A stretch of DNA of 64,000 nt from Asterella californica (taxonomy: Eukaryota > Streptophyta > Marchantiopsida > Marchantiales > Aytoniaceae): assembly GCA_036924285.1 (NCBI GenBank), contig JAYKYS010000008.1, positions 20,321,001 to 20,385,000 of the forward strand. The letters are read 5' to 3'. The notes under the pieces are model-generated. The model had not been told where the DNA came from. It did not search any database and worked only from the letters and a program-made list of their open reading frames with translations. The position numbers were made by a program, and so were the translations under genes. This document shows positions 1-64,000 of this stretch, in pieces (position 1 is the stretch's first letter; each line of letters starts with the position of its first letter).

Positions 1-837
1 AACCGTCTTCCAGTCTGGAACACCACATCGAACACAATGGAAGCGGAACAAAGAACTTGGAAGGGGAACTTACAACTTTGAACTGATAAAGACGAACCAA
101 CTGCTTAGACAACGATATAAAGACGACTAGTGGGCAATTACACCCAAGGAACCCCACATTCTTGGCAGTGAGGTGGACATGGGAACTCAGCATTTACAGC
201 TTCTAACAACCCTTCGTCGATCGAGAAGAGATCTCTCACAGAGAAAAGATGCCCGATCAACTCTTTGACTATCTTCATCTGCTCTACATGTCCAACCACA
301 GCTTTGCTTCCGATGATACACATGGACAGCTCAGATATAGAAGAGAAGGGCACTCTAGTTCAGCATCATCTGCGTATTGTCTCCACTGCATACAAACTCT
401 ATGCCACTCCGGAAACTCGTCCTCCACCTCCTTATTCGAAACTCGCATCGGCCTTGAGAGGAAACCGCCACAAACCTGCCAATCTTCGGAAAAGAAGACG
501 GGCATGAGTCTTACTGATCGGCTTACAACAATCCGTTCTGACGACTCAGAATCCGCCTCCAGCGTCCACATAGGTCGACCTGCATGGAAATAATAAACAA
601 ATCGGTGAGTACCTCCTGTCGAACGTCCACGTCAGCTCCGAAGTTCAAATACTTCCACATCTGATTTGATTCAAGGTATGTGTAAAGCCGTAACACACCC
701 ATTGAAGCTGGGTCGAAACAATTCAAGTATCTAAACCACCTCACTCTGCACTGCCTGACTCTGCGAATACAGCTTACAAGAAGCTGCTAAACCTCCTCAC
801 TCTACAGTTAGCAGCAGAGCAACTGCGAGTGCTGAAG
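1..837. other. No supported gene
   Basis: Several short overlapping reading frames on both strands have no recognisable domain and no start or splice context. I see no RNA gene or clear repeat here. It may be the flank or distal end of the decayed MULE to its right, but I could not find a terminal inverted repeat that would set that element's boundary. Confidence 0.5.
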
Positions 838-1290
838 TTACTTCACTCTTAAGCCAGTTCCGAAACCACTGGCCGATGCGAACCTAAGCAACTACTGAAA
901 CTAGAAACCAGTGACCGATGCGAAATGTACTTAACTCCTAAGCAGGTCTTGAAACCTGAAACCAGTGGCCCTCATGCTCTTACTTGTTTCCTAAGCAGTT
1001 ACTGAAACCTGAAACCAGTGGCCGAAATGCATTTACTTCAGTCCTAAGCATCGACCTGAAACCTGAAACCAGTGGCCGAAATGCTCTTACTTCACTCCTA
1101 AGCAGGCTTACTTCACAAATAACAGGCCGATACGAAATGACTTCATTCCTAAGAAGGACAAGGAAACCAGTGGTCGATAACATGCCGATGCGAAATGACT
1201 TAAGAAGGACAGGGAAACCAGTGGCCGATAACAGACCGATGCGAAATGACTTCATTCCTAAGAAGGACAGAGAAACCAGTGGCTGATAAC
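838..1290. repeat. Degenerate tandem minisatellite
   Basis: Roughly eight to ten imperfect copies of a 40-60 bp unit. Each carries the core GAAACCAGTGGCCGA followed by an ATGCG / TTACTTCA / TCCTAAG stretch. Unit length and spacing vary. The open frames running through it (for example the repeated peptide KPETSGRNA) come from the repeat period, so I do not call a gene. Confidence 0.75.
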
Positions 1291-1528
1291 TTACTTCACC
1301 TCCTGATGCGAACTTGTATCACTGAAATGTTTACTCCAAAGTCCTAAGCCAGAGACATGTTCCCTATGCTTCCCGTGACTTGTGACTTGCCCTGACTCAA
1401 CTCATAGACACTTTAACAGCTTTCTTACATGAAAATATAACACAAAACACAATGTCACTGCATGTGCAGCACCGATGCAACTCGTTCCAAAATACTAACC
1501 TCCGCGTAGATAATTATCGACGGCTGAT

Positions 1529-4420
1529 TTATTCTGAGAAGTCTGTCTCGCTCATGGAACCTTCATCCGAATTCGAGAAAAGAAACTCAGTGGAGCCGAA
1601 CATGTCATCAGGACCAGGAGACTCGGTGGTATGGTCGACTCCACATGGAGTATGAAAAGACTGAGAGTGTTGGCGACCAAACTCACTGCCGTCAATACTC
1701 GACCTCTCCTGCAAAATTGGGGCCTCATGTGGTACAGGGTTCCCTTCTACAGGTGTATCACCTTCAGTAGTTACTTCTTCTGCAGTAACACCTGTAGAAT
1801 TAACACCAGTAACACCTATACAGTTATCTGCTATGAGTGATGGACACCGTCGTTTATTATGTCCAACTTGCCTACATATAGAACACCTCAAAGCATACGT
1901 ACGTGGCCCCCGCTGCCTCACAGTATTATCTCCTGCTCTGCGGTTGCGTCGAGGTGGACCTTGTGAGAGAGCACTGGAGTTTTCTTCTAGTGGCATTGGG
2001 TCGAACTGGCTATTCAATCCTGAAGCTGGAAACTCCAGACTTACTCCCTCGACCACCACCACTGAAGGTACTGAAGGAACATATGCTTGTGAATCACTCC
2101 TATGAACGGACGACTGTATTCTAACAACTCTGTGTCTTCTCCGTTTGACAGCTATCGGTGGAGCTTGACAACCATACACAAGTTCCAGATCTTGGACAGT
2201 AAAAGCATGCAATGCATGCTACCCATATATCCCATGTAAAGAACCTGCGTACCATGTGGAGTCGATATTGTTGCTGGAATTAATCCCCGTCTCCCGGTCC
2301 CAACATATAGCATGCATGCAAGGCCATAACATGTCCTGATACTCGAAGCATGAACATTCTCCTCGACTGCTTTCTTGGAGACGTCTTATAACATAATTAC
2401 GAACGTCTATGGCTCTAATGCTGGCTTGTGAGGATGACGATATCGAACATAAAAGCTGTTCGGAAGCTATCTCATTCTCTTGCTGTCTCTCTCTCGCATA
2501 AGACGTTAGAAGTCCTCTGTGTTGCTCCAAGGCAAATCTACGAGTAGAAAGTTGTTGCAGAATGTAAAACCACATATCCAACAGAATGCGGAAGGGTGCG
2601 TGTAAACGAATCGACCTCAGTGCATTGTTCACAGATTCAGCGGGGTTTGATGTAACTTTCCCATATCTAGCGAGAGGAAACCATGCTCTACTGTAACGCT
2701 CGGGTCGAATAGTCTTCAGGTAGGTTGCTACTCCTTTCTCTCTGGATTCTTGAATACCAGACATTATCTGCTCAAACCTGCAACAATAAACAAAAATTAA
2801 CCTTAGCACCTTCTTCCTGCGCAAAACCACATCTATTGAACCGCAATGCATCAATACAATAAATGTACTGGTATATGTATCAGACTTACTTACCGCTCGA
2901 TACTCCTTGCGTACAGTAGCGCTAAGAAAGGTTTCTCTGCATCACAGCCAAACTGACTGCGGAGGTTCATCCGTATATGTTGAGCGCAATGTCCATGTAC
3001 GATACCAGGCAGAACTTCCGCGACAGCAGACTCTAACCCTTTCTGTCTATCGGAAATTATCACAGTGTATGGAGAACGAATACAATCAAGAAATCGCTTC
3101 TTTCAACAACAGTAAAAACCATGTCCACGTATGGGTGGACTCCTCTGGAGCCACAACATATGCTAGAATTACTGTTTCATTGTTGCCATCCAAAACCGAA
3201 GCTGTGAAAATTTGACACGAGTACTTACGATTTTTTGAATGACACGCATCTATAGCTATCAGTTTCTGAGTATATTGCAGTACTCTCCGTGTAGCTCCTG
3301 GACAAACAAAAGCATGACGGAACATGTTTGGACTACTTTCCCAATTACCCCAGTCGACGATTGCTCCTTCATCGATGCTCTCTATACGTCTACATAGACC
3401 AAGTATGAAGTTAAATGATGTTTTCTGATTCCCGTGCAAAGAATCACGTCAGAGTTCACGCATCCGCCACATCTGCGCATAAGATGACTTCCTGTGAAAC
3501 GATTGACGGAATTCCTCGACAAGATCCCTTACCGGTGTGTTATGGTTCATGACCACACGATTTCCAAGGACTGAACTAAGCCACCGACTGTTTTTGGTAG
3601 GGCCCCGCCAAGAATGTACGCTTGCTGGTCATGAATGGGTAATGTCACATACCGTTATTTTAATTCTTCCGGTCATCTTATTCTTCTGTGCTCTCACCCT
3701 AAAAGGGCAAGATAAACTCCCATCACCTGAACTACGATTGCCTGAACTAGGCAGAAGTCCTCCAGCACGATAGAGCCTCCGTCCCCCGCTCATGTAACGT
3801 AGCTGCTCCCCCCAAGCACCATTCTTTGGTACTGTTCGTGCCTGTGCACCTCTAGGCTGTCCATCAAGCTCCACATTCAAATCGATAGTTCCTCCCGCAA
3901 CTCGATCGGGTGCAGAGACCACTCGTCGTCTCGTCCTCCGTTGTGTCCATCGACCGAGTTCACTGTTCGGATGAACAAGGGGATCGTTATTCTCCTCTCC
4001 CCTTCCGTAGAATCCGTATGACTGAGACAATTTTTGATGTCGAATGGGAGCGCCATACCTGCACACACGCACTCTACATTCTTCTTTCGACTTCACCTTG
4101 TGGCAGGCTCGACCTAACACCACGCAAAGACATGATAGTGCATACTCAAACTCATCAAAGTCTACAAACAAAGTATCCATTTTGATTTTACTAGCAGCTG
4201 TGCGAATCTCCTCCCATGATCTTCCTTTCAGATCGATCAGCGGTCGCACTTCTTCTGTCCGAAACTCTACTCTCCAACCCTGGAAAATATTCTCGTCGTT
4301 CTCTGCCCCCTCCACTCTAGGCCCGGAAGGAAATGCGAAAGATATATCCTCGGTTGGAAAGTTCAGTTCCTCGATATTCCACTCATCTGTCGCCGCTGTC
4401 TCCACAGTTGCTGTCTCCAT
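1529..4420 (-). pseudogene. Decayed MULE (MuDR-type) transposase
   Basis: Mutator-like transposase read on the minus strand from the ATG at 4420. The N-terminal part ends in a PFRVRA motif typical of MuDR proteins. The central MULE DDE domain (3439-3086) carries LIAIDACHSKNRKY and VVAPEESTHTW. The next stretch holds VIISDRQKGLESAVAE and HCAQHIRMNL. A 116-nt GT-AG intron at 2893-2778 follows. The C-terminal part has a SWIM zinc finger (CSCF...WPCMH) and a CCHC knuckle (CSICRQVGHNKRRC). Breaks: in-frame stops at 3629-3631, 3449-3451 and 2219-2221, and a +1 frameshift near 3080. All segments otherwise keep one register, so this is one gene that decayed by point changes. It cannot make a full transposase as read. 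Terminal repeats and the 9-bp target duplication expected of MULEs were not found. Confidence 0.88.
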
Positions 4421-4790
4421 CGAATCGTGCTGATAGACGCACGTCTAACGATATCGACAGCGTCCACCACTACCCGCGCGCTAATGCTGATTGACACCAG
4501 CACGTCTAACGCTATGGACAGCATCCACTACCCCGCGCTCGGTGATTGCAATTCAGTTTAAAAATATCGATGATTGGGTACAGCGTCATAGCAGAGCAAA
4601 GCGTCATTCTGCTACTTCGCATTTCCACGATGACTGTATGTCCAACCACGATGAGTGTCCATGTTGGACATACACACTGCATTCCACGTCAACATTCTTA
4701 CTGTCCATGTCAACAGCCCTGCCACGATGTCGGTCGAACACTTCTTATTATCAGTCGAGGGCCCGATCAAGTAACGAGTTTGGCGCATGG
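4421..4790. other. MULE 5' flank with a 12-bp hairpin
   Basis: Non-coding stretch upstream of the MULE start. It holds two imperfect copies of an ACGTCTAACG..ATCGACAGC-type segment near 4440 and 4500. It also has a perfect 12-bp stem, TGTATGTCCAAC at 4635-4646 paired with 4663-4674, around a 16-nt loop. This may be subterminal MULE sequence. No gene is seen. Confidence 0.4.
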
Positions 4791-4798
4791 GCCCGACT

Positions 4799-5015
4799 TA
4801 GTGTTCGGGAAGGTTTCTGTCGAAAATCGGTACATTTCCGGTGGATGGAAGAGAAATTTCGGAAATCTTACATTTTCTCCGGAAATTTTGTCTAGTTTCC
4901 ATTAAAATCTCAATTTTTCCTCCCGGAAATTTTCCCGCAGATTTGGATCAAGACCGGTAATGTCGATTTTGAACCGGAAATGACACAACGTAACACCGGT
5001 ACTCCCCGAACATTG
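4799..5015. mobile_element. hAT-type MITE, 217 bp
   Basis: Short non-autonomous DNA element bounded by a perfect 8-bp target duplication, GCCCGACT, at 4791-4798 and 5016-5023. Its ends are TAGTGTTCGGGAAG and (complement) CAATGTTCGGGGAG. The second matches exactly the left terminus of the full hAT element at 45682. The adjacent subterminal sequence (GTACCGG, then GTTGTGTCATTTCCGG) also matches that element, so this is very likely a deletion derivative mobilised by the same transposase. It has no coding capacity. Confidence 0.9.
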
Positions 5016-5204
5016 GCCCGACTAAGTAAATTACCGACAAGTTAGGGAACTGCACACGTGCAACGGTTTGACTAAGCAAAGCGGCTGAAGCAAGTTTCAG
5101 GCCAGTACGTACTTACTGTTACGTACAGTACTCAGTTCCATCGCAGTGATTCCATCGCATTCCATGATCCATCCTCTTGCCCTCGCTAATGAGACAGAAA
5201 ACAA

Positions 5205-5313
5205 ACTAGTCTCAGTATTACTGTGAGCGATGCAGAATGTATGGAAAAAAAAATTAAAAAAAAAAAATGTATTACTGTGAGCGATGCAGAATGTATGGCA
5301 AATGATGACGTCA
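5205..5313. repeat. 30-bp direct repeat around an A-rich tract, with TGACGTCA
   Basis: A 30-bp segment starting GTATTACTGTGAGC occurs twice on either side of an A-rich tract, in both this unit and copy C (near 45508-45600). A palindromic TGACGTCA, a bZIP-type core, lies at 5306-5313. It is more than 1 kb from the oxidase start, so any regulatory role is a guess. Confidence 0.5.
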
Positions 5314-5378
5314 CACGCTCAGGCTGTTGCTTGTTTACTTATAATCATAGCATGACGCATTGATACCGAGATCTAGAG

Positions 5379-5386
5379 CATGGGAC
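5379..5386. other. Preserved empty site of the hAT insertion
   Basis: A single CATGGGAC at this position matches the 8-bp sequence duplicated on either side of the hAT element in copy C (45674-45681 and 50216-50223). Copy A therefore keeps the pre-insertion sequence. Confidence 0.95.
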
Positions 5387-6420
5387 ATTCAGAGTCAACG
5401 TCAGTCAAGTCCATCGGATTTGACGTTCGACTGATTCTCACCAATGGCATTGGAAGTCATTAGTGTACGGACAGGGAAACACGGGAGTCTTACCTTCAGC
5501 AGCAATTACCAACTCAGCTTTTCGTGAGCTAACAATGCAGCGATGTCAACTCAGATTGGAGACGAACTTCTCAACTGAAGAGGACGCTTCCTTCTCAGCT
5601 CAGGTTCACCTTAATGACTAGTAAAGGCTTCGCGAAAAATGTTTGTTCTGAAGTTACCTCGATCAGCTCGATAGCTAGACAAAGAACTTTCATTATCCTG
5701 GATGTAGCTAGAGAGAGTATTCCACTTTTCTAGAGTTTGATAATGTTCTTCAGCACGAGGAATCGGAATACCCATCAACCATTCATTTGGATAGGGTTCT
5801 GGACAATAATTTAATGATATGTTTAATTTAATGTGGTTCTGGTGTACCTATCAGTTTCGGTGCTGTCAGAATCTCGTCTCGACGTACAGTCGAAACATCA
5901 CACCGTTCTAATGAGTGACTTGCAGTGCAGATGTCCGTTGCTTTTCACCGGACGTGAAAACGTAAAACTGGTTGCTAACCGTAAAACTGTTTTCATATCT
6001 AGCCCGATTGTGTTTGCGTTTCGGTCCATATCCTTAGGGAACATTTTTTGGTCAGATGTAGATATTTCACAACCGGCATATTTTTTCCGATGAATATATA
6101 TTCAGTGAGAACTATGACTTTTGGCCCTGGCAAAAGTCATAAGTCTCACGTGCCCATTGAAACTAAGTCCGTACTAGTGCACTACGTCTGGAACTTCGTC
6201 ATCTGTTCCTCCAGCTGCACGTGCACAAATTCTCAGACCAAGGTCCACACTGTCGGTTCTCTTCCGGGCCCCTTCTCTGATCTAGAAGCAGCTAGCTCGG
6301 AAGAGAAATTCCAGACAAGTCGAGGTCGTCAGTATGGACTGTCAGTTCGGTCTTGAAAGAGTGTAGTGTGCTCACGTAAGTTGTACGTTTTGACGGACAC
6401 AAAAGCTTAACTAGGCTAAC

Positions 6421-6726
6421 TTCTGACCTGTATAAGAACGGTTGACATCAGCGTCTATTTCCATCAGCGTCTATTTCATTCGTTCCAGACTAGCTAATAG
6501 TACCACCGATATCAGGAGTATAATTTCAAGTTCTGAATCAGATTCCAGCAAGTTTACGTGCAGTCTAACGTCTAACCTGTATAAGAAGGGGAAAAATCAG
6601 CGCGCGTCTACTACATCCGTTCCAGACAAGCGAGTACCATCGCTCGATATCAAGAATACAATTCGAAGTTCAGATTCCAGCTGCAAGTCTACGCGTGCAA
6701 TCTCAAGCTACTAGCAAGAATCGATC
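6421..6726 (+). promoter_or_regulatory. Tandemly duplicated promoter/5' leader of oxidase copy A
   Basis: About 145 bp is repeated in tandem just upstream of the start codon. Each copy begins with ACCTGTATAAGAA, containing a TATA-like TATAAGA (near 6431 and 6580). Each continues through matching GTTCCAGACAAG-type and GATATCA-type blocks. The second copy is closer to the ATG. The arrangement is present in all three oxidase units, so it predates their duplication. Which TATA-like box is used is not known. Confidence 0.6.
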
Positions 6727-9099
6727 ATGATGAAGAAGATATCGAGATGCAGTTGGGGTAACCTTGCTTCAATTTGGCAAGCTGCTTTCCTTGTTGGGAT
6801 CTTGTGCACTCTACCGATGACTCAAGCTCAGGATAATGTTCATTCTCGATGTGACAATCTAGTGCCATCACCTTCCTTGACCCCGTTTGTAGAACCGTTG
6901 CCGATACCTTCGGTGATAGACATCTCCACAGGTGCTCAGCTCATTTTGGGTGCTTACAAGATTTCTCAGGTACGCTAATCCCAACCAGGTCCCTTCACGT
7001 ACGTACTTATTATTTGCCTATGCAGGAATTCTGGAATTCAGAGACTGAGGTCCATCCATGGCCAGTTGCATGTATATATGCTAAATCTAGCTAGTTTCAA
7101 GATTTATGCTGGAGTCAAATGTCATGACTACGCACGCGTGACACTCTTTGATTTGCTAGTCTGGTTAGCCTGAGCCACTAGCACTTCGGTTCTGGATCTC
7201 GATCTGGTCGAGTTGATGAGTTGCGACTGAAACCCATGCATTTCCAAGAGTTTCGATTTCACTTCGAGCTCGAGCAGAGTACCTTTAATTATTACTTGCA
7301 TATATGTGCTCTGATCCGAACTCAAGGGGTATAGTCTAGAACTACTGCTTCTTACATGTTCGTGGGGAAGTCGTGAACTCGACTTGAAGTTTAAATCTAT
7401 GAAGGGATCCGGAGTTATAATTAATTACTTGCTTGTATGCTTGCTTGCTTAATTAGCCATGTCCAGTAGCGAATTGGTTCTGGAACGCGCCTAACGATAA
7501 GGGTACGAATAAAAGCCCAGACGAGGGAGTAGGGAGGGAACTTACATACTGACCTGTGCTGCTGCTCTGTACTCGCAGAGTGTACATCCAGACCTCCCCA
7601 ACACAACGTTCTACGCCTATGGAACGAGTCAAGCCACAGCGACGGTACCAGGACCGACTCTCGAGGCTAGAAGGGGTGTCTCCTCGTTCGTTCGCTTCGA
7701 AAATCAGCTCACGGACCCGGAGCACATGTTTGTGGTCGACAGGACCATTCATGTAGCTAATCCACCCCAAGGAGGAGTGCCAATTATCACCCATCTTCAC
7801 GGAGCTGACGCGGAGAGCCAATATGATGGACATCCGGAGGCTTGGTACACGGCCCTTGGAGATACCGGATCTACTTTCGTGACCAGAAACAACACATACC
7901 CGAATCAGCAGCCTGCAAGTCTTCTGTGGTATCATGACCACACTATTGGAATGAGTCGGCTGAACGTGGCTGCGGGACTCGCGGGACTTTACGTAATACG
8001 AGGAGGAGAAGAAGAAGGTCTTGAAGATCTACCGCAAGGAGAGTACGAGGTTCCTCTCTTGATCCAGGACAAGCAATTCTTCCCGAATGGCTCCATCAAC
8101 TTCCCTGATATTGGTTTCAATCCGAGTGTCCACCCAAATTGGTGTCCAGATTATTTCGGTGATACGATTCTCGTCAATGGCAAAGCATGGCCGTACCTCA
8201 ACGTTACGAGAAACATTTACCGCTTCCGTATACTGAATGGGGCTAATGGACGAGTGTTCACTCTCTCCTTCAGCGACAGCCGAGTGAGTTTTCTTCAGAT
8301 CGGCACAGATGGTGGATACGTCTGGACTCCCTTTCGGCTGACAAATCTCACCATTCCTACAGCTTACCGAGTTGATGTTCTGGTGGATTTCAGCGAATTA
8401 GAAGTCGGGACCGTCGTGTACCTGAACAATTCAGCCTCAGCTCCATTCCCAGTTGGGAACGTGAACAACAGTGGCCCGAGCACCAGATATGTTATGCAGT
8501 TCAACGTCGTTGGAGGAGCGACTAATCAGACTGTTGTGGTGCCCGATTCCATCGCTTCACCTCCGGCCATTGACGCTTTGGCCAATAATGCTACATCCTA
8601 CAGAAATGTGTCCTTGCAACTCGTCTTCCCTCCAGATCTCACGTTTTTGCTGAACGGCCTTCACTGGACTGACAATGTGACTGAGACCCCTCAGCTGTAC
8701 ACGACAGAGGTTTGGGACATCACTCACCTGATCGCCAACAATGCTCACCCCATCCACATCCATCTTGTCAACTTCCTCGTAGTACATGAGCAAGCATTCA
8801 ACTTGACTCGACTGAATGCTGGTGGGTGCACACTTGAGCAGCCGTATCCACAGGCAGACAGCTGCTTCACGCAAGATCCACAGCCTGCAGATGCGGTTCA
8901 AACCGGTTGGAAAGACACTGTTCTGGTTCGCCCTGGGACGGTTCTGAGGTTGGTAGTCCAGATCTCACCCAGAGCTGGCGGCACATACCCCTTCGACCCC
9001 ACGACGGCTCCTGGGTACGTGTGGCACTGCCACATTCTGGATCACGAGGACTATGACATGATGAGGCCACTCCACTTTCAGCCTCCTCAGTTACTGTAG
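6727..9099 (+). CDS. LPR1/CotA-like secreted multicopper oxidase (copy A)
   Basis: Two-exon gene: exon 1 at 6727-6969, a GT-AG phase-0 intron, and exon 2 at 7579-9099, giving about 587 residues. Exon 1 encodes a signal peptide (hydrophobic AFLVGILC, likely cut after TQA). Exon 2 carries all copper ligand motifs of the family: HLHG, WYHDHTIG, HPIHIH and the C-terminal WHCHILDHEDYDMM, with a Met placed as the type-1 axial ligand. The core NPSVHPNWCPDYFGD..VNGKAWPYL is the signature of LPR1-like plant oxidases, which resemble bacterial CotA laccases. Arabidopsis LPR1 is a cell-wall ferroxidase in phosphate/iron sensing; the substrate here is inferred, not shown. Many N-x-S/T sites fit secretion. 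The ATG was chosen because it starts the signal peptide; the M at 7726 lies inside exon 2. No breaks are seen, so it is probably functional. Confidence 0.93.
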
Positions 9100-11360
9100 A
9101 GTCATTTGGTTCAGAACGCAGCTAGGAATATTAAATGAAGTCACGCCATTCTTTCGAATTCATTCATTCTCATTTCACTTGGGAGATCTTCAGAACTCTA
9201 TCCTTCACTAGCGTAGTCATGAAGGCTAGAATTAGTTGATAATCTAGGTTTAGAAACCCAGTATGTTAGTCAGAGTAGGACGTGCAACTGTGTGTCACTA
9301 GTACTAGATCACATTGAATTCTTTAGCTAGTTGCAATCTCTTGATGAGTTGCTTCCAGCTCCAGAGGGGAAGCTGCTAGTCACTTCCTCTTAACTTAGCT
9401 ACCAGATTCTTGAACGAGGAGCACAAGAAACTCTTCGTGTACATCGTGTTGAAGGTCGAATGTCCACATGGTTTGTAATTGGTCCACCACAGCAAAATAG
9501 TGACCTCTTTCCTGGAGGGTGTTTTACCTGCGAAAATATTCGGAAGGAGGTTAGCCGGCCTAACCCGGTAAATGGAACATGTACATGTATATGTTTGAAT
9601 GTTGGTAGAAAGCACCGAGGATCGACTTAACAGACGACAATGGGAAGATATGTAGGTATTCAATGAAAGATTATGGATTTATTCTAGTTTCTGTAGGCAC
9701 ATGGCCATGATCTCATGTCCACTCAGTTTACCTTCTATTCTAAAGTCTAATGGTCGTGTTTTAAGATGATCTGTAAATTCTGACCTGGCGGACAGCATAA
9801 ACACATAAAAAATCCGATCTCTGAAAGTAGCTAACAGACTGTAGCTATAGTAGGTGCCAATGGCCACAGGCTCTGGATCCCACAACACAAATGTGACTGC
9901 CATTATAAAATATGACTGGTGAAATGGAAATCTGGCAACACACCTAATTAGTCCTAGACGCGTATGTAATGCTCATGTGCACTAAATATGTTGTACGATT
10001 GAGATTGAGAGTTTCAGTTAGAAGGCACAGAAAACCTGTATATAAGCTGGACCTTACCATGATCAATCTCTTCTTGTGCGTCGGTTCCCTTGTGCGCACA
10101 TTGGGGAATCGATTTTGTTTGTGTGCCGTTTGGAATCAGTGGGAGTTCCTGCACTCACAACGGGAGTTCTCAGCGAGGGAGAAGTTTCTTTCTTTGTTTC
10201 TTATGGCAATAACACATACATTATAGAGAAAAGAGATCATTCTGCTTAAGTAGAAATTGATCTCATATGCGTTGAGATGTGTTTGGACTAGAGTTGAGGT
10301 AAATAAGATGGTGTCCAGATTGTTGGTCATGCCTTGAAGACTCTGGAGCCACTTCCGAGGGAAGGAAAGACACAAGCAAGTAACGTGAAAATTACACATA
10401 AATACAGCGTTTAGTCTGATCCTGAGATCATCATTGACACTGATACAGGACAGTGACCGCTGCATATATTCTGTGTACAAGATCCAAGCAATTGTATGTA
10501 TCGACCGAGTCCCTTAAAAGTTGTGTTCAGCGTGATATATAACACAACCAGTCGAGTCAATAACAACTACAAACCACTGCTGCCTCCGCCAGCCATTTCA
10601 ACCAAATATTAGTATGCTTCGAATTCATCCACGTGATCAGAGCCTCTATGACAGATGCACAAAGCAAACGAGATGGCCTTTTACAATTATCAGACCGAAA
10701 TTCGTAATGTACTGTCGAGCTCGAGTCCAATGAAATGCATGTATTATTTGACGGAGCTAGTTAGCCTCGTTAAACCAACGAAGTCGGGCTTGCGGCAGGC
10801 AAGACCAGGGATGCGGTTTGACAAAATATGTCAACAATATTTCCAGGAGAACTGAAAATCTCTTAGTTCTCTCGTTCAACTAGAGATCTAGAAGTTCATA
10901 ATATTTAGGCAATGGCATCTAATAGCATTCACACGAGAATCCTAGCTATATAGATAGATAACTTGCACAGAAGTCCAGTACTCTACTTCATGACATTGTT
11001 TTCACTTTTTTTCTTCTGACCGTGATTACCGTGTTCTCATCAGTTCTCGCATCTGCGAATGTCTTCCACGCTATAGTATACCCAAAGAATCTGTTACAGC
11101 ATTGAAAGGCGATCCATTTCTTTCAAGCAGTTCTTGTTAAGAAAGCATTTATATCAAAGCATTCTTCCACCTCTTCCACGCAGCAATAAGGCAAATCAGG
11201 CACCATCGGTGTACTACTCTAAACGTCAGCAGATTCGTCAAGAAATGTACCTCTTGCCAAGTTCCTCGCAGTGCGAGAGTTCACGAAGTGAAGAATATCA
11301 TTGTAAAGAAGCTTTAAATTGTGCCATAATGCACAGTAATAGAAATCTCGACCATGCCTA
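9100..11360. other. Downstream flank of oxidase copy A, no supported gene
   Basis: This non-coding stretch is nearly base-identical to 53913-56177 in copy C. Short frames (9376-9663, 9679-9903 and 10136-10480 minus; 9969-10226 and 10655-10855 plus) have no domain. Their conservation is explained by recent duplication. A TATATAAGC lies near 10039 upstream of a short open frame at 10060-10226; I do not call it a gene. The first few hundred bases are the oxidase 3' region. Confidence 0.55.
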
Positions 11361-11632
11361 TGTTAGTTCAATAGTAGTTAGCAACTCTTACAGTCTCATC
11401 AGCGCGGAACGTTAGAGTAACGTTATTTCCAGTAATTCAATTTAGAGGCAGGTTTGCGTACATAGACGTTGTGAGCGCGGCTCATTGTCTCCTGTCTCAG
11501 GTTCTCTTTCATGTGGTTCCCGTCGGTGATGTACCACTGACATCTTTGGATCAGTGCAGTAAATCTCTCCTGAAATCTCTCATCTGTGTCGTGAAACAGG
11601 TTTTCTGTTTTATTGCTTCCGCATTTCTGACA
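11361..11632 (+). repeat. 5' LTR of copia element 1
   Basis: 272 bp starting TGTTAGTTC and ending CA. It aligns along its length with the two 279-bp LTRs of copia element 2, with small indels. The TGGTATCAGAGC primer site follows directly. Confidence 0.9.
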
Positions 11633-11729
11633 TGGTATCAGAGCGATGTTCTTGATTTAGATCTGCTTGCGGTTGTCAAGCATCTAGCTATCAGGCATTA
11701 GCTTTTTGTGATCACAGATTCATTCCGCA

Positions 11730-13514
11730 ATGGGTACAAACTTACGGGCTGATATGATTCCTCGGTTTGATGGAGAGTACTTCCATATCTGGAAACGTGC
11801 TATTTCTATTTTCTTGAAGATTGAAGATTTGCTGCCGATCGTAGATGGATCTGAAGTCAGACCCGCAACTGACCCTGCTGCTCAAGTTGCTTGGGAGAAG
11901 AAGGACCTTAAGGCACAATTGGTTCTTAACACTGCATTGAGTTTGAACCTTCAGAAGTATGTTTTGTCATGCACTACTTCGAAGGCCATTTTCGATACTT
12001 TGATGGCAGTTTTTGATTCTACTGATTTGGTGACTAAAGCCAATCTGAAAGATCGGTTCAGGAATCTTGTGCTTTCTGAGGGACAGCCTGTTGGCCCTCA
12101 TTTACAAGAATTCAAATACATTATTGCTCAGTTAGAGTCTATGGCCGTAACAGTTCCGGATGATGAGGCTATCATGAATCTTATCAGCAGCCTACCTGAT
12201 AGTTTACAACCTTTAGTGCAAATGCTACGTGCCATTCCTAATTTGACTCTTGCTGGTCTTACTAGTATTCTTCTGCGTCATGAAGCTGAGCAGAAACGAA
12301 GACATGGGACAACCGATTCAGCACAACTTCTTTATTCTGAAAAGAAGACGATGGGGAAAAAGAACGTGGTTTCAAAAGACAAGAAATTCCAAGGTTCTAG
12401 TTCTAATGGATCCGTAGAGAAGAGTGGCAATACATTTTGCAGGTATTGCAAGAAGACGGGGCACGTTATTGATATTTGCTTCAAGTTGCAGCAGAAGAAG
12501 CGGTCTGAACAACAAGGAGAAATCGAACCCAGTGGCAAGTGATGCTCCTGCTGCGCAAAGGAGGGTGTTGACTGTTTCTGAAGCTGTTGTCACCGATCAA
12601 GATGATTCTTGATACATTGACACAGGAGTCACACATCATATGGCTGCTAATCGTGATTATTTTCATTCCTACACAGTAATCACTTCATCTCAGAATGTTT
12701 TCTTTGGTGACAACTCTTCTCATCCCATTGCTGGTATTGGTACAGTGGTCGTTAAGTTACCTCATGGAGAGGAGGTAGAGGTCACGAAGGTCTACCATGT
12801 TCCAAACTTACGGAAGAACCTATTTTCTGCACGATATTTTGACAACAAAGGAGGATCTTTGTTGTTTTCTCGTGGTTCTTGTCGGTTGAACTTGCAGGAG
12901 GCGAGTTTTTGGCAGATTGCCCACTGCAACAATGTCTTTACAAGTTGGGAGATGTTGTTTACCCTGTCTTTGCCGCAGCTGCTACTTCTCCGGTGGAAGT
13001 TGTTCAAGTTTCAGAGGCATCTAATCTTTGGCACTTGAGACTTGGTCACATTGGTGAAACCAGAATTCAACAACTTCAGGCGAAGGGAATGGTGAATGGT
13101 TTACCCAAGTTCACTTCTTCTCACATAAGATGTGAATCTTGTCTTCTGGGAAAGGAGACCCGTGACGCTTTTCCCACTGGAGGAGGTACTCGAGCTACAG
13201 CTTTGTTGCAGTTAGTTCATTCAGATATCTGCGGTCCTATTTCTCCCTCTACTTGTTCTGGGTACAAGTATTTCCTTACTTTTACAGATGATTTCTCGAG
13301 ATACACCTATGTGTATCTATTGAGGAGCAAATCTGATTGTTTCAAGATCTTCAAAGAGTTCTTTGCCGTTGCTGAACGTACTACTGGTGAGAAGTTGAAG
13401 ACTCTGCGGTCAGATAATGGTGGAGAGTATGTTTCTCGGGAATTTAACTCATTTTGTGCTGAGAAAGGAATAAGTCATCAACTGACTACTCCTTATACGC
13501 CACAACAGAATGGA
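11730..13514 (+). pseudogene. gag-pol fragment of copia element 1
   Basis: The gag frame (11730-12542) encodes a capsid-type region and a CCHC knuckle (CRYCKKTGHVIDIC). A 5-nt deletion near 12505, relative to element 2, shifts the frame before the gag end. The protease motif region (DTGVTHHM, D at the usual D-[ST]-G site) follows an in-frame TGA at 12610-12612 that is also present in element 2. One base is missing near 12888. The GAG-pre-integrase (LWHLRLGHIGE) and the start of the integrase core (HSDICGPIS, LRSDNGGEY) are readable to the truncation at 13514. It is non-functional. Confidence 0.9.
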
Positions 13515-13861
13515 CACAGGAAGACATTTCAATATTACACTTCTGCTTGAATCGAATAGCACTCTAAATACACTCCTGGAGGTACTTATCGGTGCAAAAT
13601 GAAATTTCTTTACCTTGCCTGTCTTTAAGGTGCTTCACAAGGTGCTATTTTTAACTCTGTATATCAAATGGTGCTATACAGAGCTTACGAATCGTATTAT
13701 TCTCATTTTGCACCAACTAAACTTCTCTTGGTGTTTTTTCTGCAGACACAGACAAAAAATACATAACTGTCAGAAAATCCTAAGTGCTTGATAAGGTGCC
13801 ATTTTCAACTATGTAGATCAAATGGTGCTATAAAGAGCGTACGAATTATATTATACTCATT
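13515..13861. repeat. Two diverged ~155-bp repeats beside the copia truncation
   Basis: After the copia breakpoint a segment with the core ATCAAATGGTGCTATA (13662 and 13817) and CTCATTTTGCAC occurs twice, about 155 bp apart and diverged. The second copy runs on to about 13894. The origin is unknown, and it may be the end of another element that replaced the copia 3' half. Confidence 0.65.
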
Positions 13862-14311
13862 TTGCACTATCTAAACTTCTATTGGTGTTATTTCACAACG
13901 GAGGATTATTTGATCGAGCACATGCAGAAACTGTTGGAGCCTCTGCATGCGGATCTCTTTGGCCGCCTTACAGAAGAAGTTCTATCCACTATCGATTCTC
14001 TCCAGCAGGTTTTGCAGCTGAATGTTAATAGGCCGAGCGGCTTGCGTCATCTGAAGGATTTGGTACTTCGAAATCTAGATTCACGAAAGGGAGTTTCATA
14101 CCCCGATAGACGTGGAAAAACAGTAACAAGCTCCACAACAAGACGAGCAGCCACGAGCGCTACATCCTCTTATGGTGCTCAATCACCTGCGTCGTCATGT
14201 GGATGGAAGCCCTCTAAATCTCAATGGAAGCCCTTTGAATCTCAAGTGGACAATGGATCGGTTCGAGCAAAACTTCGAGGATACGGTCGAAGACCTCATT
14301 GTCTCGATTAG
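13862..14311 (+). CDS. Unrecognised open frame, 149 aa, doubtful
   Basis: An open frame with a helical-looking stretch (LIEHMQKLLEPLHADLFGRL..STIDSLQQVL) followed by a basic, serine-rich tail. I do not recognise the family. It begins inside the diverged repeat, so the N-terminus is doubtful, and it runs into the duplicated block at 14247. It may be an exon fragment or a transposon accessory frame. Confidence 0.25.
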   Translation: MHYLNFYWCYFTTEDYLIEHMQKLLEPLHADLFGRLTEEVLSTIDSLQQVLQLNVNRPSGLRHLKDLVLRNLDSRKGVSYPDRRGKTVTSSTTRRAATSATSSYGAQSPASSCGWKPSKSQWKPFESQVDNGSVRAKLRGYGRRPHCLD

Positions 14312-14630
14312 ACTCCAGCCAGCATCTCTGATCATCAGCAACTCAGTCATACATTGGTTCGGCTCACTTACGTTCAGCCTGCACGCTCACTTGAGAGAAA
14401 CCGCGTCATCATGTGAATAGAAGCTCTCTAATATCAAGTGGACAATGAATCGATTCGAGCAAAGCTTCGAGGACACGGTCGAAGACCTTATTGCCTCGAC
14501 TAGACTCCAGCCAGCATCTCCGATCATTAGCAACTCAGTCGACATGCTCTTGTTCGGTTCGTTTACTTTCAACCTGCATGCTCTCTTGAGAAAAACCGTT
14601 CAGCTCGAGAGAGCTGTGCATGAGCTGGTG
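14247..14630 (+). repeat. 192-bp tandem duplication with conserved reading frame
   Basis: A segment starting TGGACAATG repeats at an offset of 192 bp (14247 and 14439). Both copies encode a related peptide (RFEQ.FEDTVEDLI..RLQPAS) in open frame. The second copy continues to 14666. The period is a multiple of three, so the frame is kept. Function unknown. Confidence 0.65.
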
Positions 14631-14786
14631 CAAGCAGAGAATCCATGGAGCGTCCTAGACTTCTGAGATACACACTCCCTCACCCAACTATGACAACATC
14701 AAGTCAGTGTCAAGATGAAACACCAGTAATTCATATCATCACATATCATCACAAACGTGTACTTCCAAGATAATTCTCTTTATTTA

Positions 14787-16178
14787 CTAAACTTTTCCTG
14801 TAGTATTTGCACAACGAAAATTTTCGTGTTTTAACTGTTCACTGTTTAACCAAGTGCTCAACCCTTTCCAACGTTTAGGTTGATATAATCTCACTTCCTC
14901 AATTCCAACAGTTTCAAACTCTACCGCGATGATTTGAGTGGGATGCACTACAGATAAAATATCTGCCCATGTACTAGTAGTGATCTGTCGAGATACAGTA
15001 AACTCTTCTGTTTCTCCCTCTAAAGTACTCATATTATCTACCTGAAGCTAACTCAACTCTACTTTACGAGAATGGATAACGTTAGACATTTCGGTCACTT
15101 CACTATCAGCATCTGTCGGCACTCTCCTTACTCGCGCAAGGCTCATCGGCATTCCACACTTCCAGTTTCTTGCTTTAGCGATGACCAAATCACCTCCTAC
15201 AATCCATGGAGGACAACATCCGGACATTCCTGGCTTGAGAAGAGGAATATCTGGAGTGAAGAACTGATCGTTCAATTCATATGCTACGATACACTGCTTA
15301 CCCCTACATTTATGTTGTGTAGGTTGTGGAAAAAATCTATGTAAAAGTTTGGAAACCGGACGTACGTTATCTCCACTAAACTTCAGAGGATCTTCAACAA
15401 GAACAGTCATACCAGTAATCTCAGAAACTAGAGGTGTATCACTACCTCCTGCATCCACCATGACTTGACTGTACCATCTTCCTGCGAAGAAAATCTGAAA
15501 ATGTCCTCCAAATTCGTGAATGAAAATCTCAGTCAGTTTACACTTCCATGTTTGTTGAGCAGCGTCAGCTTGATCATGCTCCACCACCACGTTGTCACTG
15601 GTCTTGAAACAGCAATTGCCGATAACAACCGCTCGTAGCATTTGCATTTTATTTCGAAACTGCTCCTTATTTTGCTCTGTCAACAATCCCTTCTCAGACC
15701 AATAGTTAGTAAGATACTTTGCATATTTTTTGTTCGGTGGTATATCTATCTCAGTACTGTGATGAGGACCCACACCAATCCCTTTCAGCGTAGTCTGGAA
15801 ACATGGATATGTTTTCTGTTCTTGTCCTAATAACATCAGGTTTTTGCTCAACTCTAATGCTATAGATACACTAGAAACAACACTAACATGTTGATTATGC
15901 CAAGTATTACAACTACATTTATATCCAGGATAGTGTTTCACAAGACGTGGATACAAAGCTCGTTCTAAATCATGAACAATTCGGTGAAGTCGATGAAATC
16001 CGTCTCGATCTCGTCGATCTTGCGCATAACATATTGTAAATAACTGCCGACAGAAGTACTTGGTGTATGTCATCTCTGACGTCCTGTTGTTAGTTGGAAT
16101 AGCGTTGTATCCACGAACCATCCGTTCAAATGCATAGCACCAGAAATAGTCATGATGACCATGATCAAGTACTACCAC
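14787..16178 (-). pseudogene. CACTA/Tnp2-like transposase C-terminal fragment
   Basis: Minus-strand frame of 376 codons (16178-15048). It is followed in the same register, after one in-frame stop, by 81 more codons (15032-14787). Near the N-terminus it has FWCYAFERMVRGYNAIPTNN, matching the F-[ER]-x3-G-x4-PTNNR-x2-E motif at the C-terminal side of Tnp2/EnSpm-type transposases. The rest (cysteine-rich KCRGKQCIVAYELND, SGCCPPWIVGGDLVI) resembles the tail seen in such proteins. The catalytic half is missing upstream, where stops occur directly. The stop at the 15048 end could instead be an intron with an acceptor near 15037. The assignment to CACTA is by motif memory, not by search. Confidence 0.65.
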
Positions 16179-17229
16179 AACTATGGCTTTCTTCTAATAC
16201 TATGAGGTCGTCCTACCACCCCTCTAGGAATGTGCGAAAAAATCTCCTACTATCTTAAACATGTCCATAAGGAGTTGCACGCATCCCTAGAAGACATCAA
16301 GAGCTATTGGTCTAGTGATAAAGCCAAAGCTAAGATTGCAAAGTTAAGTGTACAAGTCCAAAAATAGTGTTGGGATGAGTGACCTACTGGTTTTACACTT
16401 CCCACGCAACTGAAACTTGCATACCTCTCTCACGCACGCCAACAAGTTGGCTTGCGACGGGCTCGGGCTCCGCTCTGTCTCCGCACTCTCGCACTCCGCT
16501 CTCACGCCTCTGAACTCACGCATCTCTGCTCCTCGAAGCCTCCTAACACGCACTTCACATCTCGACACTCCCTCTCACTCTTCGCTCCGCTTGGGTAGGA
16601 GAAGAAAATCGAACCAAATACTACAAGAAGGACGTGTACGAAGAGCACACACCCAAAACAGCAACTTAGAGGTCGAAAACACACTCTAAAAGATCAAAAT
16701 CTGCCAAATTGGCACTTGCAGATGGGTTTACATCAGATTTTAGACCACTTGTGACCTTCTTCGGCTTGTAATTTCTTCGATCCTTCACCAAATCGAACGA
16801 TTTTTGGTGCTTTGGAACCGTCTTCCCAACGTGAACCTACTGCACTCTTCAGTCCTAGTGGGTCATCCCAAGAACTCGCCGTAACTACACTAACGACCCT
16901 ACCGGGATTTGTCACTCCGCACTCGATCAACCTAGCCGAGGTACCAAACTAACGTGACAACGCTGATAACAACATGAAAACATTGATAAAAGAGTCTTTT
17001 CTGTATTTGACAGCCTGATCCGTACAGCACTAGATATACGAAGTCGTGGAAGTCAGATCAGATCATTTTCCTATGTTTGGGTCTTAATCTAGGCTGTAAG
17101 CTCATTTGTTGGATCGTTTTGGAATTGTTTCAGATTTGGTGTTTCTTTTTTGACAAGGAGTGATGTAACAGTTGATGCCTCACGTTGACAACACCAAGCA
17201 GGTTCTCTTAACCCCTTCCATTGATTTAG
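16179..17229. other. No supported gene
   Basis: Short frames only. An Arg/Ser/His-rich open stretch at 16417-16689 is low complexity and has an equally open opposite strand. No splice or domain evidence is seen. The stretch separates the CACTA-like remnant from a minisatellite. Confidence 0.5.
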
Positions 17230-17431
17230 TGTGTACAGAGGTCATTCCACTAAGATGAGTTTGCGATCCTAAATATGAATTGTGTACAGAGGTCATTCCA
17301 CTAAGATGAGTTTGCGGTCCTAAATATGAATTGTGTACAGAGGTCATTCCACTAAGATGAGTATGGGTCCTAAATATGAATTGTGTACAGAGGTCATTCC
17401 ACTAAGATGAGTATGGGTCTTGAATATGAAT
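17230..17431. repeat. Four-copy 50-51 bp tandem repeat
   Basis: Units at 17230-17280, 17281-17331, 17332-17381 and 17382-17431. Each starts TGTGTACAGAGG, contains CATTCCACTAAGATGAG and ends AATATGAAT. The last two share a 1-bp deletion. No coding role is seen. Confidence 0.93.
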
Positions 17432-17779
17432 TGTAGCCTATACTTCTGACTGCGGGGCTGACGAATGACATGCTTGTTCTGAAGGCAAAAAGCTGACTTC
17501 CCAAGTTTAATTGTGGACAGTGACAGACGCATACGTATAGATGAATCTAGACTAAGATAGACGTTGAAGAGGGACTTGGCGAAGTGTTCGCCTTGGTTAA
17601 AGAACGACCTTCTTGGCATTAAAAAATCCTCTAGAGCACCACCCTTTTAAGCCCTGCAATTATCTGACTAGTTGGACAAGTTCTAACTTAGAACTTGTCC
17701 GCTACTTGTGCAGAAGAGTGTCGCGCATCTCTCGCTTTCCCTCAGAGTTCCATCACACTCGTCTGGGAAAATAAGCGGC
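17432..17779. other. No supported gene
   Basis: Short stretch between the minisatellite and the gypsy fragments. A 12-bp perfect inverted match, GACAAGTTCTAA / TTAGAACTTGTC, lies at about 17675-17700. Nothing else is recognised. Confidence 0.4.
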
Positions 17780-18720
17780 TTAGACGGTAAGTCTCTCCAA
17801 CTTTGTGGAAGGACGAGCTCTGAGGACGAAGACCACAGAAGGGATATGTAGGTTTGTTCTTGAAGATATTATCTGTAGGTACGGATTTATAAGGAGATTG
17901 TATGCAAACAGAGGAGAGTTGCGTGGTATGGAAGCGAAGGAGTTCTTCGTCCAACACGGAGTGAAACTCAAACTCACTGGAAACGTCCAAAGAGAAGAGA
18001 TGGAGCACTTTTACGAGTTATAGATGATCTGCAGACCAAGCAACAGTTGATGAAGGAGTTTCATGACATCTTTCGAGGAGCTTGGGCTACCTACACAAAG
18101 TTGAAGGAGAGATACTGGTGGAGAGGACTTTATCAAGATGTGGTGAACTTTGTTCATGCTTGCACTGTCAATTTTATTCAAAGGTACGTTACAGAGATGA
18201 CCTGGTACCAACCTATCCGTCTAGTATCCATTTTCAATGAGTTCTTGATTTGGTAGCAATGCCTCTTGGATTATGGAGTATGAGGTACTTGATGTTGCCT
18301 CGAGAATCTACGTCATATTCCTGTACCTAGAGCTCATCTACCAAAGCTGATAGACTTGCTCAATGAGAGGATTAGGATGGGTATCTTGGAACCATCTATA
18401 GCTCCCTACTCACGCAGATGGTTTATTGTTCCGAAGAAGAGTGGAGCTTTGAGATTCATTCAAGATATGCAGCTAGTTAACAAGGTGACTATCAAGAATA
18501 TGGGTATAGGACCTATTGTAGACGAGTTTGTAGAAGCTTTTGCTAACGTGCTATCTATTCAATGGGGGACTTATATTCAAGTTATGATCAGTTTCAGTTA
18601 TCCTCTGAGAGTCGAGACTTGACTACAATGAGGACATCTTTGGGATTACTAAGGATGTGCACCTTGTCACAAGTAATTTCCGTGTTTTACTTGTCTTATC
18701 CTTCTTGTTGACCTTGGTGA
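17780..18720 (+). pseudogene. Scrambled Ty3/gypsy fragments
   Basis: Three recognisable pieces of a gypsy polyprotein lie in the wrong order. First comes an integrase-core piece (ICRFVLEDIICRYGFI, then NRGELRGMEAKEFF). Then comes the integrase zinc-binding piece (MKEFHDIFRGAWATYTKLKE, RYWWRGLYQDVVNFVHAC), with the second Cys of the HHCC finger lost. Last is the reverse transcriptase start (RMGILEPSIAPYSRRWFIVP, LRFIQDMQLVNKVTIKNMGI, and SRDLTTMRTSLGLLRM in another frame). The normal order is RT, RNase H, integrase. Frameshifts and stops occur throughout. This is either a rearranged remnant or two overlapping copies. Confidence 0.82.
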
Positions 18721-19357
18721 ATGATCTTGTGAATCCGTTATAGTCCTCTACTGCTGATTTTGCTCTTAAAGGAAGGATGAACGTGTTGAAAACCGTTCAT
18801 GTATGCTCCTGACGATGTCGGTTATAGAGACTTGTGGGAAAGCTTTCATCATGAAGTAAACCTCTGCTGGTTCTTCTCCGAGTGTTAAGTCTTCCGATGG
18901 TACATTATGCCAGTTGTTCTGGTTTGAACCCCTTCGTGGTGCTTAATGTGCAATGCAGGCACCGTCGCTGCTAAGACTGTTAAAAAGGTTAGTTTGATTG
19001 AGCGATGTTGATTAGAGTTCTCATAGCCTACCTTGCAGAGTTCACATCCATTTCCTTTCTTCAGGCTTCCATTCGTCAGATTAACTTTATCCCAAATAGT
19101 AATGACTTTTTATTGAGGTCATTATCCTGACCAGTTAACTTTTGTGCATGTGTTTGCCTAAATGTGCTAATGCGACTTCATTCGTTAAAGCAGCGATGAT
19201 GTGTTCTCCTCCTGTTGTGTAAAATCAACACAAGCTTCTTGTCTCTTTGCTCTCCGGCGACAGCTATTCAGTTTTGTGTCTTGAATGGTGCTCATTGAGG
19301 ACCTTTTGTCTATGACCTCCTGATGCGGAGACATCCTTTTCTCGTTTGAAATATGGG
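18721..19357. other. No supported gene
   Basis: All frames are broken. It lies between the gypsy RT fragment and the first readable isoleucyl-tRNA synthetase exon. It may be intron of that pseudogene or more gypsy debris. No conserved motif was seen. Confidence 0.45.
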
Positions 19358-19480
19358 AACATGAAGAACCTGGATACGGGGCTGACGTTCTGCGGTTATG
19401 GGTAGCGAGTGTGGATTATACTGGAGATGTTATGATGGCGCCTCAGATCATAAGGCAGATGTCCGACGTCTACCGCAAAT

Positions 19481-19759
19481 TGTTAGTTCAATACTGTAGT
19501 TAGCAACTCTCACCGTCTCATCAGCGCAGAACGTTAGAGTAACGTTATTTCCAGTAATTCAATTTAGAGGCAGGTTTGGCTACATAGACGTTGTGAGCGC
19601 GGCTCATTGTGTCCTGTCTCAGGTTCTCTTTCATGTGGTTCCCGTCTGTGATGTAGACACACATTCTTTGGATCAGTGCAGTAAAAATCTCTCGTGGAAT
19701 CTCTCATCTGTGATCGTGAAACAGGTTTTCTGGTTTTACTGCTTCTGCATTTTCTGACA
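19481..19759 (+). repeat. 5' LTR of copia element 2
   Basis: 279 bp, TG...CA ends. Compared by eye with the 3' LTR it differs at four positions (G/A near 19583, C/A near 19710 and two adjacent changes near the end). Confidence 0.95.
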
Positions 19760-19775
19760 TGGTATCAGAGCGATG
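19760..19775 (+). promoter_or_regulatory. Primer binding site of copia element 2
   Basis: TGGTATCAGAGCGATG directly after the 5' LTR. This is the usual plant copia site complementary to the 3' end of initiator methionine tRNA. Confidence 0.9.
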
Positions 19776-19880
19776 TTCTTGATTTAGATCTGCTTGCGAT
19801 TGTCAAGCATCTAGCTATCATGCATTAGCTTTTTGTGATCACAGATTCATTCCGCAATTGGTACAAACCTACGGGCTGAT

Positions 19881-20744
19881 ATGATTCCTCGGTTTGATGG
19901 AGAGTACTTCCATATCTGGAAACGTGCTATTTCTATTTTCTTGAAGATTGAAGATTTGCTGCCGATCGTAGATGGATCTGAAGTCAGACCCGCAACTGAC
20001 CCTGCTGCTCAAGTTGCTTGGGAGAAGAAGGACCTTAAGGCACAGTTGGTTCTTAACACTGCATTGAGTTTGAACCTTCAGAAGTATGTTTTGTCATGCA
20101 CTACTTCGAAGGTCATTTTCGATACTTTGATGGCAGTTTTTGATTCTACTGATTTGGTGACTAAAGCCAATCTGAAAGATCGGTTCAGGAATCTTGTGCT
20201 TTCTGAGGAACAGCCTGTTGGCCCTCATTTACAAGAATTCAAATACATTATTGCTCAGTTAGAGTCTATGGCCGTAATAGTTCCGGATGATGAGGCTATC
20301 ATGAATCTTATCAGCAGCCTACCTGATAGTTTACAACCTTTAGTGCAGACGCTACGTGCCATTCCTAATTTGACTCTTGCTGGTCTTACTAGTATTCTTC
20401 TGCGTCATGAAGTTGAGCAGAAACGAAGACATGGGACAACCGATTCGGCACAACTTCTTTATTCCCAGAAGAAGACTATGGAGAAAAAGAACGTGGTCTC
20501 AAAAGACAAGAAATTCCAAGGTTCTAGTTCTAATGGATCCGTAGAGAGGAGTGGCAATACATTTTGCAGGTATTGCAAGAAGACGGGGCACGTTATTGAT
20601 ACTTGCTTCAAGTTGCAGCAGAAGAAGCGGACTGAACAAGCCTCTAAGGAGAAATCGAACGCAGTGGCAAGTGATGCTCCTGCTGCACAAAGGAGGGTGT
20701 TGACTGTTTCTGAAGCTGTTGTCACCGATCAAGACGATTCTTGA
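19881..20744 (+). CDS. gag of copia element 2
   Basis: Open frame of 287 codons. The N-terminal part has the plant copia gag pattern (MIPRFDGEYFHIWKRAISIF, then FDSTDLVTKANLKDRFRNL). The CCHC zinc knuckle CRYCKKTGHVIDTC lies near residues 230-243. It ends at a TGA (20742-20744) exactly where a Trp codon normally joins gag to the protease, since the next codons read YIDTGATHHM. The same TGA is present in element 1. It would make the nucleocapsid protein of the particle. Confidence 0.85.
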   Translation: MIPRFDGEYFHIWKRAISIFLKIEDLLPIVDGSEVRPATDPAAQVAWEKKDLKAQLVLNTALSLNLQKYVLSCTTSKVIFDTLMAVFDSTDLVTKANLKDRFRNLVLSEEQPVGPHLQEFKYIIAQLESMAVIVPDDEAIMNLISSLPDSLQPLVQTLRAIPNLTLAGLTSILLRHEVEQKRRHGTTDSAQLLYSQKKTMEKKNVVSKDKKFQGSSSNGSVERSGNTFCRYCKKTGHVIDTCFKLQQKKRTEQASKEKSNAVASDAPAAQRRVLTVSEAVVTDQDDS

Positions 20745-23700
20745 TACATTGACACCGGAGCCACACATCATATGGCTGCTAATCGTGATTACTTTCATTC
20801 CTACACAGTAATCACTTCATCTCAGAATGTTTTCTTTGGTGACAACTCTTCTCATCCCATTGCTGGTATTGGTACAGTGGTCGTTAAGTTACCTCATGGA
20901 GAGGAGGTAGAGGTCACGAAGGTCTACCATGTTCCAAACTTACGGAAGAACCTATTTTCTGCACGATATTTTGACAACAAAGGAGGATCTTTGTTGCTTT
21001 CTCGTGGTTCTTGTCGGCTTGAACTTGCAGGAGGCGAGTTTTTGGCAGATTGCCCACTGCAACAATGTCTTTACAAGTTGGAGATGTTGTTTATCTTGTC
21101 TTTGCCGCAGTTGCTACTTCTACGGTGGAAGCTGTTCAAGTTTCAGAGGCATCTAATCTTTGGCACTTGAGACTTGGTCACATTGGTGAAACCAGAATTC
21201 AACAACTTCAGGCGAAAAGAATGGTGAATGGTTTATCCAAGTTCACTTCTTCTCACGTAAGATGTGAATCTTTTCTTTTGGGAAAGCAGACACGTGATGC
21301 TTTTCCCATTGGAGGAGGGACTCGAGCTGCAGCTTTGTTGCAGTTAGTTCACTCAGATATCTGCGGTCCTATTTCTCCTTCTACTTGTTCTGGGTATAAG
21401 TATTTCCTTACTTTTACAGATGATTTCTTGAGATACACCTATGTGTATCTGTTGAGGAGCAAATCTGATTGTTTCAAGATCTTTAAGGAGTTCCTTGCCG
21501 TTGCTGAACGTACTACTGGTGAGAAGTTGAAGACACTGAGGTCAGATAATGATGGAGAGTATGTTTCTCGGGAATTTAACTCATTTTGTGCTGAGAAAGG
21601 AATAAGTCATCAGATGACTACTCCTTATAAGCCAGAGCAGAATGGAGTTAGTGAAAGAAAAAACAGAACTCTGACTGAGATGGTGCGGTCGATGTTGATA
21701 CACGCTGGCTTACCGAAGTCCTATTGGGGAGAAGCACTTGTAACATCGTGCTACATTCTCAACCATTATCCTACAAAGGCTTTGGCTCCAGATGTTACTC
21801 CTTATCATTTGTGGGCTGGTAGAGTACCAGATATTTCTCATCTCAGGGTATTTGGATGCATAGCCTACGCACTGGTACCTGATACAACCACTCGTAAGAA
21901 GCTTGATTCCAGGAGTGAACGGTGCATCTTTCTTGGTTATAGTGAAGATTCCAAGGCATACAAGTCAGTACTCAAAATATTCTCTTTTCAAGAGATGTAG
22001 TCTTTCACGAGGATGTTTTCTTGAAGTCTTCCATTCTGAATCCTGAGGATTTTTCAGTACCATCTACTTCTCTTAGTAACGTTGACTCTGTGCCTCCCTC
22101 TGGGCATCCTAAACTGCCATTTTTTCCTCCTGCTCAATCAGTTTCATCTGTTCAAACATTTTCTGTACCATGACCTCCTATTATCTCACCTAGTGTCCTG
22201 CCTCCTACATCTAATGTTTCACCCAGCTTTGCTTCTCCTAGTCACGGGGTTTCTCCTGGTGCTATTCCAAGTTTTTCTCTTGGAGCAGGTGCAGCTTCTC
22301 CACGTAACAGCTTGGGCACAAGTTCATCTGATCAAGGACCTGGCATAAGGATGAGTGACTGGACCCCTCATGACAAAGATCAAGCGATAGAAGATTTGTT
22401 TGTGGATCTTGAGGTAGATCATGGATCTGGAGGTATGATAAGTGTGCCTTCTCAGGGGTCTCAGCAGGTCACAAGCTTAAGGAGGTCTACTCGTCAAAGG
22501 AAGCCTCCTGTACGATATGATGAAGCATCCTTTGTGCTGCCACGGTCGCTGTTTGTTTCAGCACTTCAAGCATCAGTTTTACCTCAGGAACCTGATTCTT
22601 ATACAGCAGCTGTGTCCAGTCCGGAGTGTGAGCACTAGAGGAGAGCAATTGCAGAAGAGCTCCAAGCTATGGAGAAGATGTCAACTTGGACGTTAGTTCC
22701 GTTGCCTGCAGATCGTCATGTTGTGGGTTGTCGTTGGGTTTTTAAACTCAAAACTCAACCTGATGGTACAGTTTTGAGATATAAGGCTCGTCTAGTTGCC
22801 CAAGGGTTTTCACAAATCAAGGGATTAGATTATGAAGAGACATTTTCTCCAGTAATCAGGATGCAGTCAGTTCGTGTGCTCTTGGCTATTGCTGTGCAGT
22901 TTGGCTTGCATATCCACCAGATGGACGTGAAGACTGCATTCTTGAATGGGATTCTGGAAGAAGAGGTTTACATGAAGCTGCCAGAAGGTCTGTCACCAGC
23001 GGATCCTACTTTGGTTTGCAAGTTAAGGAAGTCTATCTATGGTTTGAAACAGTCCTCAAGGACTTGGTTTCAGCGTATGGATACTTATCTTAAGAAGATA
23101 AGTTTCAAGCCAGTGGGAGCTGACACAAATATCTATTTGTTTACTGATCAGCTTGGAATTTTAGTTCTAGCACTTTACGTAGATGATATTCTACTCATGG
23201 CTGTTAATCTGGAGCTGATGCAGTATGCCAAGATGCTTCTTAGTCACGAATTTGAGATGGCAGACTTAGGACAGGTTCACCATTTCCTGGGCATACACAT
23301 CAGTTATGATGTCTTAAGTGGCATTGTGGACTTGTCCCAGACGTTCTACATTTTGCAGAAGCTTGCTGTTTTTCACCTGGAGAATGCAAAGGCACTGAGT
23401 ACACCAATGGCTGTGGGAAGGCGTCCATCTCGTGAAGAGTCTCCCACTACAGACGAAGAGAGAGAGGAGATGAAAGTTATACCTTATGAGAGTGCAGTTG
23501 GTTCTCTGATGTGGACAGCACTGTGCACACGACCTGATATTGCTTTCTCTATTTTCATTGGCTCAGTTCATGTCTGATCCAGGACTTGCACATTGGGTAG
23601 CTGTCAAGAGAGTATTTCGTTACTTGAAGGGCACAGTCAACTTTACTCTACGTTACAAACGTCTAGAGAAGCCGTCCCTGTTGCTGGGTTATTCAGATGC

Positions 23701-24150
23701 GGATTGGGCTGGTGACTCAGACACTAGGAAGTCTACTTCCGGATTCTACTTTTTACTCTCAGGTGCTACAGTCAGTTGGAGCAGTACTCGACAGAAATCT
23801 GTGGCACTTTCTACTACAGAGGCTGAATACCTGGCAATGTCCAAAGCAGCAGCAGAAGCTATCTGGCTACGGGAATTGTTGAAGGAAGTCCGACCTGAAT
23901 GTGCAACCAGCACTGTCATCATCTTTTGTGACAACAAAAGTGCAATTTCTCTTCTAGGAACTACCAAGTTTCATGATAGGAGTAAGCATATTGATATTCG
24001 GTACAAGTTCATAAATTAGCATGTGGCTGATAAGATTATCAGCGTGTTATACTGCTCTAGTGAGGATCAACTGGCAGACATTTTCACTAAACCCTTGACC
24101 AAAGAGAATCACTATAGGCTGGTAAGGATGTTAGGGCTATGTGATAATTG
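20745..24150 (+). pseudogene. pol of copia element 2 (protease, integrase, RT, RNase H)
   Basis: The protease site DTGATHHM comes first. The GAG-pre-integrase WHLRLGHIGETRIQQL and integrase core (HSDICGPIS, SDNDGEY, QNGVSERKNRTL) run to 22000. Reverse transcriptase (22669-23577) has VGCRWVFKLK, MDVKTAFLNG and the YVDD active site. RNase H (23540-24019 and on to 24150) has SDADWAGDSDTRKSTSG, STTEAEYLA and DQLADIFTKPL. Breaks: frameshifts near 21080, 21965 and 23560, and in-frame stops at 22636-22638 and 24017-24019. Element 1 lacks the 21080 frameshift but has its own, so the two decayed separately at these sites. Confidence 0.92.
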
Positions 24151-24179
24151 TTGAGTGAGAGTTACTTACTAAGTGGGAG

Positions 24180-24458
24180 TGTTAGTTCAATACTGTAGTT
24201 AGCAACTCTCACCGTCTCATCAGCGCAGAACGTTAGAGTAACGTTATTTCCAGTAATTCAATTTAGAGGCAGGTTTGACTACATAGACGTTGTGAGCGCG
24301 GCTCATTGTGTCCTGTCTCAGGTTCTCTTTCATGTGGTTCCCGTCTGTGATGTAGACACACATTCTTTGGATCAGTGCAGTAAAAATCTCTCGTGGAATC
24401 TCTCATATGTGATCGTGAAACAGGTTTTCTGGTTTTACTGCTTTCGCATTTTCTGACA
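24180..24458 (+). repeat. 3' LTR of copia element 2
   Basis: 279 bp, begins TGTTAGTTC right after the purine tract AAGTGGGAG and ends CA before the CAAAT duplication. Confidence 0.95.
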
Positions 24459-25391
24459 CAAATTACGAGGAACTTTAAGATACCTCTTGTCCAATCTTCA
24501 TGACTATCAGGTACAAGGTCAGCACCTTAGCCGTCAAATTCATGAACAAATTTGTTTTGTATCATTTCGGCGTTCATCAAGGTTGAATGTCAGTGTTGAA
24601 GATATCTTTGTGTTCCAACTAGACTAGTACTTTGTACCCAAGTAGAGAAAATCTCTTCAAAGCAGATGGAGACGCTAGCGGCTTTATGCACGCACGTGTT
24701 TGTATGTATGGAAGGAATGAAGAAGTGATCTTGTCTGCGGAAGTCTTGAATTGACATGAATAATCTTCTTTCTGTGGTCAATCTTACAAGCGGTGAAGGC
24801 TGTAGCCTATGAGGACCTTCCAAATGTAGATAAATATGCCCTCTATCAGCTGTCTACTGTTGTGGACGGGACAACAGAGAGCTTTGAGAATTACCAATTC
24901 TACTGATTTTTCCAGGTTTGCGCTCTAACTTCTCTCACGATTAACTTAAAGCAACTCGATTATTGTCCACTTAAGTACCTCGGGTTAAATTCAACCTGGT
25001 TTTACCTTTTTGAAAATCTGTGTTGTCTTTCATCTACAGCTGGTGCAGCGGTTTGCGGTTGTTGACTTGTCCAACTTTTGTTTGGACGTAGCAAAAGACA
25101 GACTTTACACCGAATGTGTCCCTTGGAACCCATGACTTTGTATTAATTGCACTATTCTGGACTAGAATTACGTGACTTTTTGAGATGAGTCTGAAAGTTC
25201 GTGTCTGAAGGGGGACAGACAGTTACACGCGTACGAGAAGGTGCTGCCAGACCGTCCTTGCAGCTCTTCTGCTCTATTTAGTTCGTGTGATTGCACCCGT
25301 ACTGTCTCACATGGCAGAAAATGTGTGGCAAAACTTGCCCTTTCAGTTTTCGTCGACAAGAACGTGAAAGCAAAAACTGTTTTCGGAGCTG

Positions 25392-26197
25392 CATGGCCAA
25401 GAGTTGAGGGGAGTTGGGGTCTTTACCTGAAACAGATCTGAAGTTTTGGACAGTTCTTTTGACGGTCGGTTGCCTGATTGATGGCGGACGTATACAGTGC
25501 ACAGATGTGTTATGCATGTTTTTTTTTCTTTTGTTCTTTTTCTCTGTCAGTAATGTTATGTAGTTGATTTATTCAGTGGTGATGGTGATCAACTAGGGGA
25601 TCCGCTTTTCTTTCAGATAGTAAGCTGATATCCATCCAGATAAGCTGATGTCCATCCATCCATGGCCAAGAGATAAGGAGAGTTGGGGGTCTTTACTTGA
25701 AACAGATCTGAAATTTTGGTCAATTCTTTTGACGGTCGGTACCTGACTTGGTTGCCTGATTGGTGGAGGACGTATACTGTCCACAGTATTGTTATGCATG
25801 TTTCTCTTTCTTTTGTTCTTTTTCTCTGGCAGTAATGATATGTAGCTGATTTATTCAGTGGTGATGGTGATCAACTAGTGGATCCGCTTTTCTTTCAGAT
25901 AATAAGCTGATATCCAGATAAGCTGATATCCATCCATCCATAGCCAAGAGTTAAGGAGAGTTGGGGTTCTTTATCTTAAACAGATCTGAAGTTTTGGACA
26001 GTTCTTCTGACAGTCGGTACCTGACTTGGTTGCCTGATTGGTGCTGGAAGTATATAGTGCAAAGATGTGTTATGCATGTTTCTCTTTCTTTTGTTCTTTT
26101 TCTCTGTAAGTAATGTTATGTAACTGATTTATTCAGTGGTGATGGTGATCAACTAGCGGATCCGCTTTTCTTTCAGATAGTAAGCTGATATTAATCC
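25392..26197 (+). repeat. Three-copy ~270-bp tandem repeat derived from an IleRS exon end and intron
   Basis: Units at 25392-25660, 25661-25938 and 25939-26197. Each begins CATGGCCAAGAG (third CATAGCCAAGAG) and ends with a GATAAGCTGATATCCATCC-type stretch. The first unit starts in the decayed IleRS exon 4 (AAWPRVEG), so exon 3' end plus following intron was tandemly amplified. Confidence 0.9.
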
Positions 26198-26524
26198 AGA
26201 CTTGAAGGGAGTGGTTTGTCATTCGATATCCATCCGAGGTGTCAAAGTTCCCAGCAGGAAGATTCGTGTGAAAGCTTTATACTTGAGGGTTTTTAGCATG
26301 ATGACACGTTTTTGTTCAAACTTTCATACAGATGCGAGACGAAGTGAATAAAGTCTTAGAACAAGCGAGGTCTGGCAAACTCGTTGGTGCAAGCCTTGAA
26401 GCAAAAGTCTATATCCACACTTCGAATGGCGAGCTTCTTAAATGCGTACAGTCCATGACAGGATCAGTCGGGGGAGTCGATAGCCTCAGCAGAGTCTTCA
26501 TAACATCCCAGGTGACCGTAGTAG

Positions 26525-26560
26525 GTAGTATTGCAGTCACAAATGTGACTGCAATACTAC
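26525..26560. repeat. Perfect 17-bp palindrome at the IleRS / oxidase-copy-B junction
   Basis: GTAGTATTGCAGTCACA at 26525-26541 is the exact reverse complement of 26544-26560, with a 2-nt spacer. It lies exactly where synthetase sequence ends and the inverted duplication begins. The right half shares CACAAATGTGACTGC with copy A (9886-9900) in direct orientation, although the rest of copy B is inverted. Confidence 0.93.
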
Positions 26561-27159
26561 TGTGAGACTAGTGAAATGGAAATGCAATCACAACTCATCT
26601 TTCATTCGAATACCTACGTATATATATCTTCCCCATTGTCGTCTGATAAGTCAATCCTCGGTGTTTTCTACCAACACTAATCGAATACATGTACATGGTC
26701 CATTTACATGGCCGGCTAACCTCCTTTCGCAGGTAAAAAAGCCTCCAGAAAAGAGGTCATTATTTTGGTGTGGTGGACCAATTACAAACCAAGTAGACAT
26801 TTTATCTTCCACACGGTGTACACGAAGAGTTTCTTGTGCTCCTCGTTCCAGAATCTGGTAGCTAAAGTTAAGAGGAAGTGACTAGTAGCTTCCCCTCTGG
26901 AGCTGGAAGCAACTCATCAAGAGATTGCAACTAGCTAAAGAATTCAATGTGATCTAGTACTAGTGACACACAGTTGCAAGTCCTGCTCTCACTAACATAC
27001 TGGGTTTCTAAATCCCGATTATCCGAATTCTAGCCTTCATGACTGCAATAGTGAAGGATAGTGTTCTGAAATATCTACCAAGTGAAATGAGAATGAATGA
27101 ATTAAAAAGAATGGCGTGACTACATGTAATGTTCCTAACTGCTTTCTGACCAAAGGACT

Positions 27160-29693
27160 CTACAGTAACTGAGGAGGCTGAAAGTGGAGTGGCCTCATCA
27201 TATCATAGTCCTCGTGATCCAGAATGTGGCAGTGCCACACGTACCCAGGAGCCGTCGTGGGGTCGAACGGGTATGTGCCGCCAGCTCTGGGTGAGATCTG
27301 GACTACCAACCTCAGAACCGTCCCAGGGCGAACCAGAACAGTGTCTTTCCAACCGGTTTGAACCGCATCTGCAGGCTGTGGATCTTGCGTGAAGCAGCTG
27401 TCTGCCTGTGGATACGGCTGCTCAAGTGTGCACCCACCAGCATTCAGTCGAGTCAAGTTGAATGCTTGCTCATGTACTACGAGGAAGTTGACAAGATGGA
27501 TGTGGATGGGGTGAGCATTGTTGGCGATCAGGTGAGTGATGTCCCAAACCTCTGTCGTGTACAGCTGAGGGGTCTCAGTCACATTGTCAGTCCAGTGAAG
27601 GCCGTTCAGCAAAAACGTGAGATCTGGAGGGAAGACGAGTTGCAAGGACACGTTTCTGTAGGATGTAGCATTATTGGCCAAAGCATCAATTGCTGGAGGT
27701 GAAGCGATGGAATCGGGCACCACAACAGTCTGATTAGTCGCTCCTCCAACGACGTTGAACTGCATAACATATCTGGTGCTCGGGCCACTGTTGTTCACGT
27801 TCCCAACTGGGAATGGAGCTGAGGCTGAATTGTTCAGGTACACGACGGTCCCGACTTCTAATTCGCTGAAATCCACCAGAACATCAACTCGGTAAGCTGT
27901 AGGAATGGTGAGATTTGTCAGCCGAAAGGGAGTCCAGACGTATCCACCATCTGTACCGATCTGAAGAAAACTCACTCGACTGTCGCTGAAGGAGAGAGTG
28001 AACACTCGTCCATTAGCCCCATTCAATATACGGAAGCGGTATATGTTCCTCGTAACGTTGAGGTACGGCCATGCTTTACCGTTGACGAGAATCGTATCAC
28101 CAAAATAATCTGGACACCAATTTGGGTGAACACTCGGATTGAAACCAATATCCGGGAAGTTGATGGAGCCATTGGGGAAGAACTGCTTGTCCTGGATCAG
28201 GAGTGGAATCTCGTATTCTCCTTGCGGCAGATTTTCAAGACCTTCTTCTTCTCCTCCTCGTATTATGTAAAGTCCGGCGAGTCCCGCAGCCACGTTCAGC
28301 CGACTCATTCCGATAGTGTGGTCATGATACCACAGAAGACTTGCAGGCTGCTGATTCGGGTATGTGTTGTTTCTGGTCACGAAAGTAGATCCCGTATCCC
28401 CAAGGGCAGTGTACCAAGCCTCCGGATGTCCATCATATTGGCTCTCCGCGTCAGCTCCGTGAAGATGGGTGATAATTGGCACTCCTCCTTGGGGTGGATT
28501 AGCTACATGAATGGTCCTGTCGACCACAAACATGTGCTCCGGGTCCGTGAGCTGATTTTCGAAGCGAACGAACGAGGAGACACCCCTTCTAGCCTCGAGA
28601 GTCGGTCCTGGTACCGTCGCTGTGGCTTGACTCGTTCCATAGGCGTAGAACGTTGTGTTGGGGAGATCTGGATGTACACTCTGCGAGTACAGGCCAGCAG
28701 CGCAGGTCAGTATGTAGTTCCCTCCCTACTCATTGCACTTGCTGTATGGGCTTTCATTGGTACCGTTACGTTAGGTCTGTACCAGGACTAATTAAGCAAG
28801 CATGCAAGCAAGTACTTAATTATAACTCCATAGGCGTAGAACGTTGTGTTGGGGAGATCTGGATGTACACTCTGCGAGTACAGGCCAGCAGCGCAGGTCA
28901 GTATGTAGTTCCCTCCCTACTCATTGCACTTGCTGTATGGGCTTTCATTGGTACCGTTACGTTAGGTCTGTACCAGGACTAATTAAGCAAGCATGCAAGC
29001 AAGTACTTAATTATAACTCCGGATCCCTTCACTTCAAGTCGAGCTCACGACTTCCACGATGCAGTGGTTCTAGACTATACCCGTTGATCATGAGTTCGGA
29101 TCAGAGCACATATGCAACTAACTAGTTAAAGGTGCACTGCTCGAAGTGAAATAGAAGCTCTTGGAAATGCATGGATTTCAGTCGCAACTCATCAACTGAA
29201 CACGTACTCGACCAGATCGAGTTCCAGAACCGAGTCGAAGTGTACTGGCTCAGGCAAATTATAACCAGAATAGCAATCAAAGAGTGTCACGCATGCTCAT
29301 TCATGACATTTGGACTACTCAAGCATAATCTTGAAACTAGCTAGGTTAATCATATATACATGCAAATGGATGGACCTCAGTCTCTGCAGAGTTCCTGCAT
29401 GGGCAAATAATAAGTACGTAGGTGAAGGGATCTGGTTGGGATCAGCATACCTGAGAAATCTTGTAAGCACCCAAAATGAGCTGAGCACCTGTGGAAATGT
29501 CTATCACCGAAGGTATCGGCAACGGTTCCACAAACGGGGTCAAGGTAGGTGATGGCACTAGATTGTCACATCGAGAATGAACATTATCCTGAGCTTGAGT
29601 CATCGGTAGAGTGCACAAGATCCCAACAAGGAAAGCAGATTGCCAGATTGAAACAAGGGTACCCCAACTGCATCTCGATATCTTCTCCATCAT
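27160..29693 (-). CDS. LPR1/CotA-like secreted multicopper oxidase (copy B)
   Basis: Same two-exon structure as copy A: exon 1 at 29693-29451 (signal peptide, donor GTATGC) and exon 2 at 28680-27160. All four copper motifs (HLHG, WYHDHTIG, HPIHIH, HCHILDHEDYDMM) are intact. Relative to copy A there are four changes in the 81-residue exon 1 part beyond the MMEK start shared with copy C. There are three conservative ones in exon 2 (two V/I, one D/N). Its intron carries a 191-bp tandem duplication that copies the acceptor and the first 45 nt of exon 2. Full-length protein requires skipping the upstream duplicate acceptor. Probable secreted oxidase, perhaps ferroxidase by family; function inferred. 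Confidence 0.9.
28636..29017 (-). repeat. 191-bp tandem duplication spanning the intron 3' end and start of exon 2
   Basis: Two essentially identical 191-bp units, 28636-28826 and 28827-29017. Each contains the CTCGCAG acceptor and the first 45 coding nt of exon 2. On the transcribed strand the extra copy comes first, with its acceptor at 28872. Splicing there and reading on meets a stop within about 18 codons past the duplicated coding part. Confidence 0.95.
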
Positions 29694-30010
29694 GATCGAT
29701 TCTAGCTAGTAGCTTGAGATTGCACGCGTAGATCTAGACTTGCAGCTTGAACTTCGAATTGTATTCTTGATGTCGAGCGATGGTACTCGCTTGTCTGAAA
29801 CGGATGTAGTAGACGCTGATTTCGCCCCTTCTTATACAGGTTAGAAGTTAGACTGCACGTAAACTTGCTGGAATCTGATTCAGAACTTGATATTATACTC
29901 CTGATATCGATGGTACTATTAGCTAGTCTGGAAAGAATGAAGTGGACGCTGATTTCAACCGTTCTTATACAGGTCAGTAAGCTTTTGTGTCCCGTGAAAA
30001 CGTACAACGT
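29694..30010 (-). promoter_or_regulatory. Duplicated promoter/leader of oxidase copy B
   Basis: Reverse complement carries the same two TATAAGA-type boxes (CTGTATAAGAA near 29840 and 29965) and paired leader blocks as copy A, with small indels. Confidence 0.5.
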
Positions 30011-30815
30011 ACGTGAACAGACTACACTCTTTCAAGACCGAACTGGCAGTCCATACTGATGACCTCGTTTTGTCTGGGACGATGAATTTCTCGAGCTAGC
30101 TGCTTCTAGATCAGGAAGGAGCTCGGAAGAGAACAGCAGTGTGGACCTTGGTCTGGAAATTTGTCCACGTGCGGCTGGAGGAACAGATGACGAAGTTCAA
30201 GACATACACTAGTACGGACTTAATCAGAAGGTGAGGAGAGACATACAGGGGACACAGGCGCCGAGAGTGTTTCTCGAAGCTGACTTGCTTCCTCGAAGTT
30301 GACTGGCTGAATTCGAAGTCTGTACTAGGAAGGCATTTAAAGCTGCATTCCATCGTTGCGTTTGGGGAATGCGTTCGCCTTTACGGAGGTCTGTCGTTCG
30401 GTTACACTTTCGCGAAGAGCTCCTTGTAAGGAAATATATGTCGCCAGATAACAATGTGAATGTCTCAAAATTTACTACGTAAATTTAGATTTTTCAAGGC
30501 GCGTGGAAATACTTAATTTCCATGTGCCCGTGAGATCTATGACTTTTGCCGGTCGTATTTTGAATATTATCGGGAAATAATTCCGATAATACAATATCCA
30601 CGACTAACCAAAAGATTTCCCAAAAGATATGAATCGAAACGCAAACACAACCTTGCACGATATGAAAACACTTTTGCGGTTACTTTACGACCGGTGAAAT
30701 GCACCGCACATGTGCACTGCAAGTCACGCATTAGACGGTGTGATGTTTCGACTGTGTGGAGGATGGTTCCTGGAAATAAGGACGTCTTTACGATGACGAA
30801 AGTTTCTGACAGCAT

Positions 30816-31489
30816 TGACCCTTGACAGGAGCTCTGGTCGGGTCGGCTGTCAGCCCTAGCCTTGTTCCGGAAACTTTTCTCCCTAGTAGAGTAGCGACTA
30901 GTAGCCCTAGTAGAGTAGCGACTATTCATTCGCTTCAACCCCAAGTATAGTTTAAAAGTGTGAAAGGGAATATTCTTTTTTCATTGCAATGTTCCTTCGG
31001 TATAAAGAAAATATTTTATTTTTCCAAGAATCCTGAAATCTTCATCTTAAATAGTTTGTTTTGAGATGAATCATCACTTGTATAGCTAGTAAATAGTTTT
31101 AATTTAATTTTTTATTTTATAAATTCCAAGTTGATAAGAAGATTTACCCACCAAAAACAGCATGACAGTTAAACTTCTGAGTTCTCCGTAACCAAACCCA
31201 CTCAAATAAGGTAGTTTGAGTTCCCCATTACATCGCATTTTGCGGGTTCGCTTTTAGAGAGTTAAAAAATTAAGAATCTCATTAAATTACTTCTTCAACC
31301 CAACATGGACTCTGCAAAAATAGTAATCAAATGAAAATAATTCAATAGATTTACAACATGTGATTCATCTCATAACAAACTACTTCATTTGACATTCAGG
31401 TTTTTTGGAGCAAAAGAAGATCTTTTCTTGGGCTCAAAGTACTGACTGTCTAGTGATGTGACATTCTAGCAGTACTCACGTGTGAGAAA
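30816..31489. other. No supported gene
   Basis: Non-coding, AT-rich after 30960. A short GTAGAGTAGCGACTA repeat occurs twice at about 30886-30925. Nothing else is recognised. Confidence 0.5.
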
Positions 31490-33400
31490 GCTGTCCAAAC
31501 ATGTTGCCCACTATTTTCTAAATTCAAGACCGAAGCTTTTTGTTTCGAAGGCATTACATTCTTGCCCAAACATGCTTTCCACTATTTCTTAAACTCGAGA
31601 GGAAGCTTTTTTTCTAAGGCATTAGATATAACAAGGTGTCACATTCTAGCAGTATTCGAGTGTGGAGAAGCTGCCCAAACATGCTGTCCACTATTTTCTA
31701 AATTTGAGGGAAAACTTTTTGTTTCTAAGACATTAGAGGAAACATGCTGCTCACTATTTTGTGAAGTGAAGCTTTTTGTTTCTAAGGCATTAGAGGTAAC
31801 AAGCACCCTAAGCCAGCATACTGCACAAGAAAGCTCCCCAAACATGCTGCCCACTATTTCCTAAATTCTGAAGAGAAGCTTTTTGTTTCTAAGGCATTAG
31901 AGCTAACAAGCACCCTAAGCTGGCAGCCGCACAGTAAAGCACCATGCTGTTCACTATTTCCTAAATTGGATGAGAAGCTTTTTGTTTCTAAGACTTTAGA
32001 GCTAACAAGCACCCTAAACCAACAGCCGCACAGTAAGGCATCAAGTATCATAAGCCTGCAAAGCTTTTTGTTTCTAAGGCATTAAGCTAACAAACATCCT
32101 AAGCCGGCAGTCGCACAATAAGGCACCATGCTTCCCATTATTTCTTAAATTCACGACCTCACAATAAGACATCAAATACACTAAGTCTGCTTGCGGCTTA
32201 GAACTAACAAGCACCCAAAGCCGACCGTCGCACAGTAGTGCACCAAGTACCCTAAGCCTGCGATTGCACAATAAGACACCAAGTACCCTAAGCCTGCGAT
32301 CGCACAATAAGACGCCAAGTACACTAAGATAGTCGCACAATAACGCACCAAGTATCCTAAGCCTGCGACTGCACAGTAAAAGCACCAAGTACCATAAGCC
32401 TGCAACCACACAGTAAAGCACCAACTATCTTAAGCTTGTGACCGCAGAGTAAGACACCAATGTCTTAGAGGTAACAAGTACCTTAAGCCGATAGCCGCAC
32501 AGTAAGCCATCAAGTATTTTAAGCCTGCGGAGCTTTTTGTTTCTAAGACAAAGATAACAAGTACCCTAAGCCAGCATGCTGCTCACTGTTTCCTAAATTC
32601 GAGGAGAAACTTTTTGTTTCTAAGGTATTAGAGCTAACAAACACCCTAAGCCGGCAGCCGCACAATAAGGCACCATGCTGCCCACTATTTTCTAAATTCA
32701 CGACCTCACAGTACGACATCAAATACACTAAGTCTGTGTGCGGCTTAGAGCTAACAAGCAGCCTAAGCCGGCTGCCGCACAGTAATGCACCAAGTACCTT
32801 AAGGTACCAAGTACACTAAGGCAACCGCACAGTATTGCACCAAGTATCTTAAGCCTGAGACCGCACAGTAAAGCACCAAGTACCCTAAGCCTGCAACCGC
32901 ACAGTAAAGCACCAAGTATCCTAAGCTTGCGACCGCACAGTAAGGCACCAATGTCTTGGAGGTAACAAGTACCTTAAGTCATCATGATGCTCAATATTTC
33001 TTAAATTCGAGAGAAGCTTTTTGTTTCTAAGACATTAGAGCTAACAAGCACCCTAAGCCAGCAGCCGCACAGTAAGGCACCATGTTGCCTACTATTGCCT
33101 AAATTCGAGGAGAAGCTTTTTGTTTCTAAGCTAATAGAGCTAACAAGCACCTTAAACCGGCAGCCGTACAATAATGCACGAGGTATCCTAAGCCTGTGAT
33201 CGCAAAGTAAGGCACTCTAAGCCAACCGCACAGTAAGGCACCATGCTGCCCACTATTTCCTGAATTCGAGGAGAATCTTTTTGTTTCTAAGACTTTAGAG
33301 CTAACAAGCAGCCTAAGCCGGCAGCTGCAAAGTAATGCACCAGCTAACAAGCACCTCAAGCCAGCAGCCGCACTGTAATGCAACCAAGTACCCTAAGCCT
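31490..33400. repeat. Satellite block 1, ~99-bp degenerate unit
   Basis: Repeats of a roughly 99-bp unit with the core GAAGCTTTTTGTTTCTAAG, then ATTAGAGCTAACAAGCACC, CTAAGCC.GCAGCCGCACAG and ACTATTTCCTAAATTC. Neighbouring GAAGCTT cores at 31875 and 31974 are 99 bp apart. Many copies are truncated or merged. Confidence 0.88.
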
Positions 33401-35040
33401 GCGATCGCGCAGTAAGACAGCAAGTACACTAAGGCAGCCGCACAATAATGCACCAACTATCCTAAGCCTGCGAATGCACATAAGGCACCAAGTACACTAA
33501 GGCAGCCGTATAGTAATGCACCAAGTATCATAAGCATGTGATCGTACAGTAAGGCACCAAGTACATTAAGACAGCCGCACAGTAATGCACCAAGTACCTT
33601 AAGCTTGCAACCGCACGCACCAAGTACCCTAAGGTTACGATCGCATAGTAAGACACCAAGTACACTAAGACAGTCACACAGTAAGGCACCAAGTACACTA
33701 AGTTTACGTCGCACGCACGCATCAAGTACCCTAAGGTTACGATCGTCTAGTAAGACACCAAGTACACTAAGACAGTCACACAGTCACACAGTAAGACACC
33801 AAGTACACTAAGTCTGCACGCACCAAGTACCCTATGGTTACGATCGCTTAGTAAGACATCAAGTACACTAAGACAGTCACACAGTAAGGCACCAAGTACA
33901 CTAAGTCTGCGATCGCACGCACGCACCAAGTACCCTAAGGTTACGATAGCATAGTAAGACATCAAGTACACTAAGACAGTCACACAGTAAGGCACCAAGT
34001 ACACTAAGTCTGCGGTTACGATCGCATAGTAAGACACCAAGTACACTAAGACAGTCACACAGTAAGCCAGTAAGACACCAAGCACACTAAGACAGTCACA
34101 CAATAAAGCACCAAGTACACTAAGTCTGCGATTACGATCGCATAGTAAGACACCAAGTACACTAAGACAGTCACACAGTAAGCTAGTAAGACACCAAGCA
34201 CACTAAGACAGTCACACAATAAAGCACCAAGTACACTAAGTCTGCGATTACGATCGCATAGTAAGACACCAAGTACACTAAGACAGTCACACAGTAAGGC
34301 ACCAAGTACACTAAATCTGCGGTTACGATCGCATAGTAAGACACCGAGTACACTAAGACAGTTACACAGTAAGGCACCAAGTACACTAAGTCTGCGATCG
34401 CACGCACGCACCAAGTACCCTAAGGTTACGATAGCATAGTAAGACACCAAGTACACTGAGACAGTCACACAGTAAGACACCGAGTGCACTAAGTCTGCGG
34501 TTACGATCGCATAGTAAGACACCAAGTACACTGAGACCGTCACACAGTAAGGCACCAAGTACACTAAGTCTGCGGTTACGATCGCATAGTAAGACATCAA
34601 GTACACTAAGACAATTACACAGTAAGGCACCAAGTACACTAAGACAGTCACATAGTGTGCGGTTACGATCGCATAGTAAGACACCAAGTACACTAAGACA
34701 GTTACACAGTAAGGCACCAAGTACACTAAGTCTGCGATCGCACGCATGCACCAAGTACCCTAAGGTTACAATAGCATAGTAAGACACCAAGTACACTGAG
34801 ACAGTCACACAGTAAGACACCATGTACACTAAGTCTGCGGTTACGATCGCATAGTAAGACACCAAGTACACTGAGACAGTCACACAGTAAGGCACCATGT
34901 ACACTAAGTCTGCGGTTACGATCGCATAGTAAGACACCAAGTACACTAAGACAGTCACATAGTAAAGCAGTAAGACACCAAGTACAATGAGACAGTAACA
35001 CAATAACACACCAAGTACATTAAGTCTGCGATCGCACGCA
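33401..35040. repeat. Satellite block 2, ~75-bp unit of two ~37-bp subunits
   Basis: More regular array of CACAGTAAGGCACCAAGTAC / ACTAAGTCTGCG and GATCGCATAGTAAGACACCA subunits. The GATCGCATAG core recurs at about 75-bp steps (for example 34252 and 34327). It blends into block 1 through shared CCTAAGCCTGCGA-type sequence, so the two are one diverging family. Long minus-strand frames arise because 75 is a multiple of three. Confidence 0.9.
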
Positions 35041-36352
35041 GTCAAAATGATCAATTTTGAATTCAAAGATTTGAACCCTGGATCTCTCTTCCCAATTTCT
35101 CTTCTGATCATTACGCTATCATGAACTGATGATAGATTATCCTCACGTACGTTAATAACTCCTTCATATCCTCTGCTCTATTCTCTCTCCCTTGTCCGGA
35201 TTTACGCGTGAGAACAACTCAACTGTGACACCGCTGGATGGTACCAAAGTCCACTGCGACAAAATAAAGTATTCCTTTTCAAAATATTATAGTCATATTT
35301 GTGATTTAAGCGCATGAATTAACAATTCTGAGTTAACCGCAGTATAGTTTCTTTCTCAAAACCCCGCAGAATATTTGTAAATATTTAGAAACCGCTGGTT
35401 AACTAACACAATATTCCAAAACCATCAGAAATTAGTGGTAAGCAGGCTAGGCTGGGCCTGGGTGGGTTTTCAACCCTTGCTGGTGGTGGAATTTTCTCCA
35501 TGGACGAGTCGAGAATAGTGCGTGCGATGATACAGAAACAACTGCGGCTTCACAGTGAAAACAAGAAACATAGTCAAGACAAATAAGAAACAAAAGAAAT
35601 CTACTTACGCCTACGGTTTTTGTTGTTTTATTTTTTTAATTTTTTTAAGACCACCACAGTCGGCCGAGACAAAATTTATTACCCTGCTAAGGGAGCCACC
35701 CGATACAAGATAGCAGTCTGCAGTCGGCCGGTAGCCGTCACTAATCCCGTCCCAATCCTCCCTCCACTCCTCACACTCCGTCCATTTCTCCATCCACGTT
35801 TGAGCCCCTGCTCGATGTCTTTCTTCCCATCCCTCACCTACACGAGCCGAAAGCCACACGAGTTGGTAGAACGAAACCTGTCATCAATCATCATTTTCTC
35901 CGATCTCTGCTCTGGATGGTGCTTCCTCGAATCATGATTGCGCATGAAATCATTGCCCTCCCATCTGGAGCAATTCGGCAGCTTCATGCTTTCTCTTCGG
36001 TCATTGACCTTGGTTCTCTTCCCGAAAGTGGAGCTTCTTTCGGGCTTCGAGGTGAGGTTCTCTTTGTCCTCCTACATCAAGCTTTTCTCTGACCTCGTCG
36101 TGTCCTTCGCATGTCGATCCAAGGCCCTGCAGTTGCTGGCCCCACCCCTCCTTGTCGATTTCGAGATATCCTGGCTCTTAATGACTCTGGTCATGTCAGA
36201 AGGAGGTGAGAGAGTCCCAGTCGGAGCATGGAGAACCGCTTTCAGTCTCGCGCACCTCTCGATATATCTGTCAGCGTTCACCATTTCCGGTATTCTATTT
36301 CTCCTCTCGTCTTTTTGATGCACCGAGTCTGAACCTTAGATTTGGCTGTCAT
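35041..36352. other. No supported gene
   Basis: Flank between the satellite and the TTAA element. Open stretches at 35620-35937 and 35938-36318 (plus) are Leu/Ser-rich with no domain. I see no promoter or RNA gene. Confidence 0.5.
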
Positions 36353-36356
36353 TTAA

Positions 36357-36377
36357 ACCACAGGTGGGGGTATATAA
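36357..36377 (+). repeat. Left terminal inverted repeat of the TTAA element
   Basis: 21 bp starting ACCACAGGTGG, preceded by TTAA. It includes TATATAA, placed well for transcription into the plus-strand gene. Confidence 0.87.
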
Positions 36378-36935
36378 ACCCCCCTCGCACGCGGCAGCGC
36401 CTTTCATGTCATTGTAGCGTACGTCTGGCACCGAGAGCCGGAGAGAGCCGGAGCGAAGAGAGCACTTTTCCGACGATTCTAGGGTTATTGACTTCTTGGA
36501 GCGGTGGGGTCGGCTGAGTGTGAGTGTGGCGTCAGACGGCTTCGTCTTTTCTTGTGTTTGTTTACTCTCGAAGGTGGAGACGGCTCGCTATGTGCAAGGG
36601 TTGAAGACTCTCGGAGTTGTAGGGTCGGCTGAGTGCGAGTGTGGTCGCATCATAACTTTCGTTTTGCCAGTCAACATCATCATATCGTTGGATTCTAGTT
36701 TGGCCGCTGGTGACATTCTGTATGCAGCAGCTTTTCGTTTGGGAAGTATCGAAACTCAACGTGGGCTTGAGATTCTCTTTCGTGGTCTCTGGAGTCGCTT
36801 TACACTAGTGTTCACATGTTTGGGTTCAAATCTATAGTGGCTCTCAACTCTGTAGCACTAATGTTTTTCTGGACGGCGGCTCAATCAGGTATCGCGAACT
36901 ACTGTCTGTACTTTTCGGCGAGGTCATCATATCAG

Positions 36936-37290
36936 ATTTCTTGGTAGCACCTGCTTCGCTGACCTTTCTGGCTCCTATCCGGCGAATTTCAACAGTGGTC
37001 TTTTCCATCGTTGGCTGTAGTTTTTACAGTGCCGTCGTCTTATTGCTCTTGTTCTTTGTACTGATAACTTTAGCGGTGGCTCATTTCTGGTTTACAGAGC
37101 TACTATCTGTATCTGCAAGGCTTAGTCGCCGTTTCCTGTTTCTTGGTCCAACTCGCTTCGATGATCTTTCTGGTAGCACCTGCTTCGCTGACCTTTCTTG
37201 GCTTCGGTGATCTTTCTGGCTTCGCTGACCTTTCTTGGCTTCGGTGATCTTTCTGGCTTCGGTGACCTTTCTGACGACGTTTCGCTTGGT
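36936..37290 (+). repeat. Short tandem repeats in the leader of the accessory gene
   Basis: Repeated CTTCGCTGACCTTTCT / CTTCGGTGATCTTTCTGG units of about 16-36 bp, clustered at 37160-37280, with an earlier copy near 36945 (TAGCACCTGCTTCGCTGACC shared). They lie upstream of the ATG at 37360 and probably belong to the leader. Confidence 0.7.
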
Positions 37291-37359
37291 ACTCGCTCCG
37301 GTTATCTTTCTTGCACCTCTTGCTGTTCTTGGTATATTTTGGGCTCGCTGAGAGGAGCT

Positions 37360-37930
37360 ATGGGTCCTAGGTATAACCAACGCCATTCTTGGGACGAAGA
37401 TCGAGAATATTGGAAGGTTTATGGGGAAACTTCAAAAGATAGTTTCTGTATTACTGACGATGAATTGAAAGAGTGTTTTCCAGTCTTTCATGAAGCTTGT
37501 ACTCAAGTGTCGAAGATGGAACAGTTTAGTAGTATGTGGGACAGTCCTGATCTTTTGGAACACTCTCTTCTTGGTTGTGCTTCTGTTTCTTATTCAGAAT
37601 CTAGTTGTTCAAAACAGCGATTTCAGGTCTATCGAGCTGTGGCACTTGTTTTGGGTTTTGTTGAACGTACACAACTTCCAGGTGTTTTAGAAGCTGCAGT
37701 GAAATCCACATGGAGCACTCCAGGCGAAATATTTGTTGGGTATCAAGAGTAAGTGCATTCTTTAGTTCTGCATCTGCAGATATTGTGATTTTGCATCGTT
37801 TCGAAAAAACAGTTTGAGCATTTGCATTGCATCCCTTCGGGGTCCAAGGGAGTGTATCCCTTGCGGTGAAGTTTGCCACAGGGGCATTTATTGGGTTCAA
37901 CTCCCAAGTCTTCAAACTGAAATACTATAG
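37360..37930 (+). CDS. Accessory protein of the TTAA element, unknown function
   Basis: Proposed two-exon gene: ATG at 37360, exon 1 to 37748 with a strong GTAAGT donor, and exon 2 at 37813-37930 after an ...AACAG acceptor, ending TAG. It gives about 168 residues. Exon 1 encodes a charged, probably folded region (DEDREYWKVYGETSKDSF, ITDDELKECFPVFHEACTQV, QRFQVYRAVALVLGFVERTQ). Exon 2 would add a Cys/His-rich end (CIPCGEVCHRG) that could bind metal. I do not recognise a family. Its position opposite and convergent to the transposase inside one pair of TIRs suggests a second transposon protein. An earlier in-frame start at 37198 runs through the leader repeats and is less likely. The exon 2 join is inferred from splice signals only. 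Confidence 0.5.
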
Positions 37931-38045
37931 AAGTTTAGCACTCAAACAAACAGAAGATGGTATCATGAAGCGTAGCTCTACCTCCCTGAGACCACTCAAT
38001 GCTGGAAACCGAGAGCTAAAACCAAGTAAATTTTGTCTAAACAAG

Positions 38046-38580
38046 TTTTGAACCTGTTTCGAAAGTTTCGAGAGCCAAAACCAAGTCTACTTTGTAAAAA
38101 CAAGTTTTGAATCTGTTTCGAAAATTTCCAGCGAGCCAAAACCTGCAAACTTTACACAAACAGGTTTTGAACCTGTTTTGAAAAAAAACAGGTTTACAGA
38201 AACCTGTTTCCAAACGGAACAGGTTTACAGAAACCTGTTTATGAACGAAACAGGTTTATAGAAAACCTGTTTCGTTTGAACACAGGTTTCTATACCTGTT
38301 TCAGAGAAACAGGTTTATAGAAAACCTGTTTAGTTTGAACACAGGTTTCTATACCTGTTTCGTCTGAAAACAGGTTTATAGAAAACCTGTTTATCACGAA
38401 AACCTGTTGAGAACAGGTTTATAGAAAACCTGTTTACCACGAAAACCTGTTGAGAACAGGTTTCTAGAACCTGTTTTGTTACAAGTTTTTTAAAAATTAT
38501 GTTTTCAATCTAATCTAAATTATCTAATCTACCTGTTTCTAAGCTTTCTATAACCTGTTTATAAGCGGAACAGGTTTTTA
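38046..38580. repeat. Inverted-heptamer array (ACCTGTT / AACAGGT)
   Basis: About two dozen copies of ACCTGTT or its complement in some 535 bp, often alternating in orientation and spaced to form small hairpins, for example AACAGGTTTATAGAAAACC with TGTT following. It lies between the accessory gene and the transposase 3' end. No coding frame is seen. It could be clustered binding sites for a transposon protein, or a self-amplifying simple repeat. Confidence 0.85.
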
Positions 38581-39077
38581 AAATTTTTCGAAACAAGTAC
38601 TTTATCATTGTTTTGAAACCTGACGATATAGTATAGTATAAAACACTTTTTAGAATATGTTTATTTATTTATTTAAATATATAAATAGTCTAAAGTATCT
38701 ATGGAAACAGATATCTGGAGAAAATAATGCATGACGAGTAGAGGTCCTCTAACGCCTAAGTTCTAAAGCAACATGCAAACTGAATATCATTTGAAATGAA
38801 CAATGAGGAATTTATGAGAAAATAAACAAATAAATATTATATCAAATAGTAGTTCACAACATCCCATATGGAGCGTATATAGAGCGTACGGAGAGCATAC
38901 AATGCAAATCTACTCGTCGAACTTCCAAACTCACACGGATGCGAATACAACTGGTTCCTCCTTGTCAAATGATGAGATCTGATGAAAGATGAGAAACACA
39001 ATTTAGAGGACGCTCAATCACAACCATGGCTGTTATACGCAATAAATATCATATCAACATGAAAACGAAACACATAC
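38581..39077. other. AT-rich spacer inside the TTAA element
   Basis: Non-coding, between the heptamer array and the transposase stop codon. Probably the 3' region of one or both convergent transcripts. A short ATATGGAGCGTATATAGAGC repeat lies near 38870. Confidence 0.5.
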
Positions 39078-41523
39078 TTACCAGTCCCGCAGAGTCCGCT
39101 CACCGAACAGTCGTTCCCTCAACGATGTCTTCCAAGCCGTTGTCCGCGGAGGCAACACTCGAGAAGTACCTGTGAGATGTCGCACTGAAGTGTGTTGTGG
39201 TCGACGTTGGAATATTTTGACAGGCTCACGAGTGATATTCTCATTCCAATCCATAGCACATGCCGCAAGACGAGCCTCATGAGTCCGAGGGAAGTGAATC
39301 CTCTTTGTCGCAAACTTGTTTATAACTGAATTGAACGTCTCTGACATATAGTTCTCCCTAGCTCGCGTGTAAAAACGCATCTTTGTATGCGTGATAGCCT
39401 TGCCAAGAAACTCCACCATTGCTCGGTGTGTAGGTGAACCTACAATGTCAACAGTTACAAGGGATCTTGAAGGACTGTATATCCAAATCTATGACCAATA
39501 TAATAATGGGTTGTAAGCTTACCTCGTTCGTAATACTTGTCAGATGCTGGCCTGTTCAGATCAGGGACACTACAGCATGGCCGCGAGACTCCAGTCAGAT
39601 GTTGAAGCCTCAGACATGTATCGTGCTCTCCTGCCCAATGGTCTGCAGCGTTCTTGATATCAAGACACAATGTCGATGCATCATCTTCTTCTTGCATATA
39701 TCGCCCATCGATACCCACTGTTCTCCTTGCATTCAATTGACAACAAGTGTAAATCCATCCCTTCAACTTGTCCGCAATTCCATGTTCTTGAAGCTCAGGA
39801 TACATGAAGCGTCTGGATCTTACTGGGTCTCCTTCCTCCAACCCTCTCAACTGGGCAACTCGTCGAACAAGCACGGGCTTGTTGCCAACAATGGAAACTC
39901 CTTGTCCACGAAGCCAAGTGACAAGCTGCCGCTTGGTCAAAAGCTCGAGATCAGTGGTCACCTCAGCTTCCTCCACACCCGCTGGATTGCGCTTCTTCAT
40001 TTGCAAGTCAACCAAGAACTTCTTGATCACGTTCTTGCACTTGTGCCACAAATCTTTTTGTGACACAATACCGTGACGATGCAATATTGCATCTACCGAT
40101 GACTTGTCATCGTGTACCACCTCGTCCGGCACAAGACCTCGTGCAATCAACCGTTGTATGCCTACCTCGAATGCACGATCCTCGATCAACCAAGAATTGT
40201 TACCGGTCTCAATGCGTGTCATGTTCACCATCTCTATCACCTTACCCGAATCTGAGTCGATGAACGAACATGTGCCATTGTAACCATTACGAGTAGAATC
40301 GTACCTAAGGTCGGCATACACGACGAAGTTGCCTACAACCAATCCACTCATAGATGATAAAATAAATATATAATTCAAGCATTCAGCAAATGTCCACAAT
40401 GTACAAAAGTTTAGAGCTAGACGAATCCAAAAACACGCACCTCCGACATTGACCTCGTTCAAGTTTGGAAAATGCTTGGCTTGCACTTCAGACTGCACCT
40501 CATCCTTCAACATTCCCCATCTATCCAATGTCGCCTCTACCCAACCTATCTCGCGGTGCTTCCCTGACTGGAACTGGAAAAAATGATTTCTAGATATCGG
40601 AGCTAACCCACCCTCTCTAAACACAGAATCTAGTTGCTCAAAACCCAAACCCGCTGATAATCCTGCATGATAAAAGCGATGGGTAACATCTGGGACGCTA
40701 TTGTATATCTCCATCTCAGTAGACCTCCATCCGTATGTGTGCCTATCAGGACATATTAACTTCAACGACCAACTCTGATGGATCGCTGAAATAATAGGTG
40801 GTAAAAAGTAGTGCTCACATCTGTGGTGAGGACATCGCACTCGAAAAGTCTGAAAGAACTCACGTAATCTAGGATGCGCTACAAATCCGTAAAGAGGGAG
40901 CACTGACTCCGCGACGTGAGCTTGGGTTGACGATTGATCATGTGGATTATCTATCGGAATCTGATCATCTAAAGGCTGTGAGATTTGAGAGTCTGGAACC
41001 GCAACATGATGAACCTCGGCATGAATAACATCCTATACATGCGATACATGCGATATCATACATATGACTTGTGATACGCATACAATACAACAAAACATGT
41101 AACCATGACATAACTCGAATATAAAACCAGTTGCACAAGCATATTCCAGTACATTAGAATGAAGTGTACCTGATCGTCATGAGTTTTGACACCAAGAGCA
41201 CGCAGCACATCTAGATCAGCGAATAAATGATCTGCAACAATCCCTGCACTTCCTCTCTCCAGAACACCCTCCTCTGGGATTACATCTGGGTCTACGGGTA
41301 CTTGCTCAGCATCTCTAGCCATCTGGTCTATCCGCTGCTCACAAGTGGCAAACAGAAAGCGAAACACAGCAGCATGTCCGGCTCCTGGCCCCAAAAGTCT
41401 CATGATCTGTACATACCTAGGTAACAATGACTCGGGGACCCTCACCATACCTGTCGGGACCTCCGGACATCCTCTAGGTGCGTGTCGGTCTCCAGAACGT
41501 CTAGGATATACTCTAGGTGGCAT
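39078..41523 (-). CDS. DDE transposase with embedded SAP domain (Kolobok-like)
   Basis: Four exons on the minus strand: 41523-41170, 41032-40441, 40332-39523 and 39439-39078. All have GT-AG introns and matching phases, giving 705 residues with no break. The likely catalytic core begins VVYADLRYDSTRNGY (D323). VPDEVVHDDKSS supplies the second acid (D390 or D391), followed by DLWHKCKNVIKKF. A SAP-type motif (LTKRQLVTWLRGQG...GNKPVLVRRV, residues ~444-477) sits in the insertion before the last acid, probably E619 in ENYMSETFNSVINKF. The region ends with KRIHFPRTHEARLAACAMDW and NEN. Proteins of this shape occur in Kolobok-like elements. The SAP domain probably contacts DNA. The complete frame, with TIRs and TTAA around it, argues for recent activity. 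The ATG was chosen as the first in exon 1. Confidence 0.82.
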
Positions 41524-42550
41524 GGATATAATAAATATGCTCTAAAGCCGTCCACAAGTCTATCCGTCCGGAGGTCCGTCAAAATCATCAGCTGTAACCA
41601 AGCTTCGTCTGTTACTAAAATAAACAATAGTGGAGAAAATTAAACTGATCTACACTGTTCTACTACAAAAAAAATATACTAAATGAGTAGAAAATATATT
41701 AGAGAATCAAATCTCAGTGAGTAGAAAAAAGAAACAAGAGAGAAAAAGAAAAAGAAAGATAAAAACAAATAAACAACAGCAACAACTAATCAGTTAGATG
41801 TACTCAAATTATCTAACAGAGAATAATACCAAGTATGAAAAATTTCAAGAGAAAAAAACGATAGTGAAGAGCATAGCAAGAGGAAGAAACAAGAGTGAAG
41901 AGCACAAGTGAGTGAAAGAAAAAAAAGCCAAGGCAAAAAAGGAAGGAAGGGGGCTTTACCCCTCCGCAGTCCCTCCAGCCAAACGTGTAAGGCAGGAGGA
42001 ACCCTCCTCCTGTTGTTTGTTTCGGCTGGCCTGACAGCCAGCCGAAACAAAGGCAGTCGGCTGGCTGTTAGGCCAGCCGACTTTCATGACCGGATTTACA
42101 TTTCCGGTAAGTCGGAAATGTAAATCCGGCAGGCCCCGCGGCTCATTTGACGTGATTATGGCCGGTTGATGCGGCCGTTGTGCGGCCGACTACAGAGTTT
42201 AAAATTCAATTCCGGGAAAAATGTTCTAATATCAAATTTTGAGTTCTTCTACCAAGCAGTTACTTGTTAGGGGAACTATTCAAATTTCGAATTTTTAGAA
42301 TATTCTTTTTCTGAGGTTCTCCTTACTTTCATCTTTGGATGATTGTTCTGAAGTCGTCCGATGTCAGATCGTGAAGATCTGCGGCTCATTTTCAAGCTAT
42401 GGAAAAGATGGTCATTTTGGTACGTAGATCAACAACAGGCGGTAACAAATGAGCACAAGCCAGCTGGGCGCAAGTCGGGTGGGAGAGCCCGCCGAGGTCC
42501 TGTTTTTTTAAACACTGAGTAAAATGATCAGGGGTGGGATATCCCACCAC
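41524..42550. other. Transposase 5' region in the TTAA element
   Basis: Non-coding leader/promoter side of the minus-strand transposase. It includes A-rich and AG-rich tracts (41640-41940), the hairpin cluster at 42019-42129, and a GTGGGATATCCCAC palindrome near 42534, close to the right TIR. Confidence 0.55.
42019..42129. repeat. Three consecutive perfect hairpins
   Basis: Stem 1: GTTTCGGCTGGC at 42019-42030 pairs with 42037-42048 (12 bp, 6-nt loop). Stem 2: GTCGGCTGGC at 42056-42065 pairs with 42072-42081 (10 bp). Stem 3: CCGGATTTACATTTCCG at 42090-42106 pairs with 42113-42129 (17 bp, 6-nt loop). Stems 1 and 2 share the GGCTGGC core. All lie about 450 bp inside the right TIR. Confidence 0.95.
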
Positions 42551-42571
42551 TAATATACCGCCACCTGTGGT
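42551..42571 (-). repeat. Right terminal inverted repeat of the TTAA element
   Basis: Inverted match to 36357-36377 (19 of 21), followed by TTAA at 42572-42575. Confidence 0.87.
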
Positions 42572-42752
42572 TTAAGGATATTATGTTGCCGATCATCTCC
42601 TGACCTTCTCTCTATCGCGCCTGCCAGTTTCTCTGCACCGTCCAAAGAGTCTTAATTGCATTCGTCCAGGCTTTTCTGTTTTCTTGACTCGCGTCCTCTT
42701 TCAGACCCGCCAATAACATCTTGCTCACCTCGGTCATAATCTGACGGCTGGA

Positions 42753-42923
42753 CAAGCAATAGCTTGTTGGCTATCCCATCCGCCTGTAGTCCGGGCGCCG
42801 TGGGGTCGAGTCCTCCTGGCGGGGGGGGGACTCATGCTGTAAGGGCAGCAGCATACGGCTGCAGAAAGCCCCACAGCGAAAAGAGGTCAAAAAAAAACCA
42901 AATAAAAAAAAAAAATTTCCTGG
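42753..42923 (+). mobile_element. Probable tRNA-derived SINE
   Basis: An A-box-like TAGCTTGTTGG (near 42760) is followed about 40 bp later by a B-box-like GGGTCGAGTCC (42803-42813). Then come a unique body and an A-rich tail to about 42915. An 8-bp direct repeat, CGGCTGGA, flanks it (42745-42752 and 42924-42931). The sequence is short and was not compared with known SINEs. Confidence 0.5.
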
Positions 42924-42931
42924 CGGCTGGA

Positions 42932-45345
42932 TAATCCATCTTGAGATCCCTGAAGATCAGATCTGCTCTCTCCATCCATGCTGTCTGAGTATGTTCCACG
43001 AGGATACATAGCAGGGAGGAGTTACATTTCTTAGTTCTAAGTTCTATCGATCGTCGTTAGTAACGCGCTGCCTTCGGCATACTACAACCCACCGTCAGGA
43101 TCTTGTAGCCTAAATCTGACGCCTAAGGTAAGATGGGATGTTAGAGAATATATGTCATATCACACATGCGGACTTGACCTTAGAACCTCGGATTCCCCGG
43201 GCCATGAACGTTAACCTCTCTCGTCCTAGACGATAGCGCAGTGGTCAATAGCATCCACATTCAGTCCTGGACTTGTCCTCGATGGATATCTTCAATACCT
43301 ACTTTGGTCTCTGAACAAGCGGATAAACATCAGACGTGTCTTCGTGCACGCACGCGATGAAAAAAACTTCACAACGGATAAAATACAATTAGTTCTCTAT
43401 AACTTCACTAATCAATTCAAATTGTACTAAAGAAATCTCCAGTAGCGTTGAGAAACACGGAGTTCTCCAGCGCCCGGGGTTATATCTTTGCAGGACTGGA
43501 AACTATCCGAGGATAATGAATTCTAGTCAGTTTATATAGATTGTGTATTGTTTTCATAACAGATAATTTGACATTATGTGTTACTTTTGCATATATAGAT
43601 TTATATTACTCTTGATATTAACCTAACAGTTTAGAATTCCAACCAGTTAAAAATATACAGAATATACAGTTAGCCGAAGGACAACTCCACCAATGGTATT
43701 TTAGCGATAAAAACAATGTGCCTCCTCGAAGACACTAACGGAATTTTACTTAAGTGCCAAAATGCAAGAATGTACGCTAAACTCTAAATCAGAGTTTTCA
43801 ATAATGTTATATTATTCAGAAGTCTATAATTTTAAATATATGTTACAAAACCCGGTCGACCGTTGTATGGTGTTTTCTGTCCCAGTAAAACCTTTCTAGA
43901 CTGATTTATCCTTTCACTCAAAATTCTATAAAATGTATATATTTTAAAATAAAAATAGTAGTTTATTTCGCAGTGGAGAAACGTGATAGACACCATGATT
44001 CTTATCTTTATTAAATTCAGAGTGGTGTCTAGGTCTACGATTCCCAAACTCTATGGATATATAGCCTGAACAGTAAATCTACCATTATCGCTTGTGAGTG
44101 GAGATTCCCTGACTCTCTATTTGTTTAAATATACACAAAACATATTTGCCATGTGATCCGTTTGGCGGTAATCGTTGACCTATTCCAGATATTCTTCAAG
44201 ATGTGCGGACTTTCTTGACAGCATAGTTCCTGCGAAATGTCACACGCAGCCGGTTCTTGTTGATGATAGAGGCTGTTGTACATGGGAAGGTAGACGAGAC
44301 GGCTGCCGTTATTGTAAACTGCGTTAACATGTCCGCTTTGCGACTAGTTTTGCATGTACGGCACCGGCCTGGGTTCAGTCGACGGACTAAAATTAACCAT
44401 GGAAAGGTCTAAAACACGGTTAGCACAAAGTCTGGAACCCGACGGTGATCCACATCGTGAGCTTTTGATGCGAAAGCTCACGATGTGAATACGGGCTCCG
44501 CCGGTTTTTAGTCTTTATGTTTATCCTGTTTTAGAATTTTTCACGTCTAATTCCACAGCCGGTGAAAGATACCGGTGGTTTACCGCATCGAATCAAAAAA
44601 GGATAAAATAATTTCCTCCCTGTCCCGAACTCTCATTACCTTCTACTACCAGGCACTTACCAGTCGACAGTCGAGTCGTATAAAGTTCGGCCCAAAATTG
44701 CACTCGCACGAAAAGCGGCTTTGAAACTACGACGGCGGCCGTAGACAGAGGCTAGTCGTACTTGGGAAAACGGTCGCAAAGCCACGATGTGAACGTAGTC
44801 AGGAGAATAGTTATTGGCAGGGTTGACAAACGATGCAGCCCTTTTAATTTGCGTACAGCAGATGTCTGAGCTTGCTCGTACATAGCAGAAACTTGAGAGG
44901 CAGATACGAAGATACTGAAGTTCGTATTGAACTTGAAATCTAGTCGTTCTTCAAACGCGTGGAGACTGCAGGTGACGCTGCCAGCGCTGCATGCAGTCCA
45001 GGACTAGAAGAACTGTGCTGTCGGTAACTAGCAGACGTACATAAGACACAAGAATTCGAAATGAGCTGAAGAAACCTGCATGGTCGAAAAAAGCGGGGAG
45101 AGATGAGTGTTTCACCAACAAACGTGAATGAGTCTTGCACTGCAAATCATTCTTAATCCAATGAAATACTAGTTAAGAAACTTGAAAGTCAATCTTCAGC
45201 TGCAGCCGAGGAATTGTCTTTGTGACCGTCGTGTCCATCACTAGCGGCCAAAATAGATGAAGACCTTTACAGGTAGGGTTTGCCTCAAAGGTGGATAACA
45301 CGTGACTTCCCAACCGAGCAGTGGACTGAAAAGTTAGATCCCTAC
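42932..45345. other. No supported gene
   Basis: Long non-coding stretch. Short frames (43832-44047, 44940-45140, 45173-45370) have no domain. A TAGCGCAGTGG A-box-like word at about 43233 lacks a convincing B-box. It contains one foldback element, listed separately. Confidence 0.5.
44408..44535. repeat. Foldback/MITE-like inverted repeat
   Basis: A perfect 15-bp stem, CACATCGTGAGCTTT at 44451-44465 with its complement at 44473-44487, is the centre of a longer imperfect inverted repeat. Its ends are TCTAAAACA (44408) and TGTTTTAGA (44527-44535). No target duplication is evident. Confidence 0.6.
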
Positions 45346-46280
45346 AAGTTAGGGAACTGCACACGTGCAACGGTTTGACTAAGCAAAGCGGCTGAAGCCA
45401 GTTTCAGGCCAGTACAGTACTCAGTTCCATCGCAGTGATTCCATCGCATTCCATCCTCTTGCCCTTTCCTTAACTCACTCGCTAATGAGACAAAAACAAA
45501 CTAGTCTCAGTATTACTGTGAGCGATGCAGAATGTATGGAAAAAAAATTAAAAATAAAAAAATGTATTACTGTGAGCGATGCAGAATGTATGGCAAATGA
45601 TGACGTCACACGCTCAGGCTGTTGCTTGTTTACTTATAATCATAGCATGACGCATTGATACCGAGATCTAGAGCATGGGACCAATGTTCGGGGAGTACCG
45701 GCTACACGTTGTGTCATTTCCGGTTCAAATTGGCGATTACCGACATGGAGGGAAATCCGGCGGAAACGTTTCCGGCCTTTGCAACCGGAAAATCGGAAAT
45801 TCACGGTTAGAACACAGAGAAGCCGGAAATTTGCGGGAATATTCGTGGGTATTTCGGAAAAACGGCCGATCGACGGATTTTGTCTTCGGAGTATTTACGG
45901 TTGCGTTTGAAGTTTTCGGAAAAGAACGGACGGCCGTTTTTCACGACCGGAAATGACACGTACGTAAAATGACACGTAATCTAATTCTTAGGGTTAAGTA
46001 CTTTTAAATGTAAGCGTGAACAAATCCTGACCGCAGATGAGAAACGAGAACGAATCTCGTTCGTCCGTAGCAGGGAATGAGGTGCGGGCACTCGCTGCTT
46101 GCGAGCCCTAATCTTCATTTTCGACCTCGACAGTGTCAATTTCGAGCTCCGCGTCCTCCGTGCTCTCGTCGAGTCGTAGTCGATCGTCGACGTAGATTCG
46201 CAGTTGAGGAATTGGGAATTTGAGGTCTTGAGGCTGCAGTGCGTACATTCGAGGTCAGGCGGATATCAGATTAGCACACG

Positions 46281-46640
46281 GTCGACGCGATGATGCGAAT
46301 CAATCGACTTTGCGGGGCATTTTGGACCAGGCGGAGATGATTTTTCGTCGTTTAGGGCTGGTTGGACTCGATCGTCTGCTTTTCTGTCGACTTGCTTGTT
46401 CTTGCAGTGCGTGCTGTGCAGTCTTGGCAAGACGGAAGAGGACCTGGCACGCGGTCGACGCGATGATGCGAATCAATCGACTTTGCGGGGCATATTTGAC
46501 CAGGCGGAGATGAAATTTCGTCGTTTAGGGCTGGTTGTACTCGATCGTCCGCTTTTGTGTCAGGCTTGCTAGTTCTTACAGTGCGTGCTGTGCAGTGAAC
46601 TTGCGGGGCATGTTGGACCAAGCGGAGACGGATACTTGTC
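46281..46640 (+). repeat. 173-bp tandem repeat inside the hAT 5' region
   Basis: GTCGACGCGATGATGCGAAT at 46281 repeats at 46454. A third partial copy (TTGCGGGGCATGTTGGACCA near 46605) follows. It lies between the left TIR and the transposase start, where hAT transposases often bind repeated subterminal sites; that role is inferred. Confidence 0.85.
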
Positions 46641-47092
46641 ATTTACGGCTGCTGGCTCAGTTCGTATGATTTGTTTATTGCTGGTCTCCGTCTCATTGTG
46701 CACATGTCAATCGAGTACTTTCGTTGCATTTGTTTATTGTTTCTCCGTTGTCTCATTGTGCAGATGCTTCTCGTCGGATTAGTTTATGTTTCTGTTGCTT
46801 CTTGAGACTGAACTACCGCGCGTGCCCTTTTCTTACCGATTTTGAACTTGAAGCTGCAGGCGGCGGGCCGTGGACCACGAGTCGACTGGGAAATCTCGAC
46901 TGTTCACAGTGACTGATGTGGGTCTACGCAGCTTACGCTTCGATTTTGTTGTCAATCGCTTCAGTGTCTCCTCACCTCCTCACCTCCTACATTCGCCGCT
47001 GTTTCACGTCATACCTTACGCGTCTTCCTCCCCTCTCACATTTTGCACCACATTCTGCATCGCTGCGTGCGAGCTGCTCCAAGTCCGTCTGT

Positions 47093-47216
47093 CATTCGGA
47101 GTTCTTCTCGTCTTTCCTCGTCTGCTTTGAGAGGTGGTAGTTCTGTGAGTCGGCCATTCGGAGTTCTTCTCGTCTTTCCTCGTCTGCGTCGAGAGGTGGT
47201 AGTTCTGTGAGTCGGC
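47093..47216 (+). repeat. 62-bp tandem repeat just upstream of the hAT transposase
   Basis: CATTCGGAGTTCTTCTCG begins two 62-bp units at 47093 and 47155, differing at a few positions. They are in the leader region. Confidence 0.92.
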
Positions 47217-47240
47217 TCGCATCGATTCTCGGTAATCATT

Positions 47241-49559
47241 GTGAACAGATACTGCAAGTTACCTTTAGACATAATAGTGGCGCAGTTCTTTCTTGAGAGT
47301 CTACAGCTTAGAGCAATGAAGAGACAGAAGTGTCTTTTCGATTCAGGTTTCACTTCCGAGAAGGTAACTGTACAGTTACCATCCATCGAGGTAGATACTG
47401 CAAGCTTAGATGAGAGCGTTAGTACAGAACGTTTCACTGCCGCGGAGAAGACAGAAATCTTACAGAATTGTAAGACATGGAATGATAAATGGCTCCTTGA
47501 TTTTGACTGGATCCGCTTCGATCCTTCCATTGGCAGAGTATTTTGTAAACTCTGCGAGAAAGGTAGGGGGCGAGGGCACTTTGCTACGAGAGGGTCTAGA
47601 AATGTGCGGACTTCTGCTTTCCATGACCATGCTGCCTCAAATGAGCATAAGGCAATTCTTACTGTAAAATTACTGGGTGCAAAGACCATAGAGAAAGCCA
47701 TGACAACCGCGAGGGAGACATGCGACAAAGCAGTTCTAACATTATTTCGTGCTGCTTACTTTATTGGTAAGGAAGGTATCTCCTTCTCGAAGTTTCCGAA
47801 GCTATGTAAGATGCTTCATTTTGTTACCGGCGACATAACCACTTCCATGTATCAAGACGACAAGAGTTGTGCAGATATTATCTTCTGTATAAGTCAGATA
47901 CTGCACAAGCGTGTCTTGGACAAGGTAAGGAAGTCTCCATTTTTTGGGATAATGGTGGATGAATCGACTGACGTCTCTGTGACCGGTCATCTAGTGGTCT
48001 TTGCTACCTATTTGGACGAAGGTGTAGTGAAATCATCTTTTCTTGGGTTGTTGCAAATGCGGTTGAAAGACTCTGAAGCTATCACTTCTGCTGTAACTCG
48101 TCTTGTTTCTGACTGTAACTTAGACTCTAATCGTTTTATGGGATTCGGTTCGGATGGTGCGAGCACCATGATCGGTGTTCGAAATGGAGTCGCTGCGCGT
48201 TTAAAACGAACGGTTAATCCTCACATGCTTTCTGTGCATTGTATTGCACATCGAACTAACTTGGCGAGTCTTGCCGCAGCTAAAAGTCCTGGCTGCAAAG
48301 AGATTAGTGACAATGTCGATAGTATCCTGAATACGCTTGCTTCTTATTTCCAGAGCAGCTCCAAGCGTAAGGCAAGTCTGTCGTCGTTGCAGGAATCATT
48401 GAATGATGCACGAAAGTGCATGAAGCGATACTTGAAGATCCGATGGTTAAGCCGTTGGCAAGCTGTTACCAGTGTCTGTGATAGTTACGAGTCAGTCTTG
48501 GTTTACTTTCGTGATGTTGCTAAATCGGATGACTGTGTGGCTTCGTCTTTGTTCCAGAAGCTTGGTTCTTTCAAAATGTTGTATATATTTTACTACTTAG
48601 CTGATATTCTAGGTAGCTTGGCGAGATTGAACAAAGCTTTCCAGAGTCTATCCATAGACTGTTCGAATGTAGGTCCTCTAGTGAGGACTACGATAACTGA
48701 GATTGGTGTTAACTTCTTAGTGGAGACCACAGATCTCAACGCCTGTCTTCTGAACGAGGACACAGGATATCACATTCTGCCAGAGTATGGTCCTCCAGGT
48801 GGGTATCTGAAGCGCCTTCAGTCTGAACTAAGAGGTAAAATGTTTCACTCAGTGACTTTGGAGAGAGATCGCATTGGCAGAGATTTGGAGAGTGCTTTAC
48901 TTTTCCAGAAAGAGTTTTCTCAAGCTGTGTGCTCTGCTTTGGAGGAGAGGTTCGAGGATAATTCTGTCATTAGCTGTTTCAAGGTTTTGAACCCTCTTCT
49001 GATGCCTTCAACTGCGCTAGCGGTAAGAGAATGGGGTGCGAGAGAGATAGAGCAGCTTTGTGACTTTTTTGGACAAGATCTGCCATTCGGTTCGGGTAGT
49101 ATTCAAAAAGCCTTGATTTCTTCCTCTGCTATTCGAGGTGAATTTAGATCCTTTAAGATTCACTGCAGATCAGAATGGGCAGAGAAGCGGTTTAACGACT
49201 TGTGGTTTATGTTGTCTGGTGACGAAGTGTACGAAGGTCAGTATCCGAATTTGTTTACTTTGGCCAATATCGCACGCATTCAGTGTGTTTCCACCTCCGT
49301 CTGCGAACGAGCTTTTTCTATCCAGAATGCTATCAAGACGAAGTTTAGAAATAAACTTCAAACCAAACATCTTGAAGCTACAATGCGAGTGAGTTTACAA
49401 GGTATTGGAGGAGACGAAGATCTTCTTTCGGAAGCTATTTCTCTCTGGAGGAACAGCGTGGAGTATAGGCACCTTTACGCACATCCTGCTGTGCACTTGA
49501 GTTCGAGTTCTTCTGATCGGGCTTCATGCAGTGTTAGTGTTACTACTCCACTGTCTTGA
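47241..49559 (+). CDS. hAT transposase (ZNF862/DUF4371-like group)
   Basis: Single uninterrupted frame of 772 residues. A BED/TTF-like zinc finger lies near residues 100-136 (FCKLC with C102/C105; HDHAASNEH with H130/H136). The catalytic region opens with FGIMVDESTDVSVTGH (D240). GFGSDGAST gives the second acid (D305), followed by the CxxH motif HCIAH (C334, H337). The C-terminal dimerisation domain has LANIARIQCVSTSVCERAFS with the conserved E, then KTKFRNKLQTKHLEATMRV. Its length is close to known proteins of this group. A second ATG at 47316 is also possible as the start. It performs cut-and-paste transposition in the nucleus. With intact ends and the recent-looking 8-bp duplication, the element may be active, and it is the likely driver of the MITE at 4799. 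Confidence 0.93.
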   Translation: MNRYCKLPLDIIVAQFFLESLQLRAMKRQKCLFDSGFTSEKVTVQLPSIEVDTASLDESVSTERFTAAEKTEILQNCKTWNDKWLLDFDWIRFDPSIGRVFCKLCEKGRGRGHFATRGSRNVRTSAFHDHAASNEHKAILTVKLLGAKTIEKAMTTARETCDKAVLTLFRAAYFIGKEGISFSKFPKLCKMLHFVTGDITTSMYQDDKSCADIIFCISQILHKRVLDKVRKSPFFGIMVDESTDVSVTGHLVVFATYLDEGVVKSSFLGLLQMRLKDSEAITSAVTRLVSDCNLDSNRFMGFGSDGASTMIGVRNGVAARLKRTVNPHMLSVHCIAHRTNLASLAAAKSPGCKEISDNVDSILNTLASYFQSSSKRKASLSSLQESLNDARKCMKRYLKIRWLSRWQAVTSVCDSYESVLVYFRDVAKSDDCVASSLFQKLGSFKMLYIFYYLADILGSLARLNKAFQSLSIDCSNVGPLVRTTITEIGVNFLVETTDLNACLLNEDTGYHILPEYGPPGGYLKRLQSELRGKMFHSVTLERDRIGRDLESALLFQKEFSQAVCSALEERFEDNSVISCFKVLNPLLMPSTALAVREWGAREIEQLCDFFGQDLPFGSGSIQKALISSSAIRGEFRSFKIHCRSEWAEKRFNDLWFMLSGDEVYEGQYPNLFTLANIARIQCVSTSVCERAFSIQNAIKTKFRNKLQTKHLEATMRVSLQGIGGDEDLLSEAISLWRNSVEYRHLYAHPAVHLSSSSSDRASCSVSVTTPLS

Positions 49560-49615
49560 AAGTTAATTGGTCCTCTGTCGTGTGTTTGCTTAGTCTGGGA
49601 CTTCTTGGGAACCCT

Positions 49616-49652
49616 CTCCGAAATACAACTGTTTTTCAGTTGTATTTCGGAG
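49616..49652. repeat. 16-bp perfect hairpin 3' of the hAT gene
   Basis: CTCCGAAATACAACTG at 49616-49631 pairs with 49637-49652 around TTTTT. It sits just past the stop codon; possible 3' processing or foldback role, unproven. Confidence 0.93.
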
Positions 49653-49660
49653 GGGGTATA

Positions 49661-49709
49661 ATCTCTTGCCCCAGTTGGGGGGTTCTCGGGTTCAACTCCC
49701 GCAAGAGAC
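49661..49709 (+). other. tRNA-like fold lacking an anticodon arm
   Basis: TCTCTTGC (49662-49669) can pair with GCAAGAGA (49701-49708). Inside are a CCCC-AGTT-GGGG hairpin and a CGGG-TTCAACT-CCCG hairpin whose loop fits the tRNA T-loop/B-box rule. This looks like a tRNA with the anticodon arm deleted, or the head of a tRNA-derived SINE. It is not a normal tRNA gene. Confidence 0.5.
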
Positions 49710-49716
49710 TTCAGAA

Positions 49717-49779
49717 TTTTAGCAACCCACCTTAGTTTTAGCAACCCACCTTAGTTTTAGCTACGGTGGGTTGCTAAAA
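49717..49779. repeat. Foldback with duplicated left arm
   Basis: TTTTAGCAACCCACC occurs at 49717-49731 and again at 49736-49750. Its exact complement lies at 49765-49779. Either left copy can form a 15-bp stem. Confidence 0.93.
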
Positions 49780-50215
49780 CTCTGAGGTCTCTTATGGGAG
49801 TTTAGGTATATAGCCAGGTTGAAAGCCATGTCCCCAAACTGTTCCCCAAACTATTCGCGAGGAGGAGGAATTCAGAAGATGGGAGTAAACAAAGCGAAAC
49901 CAAACGTTTAAAAAAGTAACGACTGAATTTTAAAATAATAAAAATAAAAATAATAAAATAAAATAAAAAATTAATTACCGAAAGAATTTCTCGGGACGAC
50001 GGAAAAAAACAGTTTGTTAAAAAAAACGAGCGGAAAGTCGACATGAAGGAAACAGGATGTTCGGAAAAAAAATTACCCTATTTAATTATCATCGGAAAGT
50101 TTATGGTTCAGGATAAAATTCACGGAAGGTTCCGGAAGTAAAACAGGTGCCACCGATCTCCAGTAAATATTTCCGGCGAAATGCAGTTTTTCCTTGACAA
50201 CCTCCCCGAACACTG
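49780..50215. other. hAT 3' subterminal region, no gene
   Basis: AT-rich non-coding sequence ending in the right TIR. It contains several CGGAAA/TTCCGG words like those of the left end and of the MITE, which may be transposase-bound subterminal motifs. Confidence 0.5.
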
Positions 50216-50223
50216 CATGGGAC

Positions 50224-51244
50224 ATTCAGAGTCAACGTCAGTCAAGTCCATCGGATTTGACGTTCGACTGATTCTCACCAATGGCATTGGAAGTCATTAC
50301 TGTACGGACAGGGAAACACGGGAGTCTTACCTTCAGCAGCCATTACCAACTCAGCTTTTCGTGAGCTAACAATGCAGGGATGTCAACTCAGATTGGAGAC
50401 GAACTTCTCAGCTCAAGAGGACGCTTCCTTCTCAGCCCAGGTTCACCTTAATTACTAGTAAAGGCTTCGCGAAAAATGTTTGTTCTGAAGTTACCTCGAT
50501 CAGCTCGATAGCTAGACAAAGAACTTTCATTATCCTGGATGTAGCTAGAGAGAGTATTCCACTTTTCTAGAGTTTGATAATGTTCTTCAGCACGAGGAAT
50601 CGGAATACCCATCAACCATTCATTTGGATAGGGTTCTGGACAACAATTTAATGATATGTTTAATTTAATGTGTTTCTGGTGTACCTATCAGTTTCGGTGC
50701 TGTCAGAATCTCGTCTCGACGTACAGTCGAAACATCACACCGTTCTAATGAGTGACTTGCAGTGCAGATGTCCGTTGCTTTTCACCGGACGTAAACTAAC
50801 CGTAAAACTGTTTTCATATCTAGCCCGATTGTGTTTGCGTTTCGGTCCATATCCTTAGGGAACATTTTTTGGTCAGATGTAGATATTTCACAACCGGCAT
50901 CATTTTCCGATGAATATATATTCATCGGAAACTAAGTGAGAACTATGACTTTTGGCCCTGGCAAAAGTCATAAGTCTCACGTGCCCATTGAAACTAAGTC
51001 CGTACTAGTGCACTACGTCTGGAACTTCGTCATCTGTTCCTCCAGCTGCACGTGCACAAATTCCCAGACCAAGGTCCACACTGTCGTTCTCTTCCGGGCC
51101 CCTTCTCTGATCTAGAAGCAGCTAGCTCGGAAGAGAAATTCCAGACAAGTCGAGGTCGTCAGTATCGACTGTCAGTTCGGTCTTGAAAGAGTGTAGTGTG
51201 CTCACGTAAGTTGTACGTTTTGACGGACACAAAAGCTTAACTAG
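50224..51244. other. Upstream flank of oxidase copy C
   Basis: Matches 5387-6420 of copy A with small indels (for example the 5960 region is shorter here and an extra CATCGGAAACTA lies near 50925). No gene is seen. Confidence 0.6.
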
Positions 51245-51540
51245 GCTAACTTCTGACCTGTATAAGAACGGTTGACATCAGCGTCTATTTCATTCGTTCC
51301 AGACTAGCTAATAGTACCACCGATATCAGGAGTATAATTTCAAATTCTGAATCAGATTCCAGCAAGTTTACGTGCAGTCTAACGTCTAACCTGTATAAGA
51401 AGGGGAAAAATCAGCGCGCGTCTACTACATCCGTTCCAGACAAGCGAGTACCATCGCTCGATATCAAGAATACAATTCGAAGTTCAGATTCCAGCTGCAA
51501 GTCTACGCGTGCAATCTCAAGCTACTAGCAAGAATCGATC
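51245..51540 (+). promoter_or_regulatory. Duplicated promoter/leader of oxidase copy C
   Basis: Two CTGTATAAGAA boxes (near 51258 and 51392) and paired leader blocks as in copy A. Copy A has an extra short CATCAGCGTCTATTTC duplication near 6447-6478 that is single here. Confidence 0.55.
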
Positions 51541-53912
51541 ATGATGGAGAAGATATCGAGATGCAGTTGGGGTAACCTTGCTTCAATTTGGCAAGCTGCT
51601 TTCCTTGTTGGGATCTTGTGCACTCTACCGATGACTCAAGCTCAGGATAATGTTCATTCTCGATGTGACAATCTAGTGCCATCACCTTCCTTGACCCCGT
51701 TTGTAGAACCGTTGCCGATACCTTCGGTGATAGACATCTCCACAGGTGCTCAGCTCATTTTGGGTGCTTACAAGATTTCTCAGGTACGCTAATCCCAACC
51801 AGGTCCCTTCACGTACGTACTTATTATTTGCCCATGCAGGAATTCTGCAGAGACTGAGGTCCATCCAGTTGCATGTATATATGCTAAATCTAGCTAGTTT
51901 CAAGATTTATGCTGGAGTCAAATGTCATGACTACGCACGCGTGACACTCTTTGATTGCTAGTGGCTCAGGCTTAGTCTAGCCTGAGCCACTAGCACTTCG
52001 GTTCTGGATCTCGATCTGGTCGAGTTGATGAGTTGCGACTGAAACCCATGCATTTCCAAGAGTTTCGATTTCACTTCGAGCTCGAGCAGAGTACCTTTAA
52101 TTATTACTTGCATATTATGTGCTCTGATCCGAACTCAAGGGGTATAGTCTAGAACTACTGCTTCTTATATGTTCGTGGGGAAGTCGTGAACTCGACTTGA
52201 AGTTTAAATCTATGAAGGGATCCGGAGTTATAATTAATTACTTGCTTGTATGCTTGCTTGCTTAATTAGCCATGTCCAGTAGCGAATTGGTTCTGGTACG
52301 CGCCGAACGATAAGGGTACGAATAAAAGCCCAGACGAGGGAGTAGGGAGGGAACTTACATACTGACCTGTGCTGCTGCTCTGTACTCGCAGAGTGTACAT
52401 CCAGACCTCCCCAACACAACGTTCTACGCCTATGGAACGAGTCAAGCCACAGCGACGGTACCAGGACCGACTCTCGAGGCTAGAAGGGGTGTCTCCTCGT
52501 TCGTTCGCTTCGAAAATCAGCTCACGGACCCGGAGCACATGTTTGTGGTCGACAGGACCATTCATGTAGCTAATCCACCCCAAGGAGGAGTGCCAATTAT
52601 CACCCATCTTCACGGAGCTGACGCGGAGAGCCAATATGATGGACATCCGGAGGCATGGTACACGGCCCTTGGGGATACCGGATCTACTTTCGTGACCAGA
52701 AACAACACATACCCGAATCAGCAGCCTGCAAGTCTCCTGTGGTATCATGACCACACTATTGGAATGAGTCGGCTGAACGTGGCTGCGGGACTCGCGGGAC
52801 TTTACGTAATACGAGGAGGAGAAGAAGAAGGTCTTGAAGATCTACCGCAAGGAGAGTACGAGGTTCCTCTCTTGATCCAGGACAAGCAATTCTTCCCGAA
52901 TGGCTCCATCAACTTCCCTGATATTGGTTTCAATCCGAGTGTCCACCCAAATTGGTGTCCAGATTATTTCGGTGATACGATTCTCGTCAATGGCAAAGCA
53001 TGGCCGTACCTCAACGTTACGAGAAACATTTACCGCTTCCGTATACTGAATGGGGCTAATGGACGAGTGTTCACTCTCTCCTTCAGCGACAGCCGAGTGA
53101 GTTTTCTTCAGATCGGCACAGATGGTGGATACGTCTGGACTCCCTTTCGGCTGACAAATCTCACCATTCCTACAGCTTACCGAGTTGATGTTCTGGTGGA
53201 TTTCAGCGAATTAGAAGTCGGGACCGTCGTGTACCTGAACAATTCAGCCTCAGCTCCATTCCCAGTTGGGAACGTGAACAACAGTGGCCCGAGCACCAGA
53301 TATGTTATGCAGTTCAACGTCGTTGGAGGAGCGACTAATCAGACTGTTGTGGTGCCCGATTCCATCGCTTCACCTCCGGCCATTGACGCTTTGGCCAATA
53401 ATGCTACATCCTACAGAAATGTGTCCTTGCAACTCGTCTTCCCTCCAGATCTCACGTTTTTGCTGAACGGCCTTCACTGGACTGACAATGTGACTGAGAC
53501 CCCTCAGCTGTACACGACAGAGGTTTGGGACATCACTCACCTGATCGCCAACAATGCTCACCCCATCCACATCCATCTTGTCAACTTCCTCGTAGTACAT
53601 GAGCAAGCATTCAACTTGACTCGACTGAATGCTGGTGGGTGCACACTTGAGCAGCCGTATCCACAGGCAGACAGCTGCTTCACGCAAGATCCACAGCCTG
53701 CAGATGCGGTTCAAACCGGTTGGAAAGACACTGTTCTGGTTCGCCCTGGGACGGTTCTGAGGTTGGTAGTCCAGATCTCACCCAGAGCTGGCGGCACATA
53801 CCCCTTCGACCCCACGACGGCTCCTGGGTACGTGTGGCACTGCCACATTCTGGATCACGAGGACTATGACATGATGAGGCCACTCCACTTTCAGCCTCCT
53901 CAGTTACTGTAG
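51541..53912 (+). CDS. LPR1/CotA-like secreted multicopper oxidase (copy C)
   Basis: Exon 1 at 51541-51783 and exon 2 at 52392-53912, same splice sites and about 587 residues as copy A. The protein differs from copy A by K to E at residue 3 (MMEK); the rest of the coding sequence reads the same. All copper ligand motifs and the signal peptide are intact. The role is inferred from LPR1-type ferroxidases and CotA-type laccases: oxidation of a small reductant or ferrous iron outside the cell with oxygen reduced to water. The hAT element inserted about 1.3 kb upstream of the ATG in this copy only, which could alter its expression. Confidence 0.93.
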
Positions 53913-56177
53913 AGTCATTTGGTTCAGAACGCAGCTAGGAATATTAAATGAAGTCACGCCATTCTTTCGAATTCATTCATTCTCATTTCACTTGGGAGAT
54001 CTTCAGAACTCTATCCTTCACTAGCGTAGTCATGAAGGCTAGAATTAGTTGATAATCTAGGTTTAGAAACCCAGTATGTTAGTCAGAGTAGGACGTGCAA
54101 CTGTGTGTCACTAGTACTAGATCACATTGAATTCTTTAGCTAGTTGCAATCTCTTGATGAGTTGCTTCCAGCTCCAGAGGGGAAGCTGCTAGTCACTTCC
54201 TCTTAACTTAGCTACCAGATTCTTGAACGAGGAGCACAAGAAACTCTTCGTGTACATCGTGTTGAAGGTCGAATGTCCACATGGTTTGTAATTGGTCCAC
54301 CACAGCAAAATAGTGACCTCTTTCCTGGAGGGTGTTTTACCTGCGAAAATATTCGGAAGGAGGTTAGCCGGCCTAACCCGGTAAATGGAACATGTACATG
54401 TATATGTTTGAATGTTGGTAGAAAACACCGAGGATCGACTTAACAGACGACAATGGGAAGATATGTAGGTATTCAATGAAAGATTATGGATTTATTCTAG
54501 TTTCTGTAGGCACATGGCCATGATCTCATGTCCACTCAGTTTACCTTCTATTCTAAAGTCTAATGGTCGTGTTTTAAGATGATCTGTAAATTCTGACCTG
54601 GCGGACAGCATAAACACATAAAAAATCCGATCTCTGAAAGTAGCTAACAGACTGTAGCTATAGTAGGTGCCAATGGCCACAGGCTCTGGATCCCACAACA
54701 CAAATGTGACTGCCATTATAAAATATGACTGGTGAAATGGAAATCTGGCAACACACCTAATTAGTCCTAGACGCGTATGTAATGCTCATGTGCACTAAAT
54801 ATGTTGTACGATTGAGATTGAGAGTTTCAGTTAGAAGGCACAGAAAACCTGTATATAAGCTGGACCTTACCATGATCAATCTCTTCTTGTGCGTCGGTTC
54901 CCTTGTGCGCACATTGGGGAATCGATTTTGTTTGTGTGCCGTTTGGAATCAGTGGGAGTTCCTGCACTCACAACGGGAGTTCTCAGCGAGGGAGAAGTTT
55001 CTTTCTTTGTTTCTTATGGCAATAACACATACATTATAGAGAAAAGAGATCATTCTGCTTAAGTAGAAATTGATCTCATATGCGTTGAGATGTGTTTGGA
55101 CTAGAGTTGAGGTAAATAAGATGGTGTCCAGATTGTTGGTCATGCCTTGAAGACTCTGGAGCCACTTCCGAGGGAAGGAAAGACACAAGCAAGTAACGTG
55201 AAAATTACACATAAATACAGCGTTTAGTCTGATCCTGAGATCATCATTGACACTGATACAGGACAGTGACCGCTGCATATATTCTGTGTACAAGATCCAA
55301 GCAATTGTATGTATCGACCGAGTCCCTTAAAAGTTGTGTTCAGCGTGATATATAACACAACCAGTCGAGTCAATAACAACTACAAACCACTGCTGCCTCC
55401 GCCAGCCATTTCAACCAAATATTAGTATGCTTCGAATTCATCCACGTGATCAGAGCCTCTATGACAGATGCACAAAGCAAACGAGATGGCCTTTTACAAT
55501 TATCAGACCGAAATTCGTAATGTACTGTCGAGCTCGAGTCCAATGAAATGCATGTATTATTTGACGGAGCTAGTTAGCCTCGTTAAACCAACGAAGTCGG
55601 GCTTGCGGCAGGCAAGACCAGGGATGCGGTTTGACAAAATATGTCAACAATATTTCCAGGAGAACTGAAAATCTCTTAGTTCTCTCGTTCAACTAGAGAT
55701 CTAGAAGTTCATAATATTTAGGCAATGGCATCTAATAGCATTCACACGAGAATCCTAGCTATATAGATAGATAACTTGCACAGAAGTCCAGTACTCTACT
55801 TCATGACATTGTTTTCACTTTTTTTCTTCTGACCGTGATTACCGTGTTCTCATCAGTTCTCGCATCTGCGAATGTCTTCCACGCTATAGTATACCCAAAG
55901 AATCTGTTACAGCATTGAAAGGCGATCCATTTCTTTCAAGCAGTTCTTGTTAAGAAAGCATTTATATCAAAGCGTTCTTCCACCTCTTCCACGCAGCAAT
56001 AAGGCAAATCAGGCACCATCGGTGTACACTACTCTAAACGTCAGCAGATTCGTCAAGAAATGTACCTCTTGCCAAGTTCCTCGCAGTGCGAGAGTTCACG
56101 AAGTGAAGAATATCACTGTAAAGAAGCTTTAAATTGTGCCATAATGCACAGTAATAGAAATCTCGACCATGCCTAGA
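53913..56177. other. Downstream flank of oxidase copy C, no supported gene
   Basis: Almost identical to 9100-11360. It includes the same short open frames with no domain. It reads through the position where copia element 1 sits in copy A. Confidence 0.55.
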
Positions 56178-59100
56178 GTATATTTCATGTCGAGATGAGA
56201 ATCCAGACCTTACGCCATGTAGACTGGTGGTTGTCTAATCTCAATTGTTGTCAGTTCACTGGTACTTGTGTATATGCATAGAAACTCTAACCTCGTAGAT
56301 CGAAGGAGAGGTGTAGGATAGAGGAGTCTTTCAAAGCTTTGACTGATTCAAACATTCGAAGCAAGGAGATCAACGAAATGCAGATAAGATAATACGATTA
56401 GAGAGCTTATGATTAGGAAGGTTACCCTAGAGTAGATTGAAGAATCTAGAAGTTGAACGAATTTGGTATATGATAAGTGAAACTTTCAGTTTTCCGTTCA
56501 GAGTAGAATGGAAAAGTATCATCCAAGAAATATATTTCTCAAGTTCTAAACACTCAATATATGGATGATTGAAGTGTCAGATGTGAATGAAATTTCTATG
56601 AGTGCGTTGGTGTGATTTTCTTGAATCGATAGATTAATCACGGTTGGTGGTTAAGACGTAGGATATGTCAAACTCTCGTGATGTACTTAATTTATTCTTG
56701 GGGGATCAACTGAATCTTACTATTACACCATTTGTGAATTAATGAAGGTATCGAAAAGATGGATGCTTATTATATTATTGTTTAATATAATGAAGGCAGG
56801 TACTAGTTTAACACTATTAACAATATAACAAATAAAGGTATTGAGAAAAATATTTAAAAGACTCACAAATAATATATAGTAATTTTATATATGTTTTAAA
56901 AGGTAAATAAAAGATTCATGGTTTAGTTTGAAAAATGATTATGTTGTGCAAGCGGATATCACTTGTACATGAGTCTTTTATCATATATCATAATTTTGGA
57001 TATATATTTTGTTAATAATTTCTTAAATATAGAAGTATATTAATGTACAACTTTTGTTACTAATTAATATTATGATTAGCATTAGTAACTAGTATTAGAA
57101 TCATTATTCTATTTATTAGCAAAATATCATATATAAAAGATAACCTTCAAATTCTAGACGTTGTTCCTTGAGTAAGTTGAGTTCAACTAGAGAAGTTAAT
57201 CTAAACACCATATTATGTGTAGAATACTTATTACTTTGATAGCTTGTTGCAAACTTGTAGCGTATTGCACTAAGAAAGTTGACTCAACCATTTTCTGACG
57301 TTTATTTTACGTACTTAAATAACTCAATAAAACTAATTATTAAGAAATTGCTATATATAAGTTTAAATTTGTGAACTAAATATCTTATAAATTATATCAA
57401 ATATTCTAAAACTCCAAAAATTACAATATTCATTATATTACATATGATCACAAATTTAGAAATAATAATAATAAAAGACAGAAAATTTAAATAATAAAAT
57501 AATAAAAATACTCAAAGTCCATATTGAAACGAGACCCTCGAGAACTTAATACTAATACACGTAATATGTAATGGTCAAGCTGGACTTGATAATTCAACCT
57601 AAAACTACCTTCTATTGGTTTTAGTCAAGTTTGAAAAAGAAAGATATAACGCTACATATGAAGAGTTATGACGAGTGTGTTTATTGTTAAGAAGCTCAAA
57701 GGTGGTCAAATTTCACAAAAAATTGGACAACAAGATGAATTTATTTCAAGTTAAAGTGATACAGTTCTAAAAACTTCTCAATATGTGCATATCTACTTCC
57801 TCTTGCGTATATGAAGAGATCCGTAATCTATAATTTTTTTCATTTTTGTGGTCACGAGGATGATCTCTGAATCTTCATATGTTGTAAGTTTCAGAGTGGG
57901 TGAACAAGGTTAGTTTGAGAGAAATAGCTTGCAAGAGTGATCTAAAATATCAAAATCTATCAAGAAATCAGAGTGTCATGTTTTCATCCATAACTTCACA
58001 TTTGGTTTCCTCAGCTCCTCAGTTTCCTTAGCAGTGGAGTTGCTAGTAATACATGTCACTTTATTTAATCATACCAACAATGAGACTTAGCACCCTCTCT
58101 AGCAAGAGTATTGATGTGAATAGAGAATGACTCAAAGATCAAAATCTATCTTTCTTTTGTTCTGAAAACAACAATCCATTTCAATGATCGAAAGTTGGCT
58201 AATTTCATCCAGCTCCATAATTATCGAAGTTATTTTATGAGGAAAGACAAAAATGCAAAAATACAAATAATCACCTTTTTTATATCCAAGACTTGAGTCG
58301 TTACGCAAAAGAGAAGAGCCACATGATCTTAGCATGACTTCTAGAGTCATAGTTAATGTGTTTCAACAAAGAGTATATAAGACGAGTAGTATTGCAATCA
58401 GCAGTTTTGACATCTATCAGTAAGGGCTTTAGAATGTTGCTAAAATGGTTGATATTTTATGATTTTACTCTAATGTGAAAATGATGTACATAACCATTGG
58501 TGTTATAAGTGAATTATAAGTATGACTCATAACTGAATGGATACACACATGATAGTTTGTTATTTTGTATCTTTGAACAAATTTGTATCTTTCAAGATGA
58601 TGAACAAACGAATTTAACAACAATTTTCATTGGAAGGATTACCACATCGATTGTCGAATCTTCTCAATGACATTTCATGTATCTTGTTTAGTTTTGACGA
58701 TGGTGCAAGTTATCCATAGGGTTTGTCCACTCCGTATTTAAATGTAACATGGAACATGTTAAGTGTCAATGGATGAATAAGTTATTGTAAGCTAGTCTCG
58801 ATATCGACAGTCTTAAGTGGAAGAACTTTGGATATATATCGAGAGTATAAGAATGTCGATTAGTGTATACCTCATCTTTTGTGGGTGAGTAACGAGATTG
58901 GTTAAGAGTTTGTATGCTTATCACATTAGTGTAACCAAGTCAGATACATAATAAAGCGCAGTACATGTGATCAACAACATCGAGATTCTCATTAATACTC
59001 CATATCACCATTTGGCGGTAATTGTCTTATACCTCTCATCACAACTAAACTTCAATTATTAACACAATTAGTAAATCATGATCACGAGACAAAGTCAAGA

Positions 59101-59775
59101 ACACACTATCTCCTTGCCTACTTCATGGATGTACAAAATGTCTTGCAGAACACGCAGATCTTCTGCAGTCATATGTATACTATCGGCAAACAAAGTCGAT
59201 AGCTCGTAACGAGCAGGAAGTTACACGCACACACGTCCACCTCTGTACGTAGGTGCGAGGATTTCTGAGATTTCCTTTTCAAGAATACGTAATCTGTTAT
59301 TTTCCGACACTCACCGAGTTATGTGCGTTTATTTACGCGACTGTGATAATGCGAAGTGCCTTTGCAGCCCGACCTCGAGTATACGTGATATATTTAAATA
59401 TCTCATGTTTCCCAACACTTTAACCGATTGTATGTACGCGACAGTAATAGTGGCCTTTTTCGGGCCCCGTCGAACATAGAAATACCACTCGGCTCGGTTG
59501 CCCATTCGTCCTCCAACACGAAAATTCTCCGAAATCCAGCTCCTAAGTCGGCTAAGTGAATATGCACGCCTTAAAAATTACTGAAATTAAACAAATACTT
59601 CACATGAGGGCAGTTGGAGAGAGGGCTGGTAGGAAATATACAAGGGTGAAAGCATTTCTAAGTCTATACATCCATCAGGTGACTCTCTTGCTCTTCATTC
59701 TGTGCAGAAATCATTTCGATTTGTGATCACAAGAAGACCTCACTCTATCAAACTTCTCCATGTACGATTTAGCGT
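56178..59775. other. AT-rich stretch, no gene seen
   Basis: About 3.6 kb, strongly AT-rich especially 56750-58650, with stops in all frames and no frame above about 72 codons. I found no domain, LTR, TIR or RNA gene. The composition change from both neighbours suggests an old decayed insertion or a heterochromatic spacer. Confidence 0.6.
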
Positions 59776-60151
59776 TCTATCGCACCTGCAGTTTCAAAAC
59801 TGCGGGAGGTCTTTCCCGAACATGCGACTGGGGTTAGTATTAAGCTGATGCTCACCAGCGTTCAGTTTCAATTCCATGAATAGGGTTGGAACTGCGACGC
59901 ACAACTTCCTGCATTCTCGGGAAAAACACTTGGACCGGGTCGTTTTGAATTTCGTCGCTACAGTTTCGAGCGTCACACGCATTAAAGTTTACCCGTTGGG
60001 CAGCAGTGTCAAAACTGCGGTGGCAGTGCATAGACGAAATTCAAAAGTAAACGAAACTGTTGAAACTGCAGGAGGCTCGGCTTTCGTTAAAAAGTCCCTA
60101 AAATGTCGAAAACAGCGCCGAATGCAGCTTTGAAACTGCAAGTGCGATAGA
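59776..60151. mobile_element. Small TIR element, 376 bp (MITE-like)
   Basis: The left end TCTATCGCAC.TGCAGTTTC and the right end are inverted matches over about 24 bp with two mismatches. Inside, AAACTGC words recur several times in both orientations. No target duplication is obvious, so the superfamily is not assigned. The open frame at 59876-60133 has no recognisable domain. Confidence 0.65.
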
Positions 60152-61702
60152 GCTCGAGTTACCTTTGTTCTGTGAACGATAGATTCCGTTTCCAGAAAGG
60201 TACAGCCAAAATTCTATACCTTTGCCAAGAGCAGTGTAAGCGAGATAAAACAACCGACTCCACCTGAGGAATTTTAAGATTTTCAACTCAGGCAATGGAA
60301 CGAACGAGCCCATTCAAGCAATTCTTAGTCCTACGAAGTCCGTGCAGCAATGTTCCGGCATGACCATTTACCGTAAGGTACTATCTGTGCTACAGCTGCG
60401 GTAAGCGAAGGAATGGTATTCTGAATTCTACTGTTGTTTGTCTCTGGGAACCACACCAAAGACAACAAACTAGCTGTGAGCTGGAGTGTTAGCAGACAAA
60501 ATTCAGATTACATTCCTTCGTTGACTGCTGATTCCTGCGCTGTGTCCTACAATGTTATTACTTCTCTCCACCGGATGCATTCGCGAAACCCAATTTCATC
60601 TCTCCGCTATCTATCTGCATCACCTCTTCGTACTTCTTGGGAAGAGGGCCCTACGACGATACGTTCCGGTGTATGCGGATGCAACGTAGGGACTATCAAC
60701 ACTACACTTAAATTAGCCCGTGAATGCAGGACCGACGGTTTTAAGATGAGATACTTATTAGCCACCGACTGCTCATGTTCAGTACTAGTGAATCTCGTTC
60801 AGTACTGAGTAACCGGGTACCTTGCAATGATCACTCTTAAACCGTGCTCGTGTGTACACCTCCTTAACACCTGCCTTCCTTGACAACTGACAAGTAGAAT
60901 ATACACTAGGAAAATCCACAGGTTTCAACAATTTCCATCTCTTGAAGTAAGGAATATTTACTACGGACGTTGCTTCTACGTGTCAGTCGCTCAGCAATCC
61001 GCCCGACAATACACGACTACCATACTGCTGAACTTCTCACCTGCTAGAGTCTCAGAGCTATTGGCTTTTAAAGGCAAACAAATCAAATCAATCAGAAACT
61101 GAGACTGATCATACCGAACTCAAAACATCAAGATACCATTCAAGGGTGCAAGAGAATTAACAGCCAGCTGACAATACGAGGGACATCTCCGTCGACAATA
61201 CGGCAGCTAGAAACAACAGCTTTCGTGCTCAAGTGGAACTCAAATCCGATTCCTAGAAATTCCTATACAAAATGCATAATTGTAGAAAATGAGGCTCCTG
61301 ATACAGTTACATCTCGCGTTGGACGCATAACTCCACGTAACTCCACAGAGCAGAGTTCTGATAGGAACTCGTGACAATGTCGAGGATACGCATGTTAACC
61401 AGATGGTACACTGAACCGCCCCCTGAGAAGGGAACACGTACCGATGAAAGGGTAGGTGCAAGATTCTGTGGAATGCTCGAGTCACCAAGTCCAAGTACTT
61501 CTCCAAAGTGCGTTCGGCTCGATTTCGTCAGCACACAAACCAAGAGAACTCACACTTGGGTGCCATTGTCTTATTCGATTTGAGAGAGCACATCCAAAGA
61601 CGTTATCAGCTATCCACTGGTCAGAAGGACCATACTTTCGTCTGACTCAGGAGCCACATCATATTCTGCTTACTTCTCAAAACCTCGCCAGTCCGCATTA
61701 GA
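60152..61702. other. No supported gene
   Basis: Contains an open frame at 60434-60808 (plus, 124 codons, Ser/Cys-rich, no domain) and the 3' flank of the proteasome gene. No RNA gene or repeat was recognised. Confidence 0.5.
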
Positions 61703-64000
61703 TTAGTCAGCGTCCATATCTTCTTCTTGGGCAGCTTTAGCAATGGCCTTAGCTTCAGCCAGAAGATCCGCAGGGACCTGGAGGAGAAAGAACGGTCAAG
61801 AACATATTGCAAAAACTGAGCGGATAAGGATCAGTGTGTTCAGCGATCTCCAACTCACTAAAAGCCTGCATATCGTGGAGTATCTGGAGTCTCTGCAACC
61901 TATCCCGTCTATGACGCGAGTTGGTCTAGGGATACAGGTTCGATTGCAAATATCCACGCGATGTACGACGTAGACCACCGATAACTTATTTGGCGCAGAT
62001 TTACGTACCCGTTGATGCTCCCGATTTGATTCGTCGCAAATCCAACTCATTTCAAGCTCAAAAGCTTTGTCCTTGGCTTCATCGTGCACACTGTATATAC
62101 TGTACGACCAGGTTCCCACTTCAATGTATGCGTACAGGGGGAAATTATAAACAATTGAGCACTGCTTGAAAAGTATAAATCAAGGTAGACCGAAAGATAA
62201 TGCTGAGAACATTATGTTCCTCCAAAGACTGCGCACATAAATTACATGCTGTTCTGTCAAGGACTTCGGAAGTATTGGTCTGATAAACCCTAAACCCTAA
62301 AATCATGGGTTTGTCAGGCACCGTAGCCATACACTTCTTTCTGTATGTTTCAATGTATAAAAAGCCACATGAACACGAAAGCCACATGAACACGAGTGGA
62401 GATTCTAGCATTAAACTAAATGAATTCCACGCACTGCACAGTTGGACTACGACGGTTTGACGAGAACTGATGTGAAAGATGAACCAACTCATCCAAAGTG
62501 TAGGGTTTGAAGCTTCCTAGCTCCTAAACCTTAGTCAAACTTACATCTTCGCGACGGCAATCACACCCTCTCGGCAGGTCATTTGATCCAACTTTAGCTT
62601 CTCAATCTCCCTGGACATCCAACGAATGTTAGTTGTACTCGATTTTGTCGGTTTAGGACCGTAAGATGCCCAACAAGCAATGCACCTTTTGAGATCCACG
62701 CTTAGTGAGACAGGAAAGTCCCGATGAAACTGGACTCAGTTTAGACATCTCCAACTGCCACACTCACAGCAATCACGAGAAATGTACTCACGTCTTGGCG
62801 GCTTGTCTGCCTTTTCCTACTGCTGCTCCGAAGTAACGCTGCATCAGAGAAAGAAAACAGGGTAGAATTGAAACGCCCACTTGCCTTCAATGCTAGAAGA
62901 ACAACTATAAGCTTGAAAACAAGTATAGTACGTGATTGCTCTGTTAACTTACATAAGCAACACCCGAAGGCTCAATCATATACAACTGCGGACCATCCCG
63001 GTCATAACCCCCCAATATCGCGGCAGAACCATATGGCCTGCATACAGGTATCAGTGAAAAATGGGTACACCCTATTGTAACTAGGGCTTTTTTCTGCGTT
63101 TTGAATAGGTGAGCACGTTCGGCCTATCATGAAACAGATACGAGAATGAGATATGCTCATAAACCTTGGCTAAGGCTTGCGAACCCTGCAACAAAATCAA
63201 GCTGCCGACAAGCATCCATCTCTCCGTAGCTGTGGTCTTGCATCACAAAACGAAACACTTACCGAAGCCACCAGTAAAGAGTACACAGGTGTACGTAGTA
63301 AGCAACTCTGTTGCAAAGCTCGCTCGTCGGAATCTCCTCACCGTAGAAGCTGCAAACAGACGTTGACGAAAACTAAGTTCAACAAGAAGGTACACTTCGA
63401 AATAAGAGGCGAGATCTACAGTCAGTAAGGAAAGAGCAAGTTAAAACGGAGGGACAAATATGGGACGTCTCTACGTAGCAACCGCGAATAACTTCATCAC
63501 CTCCACAACATATACATTTCATAGCCATCCAGTTTACAAGAAGCACAGGCATCCAGTTGGACGGATAAATATTTGACAGATGCTTCGAATGAGTATTCAT
63601 TGCAGATCCAACAGAAACATTACGGACGCAGCAATGAATAAGACCTAAGATAATTAGCAGCTTCTGCCCTGGCGCGAGTGACAATCTGCCTTCCGTCAGC
63701 AGCCAAACCAGCAATGGCCTGTAAAAGAACACAGTGAATGAATTAAATCCTAAAATATGGTATTAAAAAACGAACATAATCGGAACCTGTAACTTTTCAC
63801 CTCGAGCTGTGAAGTTATGTAAATCGAGGCCTGAGGCGTGGAGTTGGAAAAACTGTGTTCTCAATAGTTCTAACCCATTCAAAAAGACGGGGAGAACCAG
63901 CACCGCCTACGCTTCTTGTAAGGAAGCTTCAGAGATAACACTCCAGAGCGACTTACCATCCCGGAGTGCCGATCCACAGAGTGAATTCTTCTGTTGGATC
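61703..64000 (-). CDS. 20S proteasome subunit alpha type-3 (PAG1/PSMA3), 3' part
   Basis: Eight exons on the minus strand, the first cut by the window end: 64000-63957, 63718-63645, 63349-63263, 63037-62953, 62838-62792, 62610-62545, 62099-62009 and 61777-61703. All introns are GT-AG with matching phases, giving 188 residues to the stop. Diagnostic stretches are RRIHSVDRHSGMAIAGLAAD, YYVHLCTLYWWLRPYGS, GGYDRDGPQLYMIEPSGVAY, KGRQAAKTEIEKLKL, VHDEAKDKAFELEMSWICDE and an acidic end EEDMDAD. The family is about 250 residues long, so roughly the first 60 lie beyond the window. This subunit is part of the outer alpha ring (alpha-7 position) of the 20S core that degrades ubiquitinated proteins in cytosol and nucleus. 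It has no catalytic residue. It is the one clear housekeeping gene here. Confidence 0.97.
62284..62302 (-). promoter_or_regulatory. Telo-box in a PAG1 intron
   Basis: TAAACCCTAAACCCTAAA, two and a half units of the plant telomere repeat, lies in the intron between exons 62545 and 62099. Single telo-boxes are common near plant housekeeping genes, mostly at the 5' end; this one is in a late intron. Confidence 0.7.

Follow-up and report, generated by a model that had tools for sequence, protein, structure and literature searches.

Background

The Kol0 group of Kolobok transposons encodes a transposase together with a partner protein, KolX (Kojima and Bao 2022, PMC9587614). In the parts of that paper considered here, Kol0 elements with KolX are described from animals, while the plants named as carrying Kolobok are chlorophytes and rhodophytes. 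The same parts report that a few piggyBac families carry a protein resembling the C-terminus of KolX without most of its cysteines, and that the DxxH motif is also present in MuDR. The ballast domain of P2X7 had been reported as undetected in plants and was regarded as an innovation of animals, according to the relevant passage of Rump et al. 2020 (PMC7016195). In the plant literature, the passages retrieved name Kolobok solely in repeat counts, and that found for Kolobok and the transposable elements of Marchantia polymorpha was unrelated. Kolobok with KolX, and the ballast domain with P2X7 and a transposon, were found together by literature search in one and the same publication only, and no paper was found combining Kolobok with 'Mutator-like transposase'.

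Here these systems are compared with a locus in a 64,000-nucleotide stretch of the genome of the liverwort Asterella californica, referred to as the window (Table 1). Taken as a whole, the locus is read with good confidence as a complete cut-and-paste DNA transposon, probably autonomous and belonging to a large Kolobok-like, TTAA-targeting liverwort lineage.

Table 1. Features of the transposon and of the neighbouring hAT locus, in window coordinates
Feature	Position	Strand	Remarks
Left TTAA target-site copy	36353..36356	.	Adjoins left inverted end
Left terminal inverted repeat	36357..36377	+	19/21 matches with right end
TATA-like box TATATAAA in left end	36371..36378	+	Points toward gene 2
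Gene 2	37360..37752	+	130-aa single-exon protein; C-terminal part KolX/P2X7-ballast-like by profile
tRNA-like RNA element 3' of gene 2	37867..37914	+	Predicted outer stem of 7 bp, one arm, linker of 4 nt and a T-arm whose loop is TTCAACT
Tandem and inverted AACCTGTTT-type repeats	38009..38476	.	Between the two convergent genes
Gene 1 exon 4	39078..39439	-	Transposase C-terminus; candidate catalytic E614/E619
Gene 1 exon 3	39523..40332	-	Candidate catalytic D323, D391; DLWH motif, SAP insert, H-H-C-C stretch
Gene 1 exon 2	40441..41032	-	N-terminal part; zinc-ribbon-like C/H stretch, judged by eye
Gene 1 exon 1	41170..41523	-	Predicted start codon at 41523
TATA-like box TATATTA in right end	42557-42551	-	Points toward gene 1
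Right terminal inverted repeat	42551..42571	-	19/21 matches with left end; includes TATA-like box
Right TTAA target-site copy	42572..42575	.	Adjoins right inverted end
Unrelated hAT transposase frame	47241-49559		hAT domains matched
Second tRNA-like element	49662..49708	+	Similar architecture; outside the transposon, ~100 nt past the stop of the hAT frame

Results and discussion

Ends and genomic copies of the element

The original prediction placed an element with 21-bp inverted ends and flanking TTAA at this locus, and both the pairing and the flanks are as it described. The 516.7-Mb host genome contains 26 instances of the end pattern AACCACAGGTGGNGGTATA, nine of them left-type and 17 right-type ends, and none of the reversed pattern used as a control; the inverted ends are therefore not a product of chance. 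TTAA adjoins 25 of these 26 ends, and is present on both sides of all seven two-ended copies, including that at 36357-42571 in the window. This interval is a repeated DNA transposon, of which further copies exist. Neither outcome named beforehand as counting against the prediction, namely ends occurring nowhere else combined with a profile match to an unrelated family, or two ends of unrelated sequence, was observed. Searches of the genome gave 143 transposase matches and 154 gene-2 matches, and where the two neighbour one another the pair is convergent in 30 of 31 cases. An inward-facing TATA-like box is found in each end, as had been proposed; since the search pattern already required GGTATA, only the bases beyond it count as evidence for such boxes.

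The transposase

Gene 1 is assembled from four exons, and its three introns (137, 108 and 83 nt) are all bounded by GT and AG. The 705-residue transposase foreseen at this locus is recovered, but is unbroken only once these exons are spliced, as the longest single reading frame, which crosses intron 2, has 482 aa. The transposase has relatives in Riccia and Klebsormidium. Aligned relatives continue without insertion across two of the three exon junctions, the first junction sitting in a poorly aligned part of the protein. D323, D391, the DLWH motif at 409-412 (DxxH) and E614/E619 are conserved in the transposase alignment, and either of the last two could be the catalytic E. A SAP domain is inserted before this last catalytic-type residue. 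The pattern HWAxxHxxC, followed by a later C, is present in all nine rows of the alignment that cover it, the remaining three of the 12 being gapped there; this stretch between DxxH and the last E appears zinc-finger-like. Alignment searches of viral contigs found relatives neither of the transposase nor of ballast proteins.

The second gene

The existence of a second, convergent gene is borne out: relatives of gene 2 end at the same position, with TAA, TGA or TAG. Finite dN/dS values in the tested pairs range from 0.12 to 0.31, and all but one of the six finite dS values exceed 1, near saturation; as judged from these ratios, gene 2 is shown to be under purifying selection in the pairs tested. 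An alternative two-exon model of 168 aa (splice 37749/37813) was rejected because relatives stop at the same place and share no common donor. With this rejected version as the query, a word-based search of a protein database gave no homologue at E<=10 among 19 candidates. Comparison with PDB sequences returned three weak matches, all to one RING protein (E 0.099-0.36) and lying partly in the rejected second exon, and a single-sequence structure model (pLDDT 43) was too poor for use.

In a profile comparison with hhalign, gene 2 matches the core at the C-terminal end of the animal KolX/P2X7-ballast proteins (P 2.3e-7; 49 columns), and shuffled controls score far below this match. The P2X7 ballast, NANOR and PF20478 proteins, as presented in part of the account of Rump et al. 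(PMC7016195), have the same pattern in this core and likewise end just beyond it; gene 2 differs from them in lacking most of the zinc cysteines and in escaping the Pfam model. These comparisons support, without proving, the reading of gene 2 as a divergent KolX/P2X7-ballast relative that retains the C-terminal core but has lost most of the zinc-binding cysteines. A plant KolX-like gene with a ballast core would be new.

A tRNA-like element behind gene 2

Across 13 hand-aligned copies of the putative tRNA-like element, 149 of 156 cells pair, and several standard pair types are seen in 10 of the 12 pairs; in the window copy a single pair of the outer stem is mismatched. Re-dealing the 3' strands 1000 times gave at most 133 paired cells. 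A scan with fixed geometry and free stem sequences found 10 sites, all 3' of gene 2, against one in the reversed sequence. The covarying structure, and the similar one behind the unrelated hAT transposase, seem to be new. There is some likeness to mascRNA and menRNA, which are described as tRNA-like RNAs that RNase P releases from longer transcripts, in that a tRNA-like element would lie inside a longer, here inferred, transcript. The liverwort elements differ in having one arm between the outer stem and the T-arm and in their position behind transposon genes.

Relationship to Kolobok and alternative interpretations

The element has in common with Kol0, as far as the latter is characterised in the parts of PMC9587614 considered, the TTAA duplication, a DDE transposase in which DxxH and a stretch rich in H and C precede the last E, as well as a second gene, which is KolX in Kol0 and related to KolX/P2X7 ballast by profile here. 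It differs in residing in a liverwort rather than an animal host, in a KolX-like protein without most cysteines, and in the addition of a SAP insert and a tRNA-like RNA element. Since Kol0 itself consists of a transposase and KolX, possession of two genes is no peculiarity among such elements; of the suggestion that a two-gene plant member would be exceptional, the part that stands is the presence of a KolX-like gene in a plant. The 4-bp TTAA duplication of Kolobok is found; judged by sequence, a duplication of TA within a TTAA target would look the same. Kolobok termini have been described as 5'-RR...YY-3', whereas this element ends in 5'-AC (TTAA/ACC), a point against formal membership, and would have AA ends only if the duplication were TA. 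The predicted Kolobok-like, two-gene TTAA transposon with a D-D-E transposase is upheld by the TTAA copies, the conserved D/D/E residues and DxxH, and the Kolobok-like assignment is supported as a likeness to described Kolobok traits.

Structure comparison of a modelled relative of the transposase (mean pLDDT 69) suggests IS256, hAT and P element transposases as fold neighbours in Foldseek, with IS256 and hAT recurring in a second fold search and P element in Foldseek only; the element is set apart from all three by its TTAA duplication, SAP insert and second gene. Neither piggyBac nor MuDR is among the fold matches listed for this model, an absence that excludes neither. A piggyBac-type transposon would share the TTAA target, and the few piggyBac families mentioned above (PMC9587614) even have a comparable cysteine-poor, KolX-like protein, yet no Pfam piggyBac family is hit at E<=1 by any of the 12 rows of the transposase alignment, and such an origin is very hard to credit. 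Assignment to MULE/Mutator could be argued from the DxxH common to MuDR (partial account in PMC9587614) and from PF20700 'Mutator-like transposase', which matches two of the 12 rows (best E 4.4e-6), the window protein not among them; no MULE domain is detected in the 12 rows (Pfam, E<=1). The assignment is improbable: 'Mutator-like' is a label only, and the duplication is TTAA, at 4 bp. MULEs make target duplications longer than this.

Within the Kolobok-like reading, the nature of gene 2 and of the RNA element can each be questioned. Gene 2 could be an unrelated small transposon protein that has converged on a short motif, as the alignment spans only 49 columns, the cysteines are mostly gone, and PF20478 misses gene 2 and six relatives at the family cut-off, its best match in the same genome (E 1.48) being at another place. 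The reverse test is also weak: the animal profile gives the window gene 2 only 1.1 bits, and the best relatives (L057, L055 and L060) 10.6-11.4 against 7.1 for the best decoy. Convergence is nonetheless unlikely in view of the profile match and its far lower shuffled controls, of the termination of both proteins just past the common core, and of the arrangement common to both, in which each accompanies a DxxH transposase as the second gene of a TTAA transposon (PMC9587614). A somewhat doubtful possibility is that the tRNA-like element is the remnant of a tRNA-derived SINE or of a polymerase III box B, and not a maintained structure. The box-B-like GGTTCAACTCC, the lack of a match in ARAGORN and Rfam, the partly weak model matches across subgroups, and the folding of the window segment alone (z -1.22; 25 of 200 shuffles as good) would all fit a remnant, but the excess of paired cells over every re-dealing, the covariation, and the clustering of the geometry hits at one place argue for maintenance.

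Proposed mechanism

On the interpretation of a Kolobok-like transposon with a KolX relative, the transposase would bind the CCACAGGTGG ends, excise the element and reinsert it at TTAA, with the gene 2 protein as a putative accessory factor of transposition. The TATA-like boxes are candidate promoters that may drive both genes inward from the ends. The tRNA-like element could give the gene 2 transcript a processed 3' end, which would limit the formation of double-stranded RNA with the convergent gene 1.

Conclusions

It is conceivable, and only a little short of an even call, that KolX, from which the P2X7 ballast stems, was already associated with TTAA transposases in the plant-animal ancestor, or has crossed between the two, and that unrelated transposons of this plant, the present lineage and a hAT, share a one-armed tRNA-like element as a new type of transposon 3' end. 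A plant relative of KolX with many diverged copies, those tested being under purifying selection, would open both the ancestral form and its part in transposition to testing, and the more than 100 matched copies in a single genome are natural variants from which the needed parts may be found. With a similar tRNA-like element lying behind each of two unrelated transposases, it may be asked whether transposons here use the tRNA-processing machinery for the 3' ends of their RNAs. Finally, such a plant relative would bear on how an ion channel came to incorporate a transposon gene.

Element structure and gene content

The original prediction of a transposon with 21-base inverted ends flanked by TTAA is borne out: 19 positions are identical between the two terminal inverted repeats. 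Gene 2, on the plus strand near the left end, faces gene 1, the transposase, which runs on the minus strand from the right end, so the predicted second convergent gene is also recovered. The proposed unbroken frame of 705 residues holds once three predicted GT-AG introns are spliced out, but the longest unspliced frame is only 482 aa and takes in intron 2. Ten of the eleven relatives of the transposase come from Riccia sorocarpa, which makes a liverwort host likely. Relatives carry no insertion at junctions 2 and 3, while junction 1 falls within a badly aligned region. Structural modelling of a relative shows a transposase-like fold. Gene 2 encodes 130 aa and is read as a single exon because its relatives end at the same position with differing stop codons.

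Immediately inside the right end lies a near-palindrome beginning GTGGTGGGATATCCCACC, the GATATC core of which recurs in 15 of 17 right-type ends (those on the gene 1 side) and is possibly a second binding site. Elsewhere in the window, the three multicopper-oxidase frames are almost identical by eye, span approximately 46 kb and include one inverted copy, an arrangement that looks like a recent segmental duplication.

Features of the window, with positions in window coordinates
Feature	Position	Strand	Remarks
Transposon	36357-42571		Between two TTAA sites
tRNA-like RNA element	37867-37914		3' of gene 2 stop; predicted pairing
Near-palindrome	42531-42550	-	Inside right end
hAT-type transposase open frame	47241-49559	+	772 aa; zf-C17orf113, DUF4371 and hAT dimerisation matches
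Second tRNA-like structure	49662-49708	+	About 100 nt 3' of hAT frame's stop
Multicopper-oxidase frame	7726-9099	+	457 aa
Multicopper-oxidase frame	27160-28533	-	457 aa
Multicopper-oxidase frame	52539-53912	+	457 aa
Tandem arrays	33364-35030		Extended; AGTAAGACACCAAGTACACTAAG-type units
Repeated 191-base unit	28636-29020		Two repeats, 100% matches

Distribution of the family in the host genome

Further copies with the same ends, expected if this is a genuine transposon family, were found. The end pattern AACCACAGGTGGNGGTATA occurs 26 times (9 left-type, on the gene 2 side, and 17 right-type) in the 516.7 Mb, 773-contig host genome, and not at all in the reversed control; the bases directly outside are TTAA in 25 cases and ATAA in one, with differing sequence beyond. 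Twenty stretches were retrieved, 12 of them through left-end matches and 8 at left-type ends that the pattern search had located. Both genes are present in 15, convergent in every case; in L046 an additional transposase piece lies beyond gene 2. L043 and L052 contain gene 2 only, and neither gene was matched in L041, L042 or L051. The last has two ends at 923 and 1483, 561 bp apart with TTAA next to each, and resembles a short copy from a candidate non-autonomous family. Leaving aside L051, and L037 with its unrecognised left end, the seven examined copies with two recognised ends, the window's included, all have TTAA on both sides and differing flanks.

Of the copies, L035 comes closest, with 93% identity along its full length. 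In tblastn, gene 1 of L035-L039 contains stops or frame shifts, some possibly within introns, and the window copy is the only one of these six with an unbroken spliced frame. A 672-aa frame is found with close scores at six places, which suggests later activity in the wider family.

Searching the genome with exon 3 gave at least 143 matches of 71-100% identity (143 of 1908 candidates scored), and gene 2 gave at least 154 (150 of 1010 scored). Among the matches listed, 147 gene 2 places were compared with 143 transposase places, omitting three second pieces of gene 2 places already counted; four of the 154 lay outside this set. Thirty-one pairs fall within 8 kb, compared with a mean of 0.9 and a maximum of 5 under random placement, in which contig extents were approximated by the largest match coordinate. 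Thirty are convergent, spaced 1333-2837 bases apart; in the remaining pair both genes lie on one strand, separated by about 7.7 kb. This excess of convergent neighbours implies that the convergent two-gene set has been maintained family-wide.

A tRNA-like RNA element downstream of gene 2

The RNA element could fold into an outer stem of 7 bp, a single arm, a linker of 4 nt and a 5-bp T-arm with the loop TTCAACT; the T-arm passes without a gap into the outer stem's 3' strand. It is present in 15 of 18 gene 2-bearing copies (17 retrieved plus the window); L037 has lost the T-arm, and the motif was not matched in L043 or L052, although a model built from L047-L050 and L054 matched L052 weakly (rough E 0.042). 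In 13 hand-aligned copies, omitting L038 and L039 as near-duplicates of L035, pairing is standard in 149 of 156 cells, a figure biased upwards by the choice of alignment blocks by eye for complementarity. Re-dealing the 3' strands 1000 times gave a mean of 89 paired cells and a maximum of 133. More than a single pair type occurs at 10 of the 12 paired positions.

Scanning the 20 copies and the window for TTC[AG]A with a closing G-C pair and fixed geometry, leaving stem sequences free, returned 10 sites, all at the element's place, against one in reversed sequence; the window copy is missed owing to one mismatch in the outer stem. By the tool's rough E-values, the L047-L050/L054 model detects L053 (1.8e-5) and, in the window's subgroup, at best the T-arm (about 0.04-0.05 and weaker). 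The window-subgroup model detects L044 (1.6e-11) and matches the other subgroup weakly (L049 0.042, others at least 0.67). Folded to minimum energy, the segment from the window is unremarkable (z -1.22; 25 of 200 shuffles equally good), and neither Rfam nor ARAGORN gave a match.

Unexpectedly, the L047-L050/L054 model also matched the site behind the hAT frame (rough E 4.7e-5; 0.0043 with the window-subgroup model), where the architecture is similar and the stem sequences differ. A 21-bp hairpin lies 5' of this structure.

Probable relationship of gene 2 to KolX

Estimates of dN/dS were finite in six of ten gene 2 pairs (0.26, 0.31, 0.22, 0.12, 0.22 and 0.18), dS being saturated in the other four; on these estimates, purifying selection is shown in the tested pairs.

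As Kojima and Bao (PMC9587614) describe KolX, this second protein of Kol0 transposons is a P2X7-ballast protein. Following that description, the ballast, an animal ion-channel C-terminal domain (PF20478), was compared with gene 2 by eye and was then the single family put to the profile test. In hhalign, a profile of 14 gene 2 proteins (13 retained) matched 62 aligned ballast-like animal proteins, drawn from 120 listed of 138, with a probability of 93.5% (P 2.3e-7, score 50.0, 49 columns). Column shuffles scored at most 25.7 on the gene 2 side (200) and 22.5 on the animal side (100), the reversed alignment scored 20.5, and the probability stays at 90-94% when any of three row sets is removed. 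The gene 2 profile exceeds 5 bits for 53 of the 62 animal proteins and one of 682 decoys. The reverse test was weaker, the animal profile giving 10.6-11.4 bits for the family members L057, L055 and L060, and 1.1 bits for the window's gene 2, below the best decoy at 7.1. PF20478 itself matched neither gene 2 nor six relatives, and found nothing above its cut-off in the host genome. L055 and L057 carry LPSC and LPAC where the animal proteins have a PSC motif. A relationship between gene 2 and the animal KolX/P2X7 ballast proteins is likely but not proven.

Classification and mode of action

The earlier Kolobok-like reading stands with respect to a Kol0-type mode of action, but not formal membership: under the TTAA reading the ends depart from the 5'-RR rule of Kolobok, and the element is not filed as a formal member of that group. 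In such a mode of action, the transposase would recognise the ends, excise the element and insert it at TTAA, while the TATA-like boxes would start both transcripts. The KolX-like gene 2 protein would assist transposition, and the tRNA-like element may make the 3' end of the gene 2 transcript, which would block run-through into the opposing gene.
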